A DNA stretch of 64,000 bases from Polychytrium aggregatum. Lineage: Eukaryota; Chytridiomycota; Chytridiomycetes; Polychytriales. The notes beneath the pieces are model-generated. The model was not told the DNA's origin, made no database searches, and saw nothing but the letters and a program-made list of their open reading frames with translations. The stretch spans positions 62,001 to 126,000 of the forward strand of contig NW_026516247.1 in NCBI RefSeq assembly GCF_025602895.1, given 5' to 3'. Below, in pieces: positions 1 to 64,000 of the stretch (the stretch's first letter is position 1; every line of letters starts with the position of its first letter). The translations under genes and the position numbers were made by a program.

Positions 1-287
1 CCTTGGTGAGAGAAACGGCGTTGCCCATGGCAAAGACGATGGTTCAGAGGAGCAGCCTGCAAGCGAGCCAGCGAGCGAGCGAGGAAGAGCTGCGGTAACG
101 GAGGCAGCGGATCGAGCTGGGAGGCGGCGAAAGGAAGGGGAGGGTCGCTGGGGGGGGGCAAAGGCAACTTGGAGACGGAGACCAGAGGACAGCTGAGCCG
201 GAGGGTCCAGCGGCGAGAGGGTGCGACAGAAAACAGACGGACTCGGGACGGAGAGGGACAGCGAAGGACAGGGAGGGATCGAGAAGC

Positions 288-347
288 CGCAAGAGGCAGC
301 AAGAGGCAGTAAGAGGCAGCAAGAGGCAGCCAAGGGACGCAGCCAAG
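288..347. repeat. 10-bp tandem repeat (aagaggcagc)
   Basis: Four copies of a roughly 10-bp unit aagaggcagc are followed by two copies of a related unit ccaagggacgcag. It is a simple purine-rich minisatellite with no evident coding role. Confidence 0.8.
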
Positions 348-841
348 GGACGGGCTGTCCGGAGGAAGGCGGATGAATGCGGATGTGAGTAAAGGAGTAA
401 AGGGGAGGGGGGATGCAGAGTCTGCAGAGTCTGCAGCGGATTGGGCAGATGGACAGACCACCCAGGCGGATCGAAGAGGGAGGTGGGCTCGGCACCAGGG
501 CAGACGATCGGCGAGAGCGCAGGGCAGATGATCGCCAAGAGCACCACCCCGGGGCAGACGAAGGGCAACGGAAACAAGCCGGTCGGCCGAAGCACAGAGC
601 AAACGAATCTGCGCTGGCGACGACAAACAATCGGCCGGGCTGTGCCGATGCCCTGAGCAGGCACAAACAATGCGGCCATGTGCCCAAGGGGCGACCAACT
701 CTGTCTGGTTGCATCCGAGCACCGGAATCCGGGCGACGATCGCTGGAGGTTGCCAAGAGATGCACGATATCATGGAATGCGGGTGGACATTCTGTTGTTC
801 GACACCATGGCGGCCGTCGTGGGGCCCATGGCGCATCGATG

Positions 842-897
842 TCCTTGAATCCACCACCATCACCACCACCACCAGCACCACCACCAGCACCACTAGC
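842..897. repeat. CAC trinucleotide microsatellite
   Basis: Imperfect (CAC)n with interspersed CAG, ending a few bases before the stop codon of the minus-strand Nit1 gene. It therefore lies in that gene's 3' UTR, reading GTG on the sense strand. Confidence 0.8.
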
Positions 898-905
898 AAT
901 GCTGT

Positions 906-2830
906 TCACACCAGGTCGAGCCGGTAGACGTCGCTGCGGCGATGGTTCTCCACCGGCATCTCGGTGCGGATCTTGTCGAGGCTGCCCAGATCGATCTCGG
1001 CAAAGCCCAGTTGCTGCGACTGTTCGCCGCACTGGGCAACGATCGTTCCTATGCACGGAATCCGGTCTCAGCGACCCGCTTCAATCGATCGGCTCTATGC
1101 ACACCATTCAGATGCCTCGACTCACCCCATGGATCGACGATCTAGGCAATGGATATATCGGATGGATCGGATATATCGGATATATCGGTCAAACCCGGTC
1201 TGTCGCTGCATTCGTATCCCCACAGCCGGCGTGCCCGATAGACACATCGTTTGCTCCAACGAGCCACTCTTACCATTGCATGGCCGAACGACTCTCGCTT
1301 GGCGTTGTGCCAGCCGGTCTGTGCTGCGGCAACGACGAAGGACTGGGTTTCGATTGCTCGTGCCCGGAGGAGGATCTGGATTCCAGAGCTCGAGCGTCAT
1401 CGACGAGCAGTCATCGTCTGCACCGCAAGCACGATGCTCTTAATCAGCTCCGCTTGGCGGCCTCCCCCATGGCAACGTTACCTCCCAGTGTGCAAGCCCA
1501 GTCTTCACTGTAAATGCTAGAGTGTCATCGAACGCAGGGTCCGGTGAGCCAACACGACGGCCGGACTCCATCGGTGCGGCAAGATGAATCCTGGCGACAA
1601 CATACCTGATGGATACGTCAGGATCTGGGCGCCCATCCTGCGGAGCAAAAGCGATTGTTCTGAATCGACAACCATTGGGTCAGTGCCGGCCCGGCATTCT
1701 CGAACGAGGCCATCCGCTCGTGGGCCATCACAAAGCAGCATCCGGTCGACTCGTGAGCTTCACGAGAAATCGCAAGCCGGTGCAAGCCAGCCATCCCAGG
1801 GGGGGAGGAGAAAGTGCAGCTGGGGAGGACACCGACACCTACCCGGAAACCGAAGATCGTAGCATACAGATAGTCCCACTCGGCCAATGGGGGTTGTCAC
1901 AGGAGCAACAACTGGAATATGGCTTGCCTGTCAGAGCTGCAGGGCCGAGCGGCGAGATCAAAAGGCCAGCCATAGCCCAGAGGCGACACCCACCTTCGCT
2001 TCCAGGGATCGTGCTGGCCGACTCAAGCAACTTGGGTCCGTCTGCAATGTCCTGGGTGGCCGGAAGACAGTATGATGAGGCCGCTCTCACATCAAGGGTC
2101 CGGGTCGCCATGAGGGCCGCCTCGGCCCGAGGCCAAGTGCAGCTTACCACATCGAACAGGTGGATTTTGCGGTACAACCCAACCAAAGTGCCGCCACGAT
2201 CGATGACGAGGTGCGAATTGAAGATGCGCTTCGCATCGTCCTTGCTCTTCTCATGCACCCCGACCGAGATGAAGATGTTGTGTTCCTGGGCAGCTTTCTT
2301 CAGGGTGCTGACAAAGTTTCCCTCCAGAGACTCGGTGAGCTCCACTGGCGCACAGTCCGAAAGGGCACAAAGAGAAGCCACAGAGATTCAGTGCTCCAGA
2401 CGGATAAGATTCGCTTTGCGCCAGCAGCCCAGAACGAGCCCCGAATGCATTTCGGCTTACGCGTCTGCTCTTTGGATTGGCCGATAAAGTCGCTGTGGTT
2501 GAGGATCGCTGCAAGGTCAGGAGCGGGCCAAGGGCGAGCGGCCAAGGGCGAGCCGTGGGTATGAGACTTACGTCGCCTCCGGGAAGAATATCATCTGGAT
2601 CGACAAGGGCAGGAAAGACGGGATGAGCGGCGCTGGGTCAGAGAATGCCGAACAAAAGCTCGAGGATATGAACAGACCTGGGCGCCGCGAGCAGCTGCCT
2701 GTGCCGTCAGCGACAGACAGGCCGACAGATTGTCCGCGACCGCTGCAGTGGAGGTGATCTGGGCGACAGCGCAGAGAGCTGGCGACATGGTCCGGGCGAT
2801 GCGAGCAGAGAATCTGGAAGCCAGTGCCAT
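906..2830 (-). CDS. NIT1: Nit1-type nitrilase (deaminated glutathione amidase)
   Basis: Carbon-nitrogen hydrolase. Nit1 enzymes hydrolyse deaminated glutathione, a metabolite-repair reaction in cytosol and mitochondria. My model has 11 exons: complement of 2678-2830, 2572-2594, 2461-2492, 2148-2344, 1994-2051, 1843-1911, 1606-1659, 1482-1516, 1274-1375, 1126-1141 and 906-1048. All have GT-AG borders and the phases close to 293 aa. The catalytic triad is visible: Glu in FFPEATDF (exon 2/3 junction), Lys in YRKIHLFDV (exon 4) and Cys in [10 protein letters not shown] (exon 6/7). [18 protein letters not shown] and RARAIETQ are further family blocks. Starting at 2830 adds a short basic, Ser/Arg-containing leader that could target mitochondria; the ATG at 2788 gives the cytosolic 279-aa form. 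Three exons are tiny (23, 32 and 16 nt). It is divergent from Trm4. Confidence 0.92.
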
Positions 2831-3194
2831 GCCGGTTGCGAGATGGTGGGCAGACCCGGAAGCCTGGCCGATTGTGCTTCCGCCCCTGGCCTGGTGGCGC
2901 CAAGTCGCGTCTGTGCGACGCCGGCACCGTGTGTGTGTGTGTGGGGGGGGCAGTGTTTGGTCACGATGATCGCACGTGATGTGTCGGAGGCGCGGCTGCA
3001 CGTGTTTGGCGAGATCGCCAACCGAGAACCGCCCTTCTCGGTCTGCCGAAATTTTTTCATTGTGTTGCACGAATCGCGCACCCACAACACTCGCATCGCC
3101 TGCATCGTCGCCTGCATCGCCTGCATCATCTGCATCACCTGCATCCAGCCACGCCAGCGACCGCCGCAGACCAGTCAAGAGACACCGATACGCC
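2831..3194. promoter_or_regulatory. Shared intergenic promoter region, Nit1/Trm4
   Basis: These 364 bp separate two divergent start codons, so both promoters must lie here. The region contains a (TG)n-G run near 2930-2949 and a 9-bp repeat at 3088-3153. No TATA box is obvious. The promoter role is inferred from gene layout only. Confidence 0.4.
3088..3153. repeat. 9-bp degenerate repeat (catcgcctg)
   Basis: About six degenerate copies of catcgcctg/catcatctg run just upstream of the Trm4 start codon, inside the divergent promoter region. Confidence 0.75.
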
Positions 3195-8264
<5,070 letters not shown>

Positions 8265-8526
8265 GAGACGCACTGTCCAGTGCAAATTTGAATACATCGG
8301 GAGCTCGCCACCCAACGGACGAGCCAGATGCACATGCACATGCAGGCGGGGGAGGGAGACACCCGACAGGAGACGGGCCATGTGCGGATGGATTTGGCAC
8401 ATGCCATTGGCTTGATTGGCTCCAGTTGCTGACGGTGAACCTGGGCTCGCCAATGGTGAACTTGGGCTCGCCAATGATTAGACCATCGTCACGTGCAACG
8501 TTAGAACCGTCATCGTCACCGTCATC

Positions 8527-8606
8527 GTGATCAATATCAATATCAATATCAATATCAATATCAGTATCAGTATCAGTATCAGTATCAATATCAGTATATC
8601 AGTAAT
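8527..8606. repeat. Hexanucleotide microsatellite (atcaat/atcagt)
   Basis: A run of about five atcaat units passes into about five atcagt units, then back to a mixed tail. It sits between the Trm4 stop and the next plus-strand gene. Confidence 0.95.
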
Positions 8607-8869
8607 ATCACCGCCATTCCCACCGCAGCGCCACAATCATATGCAACACTGGTCAGCGCGACTCGCCGCCCCCATTGTCTACCGCCCTTATTGGCCCGCA
8701 TCCTTTCGCCCGCATCCTTTCGTTCGCATCGATCTGCTGCCCTCGCTGTCCTCGCTGTCCTCGCTTGGCCCGGCCTGGAGCACGCTTGGCCCAGTCCGCC
8801 TGATCCGTTCCCTTCTGCCCTTCTGCCCCGTCCACCCCCGTCCACCCCGTCCACCACCCGTCCATCGCC

Positions 8870-10775
8870 ATGCTCGATGCCCCGCCGCCTCCGTATCCGG
8901 CCGACCCGGCGCCGTCCATCCAAATCACCCTCACCGTCAAGAATGAGTCTCCGCAACCCTCTCGGGCCTCGATAAATCGACAGAACGTACGCTCTGTCCT
9001 TCCCTCTGTGTGCAGCCAAGGCTTCCTGCAGTGCCTCTTGGCCCACCGACCGTCGCAGCTCTCCACCCGCCCACTCATTCTTCCCGTCGTTGCTTGTCCG
9101 TCTCCGCTCTGCGCTGCCTCTTGCTCCCACCCCCCATTCTCACAGCTCGAGCGTCTCCGAAGTGCAATGACCTCCATCCACACCACCCAGCAGCAGCTGA
9201 TGGGCGTCATGGCCGACCTCCAGACGCACATCCAAAAGATGGAGCCCATGCTGTCGGAAGTGTGCGAAGCGACTGCTGAACCATTGCCCAGGTATCATGT
9301 TCGCCTCAGGCTCCGAGCTACAACAGCAACTCATCAGCTCCAACGCCCATTTCTATCGCCCATTGCACCTCACTGTTGTTGCTCTCGCCCGCCCACATCC
9401 ACTGACCACCACCTCCGCTCTGCTCTCAAGCATACACATCGACTCGAGCAGCACCAACCTCCGGACTCCGCCGATAGTCGTGCTCGAGCCCAGCGGCACG
9501 ACCCAGACTCTGACTCCCGAGTCCGCACCCAAGGACGCTTCGCTCTCTGCCGACCACGACCAGGACAACTTTGACTCGATATGCCTGATGCTCGAAAGTC
9601 TCCTCAGCTCCGCCAAGACTGCTGTCGAAGCCCCCGTGCCCGACATTCACGACGACTCGCACGACGACTCGCACGACTCGCACGACGAGGACAAGCCCGA
9701 GGATATCTTCTGGGATGTCAGCGAGGAGTACCTGCCCGGCGCCGCCGATGCCCCCGAGAACTCGAGCGAGCGCATCGATTCGCTTGTCGACGAGGTTCTG
9801 GAGTCCATATCCACGGTCCATCAAACCTATCTGGAGCATCACCCCGTCGCGCCGAGTCGTCCTGACTCCGTGCCGGATACGCCCAAGGTCAGAAGGTCTC
9901 GGTCGAGCACGATACTGGTGTGGCCCGCAGACGCAGCCGATGCCCGACTGTCGCCGTCCCGCTCGCCTTCAGTCGGCAGCTCTCCGGCCTCCTCCCAGAA
10001 GCGCTATCCCTTCCGAAACCTGGCCGCATCTCCCCGAAACTCGCCCCGGCGGAAAACCTTAATCCAGAACCTATTCGACCGACCTGCATCGCCAACAGAG
10101 CACAGCGATCCCCACGACCAGAGCGATTCGCTGCCTGCCCCCCAGCTCGACGATTCAGGCTTGTCGAGCTCTGCCCTCAGGTCCTTTGGTCTGTCCAGCT
10201 CAGACTCGGGCGTGGCACTGTCGGATTTGTCCCCGAGTCAAGCCTCTCGACCGGCGTTCTCTCCGAGGTCGCCAGCAACATCAACGGCTTCCGGCCCTTC
10301 GCCGGACACACCGTACTTCCCGTGCACCGAGCAAGTCGGCGCCGGTGTCGGTCTCGGTGTCGGTCTCGCCGGTGGTATTGCCTTTGCTGCTGACCCCGAC
10401 CCGGTCCTGGACGATCAGGAGCCGACCCTGCGCTGCGAGGGCGACGAGCTGCTCGAGCACGAAAACGGCTACGAAATCGAGCTGGGCCGAGGCGACTTTG
10501 GCCGCCTGGTGCTCGACCGGTACTCGGCAAGGGATTCCATCATGCTTTTGTGGGAGATCCACATCAGCCTGCTAATGATCTTGGTCACGGGCTGCTGGGC
10601 ATCGATCTACCTGTCCTTTGTCCATGGTATCTACGCCGACACCAAGACCTGGCCGTGGTGGGGCCGTCCCAGCGACAAGAAGGCGCTGGAAGAGCCTGCG
10701 CTGCACATGCCCGGCTCATGGGACGCCGGTCCCGCCGGAGCCCTGACCGTCATCCTCGAAGACGTCGACGACTGA
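8870..10775 (+). CDS. Unknown Ser/Pro-rich protein with C-terminal membrane segment
   Basis: I do not recognise the family. My model is 8870-8986, 9146-9291 and 9452-10775, with GT-AG introns and phases closing to 528 aa. The N-terminal 40 residues are Pro-rich. Exon 2 encodes a helical, Gln/Met-rich stretch likely to form a short coiled coil. Most of exon 3 is disordered: an Asp/Ser/His-rich block (DDSHDDSHDSHDED), then many SPSR/SP motifs that look like proline-directed phosphorylation sites. A hydrophobic segment, WEIHISLLMILVTGCWASIY and the residues after it, near residues 445-475, is a probable single membrane anchor, leaving about 50 residues after it. The ATG at 8870 is the first in a Kozak-like context (gccatgc). 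The coding status is supported by clean phase closure; the function is unknown. Confidence 0.6.
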
Positions 10776-11615
10776 GCGGCCAATGCATGCGGCCTGGGCG
10801 ACGACCGCAGAGACAGCGCCATTGCCTTCCAGATCCGCTACTCGCTGCATATAACCCAAACCAACTCGGCTGCATCTGCAATCCGCCTCCGCTCCTGACG
10901 ACGACTTCGGGCGCATCGCTACCGCTCCCTGCACCCGTCGACTGTCCAGACCCTCAAGCGCATCCACTCTAATCTCTCTTCCGCTTCCGGGCATGCTCGT
11001 GCAGCCTGATTTTTGACGCCCCGCCTTTGCCGCTGTCCTCTCAGTAGAATTCAATAAACATCGTTGATCCTCTCGCTGTGCACGTCCGCTCGCCCAGAGC
11101 AAGCCCCAGCCACGTTCGCCCGATGCCGATGCATCCAGCAAGAATCCAATTCGCTCCGCGCCCTCCCGTCCACGTCTCCGATCGATTGATGCGGACACAA
11201 GCCCCCCCCCTCCGGCAATATGGGCGATTGAAGGCTGGATCGATGTGACGACACAATCCATCGGCTCTGCCCGAAGAGTAAGAAACTTTTGAGAGACCAA
11301 ACATCCAAGTTTCACAAAGACGAGAATCCATCGCTTCCAAGAAATGGACAGATCAAGCAGGCTTGGAAACCTATGACACTGGATCATGATATGTGTACAC
11401 GAGGAAGAGGTGCCAGTCGCTCTGCAGCCAGACCATCCGCCACCGCACAGGAGCCCATGGCAAGGGCATTGAATCGGTGCGGGACGGTGATGAGAGTCTG
11501 GGGGGTGGTGATGGTGATAGAATGGGAGTTCAACGGAGTATGACAGGGCGCACCCGGGAAACCGCTGACCGATCCGAAGCGTTGCTGTCGAAGCGACTCG
11601 GGTAAATCGATGCCG
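10776..11615. other. Convergent intergenic region
   Basis: This lies between the stop of the plus-strand membrane protein and the stop of the minus-strand Hub1 gene. Open frames here are short and in competing frames. I see no gene; it probably holds both 3' UTRs. Confidence 0.45.
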
Positions 11616-12188
11616 TTACGCATAGTACATCTCCAAGCTCATGCCGTCGTGGATCTCGTCTGTGAGGCCGGGCAGGTGGGAGGATGCAACAGGCAGAGGA
11701 CACAGGCGTGAGTGTTGACTTCAAGATGGCCCTCGGCTGCTCTGATAAGATCACGCCGAAGCCCCGACTGTTCGACACAGAGGGAGGCGGACAGTTCAAT
11801 CCTCCATGGAGGTTTAGCTTCTCCATGGAAGTTTAGCTTCTCAATCGCCAGCAAGCGCCATTCGCGATCCAGACTCCAGCGACTCCAGCGACGACTCCAG
11901 CGACGATTCCAGCGACGACGACTCTCTTGAGCCGAGCTGTCTGCGGTCGCCTCTCGCTCCCTGCCGCTATCCCACCCAGCCCTCCGGAGCGAGACACTGC
12001 GGCAACGTACAGTCTTCCAGAGTGATGTGGTCCTTGTAGATTGTATACCACTTCTTCAAGACAATCTTCTCCCACTGGGTGCCGGTCTGCAACGCAATGA
12101 TCTTTTTGAGATCGCCGATGGTGTCGGTGGGGTCGCACTTGACACGCACCTTCTTGCCGAGGCGGTCGTTGGCGATGATTTCGATCAT
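11616..12188 (-). CDS. HUB1: Hub1/UBL5 ubiquitin-like splicing modifier
   Basis: A 73-aa ubiquitin-like protein that binds spliceosome components such as Snu66 non-covalently and modulates 5' splice-site usage. Two exons on the minus strand, 12011-12188 and 11616-11659, are separated by a 351-bp intron with donor gtacgt and acceptor cacag. Splicing makes DYEIHDGM across the junction. The protein starts [18 protein letters not shown], contains [20 protein letters not shown] and [15 protein letters not shown], and ends LEMYYA. The C-terminal double Tyr followed by one residue, rather than Gly-Gly, is the Hub1 hallmark and means it is not conjugated like ubiquitin. The match to UBL5 is nearly full-length. 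Confidence 0.97.
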
Positions 12189-12594
12189 TCTCGGGGGCGG
12201 GGGATCGGAGGAGCGAAGGGAAGGGGCAAACTGCCTTGGGGCGTTGGACTGAACAATGCGCACCTCAACACGTGGGTGGCTTGTGGATGGCATGATCTGG
12301 ATGGTGCTGATCACCGCCTGCGCTGTTGCGATGGACTCTGCCGATGGTATACTCTCGTGGTCGCTCCAGATCGGGTGTATGATGTGATTTAGCCCAGGTG
12401 TATTTTGGTCCGAACGAGACGACGCTACCCACCGTCAGGTCACCACGCTACAAACTCCCTCCCCTCGCAAGATGAATGTGCTCCCCTTCCGTTCGGGATG
12501 CTGTATTCAAAGTTACGTGGCCGGCACTGTTACTGCACTTGCCCTCGAATTTGTGCCCTGCACTTGCATTCAGCCGATGCCAATGGCGTGCTTT
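12189..12594. other. Intergenic region upstream of Hub1
   Basis: This holds the Hub1 5' flank. I see no coding exon I would defend. Confidence 0.4.
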
Positions 12595-13505
12595 CTATCT
12601 GATGAGCACTCCGTCGACTTGACGCTGGGCAACAATCGATTTCATGAGCAGTCGACTGACCCTCATCGAGAAGACCTGTTTCGCCATGTTCGAGACGGAG
12701 ACGCAAAATATCCAGCCCATCCACGATTGGTTGTTAGCGACTCTCGCGGTGGCGGCTCCATCACACTACCTTATCGATATGGAAGAACAAGCTTCGCTCC
12801 CACAGCCAAGTCTACCTTGAGTGTCGTCTCGACCACAAAGACGATGACCAGGTTGAGAGCGATCCACCAGTCATCATAACTGTATGCAGAGATTCTGCCG
12901 ACCAGATCAAACGCCACCGACATGAGCGAGAGACGGTTGTACTGCAGCACCGTCGTCAAGTGCAAGAGCGGCCGATGGTAGGAGCCCGGCATACAATAAA
13001 TGCGGCGTTCACGTCAAAAGTGGAATGCGGAGAGTTCGAAAACGGGCAATAGAGCCCAGTCAGCATGAGCATGACCACCGGTATTCCAGCAGAATATATA
13101 GAAAGGTCGGACAACTCGACCAGTCACCGATTTTCGAGGCGACCACTTTGCGCAGATAAAGTGCAGTCCTCACCAGCTTGAGCCCGGCAAGTGATTTTTG
13201 GTCTTGGCTCATGAACCCGAGCAGCTGTGCGAATATGCATGAATGATAAGAGTGAGTTGCCGAGAACACTGCAAGAGGCCCCTGCGAGTGCGAACAATCG
13301 GTTGTGACGCTGCTTCTGAACACCCGTTGCAGCAGCTCCGCAAATGACATTTGACCGCCATGGCTGTGCTTACCAGAATGATTGTATCGTGGCTGGAAGG
13401 GAACAAATCGATCGTCGTGATGGTTTCGAAAGTGTAGTACACTATGTTGACGGCCTGGAGACCGATATCGACGGTGAGGGTCGAATGCGGTGTGCTCGAT
13501 GCCAA
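12595..13505 (-). CDS. Probable multi-exon membrane protein, unknown family
   Basis: At least four protein-like segments lie in order on the minus strand, separated by short candidate introns. (1) About 13375-13505: HSTLTVDIGLQAVNIVYYTF and following residues, ending at a gtaagc donor. (2) About 13150-13230: LLGFMSQDQKSLAGLKLVRT and following residues. (3) About 12825-12960: SLMSVAFDLVGRISAYSYDD, then a hydrophobic WWIALNLVIVFVVETTLK, before a gtagac donor. (4) 12595-12725: WMGWIFCVSVSNMAKQVFSM and following residues, to a TAG stop. The hydrophobic and Tyr/Trp-rich segments suggest several membrane helices. I could not fix the start codon or all intron phases, and I do not recognise the family. 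The coordinates are an envelope, not a finished model. Confidence 0.4.
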
Positions 13506-13638
13506 AGACCATCGCTCGCCAAGAGAGTTGGCGCGACGAGTCGCCCCGACTGATTACCGGGGCTGGCTGCTGAATAACGAACACTAGATGCAGCCATAGA
13601 GCACATCTTCGCGTACGAGCGCATTTGCACCCTCTCTC

Positions 13639-14331
13639 TCACTCTCCCTCATCGTCAGCGCGCCAGCATCTGGGTTTGATGGCAAGGGATTTTCTCACCA
13701 GCAACGCGAGCAGCGACTTGCGGAACAGCAGGGCCAAATCCGCCCACTCATCTTCAAAATCGCGAAGGTGACCTGACGGGCTGGCGGCAGTGGGGCCGGC
13801 AAAGGCCTCGCGGGTCACGTCGTCGAGCTGGATGGGTCCCGTCTTGGCTTGCCCAAAGAGCGATTCGCTCAGGTCCCGGATGGCTCGGAGGGGCCGTTGC
13901 CAGATGCCCCGTCGGCCCGAGTTCACCAAGCCGCGTCGTGAAGTATCGAGCGTTGCCCAGTCGTCGCCCTGGAACAGAAATAGAGCGGGCGTCGACGGCA
14001 GCGATCGTGGTGGAGACATAGACGCCAGCGACGACGGTGCCAAGGTCTCGCAGCCAGCAGCAGGCGCCGAATTGGCTCGGACGGCCGCATCCACAACCGC
14101 GGATGGAACGAGTCGCCTCTTGGTGGTACTCTCCGGGTTACTTCGGCCATTTGCTGCTGGCTCTTCGCTTTCGATCACGAAACGAGCATCCTTGGGCATG
14201 GGTGTGCCTTCGCCGCTGCTGCCTGTGGAAATATCTTGGGCAGGGCCGGATGTAGGCTGAGGCGAGTGGGCTGGTGCTGGGGCAGGCTGGACAGGGTCGA
14301 GCGGGATCGGGTCAAACTCAGACGACAACAT
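13639..14331 (-). CDS. Hypothetical Ser/Pro-rich protein
   Basis: A single-exon open frame of 230 aa from ATG at 14331 to the stop at 13639. The first 60 residues are Pro-rich (DPVQPAPAPAHSPQP), the middle is Ser/Ala-rich, and residues 130-210 are more ordered, with WATLDTSRRGLVNSGRRGIW, LRAIRDLSESLFGQ and DFEDEWADLALLFRKSLLAL. The last is amphipathic. No known domain is recognised. It could also be part of a larger gene with the membrane-like exons downstream. Confidence is limited because long GC-rich open frames arise by chance here. Confidence 0.35.
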   Translation of the reverse strand: MLSSEFDPIPLDPVQPAPAPAHSPQPTSGPAQDISTGSSGEGTPMPKDARFVIESEEPAANGRSNPESTTKRRLVPSAVVDAAVRANSAPAAGCETLAPSSLASMSPPRSLPSTPALFLFQGDDWATLDTSRRGLVNSGRRGIWQRPLRAIRDLSESLFGQAKTGPIQLDDVTREAFAGPTAASPSGHLRDFEDEWADLALLFRKSLLALLVRKSLAIKPRCWRADDEGE

Positions 14332-14650
14332 GAGGGCGGCTGGTACGGAGTCGAGGATGCAATGTCCGCACACGAAGAAGAAACAGGCTTGAGCCGCAGT
14401 TTCCCACGGATCTTGAAGGCCCCTCGCCCAGTCTAACGAGACCGCCAGGCAGCTTGGCGCCCAAAATTGCAGGCCCGAGCCGGGCCTGTGCCCACTAGCG
14501 AAGCCGGGAGCATGAGCCCGTCGCCCATAGCCGCATTTTCCATAACCGACTCGTCATCTGCCCAGGCGAGCTACTCTGTATTGGTCCAGACCTGCGCCGA
14601 GTCATGGGAGCCCGCTGAGGAGCGGCCATTCCACACATCATCACATACAG

Positions 14651-17600
14651 CTACTTCTTGAGGAACATTTTACGAAAGTCATCCTGGGACTTTCCTTCCT
14701 TTGGGGCTCCCTTTTCGGCAGGGGTGGGTGCCAGCGGCTCATCGACGGCCATTGGCGATGCCGCTGGTGCAGCTTTAGGTTTGCGCGGCACATCGAGTCT
14801 CGGTTTGCGCTGCAGCACAGTTGGAAGACTGAAATCAAGACAAAGCTGATATCAGTTCGAGCTCCCACCGATGTTGGATTCAAAAGACAGGTATCCGAAT
14901 GGCGTTCGCCCAAGCGGCCGAGCCGCTACTCCTTTGCGATACATACAAGAAGCCGGCTTGCGCAGAGCTTGCAGCGGCAGCCGGAGCCGGAGCTCGCGTT
15001 TGAGCCGTTCCTTGGAAGCCAAGACCGGGGCGAGGCTTTTGCGTCGAGCCCCGAAAACCACCGGCGTTGTTATCGGGGGCGTTGACATTTCTGGAACAAG
15101 CGAACCGTCAGGAATCGACCGACGACCGACACACACAGCATCCGAGTGTGGTGCACGATATCTTGACGGAGCAGGCGTAATAAGCAAAGCACATGGCCCG
15201 GGAGAACACATACCTTGCGCCGCCTTTCTTTCCCTTGCTGTTGGGGTCGGAGACACTAACGGCAATCTTGCGGCCCTGGACCAGGCTGCCGTCCACCTGA
15301 AGGGCTATTTGCGCAGCTTCCTCGGTGTGGAATGCCACAAAGGCGAGTCCCCGTAGAGCTTGGTCTTGGGTACGCAGCAGGCGCACGCTCTTGATCTGGC
15401 CGGCCTTGGTTATCAAACTCGTCAGCAGGATCTTGGATGACACAATAGCATTGGGCTTATGCTGCCAGGACAATTCTCGCAGATCGGGAGCAGTCTGGGA
15501 TTGTTTACCTCTTTGAATAACTCGCGCAGATCGGCCTCGGTGAAGTCTTTCTTGGGCAAGTTGGCCACAAAGAGCTGCTTGGGATCGGCTTGATTGTGGC
15601 TGACATGTCATCGCATCCATTGCAGGCAAGGACACAGCAAGCAGCAGTGAGATGAGGCGCACACAATTAAGGAATGCTGGATCGAGCGCCAAAAACAAGC
15701 GATCGCTTGGGAAGGCAACACTTACCTCGCCTTGGCTCCAGGAGGGGCCGAGAGAGCGACGCCAACGAATCTGCCTGGCTCGATCTCGGTCTTGTCCAGA
15801 CTCAGGCTCTTGGATGCTGCCTCCTGGGACATGAAGTGCATAAAACAATTGTCAAGCAGACCGTCGAGCGCTGCTGTGGCGGGACTCGATCGTACGGGGC
15901 GAGAGAGTGGGCCGGTGCAAGAGCTATGCAATCGCAGCAAAGCCCTGGCAATCGACACGATACCTCGCTTTGGAACTCCAAGTAGGCAAAGTTGTTCAAG
16001 CCATTTCTGCTCTGCATAAGGCGGACTTCCTTGACAGCGCCAAACTACACAGGCCAAAAACGGAGGGCAAATTAGCCCATTCCAATCGTCCAGATGCGGT
16101 GCTTCGTTATTGGTGCGTGCGGGTGAACTCGGCGACATGCTCCTACCTGCGAAAAGATTTCGCGGAGTGTGCGCTGCCGCATGCTCTGCGACAGGTTCTT
16201 GATAAAGATCTTGTTTTTGATGTCAACATCGACAAAGTTCCATGTTCGCTGCAGCGGAATGCAACGGAGCACCTTCATGACCTTGCCAGGGGCAATCAGA
16301 ACCTCGTGCTCGGCGCTTGCCGAGCGACACGATGCCTGCGATAGACAGGATGAGCGCCGGTTGGTCGACAACAAGCGTCAAGCGTGGCTTGCGCGACTGA
16401 AGCTCTCTGGCGGTCCTTGACCCAGCGAGCCTTTCGAACTCACCACATCGTAGAATTCAATTAGGGTCTCTGGTTCGTTGGTGTCGGGATCCACGATAGG
16501 GATGATGTCTTTGATGTGCCCGTGCTGCAGCAGAGCAGAGGTACGGCGGTAAGCGGTTGTTGGATCCGTGCTGTGAATCCGTGCTGTGGATGCAGTCGCA
16601 GCAGCGCTAGCGCTCACCTCTGAGAAATGCTCCTCCAGTTGGGCCTCAGTCCACTCGCCCTGGTAGCCTGAGCAACAAACCATATTGCCAGCCATGGACC
16701 TGGTGTTGGCCGAATTCACGACAGACAGTTACAAAGTCGCAGAGCCGATAAACATGCCCGTCTCTCCCAGCCGAGCATCCGCATCTTCCAAACAATCTGT
16801 CTGAATTGCGTTGCATGAAATGATTGAGAGCTACTCACTGATCAACGGGCTTGAATTGGTCTTCCTCCTCAGTCTCTCGTTCAACTACTTCAAACGGTCA
16901 GTCAGAAGCTCATTAGGCACTCGGCGAAAGACACCCGACAACGAATAATAGAATGCCCAAAATAAAGCCAGTCCCGAGCCGGCGACCACGAACACATCGG
17001 TATGAATGGGGAATCATCGGCTCGCAAGTGTGAATCAACCCACCTTTCTGTCGCTTTTCGACTGCGAAATCGTCATCGCCGGCATGAGCTCGCTTATTTT
17101 GCCTTTCCTTGAGCTTGTCCTGCTCGCGCCGTCGGAGACGATACGTTCGTTCGCGATCTTTCTGCCTCTGGGTCTTTTTGGCCTCGCGTTCCGCAAGCTC
17201 GGCTTCCATCTGCGCTTGGACTTCGAGAGCCTTGGCTTCCTGTTGGCGACGAAGACGACACCAGCAGGGGCAAGAAATCAACGCCTGCTCTGTCTTGATC
17301 CAGTCCGCCCGACTGCCGATGGCGGTCATTTCGTGTCCATGGTATCTTTGCAAACATGCGGTCCGCCAATGATGAAGAAATTCCCACCTTTTGGCGCTGA
17401 AGCTCCACCGCCCGCGTCTCCTTCTTGATGCGGTTATACGCCTCGTAGTAGGATTCGATTGATCCACTTTCCTGTTCAAAGGACAGCCAGGCCGTGAAGA
17501 TGGTCTCTGGCCAATCGGTTTTGTGGTTGACAGCGACCTTGAAGAGGCCGACGATTTCGCTTGCGGCTGCACCGAGGTTTCTGGCCGGCAAATTGGCGAT

Positions 17601-20600
17601 CCACAGCGCAGCAATTCGACTGTAAGCCAAAGAGCTCGCCTAGAACGCAGTAGAGCGATGACCTGCCATGCTGCCCACCTCATGAACTCAATGTAGTCCA
17701 GCCACAGCGTGCTCGACTTGCTGTTTTGTTCGACGAGCTCCTTGTAAAGAGAGCGAGCCCTGTCGGTCTCGCCAAATACACGGTGCTAGAGAAGTGTTGA
17801 TATGGTGGATACGTAGGCGTGCAGCAAGCCAGCGTGCCAAGCAGAGTACTGTCCGTGAGGACAGCGTGGCTCAACTGCGACCGATACCTCGAGACGGATC
17901 CAGCTGCGCTGGAGACGATAGTAGGGGTCGCCGGGAGGCAAATCTGCAATCCCGATGAGGCGTGGAAGGTGTCAGATGCCAGTCGCATGCGCAACTTGAA
18001 CAAAGCAATGGACAAGCGAGTGTGCTTGTGATCACATCCAAAATATAGACACCAGCAAGAGAACGTGTGCAGTCCGTACGATACGCACGCTGGGCAATCG
18101 ACGAAATCGAGTCCTGATATATCTGTCGAATGGTGTCCATGGCTTCCTGGTTCAAATGTCCTAGAATCGCCAAAGGGCAACATTGGAGTTTCATGCATAT
18201 GGCAAAGTCAATAGGAGAACACCACAATAGCTCCGAAACAGACCCTGAGTGATGCTTTAAATCAGAGGAGCCACAAGGATAAGCACAAGCTGGGACTGGC
18301 TGGAGCTGCAGTTGATATCCGCAGCCGATGCCTCACCTGGCCCGGCGGTCAGCCGACGGCGATGAAACGCAATTCGCGCCTCGCAGATCTTCACCAGATC
18401 GTCAATGTTTGAATTGGCCGAGAGAAAGCCGATGGCGCGCCGGAAGGTATCTGCAGCAACGCAAACCAACAATCATCAGCGACATGCCGCTGCGGAGAGG
18501 CGGCTCGCTCTGGCTAGCGACCTGCATGCCACCTGAAACCAGAGTGGCCGAACGCTGCAAAGGACCGTGGCCGACCTTCGACTTCCTCTGTCGTGGCAAA
18601 CTCTTCCTGCAATTCGGCGTGGATGTGAGAAGTCCGTGAGCAAGCAAGTTCAATGCACCTCCACGGCCAACGCAAGACTGACAGACACAGAGTGCAGTGG
18701 AATGGCCTCATACCTGCGCCCTCAAGAGGTGGCCCCATAAGTCTACAGACCACGAGCAATTGCGAACGGCCCTGTTGGCGACAGAGAGAATCACATTGGC
18801 GATTCTCATGTTTGCCATCTAGTTGCATGATCGCGACAGGGGCAAATAGACACAGCGGTAAGTACACTCTGGCTACTCGATGCTTTGGAATGGCTGACAG
18901 ACCGCAACACTCACCAGAAAGGAGATAAAAAGATCCCAGGGCATGGGATGCAGACAGTGGACCGTCACAGCCCTCTCGAACAAAAGGCGCACACGCATTT
19001 TGTTGACGGGCTTGACGGTTTTCTCGTAGTCAATGTAGTCGACGAATTCGGCAAGCCCCAACTTGGACTCAGACTGAAGGACGACCATCAAGACAGCAGA
19101 AGGAGATAGGGGAGCGCGAGTCAGCGAATCTGTTTGCGACCGAACATTGGCGACAGGTCTCGAGGCCGTGCTCAAGAGAGGCGATGTTACCAGGCGGCGT
19201 TCATAGGGCTCCCGAGCCTCAAACTCGGCTTTTGCCTTGCTGTAGCTCGGCTGGGCCGATCGCAAGCGTTTTTCGTAGTTTGCGCCGTCGTACTTTGTCT
19301 CGAAGGAGGAGTACTTTGAGAACGTTTCATCGATTTCTGGATCGAATCGGAGAAGGGTGAGCACGACATTTGGATGGGATGGGCCATACGAGAACCCCGA
19401 GAGATACGATCGAGCCCGCCCTTGAAGGGGATATTGGGCAAGCATTCGAAGGAACCTCGGCAAGCGGCTTACCCTGGTGAGGGACCTGCAGTCGTTTGAG
19501 CAGCACATGTCGAACTGTCTCGACTGACCTTCATAGATGGATGGGTTCGCGATGGCGAGCACAACGGTAAGTACATCGGGTAGTCGACCAAGTGATGATT
19601 GCTTGTGTTCAGCAACACGACACTGACAACGGGGCTGCTGCGATAGAGATACAGAGCGGTCCTTCTTACGATTGGCCATTCTGGAGCCCAGGCGAGCGAC
19701 AAGGGATACGGGGCATTAGCTTCCAATGGACTGTTGGGCCATATTGCCGCCCAGAGGCCCATGGAAGAGCACAGATCGCAGCGCCATGCCTGTGGTGACC
19801 TACCTCCAGAAGCCGGACTTCGAAGCGAAAGTGAATGGTCCACACTTGCTGGCCCTGATGGCGGATGGTGGGTTAGGCAAACGCAGTCCACGGCGATATG
19901 GGCACCTCACCCGCAAAGCTTCCTGTTTGATATGGCGGGATGCAGCAACCACCCGTCCCTCTCACCTCGGTCGGATGCAGCTCTACAGCGTTAACGGCCC
20001 GTCCGCAAACTTCTCGGACTTGATCCAATGCGATCCAGCGATCCGATACGAGATACGGATGCTTTCGAATGCCCAATTCCCCGTCGTGGCTGAGATGATC
20101 TTCGTCGCCTTCGTCGCCGTCCTCGTCATCGCTGTCGTCGATATCCTCGTGTACGAGCTTGAGCCCGTGGCTGACGAGATACTCGTTGCAGACAAATCGC
20201 AAGTAGGCCGCCCACACTCGTACAGCTATCAAAGTCCATCGGTTTGTGATCCGAAACAAGCGCCGTTAGCGTATATGCAGCTATGCCCCCCCCATCCTCA
20301 TGTCTCGATGAGACCTCGCTAGATGCGTACAAAAATAGTCTTGAATCGCCCGATCGAAGAGCGCCGCCGCGGCCTGCTTTCCAGATATGCTTGAGTCCAG
20401 GCGACAGAGGTCGTCGATCCACTCGAGCCACAGGTCTGCAATAATAGGCGTCAGTCCCGGTTGCCAAGGCGATGCAACCCTCATCCGACAGCCGACAGCG
20501 TGCGCGGGCCACAGCGGTAGCCTCGGCAGCTGGCGAGGACCGATCTTGCTCACCTTCTGTAAGGGGGTAGTACGTGCTCATGGCCTCTCTGGCTCCCTGG

Positions 20601-21123
20601 AGTCGATTGGGTTCGGCGGTGCTTTGCAAGAGTCGGATGCGCTTAATGTGAAGCTCGTATTGATATGGGTTGGCAAGGAGCTGAAGAGATTGCCGTTCGG
20701 ATCGAGCATGGGACAAGGAAGGCGGTCGTCGTCAGAGACCTGAAACAGTCCCATCCGAGACAATCGACAAATACATTCAGGTGGACGAATCTTGCTCGCG
20801 ATGACACTTACGCTCTCATCGAGCTGCTTGAGCTCGGGGTTCTCCTCGCCCATACCGGTCGGCGCAGGGACCGAAGCGCCAAAAGCGACATCGAGCGGCA
20901 TTGGCGAGGCTTCATCAGGCCCAGCCACCGACTGGCGATTGTTTTCCGAGACTTCCGCTGAACCGGGTTGCTTGGGAGCCAGGTCGGCCATCGAGGCGTC
21001 GAGGTTGTCATCGCCGTCGCTGTCCGAGTCGGATGTATCGGTGGAAATGTCGTCGATAAAGCCAGGATCGTGCGGTGGATCCTGATCACCTTCATCGTCA
21101 CTGTGAGCGTATCTGTCTGCCAT
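14651..21123 (-). CDS. SART3: SART3/Prp24-like U4/U6 snRNP recycling factor
   Basis: SART3/Prp24 binds U6 (and U6atac) RNA and re-anneals it with U4 (U4atac) after splicing. This is a multi-exon minus-strand gene. It starts MADRYAHSDDEGDQDPPHDP at 21123, an acidic low-complexity N-terminus. HAT (half-TPR) repeats follow, for example LLANPYQYELHIKRIRLLQS (about 20.68 kb), DLWLEWIDDLCRLDS (20.45 kb), DETFSKYSSFETKYDGANYE (19.32 kb) and LFKVAVNHKTDWPETIFTAW (17.5 kb). A basic Arg/Lys/Glu helix lies near 17.1 kb. Three RRMs follow: RRM1 16.7-16.27 kb, RRM2 starting NKIFIKNLSQSMRQRTLREI at 16.22 kb, and RRM3 starting KQLFVANLPKKDFTEADLRE at 15.57 kb. The last residues, SQDDFRKMFLKK, are the Lsm-interaction motif, which makes the identification secure. 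A LINE is inserted head-to-head within a few hundred bp of the start. Confidence 0.93.
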
Positions 21124-21551
21124 GGGCGGTAGATGGCGGACGGGAATGGATTGTTGAGGGATGATCTGGTCGAGCCGGATCTGGTCGCGCTGGATCTGGG
21201 GTCAGCCGCTCTCGCCTGAACTCGATTTCGCGGGATTCCGACCGAGAGAGAATACACATACCAACGGATATCGACCTCCCGCCGGGTTTCCATTGTGGGG
21301 GGACACTGGTGCATTGGCTGGAGCCGGTTCGGCACGATCATGCTGCGGATTGGTCTCGGGCATTTTCTGCTGATTGCCCACATCGCTTCATCATCACCCC
21401 CCGACCCCGGCTTTCACCTGATCTCGATTTTTCGGGAATCTTGAGAGAGCGAGACGTGATAGTAAACCTCACACTACCCCCAACGACCGCCCCCTCCCCG
21501 AGAGGGACTGGTCCTAGACTCCCCCCCATTCAACCAGCTCGCCGAAGAGCC

Positions 21552-22796
21552 ATGCCAGCGGCGACTCCTGCGGTGCCCCAACCCCCCAGAGGCGCGGTCC
21601 CTATAGAGGGCCAGCTCGCCATCTTTCTGCCCCCTGACCTCGAAACCCTCACCGACAAGGCCCTCAAACAGGCCTGCAAGGAACGAGGTCTCGCTGTCAC
21701 TGGATCCAAGAAAGACCGAGAGAACCGCCTCAACCAATGGAGGTTGAGCCAAGGGGCCGATCCGGCCCAAGATCACACCGCTCCTGAAGTGGCTGACCAG
21801 CCTCCAGCCGAAGACGAAACCGCCGACTTCGAAGACATGGCCGAGCCTCCCGGCCTTGAACAGACCGTCGCCCGTCCATCCGCCCTGACCACTCCAACCC
21901 TCGTAGAGAGAAGGCGTGAAGCGGCTGGGGACCGAAGTGGGCTGTCCATGCGAAACAGCCTCAACTACCTTGCTGCCGAGATCTTGGCGGAATCTCGAGA
22001 ATCCCCCCGCGATCAGGCCAAGACCGCGAGGGAGCTCTTCAACGCAGCATGGCGACTGGCCAGCACCGTTGGCGAACTTAGATATGCCGCTCAACACATC
22101 CCGGTTGAGAAGATGTCCCCCGAGCTCTGGAGGACAGTGTTCCCCGAGCTCCAGCACACTGTGGAATGCCAAGTGTGCAAGTCCAACGCCACCTCGACCT
22201 GGACGCCCATCAAGAATGGCCAAGAGGTCCAGCTCCGGTGCCCCAACGTCCTCGACGGCACTCCCTGCCGCGGACAGATGCCAGCCCTGGTGTTCTGGGG
22301 CAGAATGACCCGCTCATCCAACCAAGATAGAGCGAGATACCTCGTAGCAGCCGAGTCGGTCCTAGGATCGAAAAAAGCCACCTTCTACCAACGCTGTGGC
22401 CTCAAGATCCAAGAGCATACACAGGCGAGGATCGAAGCCCAGCACAGACCAGCAGCTATCAACGGGATAGGGAAGATCTCCTATGCCCAGGCGGTGGCGG
22501 GCAAGGCAAACAACGCTGAGCCAGCCGCTCGGCGAGACGAGGATGCACGCCCAGACCCCAGAAAAGCTAGCCAAGCAAAACCACATCGCCCTCCTGGAGA
22601 ACCTCATGGGCAAGTTCGTGGCCCAGCTCCAAAACGCCCTGAATGTGGCCCTGGCCGAGAAGCACAACCCTCCCACGGCAGAAGAAACCAGACACACGGA
22701 GGGTGCGCTCAACGCCCTCATCAAAGAAGGACTGGAGCTCTCGAACTCGAGCAAAGTCATCTTCAAGGCGGCCCGAGAGCAACAACGGGAGGCTGA
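21552..22796 (+). CDS. LINE ORF1, first frame: SAP-domain protein
   Basis: The ATG at 21552 begins MPAATPAVPQPPRGAVPIEG. Residues 30-65 (LETLTDKALKQACKERGLAV, then TGSKKDRENRLNQW) form a SAP-like DNA-binding motif. Residues about 204-241 have a Cys-x2-Cys ... Cys-x8-Cys zinc ribbon (ECQVCKSN ... CPNVLDGTPC). The conserved-looking stretch ends around ISYAQAVAGKANNAEPAARR. After about 22560 this frame turns Arg/Gly/Pro-rich, while the +1 frame becomes protein-like. The real ORF1 product probably spans both frames, either through a one-base mutation in this copy or through ribosomal frameshifting. ORF1 proteins of LINEs bind the element RNA. Confidence 0.6.
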   Translation: MPAATPAVPQPPRGAVPIEGQLAIFLPPDLETLTDKALKQACKERGLAVTGSKKDRENRLNQWRLSQGADPAQDHTAPEVADQPPAEDETADFEDMAEPPGLEQTVARPSALTTPTLVERRREAAGDRSGLSMRNSLNYLAAEILAESRESPRDQAKTARELFNAAWRLASTVGELRYAAQHIPVEKMSPELWRTVFPELQHTVECQVCKSNATSTWTPIKNGQEVQLRCPNVLDGTPCRGQMPALVFWGRMTRSSNQDRARYLVAAESVLGSKKATFYQRCGLKIQEHTQARIEAQHRPAAINGIGKISYAQAVAGKANNAEPAARRDEDARPDPRKASQAKPHRPPGEPHGQVRGPAPKRPECGPGREAQPSHGRRNQTHGGCAQRPHQRRTGALELEQSHLQGGPRATTGG

Positions 22797-23757
22797 GAAA
22801 ACCAGAGAGAAAGCCCCCACTCCCCCTTCCCGCACATCACAGGACACCAAGCCTAAGCCGATGGGACATGTACCCGCGGCGAAACCAAAGCCGCAAGAAA
22901 TTGCCACACGCATCGCCCTGCAGCCCCAGATCAAGCAGCCAAAGCTGTGGATAGGCATGCTCCAAGGTGCGCGCCAGAAAACGAGACCCGCGGCCATCAG
23001 TGGTAGCATCGAGAATGCTGACCTCGAAAGCCCAATGCTGAGAGATAAGTTCTCAAGAACCAAACGGTTGTACTTCAAGGGAATCCAGGCCATGAGCCTG
23101 AAGCTCATCCGAACGGCCCTCAAGGGATGCGGCATTGACGACAGAAAGATCGCCGACATCTCATTCCACGGGCGAGACATTATCGATCTCCTCCTCTGGG
23201 ACAGCCGAGACGCAGACGCAATCATCAAGTCCCTCTGCAAACCCCCAGGACGACGGCCGGTGGTGACCCACCTCCCGAACTTCAACCCTGCAGCTCCACC
23301 GGTCAAAATGACATCGCCCCAAGACAAGCGCAACCATATGCGCAGGTTCCTGTATGCCTCGGTGACCCAAGCAGCCCGTGCACGCGGAATGACGGTCGTC
23401 CGAGACATCCAGATGCGAGTGCCCAGAGAACATCGGCCCGAGTTCGATCGGCTTCTGGCGCTGGTCCGACGAGGACTGACGATCGACAAGGACAGCGTCA
23501 GGGTCGACCCACGGGAATACCCCGTGGCGGAGAACATCCGCAACAGCCCCCGCCAGCGCGAAGAAGCACAGACCACCCCAAGCCAACGAGCTATAGAAGT
23601 GGAAGCGGAGCCTGAGACGCAGCAACAGACAGACCTACCGGCCGAGACGGTACCCGAAGCGCTTCGGAGCTCGTCAGACCTGGTCGAGGGGGTGATCGAA
23701 AGGTCATACCAGATTCATACTGAGGCCGAAGCGGCGGGGGCCGCAGAGCGATTATGA
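22483..23757 (+). CDS. LINE ORF1, second frame: C-terminal part
   Basis: The open frame is +1 relative to the first ORF1 frame and overlaps it by 314 bases. From about 22560 it reads as a good helical protein (EKLAKQNHIALLENLMGKFV and following), then a Lys/Pro-rich hinge, then a folded-looking domain near 23040-23480 (IRTALKGCGIDDRKIADISF, DIIDLLLWDSRDADAIIKSL), typical of nucleic-acid-binding ORF1 C-termini. It ends in TGA at 23755-23757, which overlaps the ATG of ORF2. The ATG at 22483 may not be used if this is reached by frameshift. Confidence 0.55.
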   Translation: MPRRWRARQTTLSQPLGETRMHAQTPEKLAKQNHIALLENLMGKFVAQLQNALNVALAEKHNPPTAEETRHTEGALNALIKEGLELSNSSKVIFKAAREQQREAEKTREKAPTPPSRTSQDTKPKPMGHVPAAKPKPQEIATRIALQPQIKQPKLWIGMLQGARQKTRPAAISGSIENADLESPMLRDKFSRTKRLYFKGIQAMSLKLIRTALKGCGIDDRKIADISFHGRDIIDLLLWDSRDADAIIKSLCKPPGRRPVVTHLPNFNPAAPPVKMTSPQDKRNHMRRFLYASVTQAARARGMTVVRDIQMRVPREHRPEFDRLLALVRRGLTIDKDSVRVDPREYPVAENIRNSPRQREEAQTTPSQRAIEVEAEPETQQQTDLPAETVPEALRSSSDLVEGVIERSYQIHTEAEAAGAAERL

Positions 23758-25736
23758 ATCAGCCCCACGACGAAGGAGACGCTGAGGTCAAGACCAACCT
23801 CACCGTCGCATCCTTTAACGTAAATGGTCAAAGCACCGAGGATGGTGTCTCCACGGAGCACACCATCCGAGAGATCCTGAAGAACGAAGGAGTAGACTTC
23901 ATCGCAATTCAGGAAACGAAACTGGCACCGGAAGCGCGGAACCCCTTGGCCAAGGTCACAGCCCATGAGGCCCGTCGAACAGACAGCCTGGGCGGTGGAC
24001 TGGCGCTGGTGTTCAACCCCGAGACAATCGATCCCGACGACCTGAACATCGAAGAGACCGACGAGGGAAAGCTGTACATGTGGATCAGGTACGGCACCAG
24101 AACATACATCGGAAACTTTTATATCCCCCACCCGGTGAAGACCGAAGAGTTTGCGCAAGCGGTACAGTCGATTGAAAAGTATGCGCGGATGCCCAATGCC
24201 CAAGTCATCGGGATGGGAGACTTCAACCTGTCGCTGAGCGACCTCAACGGCGGAAGGGTGATAAACAGAGCCAAGGAGACCGCCCTCACGACCACCCTGC
24301 GGAGAGCCAGGATGAAAATCATCCCACCGGCAGCGATCCCGACCCCAACTCGGATCCGGGGTAACCGAAGATCGACCATCGACTATATCTTTGTGTCGGA
24401 AGCGGAAGCCAACAACGACCCGCTCCTCAAGGTGGACATGGAGGGACAATACCTCATATCCGACCACCGCCTGATCTGGACCACTGTGAAACTCACGAGG
24501 AGTGTGTACCCAAAAGCCGACAACTGGCAGTGGAACCTCAGACTCCTCGAGAACCCGGAGGTCTGGGAAACGTACAAGTGCTCCATTGAGCGAATAAGCG
24601 GCCTAGTCTTAAACGAGATAGAGAGGCTTCTCCAGCCCATCCACGACGGCACCGAGATACCCATCAGCCAGGCGGAAACACAACTGGCCATGGACCAAGC
24701 ATGGGAAGTCATCAAGAATGCAATCAACACGGTGGCAGATAGCGTCCTGGGTCGATACTCGGCCAAGACAGTGACGAGGGTGTTCAAGACCTTCGTTCGG
24801 CCCATGCTCGAGTATGGACTGACCCTCAAAGTGCTCACGAAGCAGCAAGCCGTGATACTCAGACGAGCACAGATGCACTGTCTGACCCGACTCTTCAGAG
24901 TGGTGCGGAACACGTCCTACGGAGCGATGCACCTCGGATGCGGACTCATCACCCTGCCCAACCGCCTCAAGCAGCTGGCCCTCCAGAACCGAGCCGTCTG
25001 GGAAGACCGTCTGGACCACAACGACAAGATGGTCTCGATGGTGCTGAGATATTCCCGTACCCAGCCCAGCCTGATGGATGCATCCCTCGGCTCCCAGTTC
25101 TACCTCGACGAGTACTGGCGGCAGCTGATCGTGCTGAAAGAGCAGTGCCAGCCGGACTACCCGATGAAGGAGCTGTTCAGGAATGGCTACTACCAGCTCC
25201 CAGGGCCACCAGTCAAGCTGCAGATTCACATCGAGGACGCGCAAGGCTTCGACAGGTCAAAGGAACTGACCTCGGCCCGCACCGTGACGACGACCATGTC
25301 GGGACTGTGGGCCGAGCGAGGGCCCAAGAGAGATCGATACTATCACAACATGATGGTAAGATGGACCCTCGGTGCCTTCCCCGGACACCCGTATGGCCAC
25401 TATCGGCTGTGCATCTCCTGCACGAAGAGCCGAGGAGAGTTCGTCGCGATGTGCCGGACCCACACCCAGAGCTGCGTCGGAAGAGGCGGCTCGTGGCAAC
25501 GGATAGTGGACGAGCTCAAGCTGCGGCACCCCGAGTGGCAAGAAAGCGGCCACGAAAAGGTCGGTCCGATCGATAAGCTCCTGGACCTGACGAACGTAGT
25601 GGGTTACTACGAGCTGGATGGCATGAGAAGGCTCAACTGGCAAGACCCGGATGTACACCTCCTGTGGCGAACACTCCGAAGGGTGTTCAAGACGCTGATC
25701 ATCGCCAAGGCGGGGTGGAAACCCCCCAGGCGATAG
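23754..25736 (+). CDS. LINE ORF2: endonuclease domain, RT core deleted in frame
   Basis: 660 aa. Residues about 14-245 form an endonuclease/exonuclease/phosphatase domain: LTVASFNVNG, FIAIQETKL (metal-binding Glu), GMGDFNLSL, RRSTIDYIFV and the C-terminal SDHRLIW with its catalytic Asp-His. A linker runs to about residue 337 (VADSVLGRYSAK). The next residues, VFKTFVRPMLEYGLTL, normally follow the RT palm at its C-terminal end. The RT core with its Tyr-x-Asp-Asp active site is absent, and the junction near 24766-24772 leaves no frameshift. A C-terminal Cys/His cluster, LCISC ... CRTHTQSC near residue 570, is the LINE zinc knuckle. The start ATG overlaps the ORF1 stop (ATGA). Confidence 0.85.
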   Translation: MNQPHDEGDAEVKTNLTVASFNVNGQSTEDGVSTEHTIREILKNEGVDFIAIQETKLAPEARNPLAKVTAHEARRTDSLGGGLALVFNPETIDPDDLNIEETDEGKLYMWIRYGTRTYIGNFYIPHPVKTEEFAQAVQSIEKYARMPNAQVIGMGDFNLSLSDLNGGRVINRAKETALTTTLRRARMKIIPPAAIPTPTRIRGNRRSTIDYIFVSEAEANNDPLLKVDMEGQYLISDHRLIWTTVKLTRSVYPKADNWQWNLRLLENPEVWETYKCSIERISGLVLNEIERLLQPIHDGTEIPISQAETQLAMDQAWEVIKNAINTVADSVLGRYSAKTVTRVFKTFVRPMLEYGLTLKVLTKQQAVILRRAQMHCLTRLFRVVRNTSYGAMHLGCGLITLPNRLKQLALQNRAVWEDRLDHNDKMVSMVLRYSRTQPSLMDASLGSQFYLDEYWRQLIVLKEQCQPDYPMKELFRNGYYQLPGPPVKLQIHIEDAQGFDRSKELTSARTVTTTMSGLWAERGPKRDRYYHNMMVRWTLGAFPGHPYGHYRLCISCTKSRGEFVAMCRTHTQSCVGRGGSWQRIVDELKLRHPEWQESGHEKVGPIDKLLDLTNVVGYYELDGMRRLNWQDPDVHLLWRTLRRVFKTLIIAKAGWKPPRR

Positions 25737-25921
25737 GCGGCATGGTCGAAGCAGAGCGAGAGATGAGGGCATATAGCTTTCATCGAACGCAAACTGCCCA
25801 TTAGGCCAATTTGGACTCGATTTTTCAATCTCTCTTTTTCTTTTTCTTTTTCTTTCCCCCATGTACTGCTAGGGCCGACCAGGTCTTGATAGCTTTTAAG
25901 TGAAATATAAAAAAAAAAAAA

Positions 25922-26453
25922 CTGGTGGGCTATTGGCAGGAACTGATAGGGAGAGTAGCACAACCGAAAGTACCAAGTTATGGTTTGGTTCAAAGCATGT
26001 GGCTCAAGTTCATTCCGAATATAGCTGGATGTACTCGTAAACAGTCGGAACTCAGGACTTTGCGATACCAGGCAGTGGAGGTGTACATGTTGATTGTTCG
26101 CTAATGCGCCAGGACCAATTGGATATCCACGAGATCGACCACCCGGTGGGCGAACACATCCATTGAAAGCTTCCAGAGGGAATCAATTGCGCATGGAGAA
26201 GACCGCAATCTTGGTGCCACGGAAGGCCGGTTGCTTGTTGGTTGGTTGAGAGTTGCTTTCTCGGGCACCATGTGACGGGTGGTCGGGAGAGTGTTCATTT
26301 CACCCCGCCATCAATGGCATCGGGACAAGTATCGAGTTTGAGTACTGAGCTTGTCGGTGTCGGGTGATTCGACGTTTCAATCGGTCGATCAGCATGAGGG
26401 ATGGATGTATGACTATGTTGGGTGTGGAGTTTGTGAGGAACTCGGGATCAGGG
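25922..26453. other. Gap between LINE tail and Sel1 gene
   Basis: Unique sequence after the poly(A). A short minus-strand open frame at 26101-26298 (65 aa) has no recognisable features and I do not call it. It probably includes the 3' UTR of the Sel1-repeat gene. Confidence 0.4.
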
Positions 26454-27515
26454 TCACTTGCCAAGGCTCTTGAGTTGGTTGATGGAGTATTGGTGACCCT
26501 GGTCGGCGGACCTGCGATACCAAAAGGCGGCGGTCTCAACGTCTTCGGGGACACCATGCCCATTCTTGTAGCAGCCACCGAGATAATATTGTCCGTATCG
26601 ATTTCCCTGTTCGGCAGACTCGCGATACCACTCGGCTGCCTTGGCGTAGTCCTGGGTGACTCCGTTTCCATAGAAGTAGCAGTAACCAACCATATACTGC
26701 CCATACGAATGACCTTGGTCAGCCGACTTGCTGTACCACTCGAATCCCTTCTCGCAGCTCTTTGATACACCCTGGTCATAGTAGAAACTTCCGATCCAGT
26801 ACTGGCTGTCGCTGTGGCCTTCGTTGGCGAGCTGCTCAAAGATACCCGCTGCCTTCTCCTGGTCCTTCAAAGTGCCGAATCCACAATCCAGCCACAGAGC
26901 CATGAGATGTCTGCAAAGCCATTCACGGTCTGATCCCAGCAGGCATAGATTGAAGAACTTGCGGGATGCGGGTGAGTTGGATGAGGCCACGTAACCAATC
27001 AGGACACCCTCCTCGAGCCTGAACCCATTCGATTGGTTGAAGGCGTCGACATCGCTCTGGTCAACATCACGACCGATGAACGAGAACCAGCCACGGAGGA
27101 ACACCATGTGGAGTCGACCATCTTCGCTGCCTTGGTTTGCAGCCTTGGAATACCACTCGATGGCTGTCGTGTAACCTTGATCGACACCTTCACCATTCTC
27201 ATAGCATCGGCCGAGAGCGATTTGGGCCTGAAGGATTCCACGCTCAGCAAGACTGCGATAGAGCCCGGCGGCCTTGGTGTGATCCTGGTTGGTTCCAACT
27301 CCGCTGCGATAACACTCGGCCAGTTGGAACGGGGCCATAAAATGACCGGCGTGGGCGGCTTGCTCGAGCAGGAAGAATATGCGTTGGCATGTCGCCCACC
27401 ACTCCCGATCGGGCACACGATCGAGTTCAACTTGAAGGATCCTTGCCAGGAAGCCTGCTGATTCGTAGGCTCCAGTGGGAAGCCACCCTGGTGATCTTGG
27501 GACATGGTGTGGCAC
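26454..27515 (-). CDS. Sel1-like repeat protein
   Basis: The minus-strand frame encodes a tandem Sel1/TPR-like solenoid of roughly 36-residue units. Examples are AAGLYRSLAERGILQAQIAL, CYENGEGVDQGYTTAIEWYS, WYSKSADQGHSYGQYMVGYC, FYGNGVTQDYAKAAEWYRES and KNGHGVPEDVETAAFWYRRS. Such repeats mediate protein-protein contacts, often in signalling or ER quality-control scaffolds. The open frame (353 codons) begins just after an in-frame TGA, and its first ATG is only at about codon 60 (HFMAPFQL). A better start, ATG at 27505 with MSQDHQGGFPLEPTNQQ, lies in another frame that runs into this one around 27445. So the 5' end is either frameshifted or needs a correction. A transposon end lies about 60 bp upstream of that ATG. 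Confidence 0.85.
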   Translation of the reverse strand: MPHHVPRSPGWLPTGAYESAGFLARILQVELDRVPDREWWATCQRIFFLLEQAAHAGHFMAPFQLAECYRSGVGTNQDHTKAAGLYRSLAERGILQAQIALGRCYENGEGVDQGYTTAIEWYSKAANQGSEDGRLHMVFLRGWFSFIGRDVDQSDVDAFNQSNGFRLEEGVLIGYVASSNSPASRKFFNLCLLGSDREWLCRHLMALWLDCGFGTLKDQEKAAGIFEQLANEGHSDSQYWIGSFYYDQGVSKSCEKGFEWYSKSADQGHSYGQYMVGYCYFYGNGVTQDYAKAAEWYRESAEQGNRYGQYYLGGCYKNGHGVPEDVETAAFWYRRSADQGHQYSINQLKSLGK

Positions 27516-27575
27516 TCATCCAGCGCATTTTGGGCTGGCAACACTGCCCACAATGGCAACCTTGATTCAAATCAC

Positions 27576-27670
27576 AGAATGGTCATTCCCAGCGCGTGAT
27601 GTTTTGAGGCAACAAACTATTTGCTCAACGGCCAAAATCCGGGGTGTCCCGTTTTATATTGGATTGCCCG
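27576..27670 (-). mobile_element. Transposon fragment with terminal inverted repeat (copy A)
   Basis: 27645-27670 is a 26-bp end sequence, read on the minus strand as CGGGCAATCCAATATAAAAC and then GGGACA. It is flanked outside by TA (27671-27672). The next about 70 bp align with the element at 54301-54606: cgggacaccccgg, then a diverged stretch, then gcgcgctgg-ccatgaccattc. Only the left end of the element remains. It sits in the upstream region of the Sel1-repeat gene. Confidence 0.75.
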
Positions 27671-27742
27671 TAAATTCGAAAATATCATCGATGATAGCTA
27701 CTTTCCAATCAACGACACCCACTCGACAAAAGCAAGATCAAG

Positions 27743-27743
27743 A

Positions 27744-27779
<36 letters not shown>

Positions 27780-27812
27780 AGAGGGAGAGGGAGAGGGAGA
27801 GGGAGAGAGGAG
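27743..27812. repeat. GA / GGGAGA microsatellite
   Basis: A (GA)n run of about 12 units passes into degenerate (GGGAGA)n. It lies just 3' of the stop codon of the minus-strand AcrB-like gene. Confidence 0.95.
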
Positions 27813-27823
27813 ACCGAGTTCCA

Positions 27824-30800
27824 TCAGATGGCATCACTGTGCAATTCAGCGTGGAGCCGAGCGAGCTGTGAGACATCCATCAGGTCCTCGATCTGCTTGT
27901 TGCACTCAGCCACAACAACAGGCCCGGAAGCACCCGGCGTGTCAAGAGACTTGCTCGCAACAAAAAGCGCAGAAGAGTCGGCGGGCTCAGCGGCTGGTGG
28001 CTGGCCGGTCACTTCAGCGGCTGCGTCGGGCTGATCTGGGTTTTCGTGGGTAGACGAGGTCGTGTCAACGAGGATGGCGCTGTCTGTGGGACCGTTCATA
28101 GAATCTCGAATGTGATCCACAGCGGGCTCAAGCACGGACGAGCACGTCGTGTCTCGAACAGAGCCCACTGAAATAGGACTGCCCAGGTGGGTCTCTGTTG
28201 ATAAGACCGATGCCGGCATGTGACGATCCTGGGCTGCCTGATCGGGCTGTAGTGTGTCTGCCAAGTCCAGCTGTTCTTCGGGCTGGGATGGTTTGGGGAC
28301 AAAATCAGCCGAACGGTGTGGCTTTGGCGTGTCGGGACTGCTGGGAATCAAGGTTTGACCGGACTGAGTTCGGCTCATCGCCAGAGGCAGGCCGAGGTCT
28401 TGGTTGACCGGCAGGGGGCTCAATAGGCTTGCGGCGGCGTCTTCTTCTTTGGGCGAGGTCGAGTCCTTAGCCTTGGCTTCGAGCACACGCAGTTCCTCCA
28501 GCAGCTTTTCCTTGAACCGACGCTCCTCCTCGATCGTCTCTCGAAGGCCAAGGTTGCGGGCGCGCCCGCTCTCGCATGCATTTTTGAAGACCTTGAGCTC
28601 CAGTTCCTTCTCGTCCAGCTTGCTGTCGCGGGCCTGCTCGACGCTCTGGATCTGCTCCTTCATGCTTTCCTTTCGTGACCGGGCTGCCTCGATGCGGGCC
28701 TCAATCATCGCTGCGCCAGGCCCCTCGAGCTTCTCACGTTTCTTGGCCAGGGCCGCGGCTTTGCTCTGGAGATGCGCAAGATCGCTTAGGATCTGAGCGA
28801 GCTCCTGCTTGGTGTCGATGCAGGCCTTTTTGAGGCCGGCAATGGCTTTGGCGTTCTGTTTCTCCGCGCGCTTGATGGCCTCCTTGGCATCGGCGACGCT
28901 CTTGCTGAGCACCTGGATTTCCTCCTCTTGGGGCCCTCGTTGGCTCTGGAGCAGTTCCAGCTGGCTCTCCATTTCGCGACAGCGTTCTTGCGTCTGGGCC
29001 GTGTTGTCCTTGAGGAACTGCAGCCGCTGCTTGGTCCGGATATCATACTGCTGGTCCTTGATGATCTGCTTGCGACATGTCTCGAGTTCCGACTTGAGCC
29101 CTTGGAGCGATCGCTGGCAGTCGCGCTTGAGCTTCTTGAGGAAGGCTTGGATGGCTTTCTTGTTCTCGCGGCCCGTGGCGCACAGCAACTCCAGGTTACG
29201 ATGGGTCTCGGCCTTCTTGGCGTGCTGCTGAGCAAGGTTTTTGGCAGCGCTGTCGGTGGAGGGGAGATCGCCACCGACGGGGCTTGCGGACTCGAGCACG
29301 TTCTTGGAAAAGAGGGTGCTATCTGAATCCGGAGAGACAGGCTTGGTAGCCGTGTCTTCGACATCGCTGCTGAAACTTCTCGCAACTGGTGGATTGCATG
29401 CCGGCAGTGAACAAGCGACGTCAGTATGGGACAGGTAGCGATAGTGTGTCAGGAACTCGTGAGCAGAGACACTCGATGCCGATGGTCGGTGTGGAAGATC
29501 GGTCTCGCAGCACAAAGATAGGGGGGGGATGTCGCCAGATGAGTGCTATCCAGAAAAGTGCCAGTTGCCGACAGAAAACGCCGACTGCTCGGAGAAATGC
29601 CAGCAGCCCACAGAAGCGCTATCTCCGCGGCTTTCAAAGCCAAGTTGCAAGGTGCACCAAAGGCAAGAGCGCGCAACCTACCATCGGTGTCTCTAGATGC
29701 GCCTTTTGGCTCAGAGACACTAGGCTGACTGCGGTGGAGTCGCGTTGCAAGGAACTGAGAAGGCTTGCCTGTACATTGATAGCAGCCGCGATCCAAGGGA
29801 CAGGTTGTCGGGAGCCCATCGATAAGCATGCATCAGGGAGGCAATTACAGAGCCCGCAGGCAGGGTCGAGTGGAGTAAAAATCGTGTCAGCGCAAATCTC
29901 AGCCACAGCCTTACTCGACCAACACTCACCACGGCTACTGGCGTCATGACCGACAGCAGCGATTAGGACACATACCGAGCTTCTCGAGCGTGGTCATCCT
30001 GAGTGGCAGTGAGCGATAGCCCTTGATGGAGACAACAACCTCATACGGCGTGGTGGGCTCGAGGCCCTTGACGTGCATCGTGAATTCCTCCGATGTCGGT
30101 GTTGATGTCACGCTAAAGCTTGACCAAGCGCACGCATTGAGCGTGATGGTGGTCTCCTTCATGATGGTGGCGACGAGATCGGCTGGCAGCAGATGCACCG
30201 CGATGCTGCGTTGATGTGGAGCTGCGGAAAAGAAAATCGACGGGCTTGGTACTCGAGAGTACTCTGTGTCGGCCGAGCCCGAAGGCGGTGACGAACGTGC
30301 CATAGCTGTTGGCACGGAAGAGGAGCCGGGAGCTGCGCTGGGAGGTACAGCCAGGCTCGAGGGATCATTCGCGGTTGGATCGGCGTCTTTGGACGGGACC
30401 AGCTGGGCAGACGGCGCAACAGATGGATCCAGCAGCGAGGCCGAGGTCGGTGGGGCCGCGGTCGATGCCGAGGGCTGGGGTGCGGTTGGAGGCGAAGCAG
30501 CGTTACCGAAACTTGGAAGCGACAGCGGAATCGGAGGGACAAAAGTTGAGCCTACGAGGGTACTCAGAGTTACGACGAGCGACTGCGGCAGGCTCCAGGA
30601 CAGGATCATCGAGTCGTGGGTAATGGACTGGAGACACAGCTCGAACCGGTTGTCCTCGTCAAAGTGGTTCGAATAAAAGTACTGGATCGTCGGCGAGGTC
30701 GGGGAGCTGAGGGGCTCGGCGTGCCCAAGGATGTTGACGGGCGGAGGCAGTTGCCGGTCCTGGGTGACGGCCGAGGGCGTAGTGCGCGAGGCATTGCGCT

Positions 30801-31950
30801 GACGGGTGGCATTGAAAAAATTGCGCTGGATGCGGGGGTAGTAGATTCGGTTGCTGATGTGGGTCGGGATGGAGGTGGTTTGTGACAGATACGAGTGGTA
30901 GGGTCGCAGCTCGCCAAAGATGGCGTTGTTGCGGGCGATAATCTCCTGCTGGTACTCGACAATGGTGACGACGACTTCGGAGAAGAACGTAAAGATGCCA
31001 AAGGAGATGCAGTGGACGGCAACGAGAATGTAGTAGCCGTAACGCGGCGGCTCCTTGAGCAGAAACTCGGCAACGACAAAGAGGGCCCACAGCAGCCACG
31101 AGAGCGGCTCGGACATACCGCCGCGGAAGCGGTTGACGAGGAAAAAATAGACCGACGACGTGGCGACGATGGCGAGGAATTGCGGGTGGATCCCATAGAG
31201 CAGCAACGAATAGACAAAAATGTCGAGGCCGAGAATGAAGAGAATGGCCGAGACAAAGGAGCGAAGCGATAGCTCCGAAGTCCGGTAGAACGAGCGCACC
31301 GAGTAGGCCGAGAACAGGACCCACTCGATACGCACGGGCACGATCGTGAGCGCATCGAGGATCATGATGATGAGCCAATAGCCGATAAACTCGTGGACCT
31401 TGTAGTCGGTCGACAGCCCTTCAAGAAAGCGGTCGATTTCGACGATGTTGTCGAGGAGTCGGGCAAACCAGCTGGCGTTCGGGGGCAGATGGGAGGTCTG
31501 TAGATGGACTTGAGGCGACGCAAAAATCTCGGACGGGCCGGCGCCAGACAGCGGCTGAACGTAGCTGACGGTCAGCGGACTCTTTGAAGCGAGCGCCGGC
31601 TGGGACGCTGGTGTCGATGTCAGTGCCGATGCCGATGCCAGTGCCGATGGTGAGGCTTGGATAGAAACGGGTGGAAGCAGCGACTCGGAAGAAGACAGAT
31701 TGCCAGACGACAGATTGCCAGACGACAAATTGCCGGACAGGCGACCCGATGGCGAGGCTTCTGGCGGACGCAGGTACGCCGATTTGGATGCCTCCTTTTG
31801 TCGGGAATCAGCCGAATCCGAGTGCGAAGCGGCTCTGCTGGAATGCCGGGCAGGCCTGCGATGCCCCACGGGGTGGTCCGGGGAAGGCGGTAAGGGCGAT
31901 GCCGGGAGCGACGGGTCTCCCGGCTCTTGTGCAAGCGAGCCCGAGCCCAT
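27824..31950 (-). CDS. AcrB-like multi-pass membrane protein with coiled-coil tail
   Basis: Two exons on the minus strand, 29976-31950 and 27824-29385, have a 590-bp gtatgt-ccaccag intron; the phases close to 1178 aa. The N-terminal 160 residues are Ser/Pro-rich with an SGNLS repeat. Residues about 185-340 contain several hydrophobic helices (EFIGYWLIIMILDALTIV, SAILFILGLDIFVYSLLLYG, WLLWALFVVAEFLL, YYILVAVHCISFGIFTFF). A Ser/Ala/Pro-rich linker and a beta-rich, fibronectin-III-like stretch (TPYEVVVSIKGYRSLPLRMT) follow. Exon 2 encodes a long Lys/Glu/Gln coiled coil, residues about 700-930, then an acidic disordered tail. This order resembles fungal AcrB, linked to creB/creD ubiquitin signalling in carbon repression. 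The AcrB identity rests on architecture and remembered similarity, so it is moderate; the gene itself is solid. Confidence 0.7.
31686..31736 (-). repeat. 15-bp coding repeat (SGNLS)n
   Basis: Three copies of a 15-bp unit (tcgtctggcaatctg on the minus strand) encode SGNLS in the disordered N-terminus of the AcrB-like protein. Confidence 0.85.
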
Positions 31951-32293
31951 CAGACGAACTTTTGGCCACTGAAAGGACGGGGCCGAGTCTTGTTCATGCT
32001 GCGCGAATGAAAGTCCGGAAGCAGCAGTTCCAGCCGCGGAGCAAGAAAAGGTGCCGACAAACGTTGAAGCGGCAGCGGGGTTGATACGTGCGAGCAGTGG
32101 CGATGAAGCCGGGTCGTTGGGGAACGATACGGATTTCGATTACAAACACCGAGAGTCACGAAACAGGACGGAGAGCGAGGACAGAGTTAGGGCAAAGCGA
32201 GCGGTGCTATGGTATGGATTTCTGGACTCGATGCACAGACAGCGCACAATGCGATGCGATTCAATGAGTCGTGGTTTAATTTGTCGCAACGGG

Positions 32294-32330
32294 ATGTGCG
32301 ATGCGATGCGATGCGATGCGATACGATGTG
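32294..32330. repeat. GATGC pentanucleotide microsatellite
   Basis: About seven copies of gatgc, the last ones degenerate. Confidence 0.9.
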
Positions 32331-32825
32331 ACAACTGGGTCGTGCATAGCAGCGATGCGAGCGTGGCAGCGAGCCTGCGATCGTGCAGTCGCCGACGACG
32401 GCATCGAGTTCCACGTATCGTCTGGGCGCAAATGTGTCGCCATTCCACCTTCCCCCCCCCTCAGGAACCTCTTGCTGTTGATGCAGATGTCGCAAGCACA
32501 TGCCGGCCAGTACCGAGCCGTAGAGCGTGTTGAAGCAGGGATACGACGGCTGCCAAGCACCCGAGGCAGCAGCAGTGGAGAACGCCGAGCGGAATCGCAG
32601 CGACGTGAACAGCGCTTACCGAGAGCGGCGAGGACGGCGGGGACTTTTGCAGGGTCTTTTTGCGGGGGGAGGCCAATGCAGACATCAAGAGGCGGGTCCA
32701 TCAATGGAGGAGAGCCAAGGGCGAACAGACGATGGCCAAAGGCAAAGACCGCAGCGAAGACTCGGAAGAGCACCAGCGAGGCCGAGGACGCGGCGAGGAC
32801 GCGCAGAGGCGTTCTCGGCGAGAGC

Positions 32826-32906
32826 ACTGTGTCTGTTGCACTGTCTGTTGCACTGTGTCTGTTGCACTGTCGGTTGCACTGTCTGCTGTGCTCTCTGTTG
32901 CACACC
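32826..32906. repeat. 12-bp minisatellite (ctgttgcactgt)
   Basis: About six imperfect copies of a 12-14-bp unit ctgttgcactgt(gt). Confidence 0.85.
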
Positions 32907-33201
32907 TAACAGTCGACTCAGCACCAGCCCACGGACTGTGGCACATCTCAACTGTCCCAGTGGCTCTCTCTGTGCCGCATCCGCAAACGCGCCTCGTCCA
33001 TCCACAATCACGTCTTGTGCAACATGGCTCGCCTGTTCTGCACCACGCTCCCGGGCCGCAGTCTCTGTGCCGCTTGCAAGCTGGAGCCAGCAACATTCCC
33101 ACGCCGTTTCCGAGAGCAGTCGGTCATTTCTGGGTCCGGAGTGCAACCTTTGATCTTCTCCAGAGGCACCCAAGGCAGCACTCGGTTGGGAAAGAACACA
33201 T

Positions 33202-33448
33202 GCGCGCTGGCCATGGCCATTCTGTGATGCGGTGCAGCCCTCATCCATATTCAGTGTGTCCAAGAGCACCATTCACCGCTGGCACTCCGAGACCAGTGCA
33301 GGTCGATTGTGGAGACCGGAGAGCATCCCAATGCACTCGCTCGGAGGTAATCGGTTGAATTGCTTGTGGCATAGTTGGATGCATGCCATCGCATACCACG
33401 CCGACTTATGGGATTGTGAGGGTGCCCCGTTTGTTCATCTGTAAATTG
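33202..33448 (+). mobile_element. Transposon remnant with inverted-repeat end (copy B)
   Basis: The left part gcgcgctggccatggccattctgtgat (33202-33228) matches copies A and C. The segment gcaggtcgattgtggagacc, then ggagagc, near 33300-33325 and cactcgctcggagg near 33333-33346 match the coding end of copy C. Positions 33423-33448 are a 26-bp end of the same length and layout as that of copy C, followed by TA (33449-33450). Between the blocks the plus strand reads SVSKSTIHRWHS, a helix-turn-helix-like string common in transposase-type proteins. The left inverted repeat is not recognisable. It lies in the upstream region of the dynein gene. Confidence 0.65.
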
Positions 33449-33934
33449 TACTCGCCAGGACTACCTCACCCCTGATTGTCCCCCTCGCTCCTTTCGTTCT
33501 CAGACCTCGCCCGCCCGCCCAACTGGGCCCGGCAGCTCCTGTCCAACTACTGTTCAGTTTCGCCTCCCGCCCTGGGCACCATCCGGGCCTGTCGCCATCA
33601 GTCAGCAGCAGCATGCGACTCCCATGCTCCCGCCTGGCCGCCAGTCTCCCTCCCCGCCTCTTCCTGCTCGCGCCACCCGCCAACACCACCGCTTGCATCC
33701 GCCAAGTCGTTCGCTCGACGCCCCTTCGTCCTTTCCTTTCTCACATTAGCATCGCGGCAGGCATCAGCACCGCCATTCGCTGCCCTCGCCACCATCATCG
33801 CCAAGGCTTCCACCGCTGCTTCAGAAGTATCTTGCCAACAGTACGCACTTGTCACGATCCACCCTGATCTGGTCTGATCCCGCTGCATTCCCACGCGCAT
33901 CGCCTCTTAGCAACACTTCGGTCCTCATCACGAG

Positions 33935-36900
33935 ATGGACCCACCTGCTGATCAAGAGCAGCCGCAGGAGGAATTCTCACCGGCTCCTCCAGATCCAACT
34001 CCTGCAATTGAAGCCCCATCCTCGGCATCAGACGATGCTCCCCAGACCGATACCGCCAGCACTGCTCCGGCCGAAGGCGGTGGCATCGCCTCCGCCAGCA
34101 GTCCAAAGAAAACCGCAGACTCGGCCACTGATGATGGCGATTTCGGGGACGACTTCTCGCGAGGCAGAACGGGTGACTCGCAGCCCAAAGACGACTCCAC
34201 CTCCCGCCAGGGCGACGCTTCTCTGGCTTTGGACAACGCGTCCGATTTCGCGGCAAACGAAGCAGGCCCTGCCTTGCCTGCAGAACCAACCATTATCGAG
34301 CCGCTCCCGGAAGCAACCTCCGTCGAGTCGATAGAGATCATAGACGTCGGAAAGCTGATTCAAAAGCTCAAAAGTAGGAAGACTGAGGCAATCGCGCTCG
34401 ACTTTGGTCACAGCGTCTGTTTTTGAGAGCGGGGGTTGGTCTGGTTTACAAACGCGCTCCACGTTTGGCTTCTGGATGCATCCATTGTGGGTGCTATCTA
34501 CAATCGATCTTTAACATTCCACTACTCTTTTCCACTCCATTTCTGATTCTCACGTATCGATTCCATCGCAGAACTCATCATGCTTCCTGGCTTTTCTCTG
34601 GACATGTGGGAATCGCATCACGAGCAGATCGCCTCGGATTTTCTTGGCAAGAATGATGCGCACACCAAGCGCCTGATCGCCTACGTCAACGAGGAGCAAA
34701 AGCCGCCTGTCTTGTGCCTCCAGAGCTCTGTTCCTGTTCATCGAGTGGACGAGTTCATGTACTTCCTGCGCGACTACCACTCCATCTCCGACGACTTTCT
34801 GCGCGAGAGTGACTTTGAGAAGCGCATCCAGTTCGGTACCGTCTCCGGCAGCCGCATGGGGAGTCTGCTCAGAACCATGCAGGGCATCTATGTTCCACTC
34901 ATACTGGAAAACAAGAGCTGGCCCGACAGCGTCCGCAAGGAATTCACCAGCCAGCTGCACAAGTTCATGGCCTTTCTCACCGACACGACCTACCAGATGA
35001 AGGGCCACACCGTGCTGTACGTGCCGCTCGAGAACCTGGCCAACCCCGAGAGCGCCGCAAAGGCCAAGGACATGGTTCAGCGTCTGGAGTGCATCCTAGT
35101 GCACTGGAACCGCCAGATCAAAGAGGTCGTCAACAACCAACACACCTCCGAGACCACCGAGAATTTGGGCCCTCTCGAGGAGATCCAGTTCTGGAAGAGC
35201 CGCTGCGAAGACCTCTCCAGCATCAGCCAGCAGCTCAATCGCCCGGACGTCCGTCAGATCATCACGGTTCTCGAGATCGCAAAGTCGTCCTATGTCGAGC
35301 AGTTTGTGCGCCTGTCCAACTCGATCCTCGAGGGCACCGTTCAGGCCCAGGACAATCTCAAATTCCTGTCTACGCTGTACACCTCGTGTGGAAACCTGGC
35401 CAGCGCCGAGCCCAAGAACATACCTGCGATCCTGCCCAAGCTCCTCAGCTGCGTGCGCATGATCTGGGCCAACTCGCGCTTCTACAACACAAAAGAGCGC
35501 ATGACCAGCCTTTTGCGCAAGGTCAGCAACGAGATCATTCTGCGCTGCTGCGCCAAAATCTCGCTCGAGGACATTTTCCGGGGCGATGTCCAGTCCAGCA
35601 TGACCAGCTTGCAGGAGAGCATCAACTGCGGCGAGTCCTGGAAAGTCATCTACAAAAAGACCTGCGCCCACATCTCCAAGCATACTCAGTCGGCCTGGGA
35701 CTTTGATCCCAGCAGCATCTTTGCCCAGATCGACGCCTTTGTCCAGCGATGCCGCGACTTGCTTGAAGTTTGCGAGGGCCAGATCCAGTTTGCCCGCAAG
35801 ATCGAGGGAGGCGAAAAGTCGCCCATTCCGATATTTAGCGGATCTCGCGGACTTGAAATCACCAAGAGGTGAGTTACCAGAATCGAGAGGCAGCTGTGCT
35901 GGATAGCCATGAACAAATCGTCACGTGGAAATGCCATGTGTGGGAAGCCGTATGCTGGCGACCTTATGTCGGTGATCATATGTGGAGAGTCGGTATGCTC
36001 GCGGACATCTGTGACTCTTCTTCTGGCGCCTCGGTCGTCATGCCACGGCACCCATTGCTGAGATAGCTGCGATCGATGTGGCTGTCGCGGTGATTGAATG
36101 CTGATGCCACGGATGTCATCGGTTCTTCCCCCCCCCCACGCTCACCACACATCGCCGTGCCACGACGCAGCCTCGAAGACATTGAACTCGCTTTTGAAAA
36201 GCAAATCACCACCCTCTGGAACATCCGCAAATACATCTTGGACGTCAAAGCCACGCGATGGCACGACGACTACAACAACTTCAAACAGTGTGTCAAGGAC
36301 CTCGAGGTCATGACCCAGAACGTCATCATTTCTGCCTTTGAGGGCGTCTCGACCGTCGAGGCCAGTGTCGAGCTCCTCGAGATCTTCCACCACCTGGCCA
36401 AGCGCGAGGCCATCAAGCGCACCGTCGAGAAAAAGACCGCCGACGTTTACGCGCTGTTCATGACCGAGCTCAACACCGTCAAGGTCGAGTTCGAGTCGCG
36501 CAAAAAAACGCCCGATCTTTGGCGGACGCACCCGGACTATGCCGGCTCGGCGTACTGGGCGCGGTCGCTGCTGCGCCGGATCAACTACTCCATGAGCATC
36601 CTGCAGAATGCATACTACCTCCCTGCGACACTCTTGGCCGAGGAGGCCAAGGCACAATACGAGCCGCTCGTCGCCGCCCTCGAGGATTACATCATCAAGA
36701 CGCACTCGGACTGGTGCGCATCGCTGCGTGCGGACATTTCCGATGCGTTGGAACTGACGCTGCTTTCACGCCGCGGTGAGGCGCTCGAGGCCAAGTTTGA
36801 CAACGACTTGATGCGTGTCTTCCAGGAGGTGCCCTACTGGCAAAAACTCAAGAGCGAGGTCCCCTTCCACGTCCAGGAAGCCTACAGCAAGAAGGAGGAG

Positions 36901-39900
36901 ATCCGGGTCTTGCGCGAGAGTGTGCTGCTGGTCGTGCGCGACTACAACAGCATCATCGAGACGCTTTCCCAGGAGGAGCACTGGCTCTTCCGCGAGCGCA
37001 TCCGCTTCCTCGACCGCAAGATCAATCCGGGCTTGACCAACCTGACTTGGGCCTCCAAGGGCATCACCGAGTACTTTATCAAAGAGTGCCGCCGGCACTC
37101 TCACGACGTCCAAAAGACCGTCTCCGAGTTCATCGAGTCCAACACGCGCATCCAGAACAACTGCAAGTTTGTGTCCGAGTGTCTGCTCTGGAGTATCGAA
37201 AACAAAAAGATCTACGAGCTCGCTGAGTTCGAGAAGGCCCAAGAGCGCCATCGCGACGTTGTGCGCAAGAAGCTCAAGGCCGCACACGACGACATTCTGG
37301 CTACTCTGCAGACTACCTACGAGGTCTTTCGCAACGACGGCAGGGATGTCTATAATCACTGGGTGCGCTACATCCAAAAGATTGACACGTCCGTTGAGGA
37401 GTCGCTGCGCCTGACCGTCAAGCGCTCGCTCCAAGAGATTGCCAAGGCCATCAACGGCGAGGGCAAGAACCGCGACGGCGCCACCGCAGAAGTCCATGCG
37501 CTCTTCAAGGTCAACGTCGTCCTGGACATGCACAAGGTCGACTTCAACCCGACGCTGCAGAAGCTCGAGGAGACCGTCAACAAAGTCGCCCGCGAGATGA
37601 TCTCGACTATCGACGTCATTGCACGCATCCCCGAGATCTTGGCCTCGGACACCGTCAAACCCGGTCCGCGCATTTACGACATCATCTCGGGCGAGGAGGA
37701 TATCCTCAAGATCTTTGTCAGCATCCAAAACGGCATGGGCAACAACGCCGCAAAATGCCAGACCTATCTCCACAACTGGGACTCGTATCGCGAGATCTGG
37801 GAGATCAACAAGGATGCCTTCATCCGCCGCTACGCCAAGCTCAAGCCGACCCTGTCGACCTTCGACGCCGACATCAACCGGTACAACGAGATCGCCAACA
37901 ACACCCAGAAGGAAGAAACCCTCACCAACATCAACTTTGTGCGGCTGGACTGCTCGCCGCTCAAGCACGCCCTCGTGAGCCACTGCAATTCCTGGCAGAA
38001 CAAGCTCACAACGCTCCTCAACTCCAATGCCAGCGGCGAGCTCAAGGGCCTGCACGACATGTTTCTACAAAAGACGCAGCAGTTGCTCACACCCCCGACC
38101 GACCTCGACAAGCTCTCCGAGAGCCTCTCGACCCTTTCTCAGATCCAGGGCGATATGACCTCCATCGAAGCGCAGTTTCAGCCCATCCACGACCAATACA
38201 AGGTCCTGGAAAAGTACGAAGTGCCCATCAAGGAGGAAGAGAAGATGCTGCTCGAGACTCTGCAGCCAGCTTGGGTCAAGTTCCAGCAGATGATCGTCGA
38301 GTCCGAAAAGCTCCTACAAGAATCCAAGCTGAGGTTCAAGGCCGATCTGCTCTACTCTGTCGATGAGTTCCAGAAGGGCATCACGGCCATGCGAGACGAG
38401 TTTGTCTCCAAGGGTCCCTTCAACGCCAGCTACGGCGTCGACCGCGCCCTCAAGGCCATCGCCGAGTATCGTGCTCTGATCCAGACTGCCACCTCACAGG
38501 AAAAGAACCTTGCCAAGGGTCTGGCCGTCTTCAGGATGGAGCAAGCACCCTCGAAGGAGATCGACGCCATGAACTCGGATCTCGACAATCTCAGTCAAGT
38601 CTGGACGCTCTCGCAGGAGTGGTCCCAGACTTGGGAGAACTGGAAGAGCAAGCCCTTCCTGTCCCTCGAAAACACCGAGATCGAAGAGACGGTGCAAAAG
38701 TACCTCAAGCGCCTCACCAAGATGTCCAAGGATGTCAAGGACTGGGATGCCTTCCTGACGCTGCGCGATCGCATCACCCAGATCAAGCGCACGCTGCCCG
38801 TTCTCACCGATCTCAAGAACCCGGCACTTCGCGATCGCCACTGGTCGCAGTTGATGGAAGAGATCGGCAAGACCTTTGACCCCCACGGGGCCGACTTTAC
38901 CCTCGAGAAAATCATGGAGATCGGCCTGGACCAGTACGTCGAGTCCATTTCAAACCTCTCTGGAGCTGCCACCAAGGAACTGTCGATCGAGGAGGGTCTG
39001 GCCACCATCCGGGAGGCCTGGCGGGTCCTCGAGCTCGACATTGTCCCTTACAAGGAGGACAAGGGGTACTACAAGATCCGCAGCACCGACTCAATCTTTG
39101 AGCTGCTTGAGGACAACCAAGTGACGCTGTCGTCCATGAAGGCCTCAAAGTTCTTCCTGGCCTTTGAGGCCCAGGTCGACCACTGGGAGCGTGCCCTCTC
39201 GCGCATCGTCGAGGTCATCGAGCAACTCCTGCAAGTGCAGCGCCAGTGGATGTATCTCGAAAACATCTTTGTCGGCACCGAAGACATCCGCAAGCAGCTG
39301 CCCAAGGAATCGGCTGTCTTTGACGCCATGAACGCCGCCTTCAAGATCATCATCGGCGAGATGATGGCCACCAAAAACGTCTTGGCCGCCACCCACAAGG
39401 AAGGCCTGCTCGAGACCCTGACCGACATGAACACCAAGCTCGAGAAAATCCAAAAGTCACTCGATATGTATCTCGAAACCAAGCGCCAGGCCTTTCCGCG
39501 GTTCTACTTTCTCTCCAACGACGATCTGCTTGAAATCTTGGGCCAGTCCAAGGATCCAAATGCTATCCAGCCGCACCTGAAGAAGTGCTTTGACGGCATC
39601 AACAAGGTTGAACTTGCCCTCGTCGGCTCAGACAACCGCAAGCACTTTGAAGCCACCGGCATGCACTCTGGCGACGGCGAGTTTGTGCCTTTCAGCTCGC
39701 CGGTCGTGATCGACGGTATGTAGAGCATTCCAGCGAGGCTGTTGGCTGTTGGATTCCTGAAGCGGTCCACGGGGCATTGGCAGCACGCATGAATATCAAC
39801 GCAGCTAGATCATAGAGACTACGCACACTGCACACATCATGCACATCACACCGCGCACCATATTGATTCTACAGAACACATCCTGGATACTGACTGGGCA

Positions 39901-42900
39901 CTACTTTGTGCTGTCGTTTGTTGCTCACACACACACGCACTCTCTCTCTCTCTCTGCCTGGCACCGCATGGCCATCTCCACAAAGGCCCTGTCGAGGGCT
40001 GGCTTACCGAGATCGAGTCCATGATGAGAATCACTCTCAGAAAGCTGCTGCTGGGCACCCTCTTGGCCCTCAAGAAGGTCAAAAAGGATAAATGGCTCAA
40101 AGACTGGCCCGGTATGCTCCTCATCACCTCGGGTCTCATCTCGTGGACGCAGGACTGCACCAAGGCCCTCCAGGAGGTCGAGAAGGGTGGAAAGCACCCC
40201 CTCAAAACCCTCAAGAAGAAGCAAATCTCGAATCTCAAGAAACTCGCCGATCTCGTCCGCTCACCCCTCAGCAAGGTCGAGCGCAAGAAGCTCATTGCTC
40301 TCATTACCGTCGAGGTCCATTCGCGCGACGTCATCGACAGGATGGCAAAGAGCAACTGCTCCAACGTCAATGCCTTCGAGTGGCTCAGCCAGCTTCGGTT
40401 CTACTGGGAAAAGGAAGGCAAGGACGACGAAGACTGCTTCATCCGCCAGATCAACACACACTTTCGCTACGGCTACGAGTATCTCGGCAACAGCGGTCGT
40501 CTCGTCATCACGCCGCTTACCGATCGCTGCTACATGACCCTGACCACGGCCTTGCACCTGCGCCGCGGTGGCAGTCCGCAAGGGCCTGCAGGGACAGGCA
40601 AGACAGAGACCGTCAAGGATTTAGGCAAGGCCCTGGGAAAATATGTCATTGTCCTCAACTGCTCCGAGGCCATGGACTACAAGTCAATTGGCCGGACCTT
40701 CTCGGGACTCTCGCAGACCGGCGCCTGGGGATGCTTTGACGAGTTCAATCGCATCGATATTGAGGTGCTCAGTGTAGTGGCCCTGCAGATATCATGTATC
40801 CTGGCGGCCATTACCCGCAATGCAAAGGTCTTTGTGTTTGAGGGGCAGGAAATCAAACTCAACCCCACCTGCGGCATCTTTATCACCATGAACCCGGGCT
40901 ATGCCGGACGTACCGAGCTGCCAGACAACCTCAAGAGTCTGTTCCGCCCCGTCTCGATGATGGTGCCGGACTCGGCTCTCATTGCAGAAATCATGCTCTT
41001 TGCCGAAGGTTTCTCCAACACCCGCAATCTGTCCAAGAAGGTCGACACGCTCTACAAACTGGCCATCCAGCAGCTCTCCAAACAGGACCACTACGACTTT
41101 GGTCTCAGAGCCCTCACGTCGGCCCTCCGAAGTGCCGGTGGTAGAAAGCGGCAGGACATGAACGTCCCCGACGAAGTCGTTCTGTACATGTCCATGCGAG
41201 ACAACAACATCCCCAAGCTCACAGCCGAAGACGTCCCGCTCTTCCTCGGCATGCTCTCGGATCTCTTCCCGGGCGTCGAAGCCGTAACGGTCGACTACAC
41301 AGACTTTAGAACGGCCCTGCTCGAAGAAATGGCGGCGCGAAACCTTCAGCCGAAAGAGTCGATGATCATCAAAGTCATCCAGCTGTTCGAGACCAAGCAA
41401 ACCCGCCACGGAGTCATGGTTGTCGGGCAGACGGGCTCTGGAAAGACCTGCGTCTGGAAGTTGCTGCAATCCACCATGACCAAGCTCTCCAAACAGTTCC
41501 CCGACAAGTACGTGGCTGTCAAGACCTATGCGATCAACCCCAAGGCGCTGTCGCTCGGTGAGCTCTATGGCGAGTTCAACATTGCCTCGAACGAATGGAC
41601 CGATGGAGTGCTGTCGAATGTTATGCGCACGGCTTGCTCTGACGAGAAAAAAGATCAAAAGTGGATCATCCTTGACGGACCCGTGGACACACTCTGGATC
41701 GAGTCCATGAACACCGTGCTCGACGACAACAAGGTTCTCACGCTCATCAACGGCGAGCGCATCGCACTGCCGGAGCAGGTGGCGCTGGTGTTCGAGGTCG
41801 AGGATTTGTCGACCGCCTCGCCTGCGACCGTCAGCCGCGCAGGCATGATCTACCTCGACTACCAAGACTTGGGCTGGCAGCCATACATTGAATCATGGCT
41901 GCGCGGACGGTCCGAGCAGCAGTCTGTCGAAACTCTGCGACGCCTCATCGACAAGTTCATGAACCAGGCCATGGAGTTTTGCAAAACCTGCCAGGCCTTG
42001 GTGCCCGTTCCGGAATACGGCGCAATCAAGTCGTTCTGCAACCTCTTTGATGCGGTGGCAATCGCCGAGAACGGTGTTGATCCAGACGACCAGGACACGT
42101 ACCCACGGATGATCGAGTTGTGGTTTCTGTTCTCGATCATTTGGTCTCTCGGCGGCTACCTGACTGCCGAGAGCCGGAAGCGTTTCGACATGTTTCTACG
42201 AGAGCTTGAGGGGCAATTCCCAAGCAAGGACACCGTCTATGAGTATCTCGTCGACAAGCAGAGCCGAACGTGGGTCTCGTGGGAGGAGAAGCTGCCGAGC
42301 GGATGGCGATACGCCGCCAACATCCCCTTCTACAAAATCTACGTTCCAACGATCGACACTCTCCGCAACGAGTTCATCGTTCGGTCGCTCACGTACAAGA
42401 AGAGCCCCATCCTGATGGTTGGCGAAGTTGGCACGGGCAAAACCTCGCTGCTGCAGAACGTTCTGTACAATCTGGATGAGTCCCGGCAAGTGCTCGTGAT
42501 CAACATGTCCGCACAAACATCCTCAAACAGCGTCCAGACCATCATGGAAAGCAGGGTCGAGAAGCGCACCAAAAACATCTTTGTCCCCATCGGCGGCAAG
42601 CAGCTGATTGCCTTCATCGATGACCTCAACATGCCCATGAAGGACACTTTTGGTTCTCAGCCGCCACTTGAGTTCATCCGCCATTGGCTGGATTACGGAT
42701 TCTGCTACGACCGCCAAAAGCAGACCGTCAAGTTCATCAACGATATCCTCCTCGTGGCATCCATGGGCCCTCCGGGCGGCGGACGCAATCCCATCAGCGC
42801 GCGCATCCAGTCTCGATTCAACGTCATCAACATGACCTTCCCGAGCGAGCCTTCGCTCCACAAGATCTTTGAAACCATCATCAATCAAAAGCTTCAGGAC

Positions 42901-45900
42901 TTTGAGGAGGACATCAAGCCGCTGGGAGACATTATGGCCCGTGCCACGATCGAGATCTACCACACGATTGTCGCCCAGCTCCTCCCGACACCGGCCAAGA
43001 TCCACTACCTCTTCAACCTCCGAGACATCTCCAAGGTCTTCCAGGGGCTTCTGCGGGCAAATAAGGAATACTACGACTCGCGCGAGTCCATCACCAAGCT
43101 GTGGGTCCACGAGACATACCGGGTCTTCCACGACCGCCTGGTCGACAAGGATGATCGCGAGTACTTCCGAAAGCTCATCGACGACAAGCTGATTGCTCAT
43201 TTCAGCAGCTCGCTCAAGCAGCTCTGTCCCGATAAGCGGCTTCCCATCTTCTGTGACTTTACCAAGGATAACGGTATGGAAAACGCCGTTTACGAGGAGA
43301 TTCCCGAGATCGACAAGCTCAAAAAGTTCATCGAGCAAAAGCTGGAGGAGTACAACTCCGAGCCCGGGTTCATCCAGGTTGACCTCGTGCTCTTTGTCGA
43401 TGCCATCGAACACATATGCCGCATTACCCGCGTGCTCCGGCAGCCCTGCGGCAACGTGCTGCTGGTTGGCGTGGGCGGTAGCGGACGTCAAAGCTTGACC
43501 CGTCTGGCGGCATATGTGGTCGAAACCGCCGTGTTCCAGATCAAGATCTCGAAACACTATCGGTACATTGAGTTCCGTGAGGATCTGAAGAAGCTCTACC
43601 GCATGGCCGGCATCGACAACAAGCCCACAGCCTTCCTCTTCACCGACACTCAGATCATCAACAATCTCTTCCTCGAAGATCTCAGCAACATCCTCAGCAG
43701 CGGAGAGGTTCCCAACTTGTTCCTTGCCGACGAACTGAGCGAGATCAAGCAGGCGCTGCTTCCGTTTGCCAAAGCAGACCGGATTGCCGAAAATAACGAC
43801 TCGATGTATGCCTACTTCATCGAGCGCGTTCGCAACAATCTGCATGTCGTTCTCTGCATGAGCCCCGTCGGCGACGCCTTCCGCAACCGACTGAGAATGT
43901 TCCCGTCGATCGTCAACTGCACCACCATCGACTGGTTCTCCGAGTGGCCCGAGGATGCCCTGCTGGAGGTGGCCATGAAGTACCTCGGCGACGTTGATCT
44001 GGGCTCGGATGCGATGCGCAAGGCCGTCTCGCACGTCTTTGTCTCGGTCCACATCTCGGTCGTGGAGGCATCCGCCAAGATGATCTCGGAACTCAAGCGC
44101 TACAACTATGTAACCCCGATCAATTACCTGGAGCTCGTCACAGGCTACCGCGAGCTTCTCAAGGAGAAGCGGCGCGACATTGGCACGGCAGCCTCGAAGC
44201 TGCGCAACGGTCTCAGCAAGCTTGACGACACCCGCGTCAACGTCGAAAAGATATCCGTCGAACTCGAGGTGTCCAAGAAGCAGGTGGCGCAGTACCAGAA
44301 GCAGTGCGAGGACTATCTCGTCATCATTGTGCAGCAGAAGCGTGAGGCCGATGAGCAAGCCAAGAGTGTCGCAGCCAAGGCCGAGAAGCTTGGCGGTGAG
44401 GAAGAGGAGGTGCGTGCGGTTGCCGAGGCAGCCCAGGCCGATCTCGACCAGGCCATGCCGGCCCTCAACGCTGCCGTCAAGGCCCTGGAAGGCCTCAACA
44501 AGAAGGATTTGAACGAGATCCGGTCGTACGGCAAGCCCCCTCCGCTTGTCGAAAAAGTCATGGAGGCCGTCATGGTCCTGAAAAAGTGCGAGCCAACATG
44601 GGACGAAGCGAAGCGCCAGCTTGCCAATCCCTATTTTATCAAGCAGCTCGTCAACTTTGACAAGGACAACATCTCGGACAAGATCCTCAAGAAAATCTCG
44701 CAGTATTGCGCCGAAGAAACCTTCCAGCCCGAGGTCGTCGGCCGCGTCTCCGGAGCATCCAAGTCTCTGTGCATGTGGGTGCGGGCGATGGAAACATACG
44801 GTGTCATTGTGAGACAAGTTGCCCCGAAGCGGGAAAAGCTGAGAGTTGCGCAAGAGACTCTCGAGAAGAAGCAAGCCTCGCTCCGGGAAGCCAAGGGGAA
44901 GCTACAAGAGATTCAAGACAAGCTCATCGAGCTCAAGAACCAGTACGACGAGAAGGTCGCTCTGAAAGAGAAGCTGCGCAAGGACTCGGAGGAGACCGAG
45001 ATCAAGCTGAACCGAGCCGAGCAGCTCGTCTCTGGACTCTCCGGCGAGCGCGATCGGTGGGAGCAAAGCATCAAGAACTACGATGAGGCCATGCGCTATC
45101 TGCCTGGAGACTGTCTGATGGCGGCCGGATTCCTGTCCTATGCCGGCCCGTTCAACAGCACATACCGCGTGATGCTTGTCAACAACGTGTGGCTGGCGCA
45201 GATGAAGACCCAGGAGATCCCCTTCACCCCCGATTTCCGATTCGAGGTCTTCCTGGGCAAGCCAACCGATATCCGCGATTGGAATCTGCAGGGCTTACCG
45301 AGCGATCCGTTCTCGTCCGAAAACGGTCTGATTGTCACCCGCGGTCGTCGCTGGCCACTGATGGTTGACCCACAGGGCCAAGCCAACACATGGATCAAGA
45401 ACATGGAGGCCAAGCGCGACCTCAAGATCATCGATCTCAAACAGCCCGACTTTCTGCGCACGCTCGAAAACGCAATTCAGTACGGCATTCCTGTTCTGCT
45501 GCAGGGAATCCTGGATGTCATAGATCCGGCCCTCGATCCAATCCTGAGCAAGGCGGTGGTCAAGAAAGCTGGTCGCTATGTGATCAAGCTGGGTGAAAAG
45601 GAGGTCGAATACAACCCCGAGTTCCGCTTCTACATCACCACCAAGCTGGCCAACCCCAAGTACGCCCCCGAGGTCTTTGCCAAAGCAACCATCGTCAACT
45701 TTGCGGTCAAAGAGAAGGGTCTGGAGGACCAGCTGCTGGGCATCGTTGTGCGGCGAGAAAAGCCCGAGCTGGAAGAGCAGAAGAACAAGTTGGTCATCAA
45801 TGTCGCAGCGGCAAAGAAGAAGCTGGTGGAGCTCGAGGATGAAATCCTGGGGATGCTCAGCAACGCACAGGGCTCGCTGCTGGACGACACCAAGCTTGTC

Positions 45901-48900
45901 AATGCGCTGCAGTCGTCGAAAGCCACGGCCGAGGAAGTGACACAGCAGCTGATTGTCAGCGAGCAGACAGAGAAGCGCATCGATGCTGCCCGCGAAGGCT
46001 ACCGTCCGTGCGCGCAGCGGGCTTCGGTTCTGTACTTTGTGCTCAATGATTTGGCCACGGTCGACCCGATGTACCAGTTCTCGCTCGACTCGTACGTCGA
46101 TCTCTTTGACAAGTCCATCGCCAAGAGCAAAAAGTTCGACGATCTGCAGGAGCGACTGACCAGTTTGAACGAGTACCACACATACGCCGTCTACAAGAAC
46201 ACCTGTCGCGGCCTGTTTGAGCAGCACAAGCTGCTGTTCTCGCTGCAAATGACAGTCAAGATCCTCGAGACATCGGGCAAGCTCAGCAAAGACGAGTACG
46301 ACTTTTTCCTGCGCGGCGGACAGGTGCTGGACAAGGATTCACAGCTACCAAACCCTTGCACAGAATGGTAAGGACAGCACTGTTGGGGAGGGACAAACCC
46401 CTCCACTCTATACAAGCCCACCTATATCATCCGAGCGCATCCATGCTGTGCAAACCCTTCCTATGCTCACAGCATGTACGAACTGCCTTTTGTCGTCGCC
46501 ATGCAGGATCACCGAGAGCACGTGGGATAATCTCACCGAGCTCGACAATCTCGCTGCATTTGGCGGCCTGGTCAGCTCGATTGAACAGAACGAGCGCGAG
46601 TGGCGCGCGTGGTTCATGAGCAGCGAGCCCGAGACGCAGACCCTGCCTGGCGAATGGGAAAACAAACTCAACGATCTGCAGCGTATGCTTGTTATTCGGT
46701 CGCTCAGAACCGATCGAGTCATATTCTGCGCACAGAACTACGTGGTCAACATCCTTGGCCAAAAGTTCATCGAGCCTCCGATCCTGGACGTGGCCGATAT
46801 CCTGGGCGACTCGTCACCCCGCACCCCACTCATCTTTGTGCTCTCGCCTGGAGTGGATCCCACCGCAACCCTCGCTGCGCTGGCGCAGAAGAAGGGCATG
46901 GGAGACAAGTTCCACTATCTGTCTCTCGGACAGGGGCAGGCCCCCAAAGCCACGCGCCTGATCCAGGACGGCATCAAGGACGGCAATTGGGTGTTTTTGG
47001 CCAACTGCCATCTGTCCATCAGCTGGATGCCGTCACTAGACAAAATCATCGAAGTCATCCCGGCCGAGAATCCCCACCCCAACTTTCGATTGTGGCTGTC
47101 GAGCAGCCCGCATCCGCAGTTCCCGATTTCGATTCTGCAGGTCGGCATCAAGATGGTGACGGAACCGCCCAAGGGCATCAAGGCCAACATGAGCCGCCTC
47201 TATGCCACCTTCACCAGTGAAAACTACGACCGCTGCAAAAGCTTGGATATCTACCGCAAGCTTGTGTTCTCACTGTCATTCTTCCACTGCATTCTGCTCG
47301 AGCGCAAGAAGTTCCTGACTCTTGGCTGGAATGTGACTTGCGACTTCAACGACTCTGACTTTGATGTCTGCGAGAACCTGCTGGTCGTACTGCTCGACGA
47401 GTACGCCGAGACGCCCTGGGATGCCCTCAAGTACCTCATCGCCGAAGCCAACTATGGTGGACGCATCACCGACGACTGGGACCGTCGCGTCTTGCGAAGC
47501 TACATCAACCATCTCTTCTGTGAAGAGGCCGTCAGCGCCCCGCAGTACAAGCTCACGTCGATGCCGCAGTACTTCATCCCAGACAACCTGGAGCTGGAGT
47601 CCTTCCGCGAGTATATCGCCACATTCCCTGGATTCGACAAGCCCGAGGTCTTTGGGCAGCATCCGAACGCCGATATTGCCAGCCAGATCAAAGAGTCTGG
47701 CAGCATGCTTGCGTCGTTGCTGTCGCTTCAGCCCCAGGTCTCGGTTGGTGGAGGAGCCAGCCGCGAAGACAAGGTGATGGGGATCTCTGCCGATATTTCC
47801 AAGCGGCTGCCTGAGGACATTGACTACGACTACACATACAAGTTGGTCAAGCTCGACATGTCGCCCCTTAACGTCGTTCTCTTGCAAGAGATTGCGCGGT
47901 TCAACTATCTGCTCAGAAAGGTCAGAAAATCGCTCGAGGAGCTGCAAAAGGGTATCAAAGGCGTGGTCGTCATGTCTCCCGAGCTCGAAGAGACATTCCT
48001 GTATATTTACGAGGGCCGGGTGCCACCTCTGTGGAGCAAATCATATCCGTCGCTGAAAACGCTTGCCGCCTGGACGCGCGATCTGGCACAACGAGTGGAG
48101 CACTTCAACGAATGGTCAAAAGGGTAAGCGCACAGACACAGGCGCATTCAGTGATGCAGCGCAGAGAACCCTCTCCAGGCGGACTCGTCCATTGGCCTTA
48201 CAATTTGCATCTTGCCTCCAGGGCCGAGCCCAAAGTCTTTTGGCTTGGAGCATTCACTTTCCCAACTGGCCTATTGACGGCGGTGCTGCAGCGTGCCGCA
48301 CGCAAGAACAACGTACCGGTCGACATTCTCTCCTGGGAGTTTACTGTACTTCAGCTGGAAGACGAAAACCACATCCAGGCGGGGCCCAAGGACGGAATAT
48401 ATGTCCGGAATTTGTATTTGGAGGGCGCGAGGTATGCAGCGGGCTGCTTGACTCAGTGCACTGCCATCGTTGCTGTGCGTAACAACGAGTGCCACAGTGC
48501 GACTAACACCCCTCCTGCGGATCACTAGCTGGGACAAGAAGGCAAACTGCCTCAAGGAGCCGCGCCCGATGGAGCTCATCACGCCCCTGCCGCCCATCCA
48601 CTTCCGGCCTGTCGAGGCCAAGAAGAAGGTCAGCAAGGGCGTGTACGTCTGTCCCCTCTACTACTATCCAATTCGCTCTGGATCGAGGTAAGCTCACGTC
48701 GGCTGGGTGCAACCACGGACAGCCGCTGGTACCCATCGAATTCATCGGTGTGGGCACGTTTATACAACTGAAACCCGATGATTAACCGCGAGTGTTGTCT
48801 GCAATAGGGAGCGACCGTCCTTCATCATTGCCCTCGAGCTCAAAACCGGCGCACACGAATCGGACTTTTACGTCAAGCGCGGCACGGCGTCCTTGGCATC

Positions 48901-48910
48901 CCTCGGATAG
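33935..48910 (+). CDS. Axonemal dynein heavy chain (DNAH2-like)
   Basis: Flagellar motor ATPase. Eight exons, 33935-34373, 34572-35868, 36171-39715, 39986-46367, 46507-48123, 48222-48431, 48529-48687 and 48808-48910, have GT-AG borders and phases closing exactly to 4583 aa, full length for the family. Residues 1-145 are an acidic disordered leader. The tail (DHC_N1) runs to about residue 1100 and the linker to about 1760. AAA1-AAA4 P-loops are GPAGTGKTET (about 1960), GQTGSGKT (about 2241), GEVGTGKT (about 2573) and the degenerate GVGGSGRQS (about 2922). The coiled-coil stalk with its microtubule-binding tip is at about 3160-3460, followed by AAA5, AAA6 and the C-terminal domain ending GVYVCPLYYYPIRSGSR and beyond. 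The GVYVCP(L)Y end and MHSGDGEFV block suggest the two-headed inner-arm (I1) beta chain, DNAH2; the subtype is tentative. Introns are few compared with neighbours. Confidence 0.96.
39926..39958 (+). repeat. CA/CT microsatellite as intron polypyrimidine tract
   Basis: cacacacacac is followed by ctctctctctctctc inside dynein intron 39716-39985, 27 bp upstream of the caaag acceptor. It probably serves as the polypyrimidine tract, and its length may vary. Confidence 0.8.
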
Positions 48911-49038
48911 ATCTGCGGGCCATCCGTAGCAATGAAAACCGCAGTGCTCTTTTGAATACATCCTCTGGGGCCACCCGTGGGAAGAATCTGCCCGAGCGCA
49001 TCTCAAAATCATGCACATGCTCTCGGCTGGATGGCCGC

Positions 49039-52000
49039 TCAATATATTGACTCGATGCAAATCGCCGACCATATTGGATAGCCCAGCGGAGGATTGGCCG
49101 CCTGTATTGTCAGATTCCGCAAGAGTTGCTGGAGTCAGACCAGTACGCAGAGGATGGGATACGCCGTTAATACGGATGCGTCAAGAGAGGGCAGCAAGCG
49201 GTTGGCCGTCGCATCGCGAGCAACCTGCGCGTACTTGACGCTCAAGCCTACATCACCAGCACGCCCGTCGCTTTCAAATCTCCGATCTCACCTTGTGCGC
49301 TTGGATGCTGTACCGCTCTGATGACAGTTCCGTAACCAAGGATTTGGAGACAAATGAGTTTGGCGTGAGTATCAGCACGCTGCACCCACATCAATCAAGA
49401 GCCCTGCGCATAGAATTGCTTCGCCGGCCGGACGCACTCACCTTCATCGTCATTGGTAAGGTAGAGGAGCTCGAGAATCAGATTAGCCCAGATGCCCTGT
49501 GATTACCGTTCGACGATTAAATCGGGATCACGGGCTGCCCTACGCTTCAGCAAAGCTCATATCCATCCAGATACCGAGCGCTCACACCGGCGCGGCTCTG
49601 GTGGCTTCACAGCTCAACCCGGGTTGACATCCAGCTGCAGCAGAAATACACGCACCTTGATGGCCTCAGGATTCAAGTGCCCGAGGTCTACAGATTGCAC
49701 TCCGTAATTCATAATTCTGATGAGTATCTGCTCGTCCTTGATACCAGAGAACGCAAAAATGGCCCTCTGCTTGGACTGGATCTGGTGCTGCCACTCGGCA
49801 AAGAGAGGCTCGGCGTCCACTTGGTATTCACTCGGAGGCTCTACTCCGATGTGGTAGTCCAGCTCGTACACTGCCAAACGCGCAGAGAGCTCCCTGAAAT
49901 CGTCGATCACGCCAAGGACGGACTGTTCGTATATGAGCATAACGGCACATCGGTAGGCACGTATGCAGGTTTGCAGCAGCGGCCTCTGGTCATCTTCCAA
50001 GAGCCACGGGTTGAAGTGGAGCTCCTGAAACTGGCCCAGAAACGATTCATAGAGGGCGAACTGAGTGAGATAGTCGGGGCTGCCTGCTCGCCGGTGAACA
50101 GAAGCAGTCGACCAGTCGTGGGCGTCAGCAATGATTCAACGGTGCTCAGATAACCGCTGCGTGTCTGCCCGATGACCAAGTGCGATTCATCGATAAGCGG
50201 CAGTGACATGAAAACCCAAGATGGGTTCCTCCAGATCAGCTGCACATCTTGGGGCTTTTGGAAGACAGTGACATCGAGGCTGCCTGAAAATGCCCTCCGA
50301 TCGACAACCCTCGGCAGGACGACACCGCAAGCCGATGCACGGCTGTATGCAAAACGTGGGAATCACCTGGATGGACTATAAAGGAGTAGCATGCTGCTGC
50401 CACAACCATCATCGACTCGTCCATGTGCCTCAGCTCCTGGAGACTGGAGGCGGAGCTCTCGGAGCGAAGAAAATCGTACCACTTGACGGGAAACCTGCGC
50501 CAAGCGGACTGCACAGTCTCTTTGCTCAACGGAAAGTCCTGCCACCTGATGCCGGCGATGGTGCGGAAGAGTGCGAGCTGTCAGCCAAGATACAGCGTCA
50601 GAGAAAGCGACCTGTGTGCTTTCAAGTCTGGACCACCCACGCAGCAAGCCCGGACCACCCACGCAGCAAGCCCGGACCACCCACGCCGCAAGATCCTCTT
50701 GGCAAAAGTTTCGGTGGATGATCCAGACAAGCGTCTTGTATATGGTTGCTGGGAGCAGGCGAAGGTTCTCCGGATTGTCCAATATTCCGGTGGCGACGGT
50801 CCTGGAGTCTGAATATGTGGGTATCTTCACCGACGAGAGCGGCTGAGGGAACCAGAGTAATCAATGCCATGTGCGCAATATTGGGAGTGCTGGTTAATCA
50901 AACCCCGCATCTACTTCCACAATCAAGCTATCTCCCGTGAAGTTCATCCAAACCCAACCTGCATGGTATGAAGAAAGTTGCGGTTGATTGCTGAGCCGGA
51001 GGATGCAGACTCGAAAACAGACTCCATTCCGGCAGCCTCGACGGTATGGCAGCTGGTGGGAACCAATTCAAGACCTCGGACGAGCACCACGACGCCATCA
51101 AACCACAGCTCGCAAATCCTGATAAAAACGATCCGCGAGTCCAGCTTGGCGACAAGAGTGCTTCCGGGGCGCATCGAAAGCAGAGACATTCGGATCACGG
51201 GGTGTGCTAGAAGCGATGGTGCGAGATCGACATAGAGCGGCGCATCCCGCGAGTGTCCGTCCATTGCCTCCGTTCCTACAGGTATACGCAACAAAGCGAA
51301 AATCAAGGACGTGGTGAGCAACAATGGCCATGGCACAAATTCACACCGGATAACAAACAGCTCTTACACGCAGCGCGCCGACGAAGCACTGCATGAGAAA
51401 TGTGTCGAAGAAAACATAGACCCTCGATATAATGAACATGCTGTGGATACGAGCCAGTTGCGCAAACAGACGTACCTTCCCACGGCCACTGCGACTGTGT
51501 ACGAGGATAGCCAACCCAAAACACGGGCAGCCCCAGGAACGAGAGAAGCGGCATCTCAAGCGCTGCCGATAGTGCGACCAGCGCCAGTATCAACGGCGCC
51601 AACACAACTAGGTACGCCAAATAGAATGGCCACCCACGGCGTCGCTGCTTCTTGTCCGTCTTGTTATGGCAGACCATAGGTGAGTTAGATCAGCATCAAG
51701 CCGCAGCAATACTGAGCCCATGAGCGACCTCGCATTACATGGGCTGCGGTGATTATCGCCATCGATTGGAACACCAGATATGACAACGCTTCATCAATCA
51801 ATGTCATGCGCATACCAGAAAGTAGAAGACGGTCATCGTGGCAAACCCAAGCCGATCTTTGATTCCCAGGACGGTAGCGACAACTAAATACGATATCAGG
51901 AGTCGCAAACCAATATCCAGCGAGTTGAAGGTCGAAAGGACACTCCCCCCGGCAGCTTCGGCGATACGAACAACAGAGAGCTCACAGAGCAACGGCAAAA

Positions 52001-53931
52001 CTTCTTGCCAGGATCTCCGAAACGCTCGTGCCAGGAAAATGGCCGAAAACACATTCGGCAGATTCGACGGCGCCAGGTCCAGAGCGACGAAATAAGGAGC
52101 AACCAGATGGAGCAGCATGAAGCCGGCCGATAGAATCCTGTGTGTCTGGGGCGGAACTGGATTCCGCACGACGCTGAATAAGTACGGCCGCACAAGACGG
52201 GAGCAGACAACCATGGAGCCGAAGAGGACATAAACAGCATAGGCTGTCCACTGATGGGTTGAAACGACTGACTGAGATTGTACATAGACGAGGCTGCAAG
52301 AGAGGGCGAGTCGAAAGGCCATATGAGCCAGTCCTCTTGCCAGAGTCCGGCCAGGACGCGGAATCGACAGTCCAAACGGCATCATCTGGTTGATCACCGT
52401 CGATGAAAGGATACACGCCGATGCTTGAGCAACGATCACCACGGCGCCGAGGCTGGATGTGCAGAGGTACAGGGCCAGAACAGCGCCCAATAGCAGGTAG
52501 CCGAGCGATCGTAGAGCCAGTAATCTGGCAGCACCCCCGATGAGAGGCTCCTCTCCAAGAATCAGTATGCCGGCCTGGGAATGCCCAGCGGGCGCGCAGA
52601 CACGGCGATGATGGTGAGAAGGATGCAGCCACATGGGGACAAACCCAGCGGTGCTTGGAGAGGCTATATCCACCTTTTCGGCGAGGAGACACAGAGAGAG
52701 TCGCAGCGACGGAAGGACGCCGGTACTCCAGAACAACGGCAGCGCCAGGAAGAAGACATCCGAGTAGGTGTAAACTGCATACACTTGCTGGTGTGAGAGA
52801 GCAGCACAGATTAGCCGTCGCCAACGCAAGGGCGGCGCTGTGCGATGGACAGCAACGGCCGGGCCACAACCGAGCCCGCTTTACGACAACGCCGATGGCT
52901 CGGTATTGTGATACTCACTTCAAGATATCCCCAGACGATCGCGACGCAGACATGAAACGGACGCGTGAACCGATCGATGCCATTCGGATCCTCGGGGAAG
53001 AAGCTGCCACGAGCGACCTGATCAGAGGAAGCTCATCAATGCGAGCGCAACCACCAGGCTAGACATACATGTTGGGTTCCGGCGGAGGCCCACTGGCGAG
53101 GAATGTATCAAGTCGTCAACGGGCGTGAGAATGTGTCGTGGTGCTGATTCTGCTCGGCTTGGCTTGGCTTGGTTCGGCTCGGAATCTAAACCGAACCAAG
53201 CACCCGTACTCTTGGCGGATCTCGGTGAGCCTCAGCTGTGCCATGGATGTGCAGGATATAGCATGCACAAAACCCACCTCGTCAGCGACCACTGCGCCAT
53301 CAACACTGGAATCCATTCAAGACCGGCGACAACTTGCGACCGGGAGGACAAAGTGGAGGACCAGACCCACAGCCCGAGAAAGAGAGCAGAGAGAGCAATC
53401 CGCAGCATTGCAAACACCCAGTGTTGAGCCTTTGTCTGAAAGATAAACTGGAAGATCAGATAGGAGAGCGATCCCGAGTCTCGATCCTCGATTTCAGAGG
53501 GAGCGATGCTGGCATCGTCCAAGATCCCAACGGTTGCATATCGAGCCCGGCGGGCGTGGAGGAAGTATCGATCGGCGAGAGCGACAGCAGCGAGCAGAGC
53601 CGCAATGGTTCCTGGTGGAGACAGAGCACGCATTGGCGACTTTTTAGCCTGCAGCTGCAATGCAACAGCTCTCGCCAAGCGTGCCAGGGACTCATATGCA
53701 AGACTGACCCATGAAGCCGTACAGAGCTGTTGTTTTGTTGGATAGCGCCGCATTGAATATGGCCCACACGATATAGGGGGCGAGTGCAGCCGCAAATTGA
53801 AGCACGACGAGGAGGACCGCAAACCCGCGGGATATCTCCGAAGGAGGGAGCCTCAGCCCCCCTGTCAGAGTCGCAAAGGCTTCTCGCAGCGCAAAAGCCA
53901 GAGTGTATTCGTTCAGAAGCGGTGCGGACAT
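49039..53931 (-). CDS. Pecanex-like multi-pass membrane protein
   Basis: Many short exons on the minus strand; exact borders were not all resolved. It starts MSAPLLNEYTLAFALREAFA at 53931, close to the short N-terminus that precedes helix 1 in pecanex proteins. Membrane helices fill 53.9-51.4 kb (GFAVLLVVLQFAAALAPYIV, IALSALFLGLWVWSS, LALRSLGYLLLGAVLALYLC, YLAYLVVLAPLILALVALSA). The cytosolic Pecanex_C part follows: VRGLELVPTSCHTVEA (about 51.06 kb, cf. the family's GLE-x-GT-C-Q/H block), LPATIYKTLVWIIHRNF (50.74 kb), RRFPVKWYDFLRSE (50.47 kb), ANLILELLYLTNDDE (49.47 kb), RYSIQAHK (49.3 kb), and the last exon LRNLTIQAANPPLGYPIWSA ending at 49039. Animal pecanex acts in Notch signalling and ER morphology; a fungal role is unknown to me. 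It is convergent with the dynein gene, 128 bp apart. Confidence 0.75.
50628..50692. repeat. 22-bp minisatellite in pecanex-like gene
   Basis: Nearly three copies of a 22-bp unit beginning gcagcaagcccggaccac. The repeat lies just after the exon encoding WIIHRNF, probably in an intron, because the sense frame through it reads repetitive VVRACCVGGPG. Confidence 0.85.
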
Positions 53932-54300
53932 GCTTCCGGGATCACGATGGGCTCGGAGCAGATGCCGTTGCTTTTCGGGTCCCTTTGCTGGACGACGCAG
54001 GCAGCGGCCTCGACTCGCAGCGAGCGGTTGGCGAGGTCCTGGCGCCGAATCGGCCCAGAACGAGCCCACAAGGAGCAGCCCGCCACTACCCCTGGTGCGA
54101 GCCCAGGCACTATGGATGCGGAGGCCGAGATGTGTCCCTTGGATATCCATCCCATGGAGCTGCTCTGCGGCCGATGTCTCATCGACCGAGTCCATCGCGG
54201 CAGTGCAGGCGCCGATCGACATCATTCGGCTGGGTAATTGATCGACATCACTCAACCCACATATACACAGGATCCCGCTTCAGTCAAGAGAGCTGTATTA

Positions 54301-54606
54301 GGGCAATCCAAAAAAAACGGGACACCCGGGTATTTGACCATTCATCGAATATTTTGTTACCCAATGTTATCGCGCGCTGGCCATGACCATTCGCCGGACA
54401 GTGTGGAATCGCGACGTCAATGCGGCGCGCAACATGATCACAGTATGCAGGTCGATTGTGGAGATCGGAGAGCGACCGGTGGTCTTCACTCGGAGGCTGC
54501 CAAAGTGATCTGTTTTATTTCTTGTGGCTTTGCTTGACGCAAGCACAGCACATACTACATGTTCATGGAAACGGCTATATTGTCCCGTTTTTTTCTGAAT
54601 AAAGTG
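54301..54606 (+). mobile_element. Non-autonomous TIR transposon with OrfB/Fanzor-like tail (copy C)
   Basis: About 306 bp. The left end gggcaatccaaaaaaaacgg then gaca (54301-54324) and the right end tgtcccgtttttttctgaat then aaagtg (54581-54606) are inverted relative to each other over the inner 14 bases (a7-c-ggg-aca). Both are bounded by TA (54299-54300 and 54607-54608), as for Tc1/mariner-like insertion. Inside is a 41-codon open frame with the OrfB/TnpB/Fanzor C-terminal signature. The arrangement is that of a MITE, an internally deleted element that kept its ends and the 3' part of its gene. It shares its left part with copy A and its right part with copy B. Confidence 0.8.
54383..54508 (+). 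pseudogene. C-terminal remnant of OrfB/TnpB-Fanzor-like nuclease
   Basis: 41 codons from the ATG at 54383 to TGA. The string TVWNRDVNAARNM matches the RD-x-NAA-x-N signature that carries the last RuvC-like catalytic Asp of TnpB and its eukaryotic relatives, the Fanzors; it is followed by a short basic tail. Everything before it (N-terminal domain, first RuvC Asp and Glu motifs, and zinc ribbon Cys pairs) is missing, so no activity is possible. Fanzors are known from chytrids as RNA-guided DNA endonucleases carried by transposons. The family call rests on a 12-residue signature plus the flanking inverted repeats. Confidence 0.7.
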
Positions 54607-54791
54607 TAGGGCCCTGGAAATGGCGACACAGGCTGACCTCAGAGCCAGCGCCAAGTCGGGGCGTATGCTCCAAGCCGGACATCGACACATTCTCGAATCC
54701 GATCTGATTGGTATCGAAAGTGCCTCCAGAACCGGAGAAGCAAGAAGCAAGGCGCATTGTGTGGAAGGATACAAGGCAAACCGGCGCAGAA

Positions 54792-55478
54792 TTATGAGCT
54801 GAGGTACTTTTTGATGAGGTCGGCCTTCTTGTCCTTAGGCTGAAACCGGACTCGGGCGTTGCGGAGGAGATCCTGCAGCTGGGCAAGGGATAGCTTGTTG
54901 AGGTCCTCGGTGACGATCCTGTTGATGATCAAATCGACAAACTCTTTCTTTTCGGTGGCGCCGCGGGTGCTGACGCTGCGCTGCCACAGCAGAATCCGGA
55001 GCTCCTTGCCAGACATCTTCTGGAGCTCCTTGACGGTGTGCAGGGCCAGCGTCTTGGGAATGGGCTGGCTGGTTGCGGACGGGAAGGGCCGGTACTTTGG
55101 CGGGGCCGACGACTTTGACGACCCAAACATCTTGAGGACAGGACCAAGGCCCTCGACAACCATGCCCACCAAGATGACGACGATAAGGGCCGTGGTCAGG
55201 GCTTTGCCGATGAACGTCCACGGGCTCCGGGCCCTTTCATCGTCCTCTTTTTGGAACTCAAGCTCGAGTGGGTCGTCCGGTTCGAGAGATGCGGCGCCGC
55301 AGCAAGACTTTTGCGGGGCCTTGCGACGACGAGTCGAGTTGGACTCGTGGAACTCCTTGATGTCCTCTTCATTGAATGTCGAGTCTGAGCCCTGGTCGGC
55401 CTGGGCGGAGCCGTACTTGTGGATGTTGCGGATGAACTCGCGCTCCTCGTCCGAGTCGATTTCTTCGATCTTTGGCAT
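54792..55478 (-). CDS. Single-pass membrane protein with SAP/MANF-C-like domain
   Basis: An intronless minus-strand gene of 228 aa starting [20 protein letters not shown] at 55478. The ORF is open further upstream, but this ATG opens the first acidic, protein-like stretch and leaves 320 bp to RuvB-like 1. Residues 1-85 are acidic and Lys/Arg-rich, with a CC pair (KSCCGAA). [19 protein letters not shown] near residue 100 is one membrane segment. The C-terminus holds two short helical motifs: [20 protein letters not shown] followed by [20 protein letters not shown], and [20 protein letters not shown]. The first resembles the SAP-like C-terminal fold of MANF/ARMET and related proteins, in which an LR-x-LL-x-x-R-x-V string is followed by a G-x-x-EK/KSEFV turn. 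I do not recognise the exact family. Confidence 0.7.
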
Positions 55479-55798
55479 GCTTGCGAATGGACGGGGATAT
55501 CCAAAGAGCCAGATGGAGATATCGAGAGCGCCGGATGGGGCACGAGGACGGAAAGGGCTTGTGGGGCGCTGGACGGTGTCGCACGCTGGTTGGTGCGCAG
55601 CAAAGCCGGGGCGGCTCGCGTCTCCGCGCGGCTCCAGCCACCCGGTTCGAGCCGCACCGGGGCGGATGGCGCCAAGCGTCAATCCTCCGCCCATGCACCA
55701 GGAATCCCTCTTGCTGCGTCAAGATCTCGACTGTTTCCGCCCCCGAGCCCATCTGCACCCATTCACACGCAAGCCGCCACCCCGCTCCTGCCAGCAGC
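55479..55798. promoter_or_regulatory. Divergent promoter region upstream of RuvB-like 1
   Basis: 320 bp between two divergent start codons, so both promoters are inferred to lie here. It is GC-rich, with no clear TATA box. Confidence 0.4.
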
Positions 55799-58280
<2,482 letters not shown>

Positions 58281-58697
58281 GACGACTCAAATCCGCTCGG
58301 GTTGGCACATCCACTGCGACGGCGCCACTGGGGGACTGCCCTGGGCTGGATCTGACCTGACCTGATCAGCACTTTACTTAATTTATGAAATATGGACAGC
58401 ACAAAGCTTGGTTGGATGTGCTAGCCATGATCTTTTGTGATGCCGTAATACACATGACGCATGCCACCACTCCTTCCGGGACATGGCCGTTTTGGAATGA
58501 GCGCCACGACATCACTATGGGGCTCGCCAGCGGTGTGGTGGGGAGCAAAGAATTGCACCGTAGTGATTGTATTGCCTCTGAGGCGAGCATCATCGGCCAG
58601 CACCGCGATGCCACGACACTGGGCTTCGTTTGGGCAGCAGAGACGCAAGCTCAGAAGCAAAAATGTCTTGGCTATGCGCATCGTCAACTTGCTCGTG
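58281..58697. other. Convergent intergenic region
   Basis: Between the Rvb1 stop and the CENATAC-like stop. No coding signal I would defend. Confidence 0.4.
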
Positions 58698-60398
58698 TCA
58701 TTCGTTTGGGCCTCTGTTCCGCTTGCGTTTCTCGTCCCGGAACTCGCGGGCGGTTTCGGACCGCTTGCCGCTGTTCCATACCCGACCAAAGTTTGGTAGC
58801 CAGTCGTCGCCAACATCCCCGCCTGTAGGCAGCAGCCTGGTTAGCCACAGCAGATGCGCCAAACATAATAACTCGCTGCATGGCCCGGATGTCGCTCACC
58901 AAAGGTCTGGTTGGCACCGACTCGGTTGGGATTGAGCCGCCGGGCTGCCTCATGTTGCTTATGCAGCAAGTAGTCCACGATCGATGGCCCGCACGCCGGA
59001 GCTTGTCCGTCGTCGCTGGACACTGGCTCGTCTTGGAGCCATGGGGGGATGCTGGGCTGGGACCTCTGCGGGCCCTGAGAGCCCGAAGGGAGAACAATCC
59101 GAGCGAGCCCTGGGAATGATGGTGAGAGCACCCAAGAGCGGGCATGAGTGGGCATGAGCGGGCATGAGCCGCCAACATCGTCGGCGCGCGATCAAGAAAA
59201 TGGCCATACCGATGGAAGGATCGAGGCGGCTGGATATCGGACGATTCGACACAGAGGCATCTGCAGCACCAGTGCCGTGTAGATGGATGGCGCTGCTTGG
59301 GCCGGCAGTCGCAGGCTTCAGAGTCGATGTTTGGTCGAGCCGGCCAACAAGCTGCGGGTCTGGCGGGTGTGTTGGCGATGACACCCTGGGTTTCTTGAGA
59401 GGCGGCTGCTGAGCAAGCTTGAGTCGAGCGATGCAGTGAAACTAAAAGACGAGCTCGATGAGGCCACCAACCAACCAAAGGACCATCGAGATCCTGTCGA
59501 TCGAAGGATCTGGTGCTGGGCGATCGACATCTGCTCCAGACACGAACCTCATCCAGCCGCTCGGCCGTCAGAGAAAACTCTCCGAGCCGCGACATATCAA
59601 TTTTATGGGTATAGAGCCATCGCTTCAAGGCCTTGAGGTGCGATGCGCTGGCCCAGTGCTCAAAGATGTGAATGCTGGCGTTGGAGCGGTTGAGGGTGGA
59701 TAGTTTCGGGATGAGGAAAGTGGCGAGGGTGCGGCCACACATCCTCGAGATGCTCTCTCGACGCAAGGGCAGATGATCGCCATCGCACAAGATCTGATAA
59801 CCGGAGGACCTCACCAGTATATGTGAAAATCCGGCACAAAGTCGATGCTGGCCTTGATTTTGGAGTCGCAGAACAAGCACTGTGGATGTGGATACAAGCG
59901 ATCGGAGCAGAGCAGATATCGGATTTAAGACTGGGTCTGCGTGCACTGCGTCGCCGAGGGGGGGGGAGACCGAACAGGAATCGATCCCAAGGCGAGGATA
60001 AGAGCGATCGAGGGATGGGCACAGCCGTACCCAAGTGTCGGGCTGCTTGGTTGAATCGGTGATGATCAGGACATTGCGGAGGTGTTGGCGAAAGCCATCG
60101 TTTTTCTGGGTGGGCGAGCGACGGACAGGGCAATGGGCACAGCGAGAGGGATTTTATCAGCACAGCGACTTAATAGCCAAGGATTTCGAGTGCGAGGCGA
60201 GGACTCTGCAGCAAGACAGCGGGCTGGATGGGAATGACACTGCACCTCCTTCTGTCGAGACAAGAGCCGCTGGACATTCGCAGCATGGGTCTGGGTGAAG
60301 AAATGGCGCTTGCCGTTGAGAAAGTTTGCCCGGCAGAGGCTGCAGTATCCAGCCTTGTCTGTGGGTGCGGCGACCGAGTCCGGGCTGGTGCTGTTCAT
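58698..60398 (-). CDS. CENATAC: CENATAC/CCDC84-like minor-spliceosome factor
   Basis: CENATAC binds the U4atac/U6atac.U5 tri-snRNP and promotes splicing of AT-AN minor introns. The gene is multi-exon on the minus strand; exon borders in the middle are not resolved. It starts MNSTSPDSVAAPTDKAGYCS at 60398 and continues into a zinc finger: YCSLCRANFLNGKRHFFTQT, then HAANVQRLLSR. A second Cys pair is in KCLFCDSKIKASIDFVPDFH (about 59.87 kb). HIFEHWASASHLKALKRWLY (59.65 kb) matches the family's His-containing FEHLASPEH-type block. The last exon (acceptor cctacag near 58.82 kb) reads GDDWLPNFGRVWNSGKRSET and then AREFRDEKRKRNR. The WLPNFGRVWNSG string is the conserved C-terminal signature. These blocks in the right order make the assignment good although the full model is incomplete. 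Confidence 0.8.
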
Positions 60399-60959
60399 CG
60401 GCCCAAGGACGGAATCGGTGCGGTTGGCTCGACCAAGCAAGTCCGTTTGGATGACGAAAGCGAGTTCGGCGCGCTGTGGCCTGGACATGACCGAGCGGGG
60501 GTTTGAGCCGGCAGGACAGCAAACCAGCTCGAGCGCTGGGCAGGATCGGCCCGATGCAAGAATGGGTTATGCCAGGAACACTCACACCAAGCAAGCAATG
60601 GCGGGGGCTTTACTGCCTGTCCGAAGGGCCGATTGATTGACGACACTGTCAGCGACTTTCTGGTTCCTCATGATGCCAGAGCCTCGAGATCTCCAACGGA
60701 AGCGCATCTGGATGAGTAACTCAACTCCCCAAGTGGCAGACAGCCGCCGGGTCAGCGGAACAAGCTATCTGATACTCCTTGCCACTGCCAGCGCAATAAC
60801 CCAATGTACACACAGAGGACAACACCCCACACGGACGGACCGATGGCGAGACGAAACGAACGGTGCGCAAGTTAGGTTGTTGGGCGATCGTAGAATCACA
60901 GCGTGTTGATAGAATTAGTTGGGTGTATATATACAGAGGGAGAAGGCGGTGTCAGGGAA

Positions 60960-62395
60960 TTAGATGGGACTATTTGAGTATGGGGAATGGAAGAGCGGCG
61001 ACGAAAAGGCAGCGTCGCTCTGTTCGAAATCGCTCAATTCCTGATAGTTTATCGGTGACAAAGGCTCGAAATTGGCACCAAAGGGATCTGGAAGGAACGA
61101 CGCATCGTCGGCAACGAGGGCAGAGTCGGGAAACTCGGTGGTATCGAAGTGGTCCTGGAGAGGGTGGCTCAACGGATTGTTTGGCATTGGGACGGTACTT
61201 GAGGGGAGGGTGAGTATTTCGGTGAAGCTGCAGTCGAGCTGGCTGTGAGTCTTGGGGTACTCGTCGATCGCCAAGAAATCCATATCCTCAGGCGCTTGAA
61301 GGGAGGGGAAGGGAGTACCGGGCAGGATCGCATCATTCTCGGCAGCAAAAGCGGGGAAGTGCAGCGCCGGAGTCGGCTCGGTCGGATCAAGGACATATGG
61401 CTCGATGAGTTGGTTGTCGTCCATGTAGCCATTGCTCGGCCTGTTAACTTCGAGGGACTGGAGGAACTCTTCATTCATAGGAAGAGTGGGAGTATTAATA
61501 AGGACTTGATGGCTGGGCAAGGTCAAGTAGTACTCGTTGCTATTCGACTCGAGAAACAGAAGAACATCGACGGGAGATCTGCTTGGGGTTGGCAACACTT
61601 GCATGGGCTGTTGCGGCGACAGGCACGAGCGGTCATTGTCGAATGGATACAGAAAGTTGTTGTCGAACTGCTGCAGGAGCATTTTGTTGTGCGCCTTGTC
61701 CCAGTCAAAGACATTCATTGTGGGTTCCGGGGAGATTGTCGGGGGATCCACCACGAAAGTAGGGACATGGGGGCAAATGATGTTTTGCATCGTGGGTGGA
61801 GCTGTGGGCACGTTGTTCGCAGGATATACGTAGAGGGGGACTGGCTCCGGCGGGGTCACTTGGAGGATGTCATCGGGAGCAGCCAGTCCAGAGTCGATGT
61901 CTTCAGCCAACTGGGTAATCAGCTCGCGAAACTCCTTGGACCCATCCATGCTGGGACTGTGAGGAAAGATGAGGATCGACTGTTAGCTGTGGCAAGTGCG
62001 GAGCGAGGAACAACTGAATTAAGCACAGCCAGGGTGATAGCTAGGTCAAGAAGAGCAGATACATACGTTTGTGGTTCGATGGTCGGCTCCGTCTTGCTCA
62101 GAGTCTTGGAGTGGGCGGTCTTGCACCGAATCGATCGGGGGCGGTGATGGGCAGGCGACTGAGGGGGTGTGCTGACCTGGGACGGGCTCTTTGCATGCAT
62201 ATTCAGGAGCATGTCGACAAAATCGGCATGGCTGGTGGCGCCCGAGAGCTTCTTGAGACGATGGAACCTGTCCAGGACCGGGCGGGAGACCCAGATGGTC
62301 CAGTCGGCAGATTTGGCCTTGTCCTTGCGGCTTACGGCCGAGGAGGTTGCTTCTGTCTCCCGGACGGCAGCGAGGCTCGCGGGCGGGTGCTTCAT
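60960..62395 (-). CDS. Possible nuclear regulator, unknown family
   Basis: Two exons on the minus strand, 62067-62395 and 60960-61956, with donor gtatgt and acceptor ctcacag; phases close to 441 aa. The frame is open further upstream to an ATG at 62602, which would add 69 residues, including LSSLLDEFDLF. Exon 1 has a basic helical module, KDKAKSADWTIWVSRPVLDR then FHRLKKLSGATSHADFVDML, which looks like a compact DNA- or protein-binding fold. Its WVSRP-x8-LK-x-LSG-x-x-S-x-x-DF pattern is reminiscent of ribbon-helix-helix or replication-initiator modules, but I cannot name it. Exon 2 is acidic, rich in Pro, Asn, Phe and Asp (DFEQSDAAFSSPLFHSPYSN), like a transcription activation domain. A transcription-factor role is inference only. 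Confidence 0.6.
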
Positions 62396-62602
62396 AAACA
62401 GGTCGAATTCATCCAGCAGACTACTCAGGCAGCAGCTGTATGGTGTGTGGAAGAGGGCCTTGTGTTGCTGCAGGACGGGTGCAGAAGGAGCCAGAGTCAG
62501 GAGCTGTCTGGGTGCAGACGCAAAGCTGGGACGGAGCGGATGGAGAACCTCTCCGATGCAGCCCCGGGTCCGACCCACTCCTGGGCTCCTCGCTGCAGAC
62601 AT

Positions 62603-64000
62603 GTCTCGCGAGGTTGCCACTCAGCGGACCGCTGGGTCGACACCAACCTCTTTGAGCTTCAGATTGCAGCGGTTTTCCCTGAGAGGGAGATCGGTTGGGC
62701 GATACACGAGAGACATGGCGCGGATGGTTTGGCAGAGCGAGACTGAGAGCCAGGCCGGGCTGAGGAGGCAGAGGTGGGCGGGAGCATTGATGCAGGCGAA
62801 GATGGCCGGGGACGCAGGGGGGGAATAAATAGGGCGATGGCGATGGCGCTGGTGGCGATGGAGGCAAGCCGGGCATGAGGAGTGCATGGCGATGAAAGGT
62901 TTTGGCGACACAGACTCTGGGAGGACGCGTCGCGGACGACGATTTCTGGCCAATAGTGGGCGAAGGATACGCGCCGGTCAAGGCGGGTCGACATATGACT
63001 GGGGGACGAGGCGGTGGCGCGGGGGGTATCAGAGGAACACCAGGTGCGGGAAAAGTCAAACGATGCCGCCAGTGGGCCTTGCAGCAACGGCGCCAGCAGC
63101 CACCGAGGTCGCACTGCACCGAGACGGAACGCGGGGAACGCCCACACTGACATTCTGGAACAGGCAGACGAGGTGCTTGCGAGAGCAGCCATGGAAGACC
63201 AGCCGGCATCGGTCGTGCTGGCTGCGGACGGCCAGCGTGATGCGCGATAGCGGCGACGCTCGTCCTGGAATGGAAGTGGCAAAAGCAAGCCCGAGCACGC
63301 AAGGCGACAGAGTTGGGAAATCGCTCGGGGAGTGGTCTGCACCGCATTCGTGCGTTGACAGCCCGGTCGCACCAATAGGCCGGTCTGGTCGACACACATC
63401 GCTGCAGCAAAGGCCAGTGCGGCCCGCAACATGGTCGCGGAGCCCAAGTCTGCCGCCCACGAATGCCAATCCCGTCCGTTTGGGCGCGTGCAGTATGAGA
63501 CCAAGGGAGTGCCCCGCTTGCCTCTGCGACGCCGTCGATGGACTCTGGTGCTGTCGAGCATGGCACGACGGGCTGCCGCTGTAGTCTGCGGTCTGCGGTC
63601 TGAGAATATCGAGCGAGCGGTGTCTCTGCCGATACACACCGAGCCAGCATGCTCCAAGCAGCAGCGACCTGTCCATTCCAGTGCAGTCCATTCCAGAACG
63701 AAACAGAACAGCCAAGCCAAGTCACGCCAAGTCACGATGATTCTCGAGTGGATCGAATGGATCGAATGGATCGAGTGGATCGAATGGATCGAGTGCAGAT
63801 GGAGCTGGATCGAGTGCAGATGGAGCGCTGTGATTGGTCCGTGCCAGCCAATCCGATGGCGCCGTCGCGGGCCAATCGTCGCCGTCGCCGCCCACAAGCG
63901 GCGGCAGAAAAACTCATCGTGCACCAGCCCCGTCATCCCTGCCCTCCATCGTCCCTGCCCTCCATCGCCGCCATCGGCGTCATTGCCATCTTCGTCGTCG
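62603..64000. other. No supported gene; GC-rich region with simple repeat
   Basis: Large open frames exist on both strands, but they are Arg/Ser/Pro-rich, begin at non-ATG codons and run through the 9-bp repeat at 63747-63797. I see no family motif. A plus-strand gene may start beyond the window edge. Confidence 0.45.
63747..63797. repeat. 9-bp tandem repeat (tggatcgaa)
   Basis: About five copies of tggatcgaa/tggatcgag are followed by two copies of a 22-bp unit tggatcgagtgcagatggag reaching to about 63820. Confidence 0.9.

Follow-up and report, generated by a model that had tools for sequence, protein, structure and literature searches.

A 306-bp MITE of Fanzor origin in Polychytrium aggregatum, derived by internal deletion from a Tc1-like element, and left-junction scars that may reflect RNA-guided homing in trans

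The 306-bp unit at positions 54301-54606 of the window (the whole 64,000-nucleotide stretch of Polychytrium aggregatum DNA that was analysed) is an internal-deletion, non-autonomous derivative of a Tc1-like element of about 3.74 kb that carries a DDE transposase and a Fanzor1 nuclease, and it retains both terminal repeats together with the 3′ end of Fanzor and the right terminus. The unit is almost certainly a ghost MITE of Fanzor origin. The flanks and junctions of its family argue, with a probability of about 0.58, for a transposon whose spread or retention is aided by an RNA-guided nuclease in trans, through a chain of guide supply and repair reconstructed from genomic sequence. Flank asymmetry and junction scars, neither of which appeared in the initial annotation of this DNA, bear most directly on a guide function, and they are the new part of the analysis as far as the accessible portions of the literature searched allow.

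The initial annotation had described a unit of roughly 306 bp with inverted ends beside TA, and this description proved correct, as the coordinates are exact and the repeat is discrete. The unit is bounded by TA at 54299-54300 and at 54607-54608 and shows the following parts.

54301-54606, plus strand: MITE (ghost) from a Tc1-like/Fanzor1 composite element, 306 bp, recognised from repeat copies and shared ends.
54299-54324, plus strand: left terminal inverted repeat including the TA; the inner 14 nt at 54311-54324 are perfect.
54581-54608, plus strand: right terminal inverted repeat including the TA; the inner 14 nt at 54581-54594 are perfect.
54607-54608, plus strand: right copy of the TA.

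The two 14-nt inner segments form an inverted repeat without mismatch, and the outer parts of the left and right terminal repeats differ in sequence. Copies of the MITE have an imperfect terminal inverted repeat of about 28 bp that starts with TACA. In the 64.7-Mb genome (418 contigs), at least 40 near-full-length copies (93-100% identity, 297-310 bp) and one partial copy were found; this number is a lower bound because 40 of 1129 candidates were scored, and it includes some copies on duplicated contigs. Pattern counts allowing up to two mismatches gave 394-401 left ends and 320 right ends for the whole family at all lengths. The short length, terminal inverted repeats, many copies, TA at both ends and lack of a transposase characterise the unit as a MITE. 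A convergent open frame of 308 aa, with no Pfam match at E 0.01, starts about 190 bp downstream of the MITE on the minus strand (54795-55718 of the window).

Full-length copies sharing both ends exist, as had been expected, at about 3.4-3.8 kb instead of the anticipated 2-3 kb. Six were read in part and four of those were extended to the left end, three of them with a span of about 3.74 kb and the fourth of about 3.64 kb. At its right end the MITE is 95.8-99.5% identical to the six copies over 214-215 bp, and at its left end it is 96.8-97.9% identical to the four over 94-95 bp, which divides the unit as follows.

54305-54395, plus strand: left part common with full-length copies, comprising the left end, the leader and the first transposase codons.
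54393-54606, plus strand: right part common with full-length copies (95.8-99.5%, six copies), comprising the last 37 Fanzor codons, the 3′ region and the right end.
54392-54395, plus strand: deletion junction between the transposase start and the Fanzor 3′ end, with an overlap of CGCC with copy F1 and of GCC with most others.
54383-54508, plus strand: chimeric ORF of 41 codons, stop included, reading MTIR followed by RTVWNRDVNAARN...

Between ends like those of the MITE, the full-length copies carry a transposase gene upstream of the Fanzor gene, and the MITE has in them a longer partner that shares its ends and encodes a DDE transposase. The transposase of copy F4 has 310 aa from Met and matches Pfam DDE_3 (E 2.8e-24), and the D-D(34)E spacing was read by eye; the frame is broken or altered in copies F1, F2 and F3. 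This transposase half of the parent element was absent from the initial annotation, whose proposal of a non-autonomous derivative keeping the gene 3′ end and the right end is nevertheless borne out by full-length copies with both ends. Longer copies are present and encode Fanzor, and neither of the two genomic outcomes that had been named as counting against the proposal (no longer copy, or an unrelated protein) was found. With the Fanzor ORF lost and both ends and the stop-to-right-end region retained, the unit has the composition of a ghost Fanzor locus. Another class of deletion derivative, about 1.1 kb long, occurs at C57:155097, C57:731761, C93:35614, C135:134670 and C168:195435; the only copy of this class that was read, L122, contains part of the transposase, the Fanzor zinc ribbon and the right end.

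The 41-aa ORF joins the transposase start, MTIR, to the last 37 Fanzor residues. Because the first four transposase codons are fused to the last 37 of Fanzor, the peptide is chimeric and keeps only the final catalytic Asp. The last 37 residues are 93-97% identical to Fanzor frames of up to 861 aa, and 56 of the 150 places listed for this match are frames of at least 800 aa. The earlier assignment of all 41 residues to the end of a Fanzor/TnpB protein thus stands for the last 37, and fails for the first four, which belong to the transposase. An exon reading of the Fanzor piece was rejected, as the piece is a deletion remnant.

The Fanzor of the parent element is about 790 aa long (reading frames: 809 aa in five copies, 824 aa in the sixth) and matches PF07282 in Pfam (E 1.7e-9). 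Alignment of seven Fanzor sequences, five of the parent family and two of a sister family, revealed that IDPG (Asp), NEFNTS (Glu), the four zinc-ribbon Cys and the final RD are invariant, corresponding to D540, E716, C723/C726/C749/C754 and R760-D761 in the numbering of the first row; full-length copies with D-E-D RuvC motifs and a zinc ribbon, which had been predicted, are thereby established. A profile search against solved structures gave weak matches, with SpuFz1 as the best (E 0.0037) and GtFz1 next (E 0.07), and a structure search with a single sequence placed LaTranC (E 0.28) ahead of SpuFz1 (E 0.68). A protein homologue search yielded no match at E<=0.001. The RuvC D-E-D, the C4 zinc ribbon, the terminal RD and the Fanzor1 affiliation of the nearest solved relatives identify the protein as a Fanzor1. 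The sister Fanzor family (L060, L061 and L068) shows 41-47% protein identity over matches of 438-583 aa and has a similar TIR core (GTCCCGTTTC...CTGTA). A compact Fanzor family is also present, with a 477-aa frame, a length of about 1.78 kb and the ends CCGCTAAC...CCAGGCG. Two inverted copies of this compact element flank a segment of about 5 kb at L040/L041 (C124:404004-412288) and at L044/L045 (C379:91328-99612), and the left flank of the segment on one contig is the right flank on the other, which would fit its inversion through recombination between those copies.

The part of the MITE that would matter for an RNA-guided function is its right end, where two features are proposed by comparison with SpuFz1.

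54509-54608, plus strand: candidate guide-RNA scaffold from the Fanzor stop to the right end (fold z-score -2.73), by analogy with Saito 2023.
54609-54623, plus strand: right flank as would-be guide, 14-15 nt by analogy with SpuFz1 (Saito 2023).

The 98 nt that separate the Fanzor stop from the right end contain two predicted hairpins, at 54523-54554 and 54560-54601, with modest fold z-scores of -2.73 for this region and -2.43 for a longer piece. The gcttgacgcaagc hairpin pointed out in the initial annotation is present, at 54532-54544, two bases away from the 54530-54542 given there. An Rfam search of the right-end region returned no match, and minor-allele cells in 25 MITE sequences (0.0206 in the 3′ region vs 0.0175 in the ORF remnant) showed no extra conservation of the 3′ region. 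In the sister family L060/L061/L068, a terminal hairpin is seen by eye, and in a comparison for covariation the 5′ arms do not align. Transcription of a guide RNA from the MITE right end is predicted by analogy, and guide supply in trans followed by homing is plausible and gains support from the junction scars described below.

The sequence in front of the left end is strongly biased, and the bias includes the window copy.

54297-54300, plus strand: ATTA left flank; the T before the left TA is nearly invariant among listed copies, giving a putative Fanzor target-adjacent motif.

Flanks were read, contig by contig, from places where the family end is matched without mismatch. The matches listed, the first 100 of the 401 left ends, comprise 89 distinct flanks. 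Of these, 85 have a T in front of the left TA and 71 have A or T one base further upstream, whereas the background frequency of T before TA in the window is 13.5% (n=2538 TA, both strands). Among the matches listed for the right end (the first 100 of 320), 83 of 86 distinct flanks start with TA, and A follows this TA in 14 of the 86. If the TA target were symmetric, T on the left and A on the right should be equally frequent; the difference between the two sides is significant among the matches listed (Fisher p 2e-29). At 21 MITE sites, which carry no Fanzor gene, T precedes the left TA in 19 (with TA changed to TG in one of them) and A follows the right TA in 3. The unit therefore has conserved bases upstream of its left end, as expected of target-adjacent bases at a ghost locus. 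The left-flank bias fits a Fanzor target-adjacent motif (A/T)TTA that would include the duplicated TA, in the same manner as CATA for SpuFz1, in which a conserved CA precedes the left inverted repeat and the TAM is CATA according to the available text of PMC10432273. An IS605-type insertion after TTAC without duplication was considered for the TTAC left flank and was set aside because of the DDE_3 transposase, the TA that starts nearly all listed right flanks and the pre-insertion site implied by the scars.

Aberrant left ends occur in a minority of copies, and these mostly hold the first bases of the copy's own right flank, joined to the element by microhomology. The window copy is of this kind.

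54301-54304, plus strand: GGGC where the family has CAGGC at the left junction, equal to the first four right-flank bases; putative repair scar.
54609-54612, plus strand: GGGC, the first four right-flank bases, matching copy.

A non-C base after the left TA, with the following GGC intact, was found in 24 places, which are reduced to 15 distinct sites after merging duplicated contigs (C168:155994 was merged with C362:2142 from the left junction alone, and no right end was found there). Right flanks were obtained for 14 of the 15, and at 12 of the 14 the aberrant base is the same as the one directly after the right TA, the agreement extending to the first two bases at 10. The two failing sites are C386/C400 and C124:162030/C401:129389. 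The right end has CA instead of TA at the latter and also at C52/C334:248046, which fits; C124:162030/C401:129389 would match if its left boundary were moved two bases, a post hoc adjustment. Three fitting copies lie beyond the non-C pattern, namely the window copy (GGGC), L031 (11 nt) and C112:281172 (7 nt).

When 16 distinct aberrant left junctions were compared with their own right flanks, 15 matched in at least one base, 13 in at least two and 12 in at least three. The summed match was 65 nt, against 5.8 nt expected from the flanks of other copies, and none of 20,000 random flank assignments reached 65 nt, the maximum being 23. Microhomology of 1-5 nt between the flank piece and the element was present at 12 of the 16 sites. 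Because the scar idea arose from the first few sites, the comparison was repeated on 11 later-examined sites including both misses (C124:162030/C401:129389, which lay outside the 16-site test, was scored as a miss here): nine matched in at least one base, eight in at least two and seven in at least three, with a sum of 33 vs 3.5 expected and 0 of 20,000 random assignments reaching it. Matches of a single base, which could be point mutations, are limited to L038 and C2, and two flank bases were seen at C179:411690. Scars occur in MITEs and also in longer copies such as C24:628978, of about 3.7 kb. The longest right flank retained in a scar is 11 nt, which lies within the cut distance of 16-21 nt given for SpuFz1 in the available text of PMC10432273. 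Mirror scars, sought as right ends deviating at T or at the last G of GTG, numbered 0 and 0 compared with the 24 left-end deviants, although the mirror patterns tolerate no change in a stretch of seven T, which makes them less sensitive than the one used for the left side. Before insertion, the scars imply, the sites read TTA followed by the right flank. At C223:703363 and C280/C411, divergent relatives of the left end seemed to be deep scars and are not tests of the scar idea; no family right end was found in the 3.9-4.0 kb read at C223 and C280. A right-truncated MITE copy, L014, is also present, and its appearance is unlike a mirror scar.

A sequence of events that would connect these observations can be proposed. 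The transposase of full-length copies would move the MITE into TA sites. The MITE right end would be transcribed into a Fanzor guide RNA, the guide being the right flank of each copy, and Fanzor supplied by full-length copies would use this guide in trans to cut the unoccupied allele or sister at (A/T)TTA followed by the right-flank sequence. Repair would then use the occupied chromosome as template, the right broken end copying the element into the cut and the left broken end being joined by microhomology. With a cut downstream of TTA, the left broken end would consist of TTA and a few right-flank bases, and its imprecise joining to the element would leave a left-junction scar while the right junction stays perfect; the window copy, reading TTA-GGGC-AATCC with the right flank TA-GGGC, could be such a product. 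With the right flank as the Fanzor guide, the need for TTA and the restriction of scars to one side would both follow from a single enzyme. That the scars are a genomic record of Fanzor homing in its natural host, where it would cut unoccupied chromosomes at TTA plus flank and repair would insert full-length elements and MITEs by copying, is put forward tentatively, at odds slightly short of even. If correct, RNA-guided cut-and-copy would be what retains a DDE cut-and-paste transposon and its MITEs, and the question of what Fanzor is for would be answered; the MITEs would then draw selfishly on two machineries supplied in trans, one a transposase and the other an RNA-guided nuclease. The target motif (A/T)TTA is predicted ahead of biochemistry, and the roughly 400 left ends, the partners with transposase and Fanzor and the readable scars make homing or retention testable from DNA and simple assays.

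The principal alternative is an ordinary MITE with no guide role, in which an asymmetric transposase prefers TTA and strand transfer at the right end only produces the scars. The free target 3′ end would be extended through right-flank bases and the left end joined by microhomology, so that the predicted junction equals the observed one, and the differing outer terminal repeats make an asymmetric complex conceivable. This explanation, however, requires both orientation locking and one-sided failure; Sleeping Beauty, a Tc1/mariner relative, is described in the accessible part of the source as integrating predominantly at TA, and in SpuFz1 the conserved dinucleotide before the left repeat corresponds to the measured TAM (available text of PMC10432273). 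It is regarded as unlikely, while still a serious competitor to RNA-guided retention in trans. A decoy parasite, whose guide RNA mainly titrates Fanzor off full-length copies and lowers their retention, would agree with the abundance of the MITE and its possession of the right end of full-length copies, but decoy action alone leaves the TTA asymmetry and the scars in MITE copies unexplained, and this explanation is improbable. Least credible of all is a functional chimeric 41-aa peptide, for example a regulator of the transposase or of Fanzor, for although the listed MITE copies show an open 56-aa frame and codon position 3 is more variable than position 1 (0.0281 vs 0.0086 in 25 MITE sequences), the peptide has neither the zinc ribbon nor the first two catalytic residues, a Pfam search of it gave no match, and the full-length sources could have passed on the bias between codon positions.

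Since Fanzor1 elements of the mariner type and the ghosts of Spizellomyces punctatus are known, the element is a new example within an established type. The "ghost" Fanzor loci of S. punctatus keep the guide-RNA end and lack the ORF, and Spu-1 comprises 134 ghosts and 42 loci with full or partial Fanzor, as reported in the available text of Saito 2023 (PMC10432273); ghost loci as possible guide suppliers were already suggested in its discussion, and the same paper, which showed Fanzor activity, stated that the natural role of Fanzor is unknown. In the accessible portions of that source, Spu-1 ghosts resemble the present MITE in having inverted repeats without a Fanzor ORF, a retained omega-RNA-like right end, large numbers and conserved bases upstream of the left repeat, which in Spu-1 match the TAM. 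They differ in being about 550 nt long with inverted repeats that deviate from the Fanzor repeats at seven positions, whereas the MITE of 306 bp results from one clean deletion; no transposase was found within the Spu-1 repeats, in contrast to the parent of the MITE with its own DDE transposase; and junction scars are not mentioned for the ghosts in the text available. Bao and Jurka 2013 (PMC3627910) described Tc/mariner elements (PUl-1, PGv-1, PUl-4 and SPu-1) with Fanzor1, terminal inverted repeats and TA duplications, some Fanzor1 elements having a Mariner-like transposase as in the parent element; MITEs are undescribed in the part of that paper available, and "mite" occurs 0 times in its main text. 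In a plasmid gene drive with IS200/IS605 TnpB (Mears 2025, PMC11870625, available in part), the element-free copy is cut with an insertion-site guide, as proposed here; that system is bacterial, plasmid-borne, based on a different transposase and experimental, whereas Fanzor homing in the present case would be a conclusion from genomes. Viral MITEs of the IS200/IS605_NA group likewise share ends with a TnpB-type element, their longer partners coding for TnpB alone; the accessible part of PMC6004678 contains no guide-RNA region, target motif or scars for them. In the open-licence literature, as far as its text was accessible, no description was found of junction scars or of a Fanzor-derived MITE with a transposase-bearing parent.

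The history of individual sites was followed at 17 MITE insertions. No empty counterpart was found at any of the 17 by a joined-flank search, which skips very common words and in which contig pairs are possibly duplications. Eight of the 17 sites are present on two contigs, five with the MITE on both and three with elements of different lengths, where a MITE is paired with a copy of about 3.7 kb (L007/C301), of 1.1 kb (L013/C168) or of about 3.6 kb (L021/C223). The flanks agree within each of these three pairs, and at L021/C223 the MITE and the longer copy also have an identical scar. A repeated left flank up to TTA is common to L011 (C358:153916-157038), L125/L129 (C13) and L126/L130 (C24); two of these three contigs carry an element (a MITE and a copy of about 3.5 kb) with different right flanks, and the third continues without one. 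About 200 bp upstream, L011 contains in addition a fragment of the right end in inverted orientation. At C101:204979 (AATA) and C119:14846 (AGTA), the left flank lacks TTA and the right end lacks TA, GTG being followed directly by TG, which suggests that these two copies inserted without target duplication.
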